From Gemmatimonadales bacterium (GTDB taxonomy: Bacteria; Gemmatimonadota; Gemmatimonadetes; Palauibacterales; Palauibacteraceae): DNA of 11,464 nt. Of the stretch, positions 1 through 11,464 are shown piece after piece. The notes under the pieces were generated by a model that searched no databases, was not told the origin of the DNA, and worked only from the letters and a program-made list of their open reading frames with translations. Positions within the stretch are counted from its first letter, which is position 1. Every line of letters starts with the position of its first letter. A program made the translations under genes and the position numbers. The stretch is taken from NCBI GenBank assembly GCA_030608825.1, contig JAUWDL010000014.1, forward strand, positions 1 through 11,464. Direction: 5' to 3'.

Positions 1-991
<991 letters not shown>

Positions 992-1009
992 GCCGAGCCT
1001 TGGCTCGTC

Positions 1010-1029
1010 CCGTCAAGCCTCCGTCAAGC
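1010..1029 (-). repeat. 9-bp direct repeat carrying two TTGACG boxes
   Basis: CCGTCAAGC occurs at 1010-1018 and again at 1021-1029, an 11-bp period or about one helical turn. On the minus strand, the direction of recQ, each copy reads GCTTGACGG and contains TTGACG, one base from the consensus -35 hexamer. No convincing -10 box is seen at the right spacing. It may be a promoter element or a tandem activator site for recQ, but this is weakly supported. Confidence 0.35.
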
Positions 1030-1038
1030 GACCCTCGC

Positions 1039-1722
1039 TCACAGGTAGGGGGCCGCCCAGCGCTCCGTCGTGTCGACGAGCTCCTCGAGGACCTCATCCG
1101 CGGAGCGCCCCGAGCGCTTGAGGACCTGGAAGGAATGATCCGCCCCATCCACGACGTGGAGCGTCGCCGCGGGGCCGAGTTCCTCGCACACCGGGCCAAG
1201 CAACTCCAGGTCCGCCAGACGGTCTCGCGTGCCCTGGAGGAAGAGCATGGGCCGGCCCACCTCCGCCAGGTGATCGGCTCGATCCGTGGAGGGCCTGCCG
1301 GACGGGTGGAGCGGGAAGCCGAAGAAGACGAGTCCCCGCACCCTCTCCAGCGGCGAGGCAGCGGCCGCCAGGGAGGTCATCCGTCCGCCCATCGACTTGC
1401 CGCCTGCGAAGATCGGTAGCCCCGGCGCCTCGGCGACGGCCGCCGCCAGGGCGGAGCGCACGGTGGTGAGGAGAATCGGCTGCGGATCCGGACGCCGACG
1501 GCCCCGCTCCATGTAGGCGAACTGGTAGCGGAAGGTAGCGAGACGCCGAGCCGCCAGGAGCCCGGCGATCGTCTCCATGAACGGGTGGTGCATCCCGGCT
1601 CCGGCGCCGTGGCCGAGCACGAACAGGGCCTTCGCACCGCCCGGAAGGAGGAGGATGGCCGAGGTCTCCCCGGCACTCGACGACGCCTGGAAACGAACTT
1701 CCCGGGGCTCGAGCCCGGTCAT
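1039..1722 (-). CDS. Alpha/beta-hydrolase-fold protein of the KANL3/Tex30 (COG3571-like) type
   Basis: This is a predicted cytoplasmic hydrolase of 227 residues with no signal peptide. The nucleophile elbow is GGKSMGG with Ser110. The acid is probably Asp167 in GTRDRL and the histidine His196 in GADHSF, which gives a complete triad in the usual order. The early motif GHGAGAGMHHPFM (37-49) is typical of the small hydrolases related to KANL3/Tex30 and dienelactone hydrolases, and probably shapes the oxyanion hole. The substrate is unknown. The ATG at 1722 overlaps the stop of the upstream glycosylase gene (ATGA at 1719-1722) and has GGAG eight bases upstream, so translational coupling is likely. 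An open frame continues upstream of this start, but it overlaps the glycosylase gene and is not credible as coding. The fold is secure and the function open. Confidence 0.88.
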   Translation of the reverse strand: MTGLEPREVRFQASSSAGETSAILLLPGGAKALFVLGHGAGAGMHHPFMETIAGLLAARRLATFRYQFAYMERGRRRPDPQPILLTTVRSALAAAVAEAPGLPIFAGGKSMGGRMTSLAAAASPLERVRGLVFFGFPLHPSGRPSTDRADHLAEVGRPMLFLQGTRDRLADLELLGPVCEELGPAATLHVVDGADHSFQVLKRSGRSADEVLEELVDTTERWAAPYL

Positions 1723-2282
1723 GCCGCGATCTCCGGATGGCGGTAGCAGGAGAGCTCGTGATCGTTCACCAGACCTGCGGCCTGCATGAAGGCGTAGCAG
1801 GTCGTCGGGCCGAGGAAGCGGAACCCGCGCCGCCGCATGTCGCGGCTCATCTCGCGTGACTGGGGCGTCTCCGACGGCAGCTCCGATAGCGTCTTCCACC
1901 GATTCACGATCGGGGTTCCGCCCACGAAGCTCCACACGTACTCGGCAAAGCTGCCGGCCTCCGCCTGAACCTCCAGCACCTTGCGGGCGTTGTTGATCGT
2001 AGACTCGATCTTCCCCCTGTGCCGAACGATCCCCGCGTCCTGAAGGAGCAACTCGACGACGCGCTCGTCGAAGCGGCCGACACGAGCTGGATCGAATCCT
2101 CGGAACGCTCGGCGGTAGTTCTCCCGCTTCTTCAGGATCGTGAACCAGCTGAGGCCTGCTTGCGCCCCTTCCAGGGTCACCAGCTCGAACAGGTGGCGGT
2201 CGGAGCGACTCGGGACGCCCCACTCGCGGTCGTGGTAGGCGGTCATGAGGGGATCTTCGCCCGCCCATGCGCAGCGCCTCAC
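1719..2282 (-). CDS. tag: DNA-3-methyladenine glycosylase I
   Basis: The enzyme removes 3-methyladenine from alkylated DNA in base-excision repair. The 187 residues match the length and course of E. coli Tag. All four zinc-snap ligands fall at the E. coli positions: Cys4, His17, His175 and Cys179. Tyr16, Glu38 (TLEGAQAGLSW) and Trp46 of the base pocket are present, as are the conserved blocks LKKRENYR (50-57), QDAGIVRHRGKI (81-92) and TCYAFMQAAGLVNDH (161-175). The start is GTG at 2282; the family requires Cys at position 4, which fixes it, and AAGGA lies nine bases upstream. It follows a small membrane-protein gene by 22 bases and overlaps the hydrolase gene by four, so it is probably in the same transcript. 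Nothing looks degraded. Confidence 0.97.
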   Translation of the reverse strand: MRRCAWAGEDPLMTAYHDREWGVPSRSDRHLFELVTLEGAQAGLSWFTILKKRENYRRAFRGFDPARVGRFDERVVELLLQDAGIVRHRGKIESTINNARKVLEVQAEAGSFAEYVWSFVGGTPIVNRWKTLSELPSETPQSREMSRDMRRRGFRFLGPTTCYAFMQAAGLVNDHELSCYRHPEIAA

Positions 2283-2304
2283 GACCCCTCGTCCTTCGGG
2301 TACC

Positions 2305-2514
2305 TCACGGCTCCTCGTCCTCGTGGCGCCCCGCGGCTCGTCGGCCCAGGCGGAGGACCAGCGCCGCGATCAACAGACCGGCGCCGAGCCCGGAGAGGAA
2401 GTCGCTCCCCACGCCCGCGCCTGCGAGCCATAGGAGCACGCCCGCTAGCCCGAAGCCGAGTTGGAGACGCAGCCACCAGCCGACCGTTCCAATCATCGCA
2501 TCGGGATCATCCAC
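2305..2514 (-). CDS. Small two-helix membrane protein, unknown function
   Basis: This is a 69-residue frame beginning with GTG at 2514, with GAGGGGG about 11 bases upstream; an internal ATG at 2496 would give a protein six residues shorter. The product has a short acidic N-terminus, two hydrophobic segments (about residues 14-33 and 38-57) joined by a short Gly/Ser/Asp turn, then a basic RLGRRAAGRHEDEEP tail. The positive charge after the second segment suggests both ends are cytoplasmic. It lies 23 bases after the larger membrane-protein gene and 22 before the glycosylase gene, all on the minus strand. I do not recognise the family. It is probably real, because the spacing fits and the hydrophobic pattern is coherent, though a small high-GC frame can arise by chance. 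Confidence 0.6.
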   Translation of the reverse strand: MDDPDAMIGTVGWWLRLQLGFGLAGVLLWLAGAGVGSDFLSGLGAGLLIAALVLRLGRRAAGRHEDEEP

Positions 2515-2537
2515 GGGCGATTGGGCCCCCTCGGTGC

Positions 2538-3269
2538 CTACCGGACTTCTGAGACGGTAGACTCACCGGGGGACTGGCCGAGGTAACGGCTCACCGGCGC
2601 CTGATCCGCGCGAGAACCCCAGGATACCGTGGCCGCACAGGCCAGGCCCCAAACCAGGCCATAGAGGAGCACGGGCGCCCAGGTGAGCGGGCCGACCGCC
2701 AACCCCAGCCAACCCGCGCCGAGATCGAGAGGCAGGGTCTTCAGAAGCAGATAAAGGGCGGAGAGGGTGCCGACCAGGGCGCCCCTGGCCGCGAACGTGG
2801 AACCCGGGATGAAGGGGTAGAGGACGCCGAGGCCGATGCCCCAGAAGACGGCCGCAAGGGGAGCCAGCCCGAGCAGGATGGCGCTCTCCCAGCCGATATG
2901 GAGACCAAGCAGGTCCAACAGGCCGATCTCGGCCGTCAGCCAGATGAACAGCCTGGCCGCCACGGCCCCCAGGATCCCGCCGAGGAACCCCAGACCCAGC
3001 CTGGCGCTCAGGTCGAGCGGACCCTCCGCGTCGGGGCCGTAGGCTCCCTGCGCGAGGGCGACGGCGGTGAAGGCGAGGGCGGTCACCAGCAGAAGCATCC
3101 CCGCCGCGATCGAGTCCTTGCCCTCCCCGGCGACCAGCTGCAGGCCCCCGCCGAGCGCGGCCACGGCGATCAGGAGCGCGAGCCAGGAGGGGAACGCCTC
3201 TGTCCATGCCTGCTCGGCTGTCGGGGCAGCCGGCGGGGCGGCCGTCGGGTCGGCCGTCGGGTCGTGCAT
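2538..3269 (-). CDS. Polytopic membrane protein, about six helices, unknown function
   Basis: This is a predicted inner-membrane protein of 243 residues. A Pro/Ala/Thr-rich, repeated N-terminus (ADPTADPTAAPPAAPTA, about residues 6-18) is followed by hydrophobic segments near 28-47, 54-74, 91-112, 129-153, 162-181 and 189-216, then a polar tail. Gly- and Leu-rich helices with few charges suggest a small integral membrane protein rather than a classical transporter. I recognise no family motif. The ATG at 3269 lies two bases after the TAG of the crotonase gene, with purine-rich GAGGGAAAGAGAGATAGGG upstream. Its frame stays open well upstream, but that part is only the antisense-style shadow of the crotonase gene. 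The two-base spacing suggests co-translation with the acyl-CoA operon, perhaps as an accessory membrane component; that role is a guess. Confidence 0.78.
   Translation of the reverse strand: MHDPTADPTAAPPAAPTAEQAWTEAFPSWLALLIAVAALGGGLQLVAGEGKDSIAAGMLLLVTALAFTAVALAQGAYGPDAEGPLDLSARLGLGFLGGILGAVAARLFIWLTAEIGLLDLLGLHIGWESAILLGLAPLAAVFWGIGLGVLYPFIPGSTFAARGALVGTLSALYLLLKTLPLDLGAGWLGLAVGPLTWAPVLLYGLVWGLACAATVSWGSRADQAPVSRYLGQSPGESTVSEVR
3241..3264. repeat. Exact 12-bp tandem duplication in the membrane-protein N-terminus
   Basis: GCCGTCGGGTCG occurs twice without a gap (3241-3252 and 3253-3264). On the minus strand it encodes the repeated Asp-Pro-Thr-Ala of the membrane protein's disordered N-terminus. 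A 12-bp unit preserves the frame, so copy-number change would alter only linker length. Confidence 0.75.
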
Positions 3270-3271
3270 CC

Positions 3272-4051
3272 CTATCTCTCTTTCCCTCGGCGCTCGAGGA
3301 AGCGCCGGATGCCCTCCTGGCAGTCCGGCGTGAGCCGCGCGATGGCGTTCACCTCCGCCCCGGTGCGGATCGCCGCCTCGAAGCTCATGCCGTCGATCTG
3401 ATACAGCAGCTCCTTGGAGAGCGCCAGGGCCGACGTGCTTCGCTCGGCGAGCCGGACCGCGAACTCCTCCGCGTGGGCGTGGAACTCCTCCGCGGGGAAG
3501 ACCCGGTTCACGAGCCCGTACTCTCTCGCGGTCTCGGCATCGATTCGGTCTCCGAGGGCGAGGAGCTCGAAGGCCCGCTTCTCGCCCACTGAGCGGCGCA
3601 GGATCGCCATGACCATCGCGGGCACGAAGCCGAGCCGGATCTCGGGATAGCCGAACTGCGAGTCGGAGGCCGCCACGACCAGATCGCATGCTGTCGCGAG
3701 CCCGCAGCCGCCGGCCAGCGCCCGGCCGTGAACGGCGGCCACCACCGGCTTCCGCAGCTTCCTCAGAAGGAGGAAGAGCTCGCCGAGCGACCCGGCATCG
3801 GCGAGGCTCTCGAGCACGCCGGCCTCGATCGACTGCTGGACCTCGCGCAGGTCGGCCCCGGCGCAGAAATCGGGACCCTCACCGGTGAGCAGGACGACGC
3901 GCACCCGATCGTCGGCGTCGGCGAGCGCGAGCGCGTCCTTGAGCTCGGCCACCAGCTCGGCGTTCAACGCGTTGCGCTGACTGGGGCGGTCGAGTGAGAT
4001 CCGGTCCACCCCGGCCCCGTCGACCCGGGTGAGCAGATGCTCGTACGTCAT
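3272..4051 (-). CDS. Enoyl-CoA hydratase/isomerase family protein (methylglutaconyl-/isohexenylglutaconyl-CoA hydratase-like)
   Basis: This crotonase-fold enzyme of 259 residues probably hydrates a branched enoyl- or glutaconyl-CoA. Visible family features are DRPSQRNALN (21-30), the CoA/oxyanion block FCAGADL (62-68), the second oxyanion block HGRALAGGCGLATACDL (108-124) and FGYPEIRLGFVPAMV (133-147). Glu137 matches the second catalytic glutamate of rat crotonase (Glu164), but Gly117 stands where Glu144 would be. The PAMV stretch replaces the usual PGxGG. As I recall them, LiuC/AtuE-type hydratases share both departures. I chose the ATG at 4051, whose first bases overlap the upstream stop (ATGA, 4048-4051) and which has GGAG eight bases upstream. 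An ATG at 4069 would add six residues. It follows the AtuA-like gene and precedes the membrane protein by two bases. The fold is certain, the substrate inferred. Confidence 0.9.
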   Translation of the reverse strand: MTYEHLLTRVDGAGVDRISLDRPSQRNALNAELVAELKDALALADADDRVRVVLLTGEGPDFCAGADLREVQQSIEAGVLESLADAGSLGELFLLLRKLRKPVVAAVHGRALAGGCGLATACDLVVAASDSQFGYPEIRLGFVPAMVMAILRRSVGEKRAFELLALGDRIDAETAREYGLVNRVFPAEEFHAHAEEFAVRLAERSTSALALSKELLYQIDGMSFEAAIRTGAEVNAIARLTPDCQEGIRRFLERRGKER

Positions 4052-4416
4052 TCGAGTCGCTCCGACCATCCGGAAACCTCATCCGCCTCACGGACGAGCT
4101 CCTCCGCCACGTCGACCTCCATCCGCAGCAGCGCCGCGCTGAAGGTCTTCCCCTGCGCATCCAGCATCAGCGAGACCGTTCCGCCCCCGCCCAGCGACTC
4201 GTGCAGCAGGAAGTTCAGGGCGCACAGGTTGGGAAGCTCGTATCGATCAACGGATCCGCGGCAGATGCCCTTGAAGTGTTGCTTCACTTTGTCTGCTGTA
4301 ACAAGCTCTGCCAGCACAGGATACAGTGATTCCGTAAATGCGATTAGACCGACGTTCGCGGTGTCTCCCTTGTCACCCGACCGCGCGAACGCGACGCGCC
4401 AAAGTGGTACTTTCAC
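4048..4416 (-). CDS. AtuA-like C-terminal (ferredoxin-fold) domain protein, stand-alone
   Basis: This small protein of 122 residues matches what in Pseudomonas AtuA-type proteins is the C-terminal domain. The recognisable pieces are an N-terminal strand then ARSGDKGDTANVGLIAF (11-27), the LPNLCALNFLLHESLGGGGTVSLMLDAQGKTFSAALL block (61-97) and an acidic tail. The start is GTG at 4416, overlapping the TGA of the AtuA gene (GTGA, 4413-4416), with a strong GGAGG ten bases upstream. The two proteins are therefore probably made in equal amounts and associate. Its biochemical role is unknown. The stretch at 4271-4350 within it has unusually low G+C and uses codons such as TTT, ACA, GTT and CTA that are rare in neighbouring genes. 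Family assignment is moderately strong, since the SGDKGDTANVG motif is distinctive. Confidence 0.85.
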   Translation of the reverse strand: MKVPLWRVAFARSGDKGDTANVGLIAFTESLYPVLAELVTADKVKQHFKGICRGSVDRYELPNLCALNFLLHESLGGGGTVSLMLDAQGKTFSAALLRMEVDVAEELVREADEVSGWSERLE

Positions 4417-5795
4417 GCTTCGGTGACCTCCACGCGCACCACGCTCTCGACCACCTCCCGCTCGATGAGAGCCGGCCAGTAGGCCATGACTTCGTGAACC
4501 CGGGGCCGGCCCGCGGCGAAGCCCGTCACCGTCGGCGGTCCGGCGAGGATGAGGGGCGCGAGCTCGCGTGTGAAGCGCTTCACGCGATCCCGTTCCTCTC
4601 CGCGAACACTGATCCGCAGCTCGACTTCCGGCACCGACGGGTCGGGCGATCCGGCGAGGGGGCCGTGGCACGCACCGGCGCCGACATACTCCGTTCGGAT
4701 CTCGTCGAACTCCAGACCCAGTCGATCCAATCGACCTCGCAGCACCCGGTCCGCCGCGACCGCTTTCTCGTACGCATCGGGGTAGGAGTAGGTGAGCATC
4801 CCGGTCGCCTTGTAGCCGCCCCGGTAGGCGATCGAGACCTTCAACAGCTCGGGACGGGGCCGGCCCTCGACCCCCGTCACCCGTACGCGGTCGCCTCCCA
4901 GATCCTCGAGCCGGATCGTCGAGAAGTCGGCCACACAATCTGGCGTGATGTACTCGGTCGGATCCCCCATCTCGTAGACGAGTTGCTCGGTGACGCTGGC
5001 CCAGTTGACCCGGCCGCCGAGCGAGGGGTGCTTCGTGACCACGAACGATCCGTCGGCCGATGCCTCGATGATCGGGTAACCCGGCTCGACCAGGTCCACC
5101 TCGCGCCACCGGAAGAGTGTGTTGCCGCCGCACGCCTGGGCCCCGCACTCGTTGATGTGCCCGGCCACGACGCCCGCGGCGATCCGGTTCCAGTCGTCCG
5201 CTTCCCACCCGAACTCGTGGATCAGCGGCGCGTAGGTCAGCGCCGTGTCGGTCGAGCGGCCGGTGACGACGACGTCCGCTTCCTGCCGCAACGCCTCGAG
5301 GATCGGGCCCGCTCCCATGTATGCGTTGGCGGCCGTGACCCTCTCGCGTACGGTACTCAGGGGTTCGCCGGTCTCCATGTTCCGGAGCTCGTGGCCCGCG
5401 GCCAGAACCTCGTCGAGCCGCGACATCAGGTCGTCACCCCGAACGGTCGCGATTCGCAGCGGACGCCCCGTGTCGACATCCGCGAGCCGCTGCACGAGCG
5501 CATCCCGGCAGGCGTCCGGGTTGACGCCTCCGGCGTTGCTCACCACCCGGATCCCCCTGGACACCAGGTCGGGGGCGAGGTCGAGCACCATATCGACGAA
5601 GTCCCGTGCGTACCCGGCTGCAGGATCGCGCTCCCGCTGCTTCTCCAGGATCGACATCGTGATCTCGGCGAGGTAGTCGAGCATCAGGTAGTCGATGGGT
5701 CCGCGGCGGACCTGCAGCTTGGGAGCCTCCTGCCAGTCTCCCCAGAAGCCCTGTCCGGAGGCGACGCGCACGGGCCGATCCGGGGACTCAGGCAT
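4413..5795 (-). CDS. AtuA-family (DUF1446) acyclic terpene utilization protein, N-terminal domain
   Basis: This 460-residue protein is of the AtuA family, needed for citronellol/geraniol degradation in pseudomonads but of unsettled biochemistry. Diagnostic blocks are SGQGFWGDW near the start (13-21), YLMLDYLAEITM (36-47), VVSNAGGVNPDAC (84-96), VVTGRSTDTAL (176-186), AGHINECGAQACGGN (211-225) and YVGAGACHGP (370-379). The conserved Cys/His pairs there could bind metal or act in catalysis; that is inference. The ATG at 5795 overlaps the end of the carboxyltransferase gene by eight bases and has no clear ribosome site, so coupling is likely. Pseudomonas AtuA is longer, near 600 residues, because it includes the C-terminal domain that here is a separate overlapping gene. 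Its position between carboxyltransferase and crotonase genes fits a role in branched acyl-CoA carboxylation. Confidence 0.9.
   Translation of the reverse strand: MPESPDRPVRVASGQGFWGDWQEAPKLQVRRGPIDYLMLDYLAEITMSILEKQRERDPAAGYARDFVDMVLDLAPDLVSRGIRVVSNAGGVNPDACRDALVQRLADVDTGRPLRIATVRGDDLMSRLDEVLAAGHELRNMETGEPLSTVRERVTAANAYMGAGPILEALRQEADVVVTGRSTDTALTYAPLIHEFGWEADDWNRIAAGVVAGHINECGAQACGGNTLFRWREVDLVEPGYPIIEASADGSFVVTKHPSLGGRVNWASVTEQLVYEMGDPTEYITPDCVADFSTIRLEDLGGDRVRVTGVEGRPRPELLKVSIAYRGGYKATGMLTYSYPDAYEKAVAADRVLRGRLDRLGLEFDEIRTEYVGAGACHGPLAGSPDPSVPEVELRISVRGEERDRVKRFTRELAPLILAGPPTVTGFAAGRPRVHEVMAYWPALIEREVVESVVRVEVTEA
4427..4431 (-). promoter_or_regulatory. Strong Shine-Dalgarno GGAGG fixing the GTG start of the AtuA-like small gene
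   Basis: On the minus strand GGAGG occupies 4431-4427, followed by ten bases and then GTG at 4416. The site is inside the end of the AtuA coding region. It supports separate initiation of the second protein rather than a sequencing frameshift. Confidence 0.65.
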
Positions 5796-7401
5796 CGTCG
5801 GGCAGCGTGAAGGCGCCGATGTGGGGCGCCGGGTTGTTCATGGCCGCGCGCAGGGCCAGATCGAGCACGGGCCGGGTGTCCTCCGGCCGTATGATGGCGT
5901 CGACGAAGCCGCGTGCCGCCGCGTAACGGGCATCCAGTTGCTCCTCGTACTCGCCTCGAGTTCGCTCGATCTCCGCCTCCGTCTCCGGCGGCAGCTCCTC
6001 GCCGGCGGCCGCACGGTCGAGTTTGGGCCCGTAGATCGCCTGGACCGCCGACTCGCCCTCCATCACACCCATCCGACCGGTGGGCCAGGTGAAGATGAAG
6101 TCGGGATCGAAGCCCTGGCCGGCCATCGCGTAGTAGCCGGCCCCGCTCGCGTGATTGACCGTGAGCACCACCTTGGGCACTCGCGCCGTGGCCATCGCTT
6201 CGACCATCTGCGCTCCGGCCCGGATGATCCCGGAGTGCTCGGCCTCTTTGCCGACCATGAACCCGCTCACGTCCTGGACGAAGAGGAGTGGGACGCGGTG
6301 TCGGTCGCAGACCTCCATGAAGTAGGCCGTCTTCTCGGCGGTGTCCGTGTACACGATGCCGCCGAACTTCGGAGGTCCGCCCCCCTGGCTCCGGTACATC
6401 CCCCGCCGGTTCGCGAGCACGCCCACCGATCGCCCTTCGAGCCGAGCCACGGCGGTGAGGAGCTCGGGAGCGTAGTCGGCCTGGAACTCGTCCCAGCCGC
6501 CGGCGTCGAGGAAGGTGGAGAGCAGCTCTTCCGTCTCGTACGGCTGCCGGTGATCCGGCGGCATGATCTCGTAGGCGTCTTCCGGGGGGCGTTCGGGCGG
6601 ACGCGACTCCTTCTGGGGCGGCGGGGTGCTCGGAGCCGGAAGCTCGGACAGGAGCTCACGCAGCCGCGTGATACACGCCTGGTCATCTTCGACCATGTAG
6701 TGCGCGACGCCGCTGATGCCGGTGTGCGTGGCAGCACCGCCCAGCTCCTCGCCCTCTACCTCCTGCCCTGTCGCGCCCTTCACCAGGTTCGGACCGCCGA
6801 GCCCCATGAAGCTCGTTCCCTCGACCATGATGATCACGTCCGAGAGCGCCGGCAGATACGCGCCTCCCGCGATGCACGGCCCCATGACGGCGGAAAACTG
6901 AGGCACCCCGAGATAGTGCCGCATGATCGAGTTGTAGTAGAAGATCCGGCTCGCGCCGTACTTCCCCGGGAAGACGCCGCCCTGGTAGGGAAGGTTCACG
7001 CCGGCCGAGTCGACCAGATAGATGATCGGGAGGCGGCATCGCATCGCGATCTCCTGGGCGCGCAGAATCTTGGTGATCGTCTCCGGCCACCAGCTTCCCG
7101 CCTTTACCGTGGCGTCGTTGGCAACGATCACGACCTCGCGACCGCAAACCTCGCCCACACCCGTCAACACGCCGGCGGCCGGCGCCCGCCCGTCGTACTG
7201 ATCGTACGCGATGAGCAGTCCGATCTCGAGAAAGCCGCCGCTGGGGTCCAGCAGAAGCTCCACCCGCTCCCTCGCCGTCAGCTTCCCCTGGGAGTGCTGC
7301 TTCTCGATCTTCGCGGGGCCGCCGCCCTGACGAAGACGCTCCTCGAGCTCGGCGAGCTCCGCCACCAGCTGGCCCATTCGGGAGTTCGCTGCCGTGGTCA
7401 T
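5788..7401 (-). CDS. Acyl-CoA carboxylase carboxyltransferase (beta) subunit, methylcrotonyl-/geranyl-CoA type
   Basis: This biotin-dependent carboxyltransferase moves CO2 from carboxybiotin to an acyl-CoA. The 537 residues match the family length. The N-terminal crotonase-like domain shows [22 protein letters not shown] (31-52), [25 protein letters not shown] (131-155), [16 protein letters not shown] (173-188) and [15 protein letters not shown] (201-215). A Pro/Glu-rich linker covers 253-285. The C-terminal domain shows [10 protein letters not shown] (375-384), [19 protein letters not shown] (417-435) and [12 protein letters not shown] (439-450). The LPYQ..VFP and GFMVG blocks resemble methylcrotonyl- and geranyl-CoA carboxylases rather than propionyl-CoA carboxylase (DSGGARIQEG, PGFLPG). 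The ATG at 7401 overlaps the upstream stop (ATGA) and follows a G-rich run. The open frame upstream of this start is a shadow of the cobalamin-subunit gene. No biotin carboxylase/carrier subunit is nearby. Exact substrate is unknown. Confidence 0.93.
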
Positions 7402-7853
7402 TCGCCCCCCGAAGAGTCGTTCGGAGGCTCGCCCGATGAGCCGCCCGCGGCGTCCCGGGCCTCGACCCAGGAGCGGATGTAGTCGACGGCTTCCGCCATG
7501 GTCGTGCCCGGCGTGAACAGCTTGCCGATGCCCAGCGTACGGAGCTCCGCAGCGTCCTCGGCGGGGATGATCCCGCCGCCGGTCACGAGGATGTCCGCGA
7601 GCCCCTTCTCGTCCAGCAGCCGCTTCACCCGGGGGAAGAGGGTCATGTGGGCGCCCGACAGGATCGAGAGCGCGACGACGTCCACGTCCTCCTGGAGCGC
7701 CGTGCTGGCGACCATCTCGGGGGTCTGGTGAAGGCCGGTGTAGATGACCTCCATCCCGGCATCCCGCAGCGCGGCGGCGATCACCTTGGCTCCACGATCG
7801 TGGCCATCCAGGCCCGGCTTGGCCACGAGAACCCTGATCCTGCGTTCCGTCAT
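7398..7853 (-). CDS. Stand-alone cobalamin (B12)-binding subunit of an acyl-CoA mutase
   Basis: This 151-residue Rossmann-like B12-binding protein is the small subunit of a two-component adenosylcobalamin mutase. The base-off/His-on signature is complete: D16-GH18-DRG21 supplies the lower axial histidine, then S63-I-L65 and the glycine run G92-G94. The C-terminal [15 protein letters not shown] tail is probably disordered. I chose the ATG at 7853; a GTG at 7880 would add nine residues, and neither has a good ribosome site. It is the first gene of the minus-strand operon, facing the transporter gene across 168 bases. The likely partner is the catalytic subunit at 9542-11260, on the same strand but separated by two opposed genes. 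It overlaps the carboxyltransferase gene by four bases. Confidence 0.93.
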
Positions 7854-8021
7854 ATTCGCGACACTGCTCCGCTCTTGCACGCGCTCGAATCAACGAGAGC
7901 CGGTGTTTTCGCGCCTGATTCGCGAGAGCCGGCAAGCCAAGTTACCGGTGCCTGGTGGAGGGCGGCAACGAGATGCCGCGCGGTGGCCCTCGGAGACGGC
8001 AAGCGACTATGTTGGGCGGAG
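7854..8021. promoter_or_regulatory. Divergent intergenic region with direct and inverted repeats
   Basis: These 168 bases separate the minus-strand acyl-CoA operon from the plus-strand transporter and should hold both promoters. CGAGAGCCGG occurs at 7894-7903 and 7923-7932, 29 bp apart. CGAATCA (7886-7892) and TGATTCG (7916-7922) are exact inverted copies with centres 30 bp apart, about three helical turns. I found no convincing -35/-10 pair. The arrangement could be operators of a regulator controlling the operon; this is inference. Confidence 0.4.
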
Positions 8022-9149
8022 ATGCCTACACTTCGAACCTCAAGGGAGCGCAGGCGGCCGGCCGGCCGAGGCATGTTGATCAGCGCAGCGGCTTTCGTCG
8101 TTCTGATAGCGGGCATGCGTGCGGCCGCAGGGATCCTGGTGCCGTTCTTCCTGGCCATCTTCATCGCCGTCCTCTGCACGGGCCCCCTAGGCTTCCTGCG
8201 GAAGATCGGTCTTCCCCGCTGGCTCGCCGTCACGATCGTGGTGCTCGGACTGCTGGGCGTCGGTACGGGCGTCGGCACATTGCTGGGTTCCTCGATCTTC
8301 GATTTCACGCGCGGGCTGCCGCTCTATCAGCGGCGACTCGAGATCGAGATCCAGGCGCTGCTCAGCTGGGTGCGTGGTTTCGGGCTCGACGTGTCGGGCG
8401 ACTTCCTCCTGCGCTACTTCGAGCTCGGGAAGATCCTCGATCTTGTCGGCATCATCCTGGTCGCCCTGCGCGGCGTGCTGACGAACACGGTCCTGATCCT
8501 CATCACGATCATCTTCATCCTCATCGAGGTCTCCGGGTTCCCGATCAAGCTGCGAGCGGCCCTGGGCGAGACCGAGGGCGCCTCCGCCTTCGAGACGTTC
8601 TCGAGCTTCTCGGAGGGGGTGCGGCGGTACATCGGCATCAAGACGATGGTGAGCCTGGGCACCGGAGGTCTCGTGGCTGCCTGGCTCACGTTTCTCGGCG
8701 TCGACTACCCCCTCCTGTGGGGACTGCTCGCCTTCGTGCTCAACTACGTTCCGACCATCGGCTCCTACGTCGCCGCCATACCCGCCGTCCTGTTCGCCTA
8801 CCTGCAGCTCGGACCCGGCACAGGGCTGGCGGCGGCGATCGGCTATCTGGTCGTCAACACGTTGATGGGCAACGTCATCGAGCCGCGTGTCATGGGCCGC
8901 GGGATGGGGCTCTCCACCCTCGTCGTCTTCCTGTCGCTGGTCTTCTGGGGCTGGGTTCTCGGCCCCGTGGGCATGCTCCTGTCGGTGCCTCTCACGGTCA
9001 TCCTCAAGCGCGCCCTGGAGCTGCGGGAGAACACGAGGTGGATCGGGGTGCTTCTGGGACCCGAGCTGGCGCCTGTTCAGGAGACGCCCGCGGCACCCTC
9101 TCAGCTGCCGGCGGCAGACATGCCAGCCACGCCGACCACCAAGAGTTGA
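8022..9149 (+). CDS. AI-2E family transporter (PerM/YdiK-type membrane protein)
   Basis: This 375-residue integral membrane protein belongs to the AI-2E exporter/PerM family, whose members export small molecules or exchange ions. Few have a known substrate, so quorum-sensing export should not be assumed. Hydrophobic segments lie near 18-36, 37-53, 66-90, 139-170 (probably two), 208-226, 228-260, 266-282 and 297-329, with a large polar loop at about 95-138. Family blocks are LLAFVLNYVPTIGSYVAAIPAV (235-256), NVIEPRVMGRGMGLSTL (284-300) and WGWVLGPVGMLLSVPLT (309-325). A Pro/Ala-rich tail (about 350-375) is probably disordered. The start is uncertain: ATG at 8022 has GGAG directly against it, and ATG at 8073 would drop the basic RTSRERRR leader. 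The open frame upstream of 8022 is antisense to the B12 subunit gene and not credible. Confidence 0.93.
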   Translation: MPTLRTSRERRRPAGRGMLISAAAFVVLIAGMRAAAGILVPFFLAIFIAVLCTGPLGFLRKIGLPRWLAVTIVVLGLLGVGTGVGTLLGSSIFDFTRGLPLYQRRLEIEIQALLSWVRGFGLDVSGDFLLRYFELGKILDLVGIILVALRGVLTNTVLILITIIFILIEVSGFPIKLRAALGETEGASAFETFSSFSEGVRRYIGIKTMVSLGTGGLVAAWLTFLGVDYPLLWGLLAFVLNYVPTIGSYVAAIPAVLFAYLQLGPGTGLAAAIGYLVVNTLMGNVIEPRVMGRGMGLSTLVVFLSLVFWGWVLGPVGMLLSVPLTVILKRALELRENTRWIGVLLGPELAPVQETPAAPSQLPAADMPATPTTKS

Positions 9150-9172
9150 GAAGCCAAGAGCGCGCCAGGAAC

Positions 9173-9239
9173 TCTGAAGACAGGATCGAAACGGAGGCGA
9201 CGAGGTCGTCACGAAGTCTGAGACAGGAAACGGAGCGAC
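9173..9239 (+). repeat. Imperfect direct repeat in the leader of the coiled-coil gene
   Basis: The segment at 9173-9201 and that at 9217-9239 share TCTG, AGACAGG, AAACGGAG and CGAC in the same order, differing by small insertions (A, ATCG and G) in the first copy. The period is 44 bp. The second copy contains the GGAG ribosome site of the small gene, eight bases before its ATG. It may be a duplicated ribosome-binding segment or a tandem regulator site. Confidence 0.45.
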
Positions 9240-9243
9240 AGGT

Positions 9244-9501
9244 ATGGATCGGAACGAGCTGCGAGAGCTGACCGCGAAGCTGGAGCAACAGCGGGATGAG
9301 CTGAGGGTCAAGGCGGCGCTCGCCAAGGCCGAAGCCCGCGACGAGTGGGACGAGCTGGAGGACAAGTGGGACCGGCTCAAGGGGAAGCTGAGGGCCGCCG
9401 GCGAGGAGGCTGACGACGCGTCGGACGACGTCAAGGCCGCGCTCTCGATGCTCATGGAGGAGCTGAAGAAGGGCTACGAGAGAATACGCGACCGGCTGTA
9501 G
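9244..9501 (+). CDS. Small charged coiled-coil protein (possibly sll1863-like stress-response family)
   Basis: This 85-residue protein is made almost entirely of charged amphipathic helix with heptad-like hydrophobic spacing. Helix 1 covers about 4-52 (LRELTAKLEQQRDEL through WDELEDKWDRLKGKL) and helix 2 about 58-85 (SDDVKAALSMLMEELKKGYERI), joined at AAGEEADD. There is no signal peptide or membrane segment. The ATG at 9244 has GGAG eight bases upstream, and codon use is typical of the region, so the gene is probably real. The layout of a long charged helix followed by a shorter helix with a conserved aromatic resembles the small sll1863-type stress-response proteins; I offer this only as a likeness. 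It lies 94 bases after the transporter gene on the same strand and may share its transcript. Function unknown. Confidence 0.75.
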   Translation: MDRNELRELTAKLEQQRDELRVKAALAKAEARDEWDELEDKWDRLKGKLRAAGEEADDASDDVKAALSMLMEELKKGYERIRDRL

Positions 9502-9504
9502 GGC

Positions 9505-9520
9505 CGGCTCCCAGGAGCCG
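9505..9520. terminator. Hairpin between convergent genes, possible bidirectional terminator
   Basis: CGGCTC (9505-9510) pairs with GAGCCG (9515-9520) around a four-base loop, three bases after the stop of the coiled-coil gene and 21 before the end of the mutase gene on the other strand. Neither side carries a T-run, so intrinsic termination is doubtful. The position between convergent genes is the main support. Confidence 0.4.
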
Positions 9521-9541
9521 CCCCATTACTCGGGCGCGCTC

Positions 9542-11260
9542 CTAGAAGGTAACCGGCTCCTGGAAGCGGCCGTACACCCCCTCGAGGGCGTGGCGGATCT
9601 CGCCAAGGGTCGCGTAGGCGCGAACCGCATCCAGCATCGGCGGCATCAGGTTCTCGTCGTCGCGCGCCGCCTGACGCAGCCGTGCCAGCATCTTCTCGAC
9701 AGCCGCGCCGTCCCGGCGAGCCTTCAGGTCGGCGAGCCGCTCTTCCTGCTTGGCGGCCGCCTCCTCTCCGATCCGGAGAATCTCGATCGGCACCTCGTCG
9801 CTCTCGATGAAGTCGTTCAGGCCGACGATGATCCGCCGCTTCGAGTCCACCTCCTGCTGGAAGCGGCTCGACGAGTTGGCGATCTGTGCCTGGAAGTAAC
9901 CCGTCTCGATCCCGGCGACGACGCCACCCAGGGTGTCGATCTCCTCGAAGATCGCCTCGGCCTCCTCCTCCATCTGGTCGGTCAGGCTCTCGACGTAGTA
10001 GGAGCCGGCGAGCGGGTCGATCGTGTTGGCCACGCCGGTCTCGTAGGCGAGGATCTGCTGGGTGCGGAGGGCGACCCGGACCGCGTGCTCCGTCGGCAGG
10101 GCAAGCGTCTCGTCCATCGCGTTCGTGTGCAGGGACTGGGTGCCGCCGAGCACGGCCGCCATGCCCTGGTACGCGATGCGGACGATGTTGTTGTGGGGCT
10201 GCTGGGCGGTCAGGGTCACGCCGGCCGTCTGCGCGTGAGTGCGCAACCGCCAGCTCGCGGGGCTCTGCGCCCCGTACACGTCCCGCAGGTGCCGGGCCCA
10301 GATGCGCCGAGCCGCCCTGAACTTGGCGATCTCCTCGAAGAAGTCGTTGTGGACGTCCCAGAAGAAGGAGAGACGGGGCGCGAAGGCATCCACGTCCAGG
10401 CCGCGGCGGATCCCCTCCTCCACGTACGTGAACCCGTTCTTGAGGGTGAAGGCGAGCTCCTGCGCCGCGGTCGCCCCCGCCTCCCGTATGTGGTAGCCGG
10501 AGATGGAGATCGTGTTGAAGCTGGGCGCGTGCTCGCTCGACCACTCGAAGGAGTCGGTGACGACCTTCAGCGCGGGACGTGGCGGAAAGATCCACGCATG
10601 CTGCGCCATGTACTCCTTGAGGATGTCGTTCTGGACCGTCCCTCGGACCTTCTCGAACGGCACTCCCTGCTTCTCGGCGGCGACGAGCAGGAAGCAGTAG
10701 AGCATCATCGCCGGCCCGTTGATCGTCATCGAGACGGACACCTCGTCCAGCGGGATTCCGTCGAACAGCGTCTCCATGTCGGCGAGGCTCGAGATGGCGA
10801 CGCCGCACTTCCCCACCTCACCCGCCGAGAGCGGGTCATCGGAGTCGTAGCCCATGAGCGTCGGGAAGTCGAACGCAACCGAAAGACCGGTCTGCCCGCG
10901 CTCCAGAAGGAACTTGTAACGCTGGTTGGTATCCTCCGCCGTGGCGAAGCCGGAGAAGAGCCGCATGGTCCACAGCCTCGAGCGGTACATGCTGGCGTAG
11001 GGGCCGCGAGTGAACGGGTACTCGCCGGGCAGGCCGAGATCGCTCAGATAATCGTCGTCGGCGGTGTCCAGGGGCGTGTACAGCGGGCGGATGGGCGTTC
11101 CGGATACGGTCGTGAAGTCCGCGTCGGGACGGAGCGTACTGCCGCCGTACGCCTCCTCCCAGCGAGCCAGGCTCTTCTCGAGGCGGCGCAACTCGGCGCG
11201 ACGGCGCTCGATCTCGCGCTGCAGCTCCGCCTTCGCTCCGTCGGTGAGAACGCTACTCAT
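9542..11260 (-). CDS. Adenosylcobalamin-dependent acyl-CoA mutase, large catalytic subunit (isobutyryl-CoA mutase-like)
   Basis: This is the catalytic subunit of a B12 acyl-CoA mutase, which rearranges the carbon skeleton of acyl-CoA by radical chemistry. The 572 residues start at ATG 11260 and contain the TIM barrel (GPYASMYRSRLWTMR at 86-100, GLSVAFDFPT at 125-134, NDILKEYMAQ at 211-220, SISGYHIREAGAT at 252-264, FAPRLSFFWDVHNDFFEEIAKFRAARRIWA at 293-322, LGGTQSLHTNAMDE at 371-384), but no B12 domain. Against Propionibacterium methylmalonyl-CoA mutase, positions align without gaps over the active site. His257 equals His244, but Phe102 stands for Tyr89 and Gln220 for Arg207, the pair reported for isobutyryl-CoA mutase. 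Ala129 makes a 2-hydroxyisobutyryl-CoA mutase (Asp there) unlikely. The partner B12 subunit is at 7398-7853. Ribosome site is weak (AGAAG). A GTG at 11371 would add 37 polar residues and is less likely. Confidence 0.94.
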   Translation of the reverse strand: MSSVLTDGAKAELQREIERRRAELRRLEKSLARWEEAYGGSTLRPDADFTTVSGTPIRPLYTPLDTADDDYLSDLGLPGEYPFTRGPYASMYRSRLWTMRLFSGFATAEDTNQRYKFLLERGQTGLSVAFDFPTLMGYDSDDPLSAGEVGKCGVAISSLADMETLFDGIPLDEVSVSMTINGPAMMLYCFLLVAAEKQGVPFEKVRGTVQNDILKEYMAQHAWIFPPRPALKVVTDSFEWSSEHAPSFNTISISGYHIREAGATAAQELAFTLKNGFTYVEEGIRRGLDVDAFAPRLSFFWDVHNDFFEEIAKFRAARRIWARHLRDVYGAQSPASWRLRTHAQTAGVTLTAQQPHNNIVRIAYQGMAAVLGGTQSLHTNAMDETLALPTEHAVRVALRTQQILAYETGVANTIDPLAGSYYVESLTDQMEEEAEAIFEEIDTLGGVVAGIETGYFQAQIANSSSRFQQEVDSKRRIIVGLNDFIESDEVPIEILRIGEEAAAKQEERLADLKARRDGAAVEKMLARLRQAARDDENLMPPMLDAVRAYATLGEIRHALEGVYGRFQEPVTF

Positions 11261-11273
11261 CCGATCTTCTACC

Positions 11274-11310
11274 GCCGCTTTCGCTCCGTCGTTCCGGCGG
11301 GCGAAGCGGC
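11274..11310 (-). promoter_or_regulatory. Stem-loop in the mutase leader
   Basis: GCCGCTT-T-CGC (11274-11284) pairs with GCGAAGCGGC (11301-11310), giving ten base pairs with a single bulged T and a 16-base loop. It ends 13 bases upstream of the mutase start codon on the transcribed strand. It could influence translation or be a regulator site. Such hairpins also arise by chance at this G+C. Confidence 0.3.
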
Positions 11311-11349
11311 CTCCGGCCCGACCAGCGCTGCCAGAAGGTATTCGCCACC

Positions 11350-11369
11350 GGTTTGGGCAGACCCAACCC
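11350..11369. promoter_or_regulatory. Stem-loop in the divergent region before the right-edge gene
   Basis: GGTTTGGG (11350-11357) pairs with CCCAACCC (11362-11369) around CAGA, with seven of eight pairs formed. It lies in the 125-base gap between the divergent mutase and right-edge genes, where both promoters are expected. No clear promoter hexamers were found. Role unknown. Confidence 0.3.
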
Positions 11370-11385
11370 ACGGCGCATCAAGCGG

Positions 11386-11464
11386 ATGATCAACTCTTAC
11401 CTGTTCCTCTCCCGCCTGGCGGATGCCCGCGCGCACCGCCTCGGCAAGAAGCTGAGCGACGTGC
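11386..11464 (+). CDS. N-terminal fragment of an unidentified protein, cut by window edge
   Basis: From ATG 11386 the plus strand is open to the window end and encodes 26 residues beginning MINSYLFLSRL and continuing ADARAHRLGKKLSDV. The frame is also open upstream to a TTG at 11353. The pattern of a short hydrophobic strand, then a variable turn, then RLGK and DV recalls the first strands of PRC-barrel domains, but 26 residues are too few to assign a family. It would be transcribed divergently from the mutase gene. No strong ribosome site is seen. Confidence 0.4.
   Translation, partial: MINSYLFLSRLADARAHRLGKKLSDV

Follow-up and report, generated by a model that had tools for sequence, protein, structure and literature searches.

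A predicted isobutyryl-CoA mutase of Gemmatimonadota and a B12-binding subunit that it probably shares with methylmalonyl-CoA mutase

The window analysed here is a stretch of 11,464 nucleotides from a draft Gemmatimonadota genome (GCA_030608825.1, contig JAUWDL010000014.1; 1.98 Mb in 405 contigs, 82.7% complete). It encodes the catalytic subunit of an acyl-CoA mutase, a separate B12-binding subunit and several other proteins with acyl-CoA functions. Its features are as follows, with positions compared with methylmalonyl-CoA mutase (MCM) and 2-hydroxyisobutyryl-CoA mutase (HCM) where codons are given.

9542–11260, reverse strand: catalytic (large) subunit, predicted isobutyryl-CoA mutase, 572 amino acids plus stop (translation, family profiles, tree)
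10955–10957, reverse strand: codon of Phe102, MCM Tyr89 (alignment to 1req and column comparison; codon placed by arithmetic)
10874–10876, reverse strand: codon of Ala129, MCM Ala116, Asp in HCM 4r3u (alignments; codon placed by arithmetic)
10856–10858, reverse strand: codon of Leu135, MCM position 122, the third group-separating column (column comparison; codon placed by arithmetic)
10601–10603, reverse strand: codon of Gln220, MCM Arg207 (alignment and column comparison; codon placed by arithmetic)
10490–10492, reverse strand: codon of His257, MCM His244 (alignment to 1req)
9244–9501, forward strand: 85-residue protein weakly like the sll1863 family (25.7 bits, cut-off 35; no Pfam match)
8079–9149, forward strand: AI-2E-transporter-like protein between the mutase subunit genes (276.6 bits, cut-off 318; start approximate)
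7398–7880, reverse strand: stand-alone B12-binding small subunit (family profiles; Met start probably at 7853)
5788–7401, reverse strand: carboxyltransferase subunit of an acyl-CoA carboxylase (family profiles and PDB matches; start inferred from the sequence)
4413–5795, reverse strand: AtuA family protein (Pfam match, PF07287)
4048–4446, reverse strand: AtuA ferredoxin-like small protein (Pfam match, PF23544; start approximate)
3272–4069, reverse strand: enoyl-CoA hydratase/isomerase family protein (Pfam match, PF00378; none of the 25 NCBIfam models shown exceeded its cut-off)

The product of the mutase gene consists of the mutase domain alone and is accompanied in the window by the gene for the separate B12-binding subunit, which contains the letters DGHDRG, a fit to the DxHxxG motif. 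The original prediction held that residues 95 to 257 align with MCM without gaps at a constant offset of 13, and the PDB-sequence alignment to 1req confirmed this, with an offset of 14 in the chain index that we take to reflect counting of the missing initiator Met. Where the columns of 1req read Y, R and H, the window protein has Phe102 for Tyr89, Gln220 for Arg207 and a retained His257, as predicted, the last being invariant over 44 aligned rows. Arg207 of MCM binds the substrate carboxylate, and Phe/Gln at MCM positions 89 and 207 is the isobutyryl-CoA mutase pair; the window protein carries this pair and lacks the Tyr89/Arg207 of MCM. In the same alignment the chain 5req, which we take to be the Y89F mutant, has F opposite Phe102 in the column where 1req has Y. 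PMC7238569 names a protein MCM and not isobutyryl-CoA mutase by its residues (Tyr, Arg) at two sites, for which Jost et al. are credited. Against PRK09426, the NCBIfam equivalog for MCM, the window protein scored 662.6 bits (cut-off 876), although this 721-position model includes the fused B12 domain, so that a split MCM would probably miss the cut-off too.

Below, F-A-Q denotes Phe/Ala/Gln at window positions 102, 129 and 220, and Y-A-R denotes Tyr/Ala/Arg at the same sites. F-A-Q was present in all 121 proteins of a set made up of the window protein and the 120 matches listed of 8000 scored. The stand-alone catalytic subunits read in the loci of a phylum search, made without selection on the signature residues, were each either F-A-Q or Y-A-R, and neither Phe with Arg nor Tyr with Gln occurred in the 78 rows of the tree described below. 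Just three columns had majorities above 85% on both sides that differed between the groups (52 F-A-Q rows, IcmF omitted, and 21 Y-A-R rows, grouped by the signature residues themselves): column 102 (F in 52/52, Y in 21/21), column 220 (Q in 52/52, R in 21/21) and column 135 (L in 50/52, Q in 19/21). Leu at column 135 was also seen in the IcmF and HCM-type rows shown. A further set of 80 named relatives, all F-A-Q, was rejected as independent support for Phe102: that Phe was part of one of the two patterns searched with, and the query alignment contained F-A-Q proteins alone.

Several mutases met along the way have features of their own. Two plasmid-borne Tyr/Arg mutases of Marinobacter and Sulfitobacter (L085:7854–9509 and L086:7896–9506) have Ala replacing Tyr243 and adjoin CoA-transferase and enoyl-CoA hydratase genes, and the F-A-Q mutase frame of an uncultured archaeon (L154:9851–11614) is interrupted by one stop codon near its C-terminal end. 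Xaut_5043 (L080:9159–10838) reads Leu/Leu/Asn at the three signature positions, has Gln in place of Tyr243, and is encoded with a small subunit of its own and a MeaB-type gene, near CoA ligase genes. It was considered as a pivalyl-CoA mutase reference and not used: the characterised enzyme, reportedly found by a genome search, is presumably from the same strain, which leaves the link to this locus tag tentative.

Phylogenetic analysis was based on 78 rows hand-chosen among those fetched, under LG+G4 without a mixture model and with columns 102, 129 and 220 removed; HCM-type sequences and a single IcmF from the phylum (G068) were the only stand-ins for characterised enzymes. A group of 52 F-A-Q rows including IcmF was recovered (bootstrap/SH-aLRT 96/91), inside which the window protein was placed among F-A-Q orthologues of its own phylum. 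Next to join were the remaining F-A-Q row (L097), the HCM-type rows and Xaut_5043 (56 rows, 94/90, just below the program's star), with long branches for Xaut_5043, IcmF and a MutA-like row and a program warning about Xaut_5043 joining the HCM rows. All 21 Y-A-R rows lay outside the F-A-Q group, including the genome's own paralogue, which belongs to a 12-member clade from the phylum (100/99). Under midpoint rooting beside the MutA-like row, a root that is set and not inferred, the F-A-Q group emerges within Y-A-R diversity. Grouping inside the MCM clade, the outcome that the original prediction had named as its refutation, was not seen: the F-A-Q group stood apart from the 21 Y-A-R rows even with the signature columns removed.

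The genome encodes two PF01642 proteins, the F-A-Q protein of the window and a Y-A-R protein on contig C209 (locus L002) whose gene adjoins biotin carboxylase and biotin-carrier genes. In three of the 14 relatives' loci fetched (L042, L045, L057) the Y-A-R gene has near it biotin carboxylase and a second carboxyltransferase, which shares 36% identity with that of the window; the one compared with the PDB (L057) is of the propionyl type (best match 1vrg, 705 bits). These surroundings fit a route from propionyl-CoA to MCM, and the genome's second catalytic subunit is probably its true MCM. It is hard to credit that the window protein is likewise MCM in spite of its substitutions. It is 48–58% identical to full-length Y-A-R proteins, and many listed F-A-Q relatives are named MCM and a few acyl-CoA mutase large subunit, but Arg at the 207 position is missing from every F-A-Q relative read, and the tree, the biotin carboxylase and biotin-carrier genes beside the separate Tyr/Arg paralogue and the second carboxyltransferase in relatives' Y-A-R loci all speak against this reading. 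The residue pair, the tree and the paralogue together uphold the earlier view that a default MCM label would be wrong here.

Further indication of the substrate comes from the distribution of F-A-Q and IcmF in a single, evenly drawn sample of 121 genomes from the window's phylum, in which stand-alone F-A-Q was counted at E up to 1e-205 and IcmF above NCBI's cut-off. Stand-alone F-A-Q was found in 102 genomes, IcmF in 10, both in none and neither in nine (Fisher p 7e-10, ignoring kinship). Five of these nine form the outlying family f9 and lie outside the class, so that F-A-Q is present in 102 of the 116 sampled genomes of the class. The ten IcmF genomes belong to six genera: sampled congeners retain F-A-Q in four of these (g4, g14, g19, g38), all four sampled genomes of g32 have IcmF, and g53 is represented by a single genome. 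As IcmF genomes are thus spread over genera with F-A-Q congeners, the exchange probably happened several times. Stretches around the small-subunit gene were read in seven IcmF genomes, leaving aside G085 (unfetched) and G067 and G068 (no stand-alone small subunit), and held no F-A-Q gene. The chaperone gene meaB and the small-subunit gene were still near each other in six of the seven, with no F-A-Q between them; IcmF itself sits between the two in G106, and meaB was not found in the stretch of G004.

Since stand-alone F-A-Q and IcmF never co-occur in the 121 genomes, isobutyryl-CoA is the best-supported substrate, and we consider it likely that the window protein is the catalytic subunit of an AdoCbl-dependent isobutyryl-CoA mutase, for which we infer both substrate and direction. 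A branched monocarboxylic acyl-CoA had been proposed from the outset, and within that range the mutual exclusion with IcmF and the Phe/Ala/Gln common to IcmF favour the pair isobutyryl-CoA/n-butyryl-CoA. A broad-range mutase with a physiological substrate other than isobutyryl-CoA, such as one converting 2-methylbutyryl-CoA to n-valeryl-CoA, is unlikely; the signature residues would specify an uncharged acyl group only, and several acyl-CoA functions are encoded nearby, but exclusion in six genera points to IcmF's known isobutyryl activity.

In the gene neighbourhood of relatives, meaB is followed by the F-A-Q mutase and small-subunit genes and then by those for carboxyltransferase, AtuA, the AtuA-like small protein and enoyl-CoA hydratase, often with recQ after them; the meaB family was present in 25 of 25 loci examined and the small-subunit family in 19 of 25. 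The window contig (L001) ends just upstream of the mutase gene, at the place where meaB precedes the mutase in a genome of the same genus (G119), and the two opposite-strand genes at 8079–9501 that part the two mutase subunit genes, a point against the proposed enzyme, are arranged in the same way in that genome. In five genomes (G016, G031, G057, G069, G071) the mutase lies apart from the block that starts with the small subunit. Among PDB chains the window carboxyltransferase matches AccD1 best (411.6 bits), followed by the propionyl-labelled chain 9tps (402.0 bits) and methylcrotonyl-CoA carboxylase beta (397.2 bits), and it may be of the methylcrotonyl type. Two Acidobacteriota (L111, L121), a Nitrospira (L151) and an Armatimonadota (L096) have an F-A-Q mutase near an HMG-CoA-lyase-like gene (above NCBI's cut-off in L151 and L096, below it in L111 and L121) and a carboxyltransferase 42–47% identical to that of the window. 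AtuA and its small partner (4048–5795) occupy the place of this lyase-like gene, and AtuA may be the lyase in the window. In PMC4847356 AtuA figures as the acyclic terpene route's lyase, in a list of enzymes 'characterized or tentatively identified'. A 716-residue neighbour in Acidobacteriota loci, guessed from its length to be a carboxylase alpha subunit, proved in the one case tested (L126) to be an outer-membrane efflux protein.

These genes raise the possibility that the mutase interconverts pivalyl-CoA and isovaleryl-CoA and feeds the adjacent leucine-type genes, a reading that we regard as quite improbable. The methylcrotonyl match of the carboxyltransferase, the AtuA and enoyl-CoA hydratase genes that follow it and the four loci with lyase-like genes would all suit it. 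Pivalyl-CoA mutase is described as having a small residue at the Phe site, where the window protein has Phe102; a dedicated pivalyl-CoA mutase is said to have no isobutyryl activity, and IcmF with this Phe changed to Ala reportedly shifts towards the pivalyl reaction. The Phe kept in the window protein would speak against this substrate, and occurrence in 102 of the 116 class genomes sampled would suit an amino-acid intermediate better than pivalate. According to a passage of PMC10481361, IcmF also interconverts isovaleryl-CoA and pivalyl-CoA, so that replacement of F-A-Q by IcmF is compatible with that pair as well. The genes for carboxyltransferase, AtuA and hydratase may act in the breakdown of leucine and not of valine, and the block stays in IcmF genomes without F-A-Q and therefore tells little of the mutase substrate.

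Under the isobutyryl-CoA reading, the catalytic subunit and the separate B12 subunit would interconvert isobutyryl-CoA, derived from valine, and n-butyryl-CoA, which would then enter beta-oxidation. Phe102, Ala129, Leu135 and Gln220 would fit the pocket to an uncharged acyl group and not to the carboxylate of methylmalonyl-CoA. Outside the phylum, F-A-Q genes lie near thiolase, enoyl-CoA hydratase and acyl-CoA-dehydrogenase family genes (L131), 3-hydroxybutyryl-CoA dehydrogenase (L158) or acyl-CoA dehydrogenase (L154), and these neighbours, with further members of the same clusters, fit a beta-oxidation path for butyryl-CoA. In Streptomyces albus (PMC8176718), isobutyryl-CoA is isomerized to butyryl-CoA and an isobutyryl-CoA mutase gene is up by a log2-fold of 5.2 with valine. 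The usual valine route was also searched for: 3-hydroxyisobutyrate dehydrogenase was above NCBI's cut-off in none of the 121 genomes, a strict cut-off given that one of 14 control genomes passes, while matches below it occurred in 93 (some at E 1e-60), and methylmalonate-semialdehyde dehydrogenase was above cut-off in 83. A missing usual route as proof of the mutase route is thus only half supported, and the valine-route gene content is suggestive, not decisive.

The number of B12-binding subunits suggests that the one in the window has more than one partner. In the 121 genomes the small subunit was counted at E up to 1e-20 and Y-A-R was read, among the matches listed, from rows ranked above the F-A-Q matches. 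F-A-Q, split Y-A-R among these matches and exactly one stand-alone small subunit co-occur in 93 genomes, with two small subunits in two more and none found in another two. Four genomes have F-A-Q and one small subunit, and G118 has F-A-Q and two, with no Y-A-R found among the matches listed; in G030, G093, G118, G052 and G094, where more Pfam matches are present, an apparent lack of Y-A-R or F-A-Q may be assembly loss. Overall, 112 genomes have a split catalytic subunit and 109 of these also have the small subunit (missing in G042, G059 and G094), and the seven genomes without any split mutase have no stand-alone small subunit. All eight IcmF genomes with a split Y-A-R keep one, and the two whose Y-A-R protein has its own B12 domain (G067, G068) have none, the match being in the same frame. 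When the limit was relaxed to 1e-3 for 28 genomes, seven of which are single-contig, only G101 showed a clear second small subunit, which adjoins an extra mutase (46% identical); the remaining extra matches fall within frames longer than 1100 codons, save two weak ones (E 7e-4 and 9e-4; 328 and 400 codons). From outside the phylum, 20 genomes were picked for holding an F-A-Q locus, with completeness not given and one (L156) from an unnamed phylum. The pattern of one F-A-Q, one split Y-A-R and a single stand-alone small subunit recurs in 15 of them, and in three F-A-Q is the only catalytic subunit and is accompanied by one small subunit. G129 carries two small subunits alongside three catalytic ones, and in G127 F-A-Q and a fused Y-A-R occur together with a single stand-alone small subunit.

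The 93 genomes with two catalytic subunits and one small subunit, its retention in eight of eight IcmF genomes and its absence from the two with fused Y-A-R therefore suggest that one B12 subunit serves both enzymes. We posit that in Gemmatimonadota and several other phyla a single B12 subunit is probably common to isobutyryl-CoA mutase and MCM, a physical sharing deduced from gene counts, and that as part of this arrangement it would form an exchangeable module, probably together with the MeaB chaperone. The single subunit at 7398–7880 would thus also serve the genome's second catalytic subunit, as would probably the MeaB encoded beside the mutase in relatives. The 'two-subunit enzyme' of the original prediction stands insofar as a separate B12 subunit is encoded in the window, but with a single small subunit in 93 of 121 genomes this partner is probably not exclusive to the window mutase. 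No report of a B12 subunit shared by two acyl-CoA mutases was found in the literature searched, which covered few subscription papers and is no proof of absence.

The kind of enzyme is already known, and the shared-subunit arrangement is the part for specialists to test. A sizeable protein group, which occurs in several other phyla besides 102 of the 116 class genomes sampled and in which many members carry the MCM name, is to be read as isobutyryl-CoA-type; genome-based metabolic models may otherwise credit two MCMs and overlook a path that leads from valine to butyryl-CoA. If both enzymes do draw on one B12 subunit, the mixing of catalytic with cofactor subunits is a design that nature itself uses.

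Among known systems, IcmA/IcmB of Streptomyces cinnamonensis, which supplies polyketide precursors and has Phe80/Gln198, resembles the window in its separate large and small subunits, a likeness by description and not by sequence comparison. The best PDB sequence match of the window protein is the 2-hydroxyisobutyryl-CoA mutase HcmAB (4r3u), which shares the split subunits, the Gln at the 207 position and the Leu at column 135 but has Ile90 and Asp117 where the window protein has Phe102 and Ala129, so that the HCM pair is absent from the latter; in HCM-type loci (L037, L038) the mutase has a B12 subunit of its own beside it, along with a MeaB-type gene and either a CoA ligase or an AMP-binding gene. 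IcmF (NF045497) has the same Phe/Ala/Gln at the three sites (IcmF of G068, MAFFT alignment), but is a single chain that combines a mutase domain with B12 and GTPase domains, whereas the window protein has the mutase domain only and scores 359.5 bits against the model (cut-off 1500). IcmF is described, in a passage of PMC7764203 citing Cracan et al., as widely misannotated as MCM. The genome's split MCM-type paralogue (L002) is, like the window protein, a stand-alone catalytic subunit, of about 525 residues and 53% identical to it, but differs in its Tyr/Arg pair and its biotin carboxylase and biotin-carrier neighbours.
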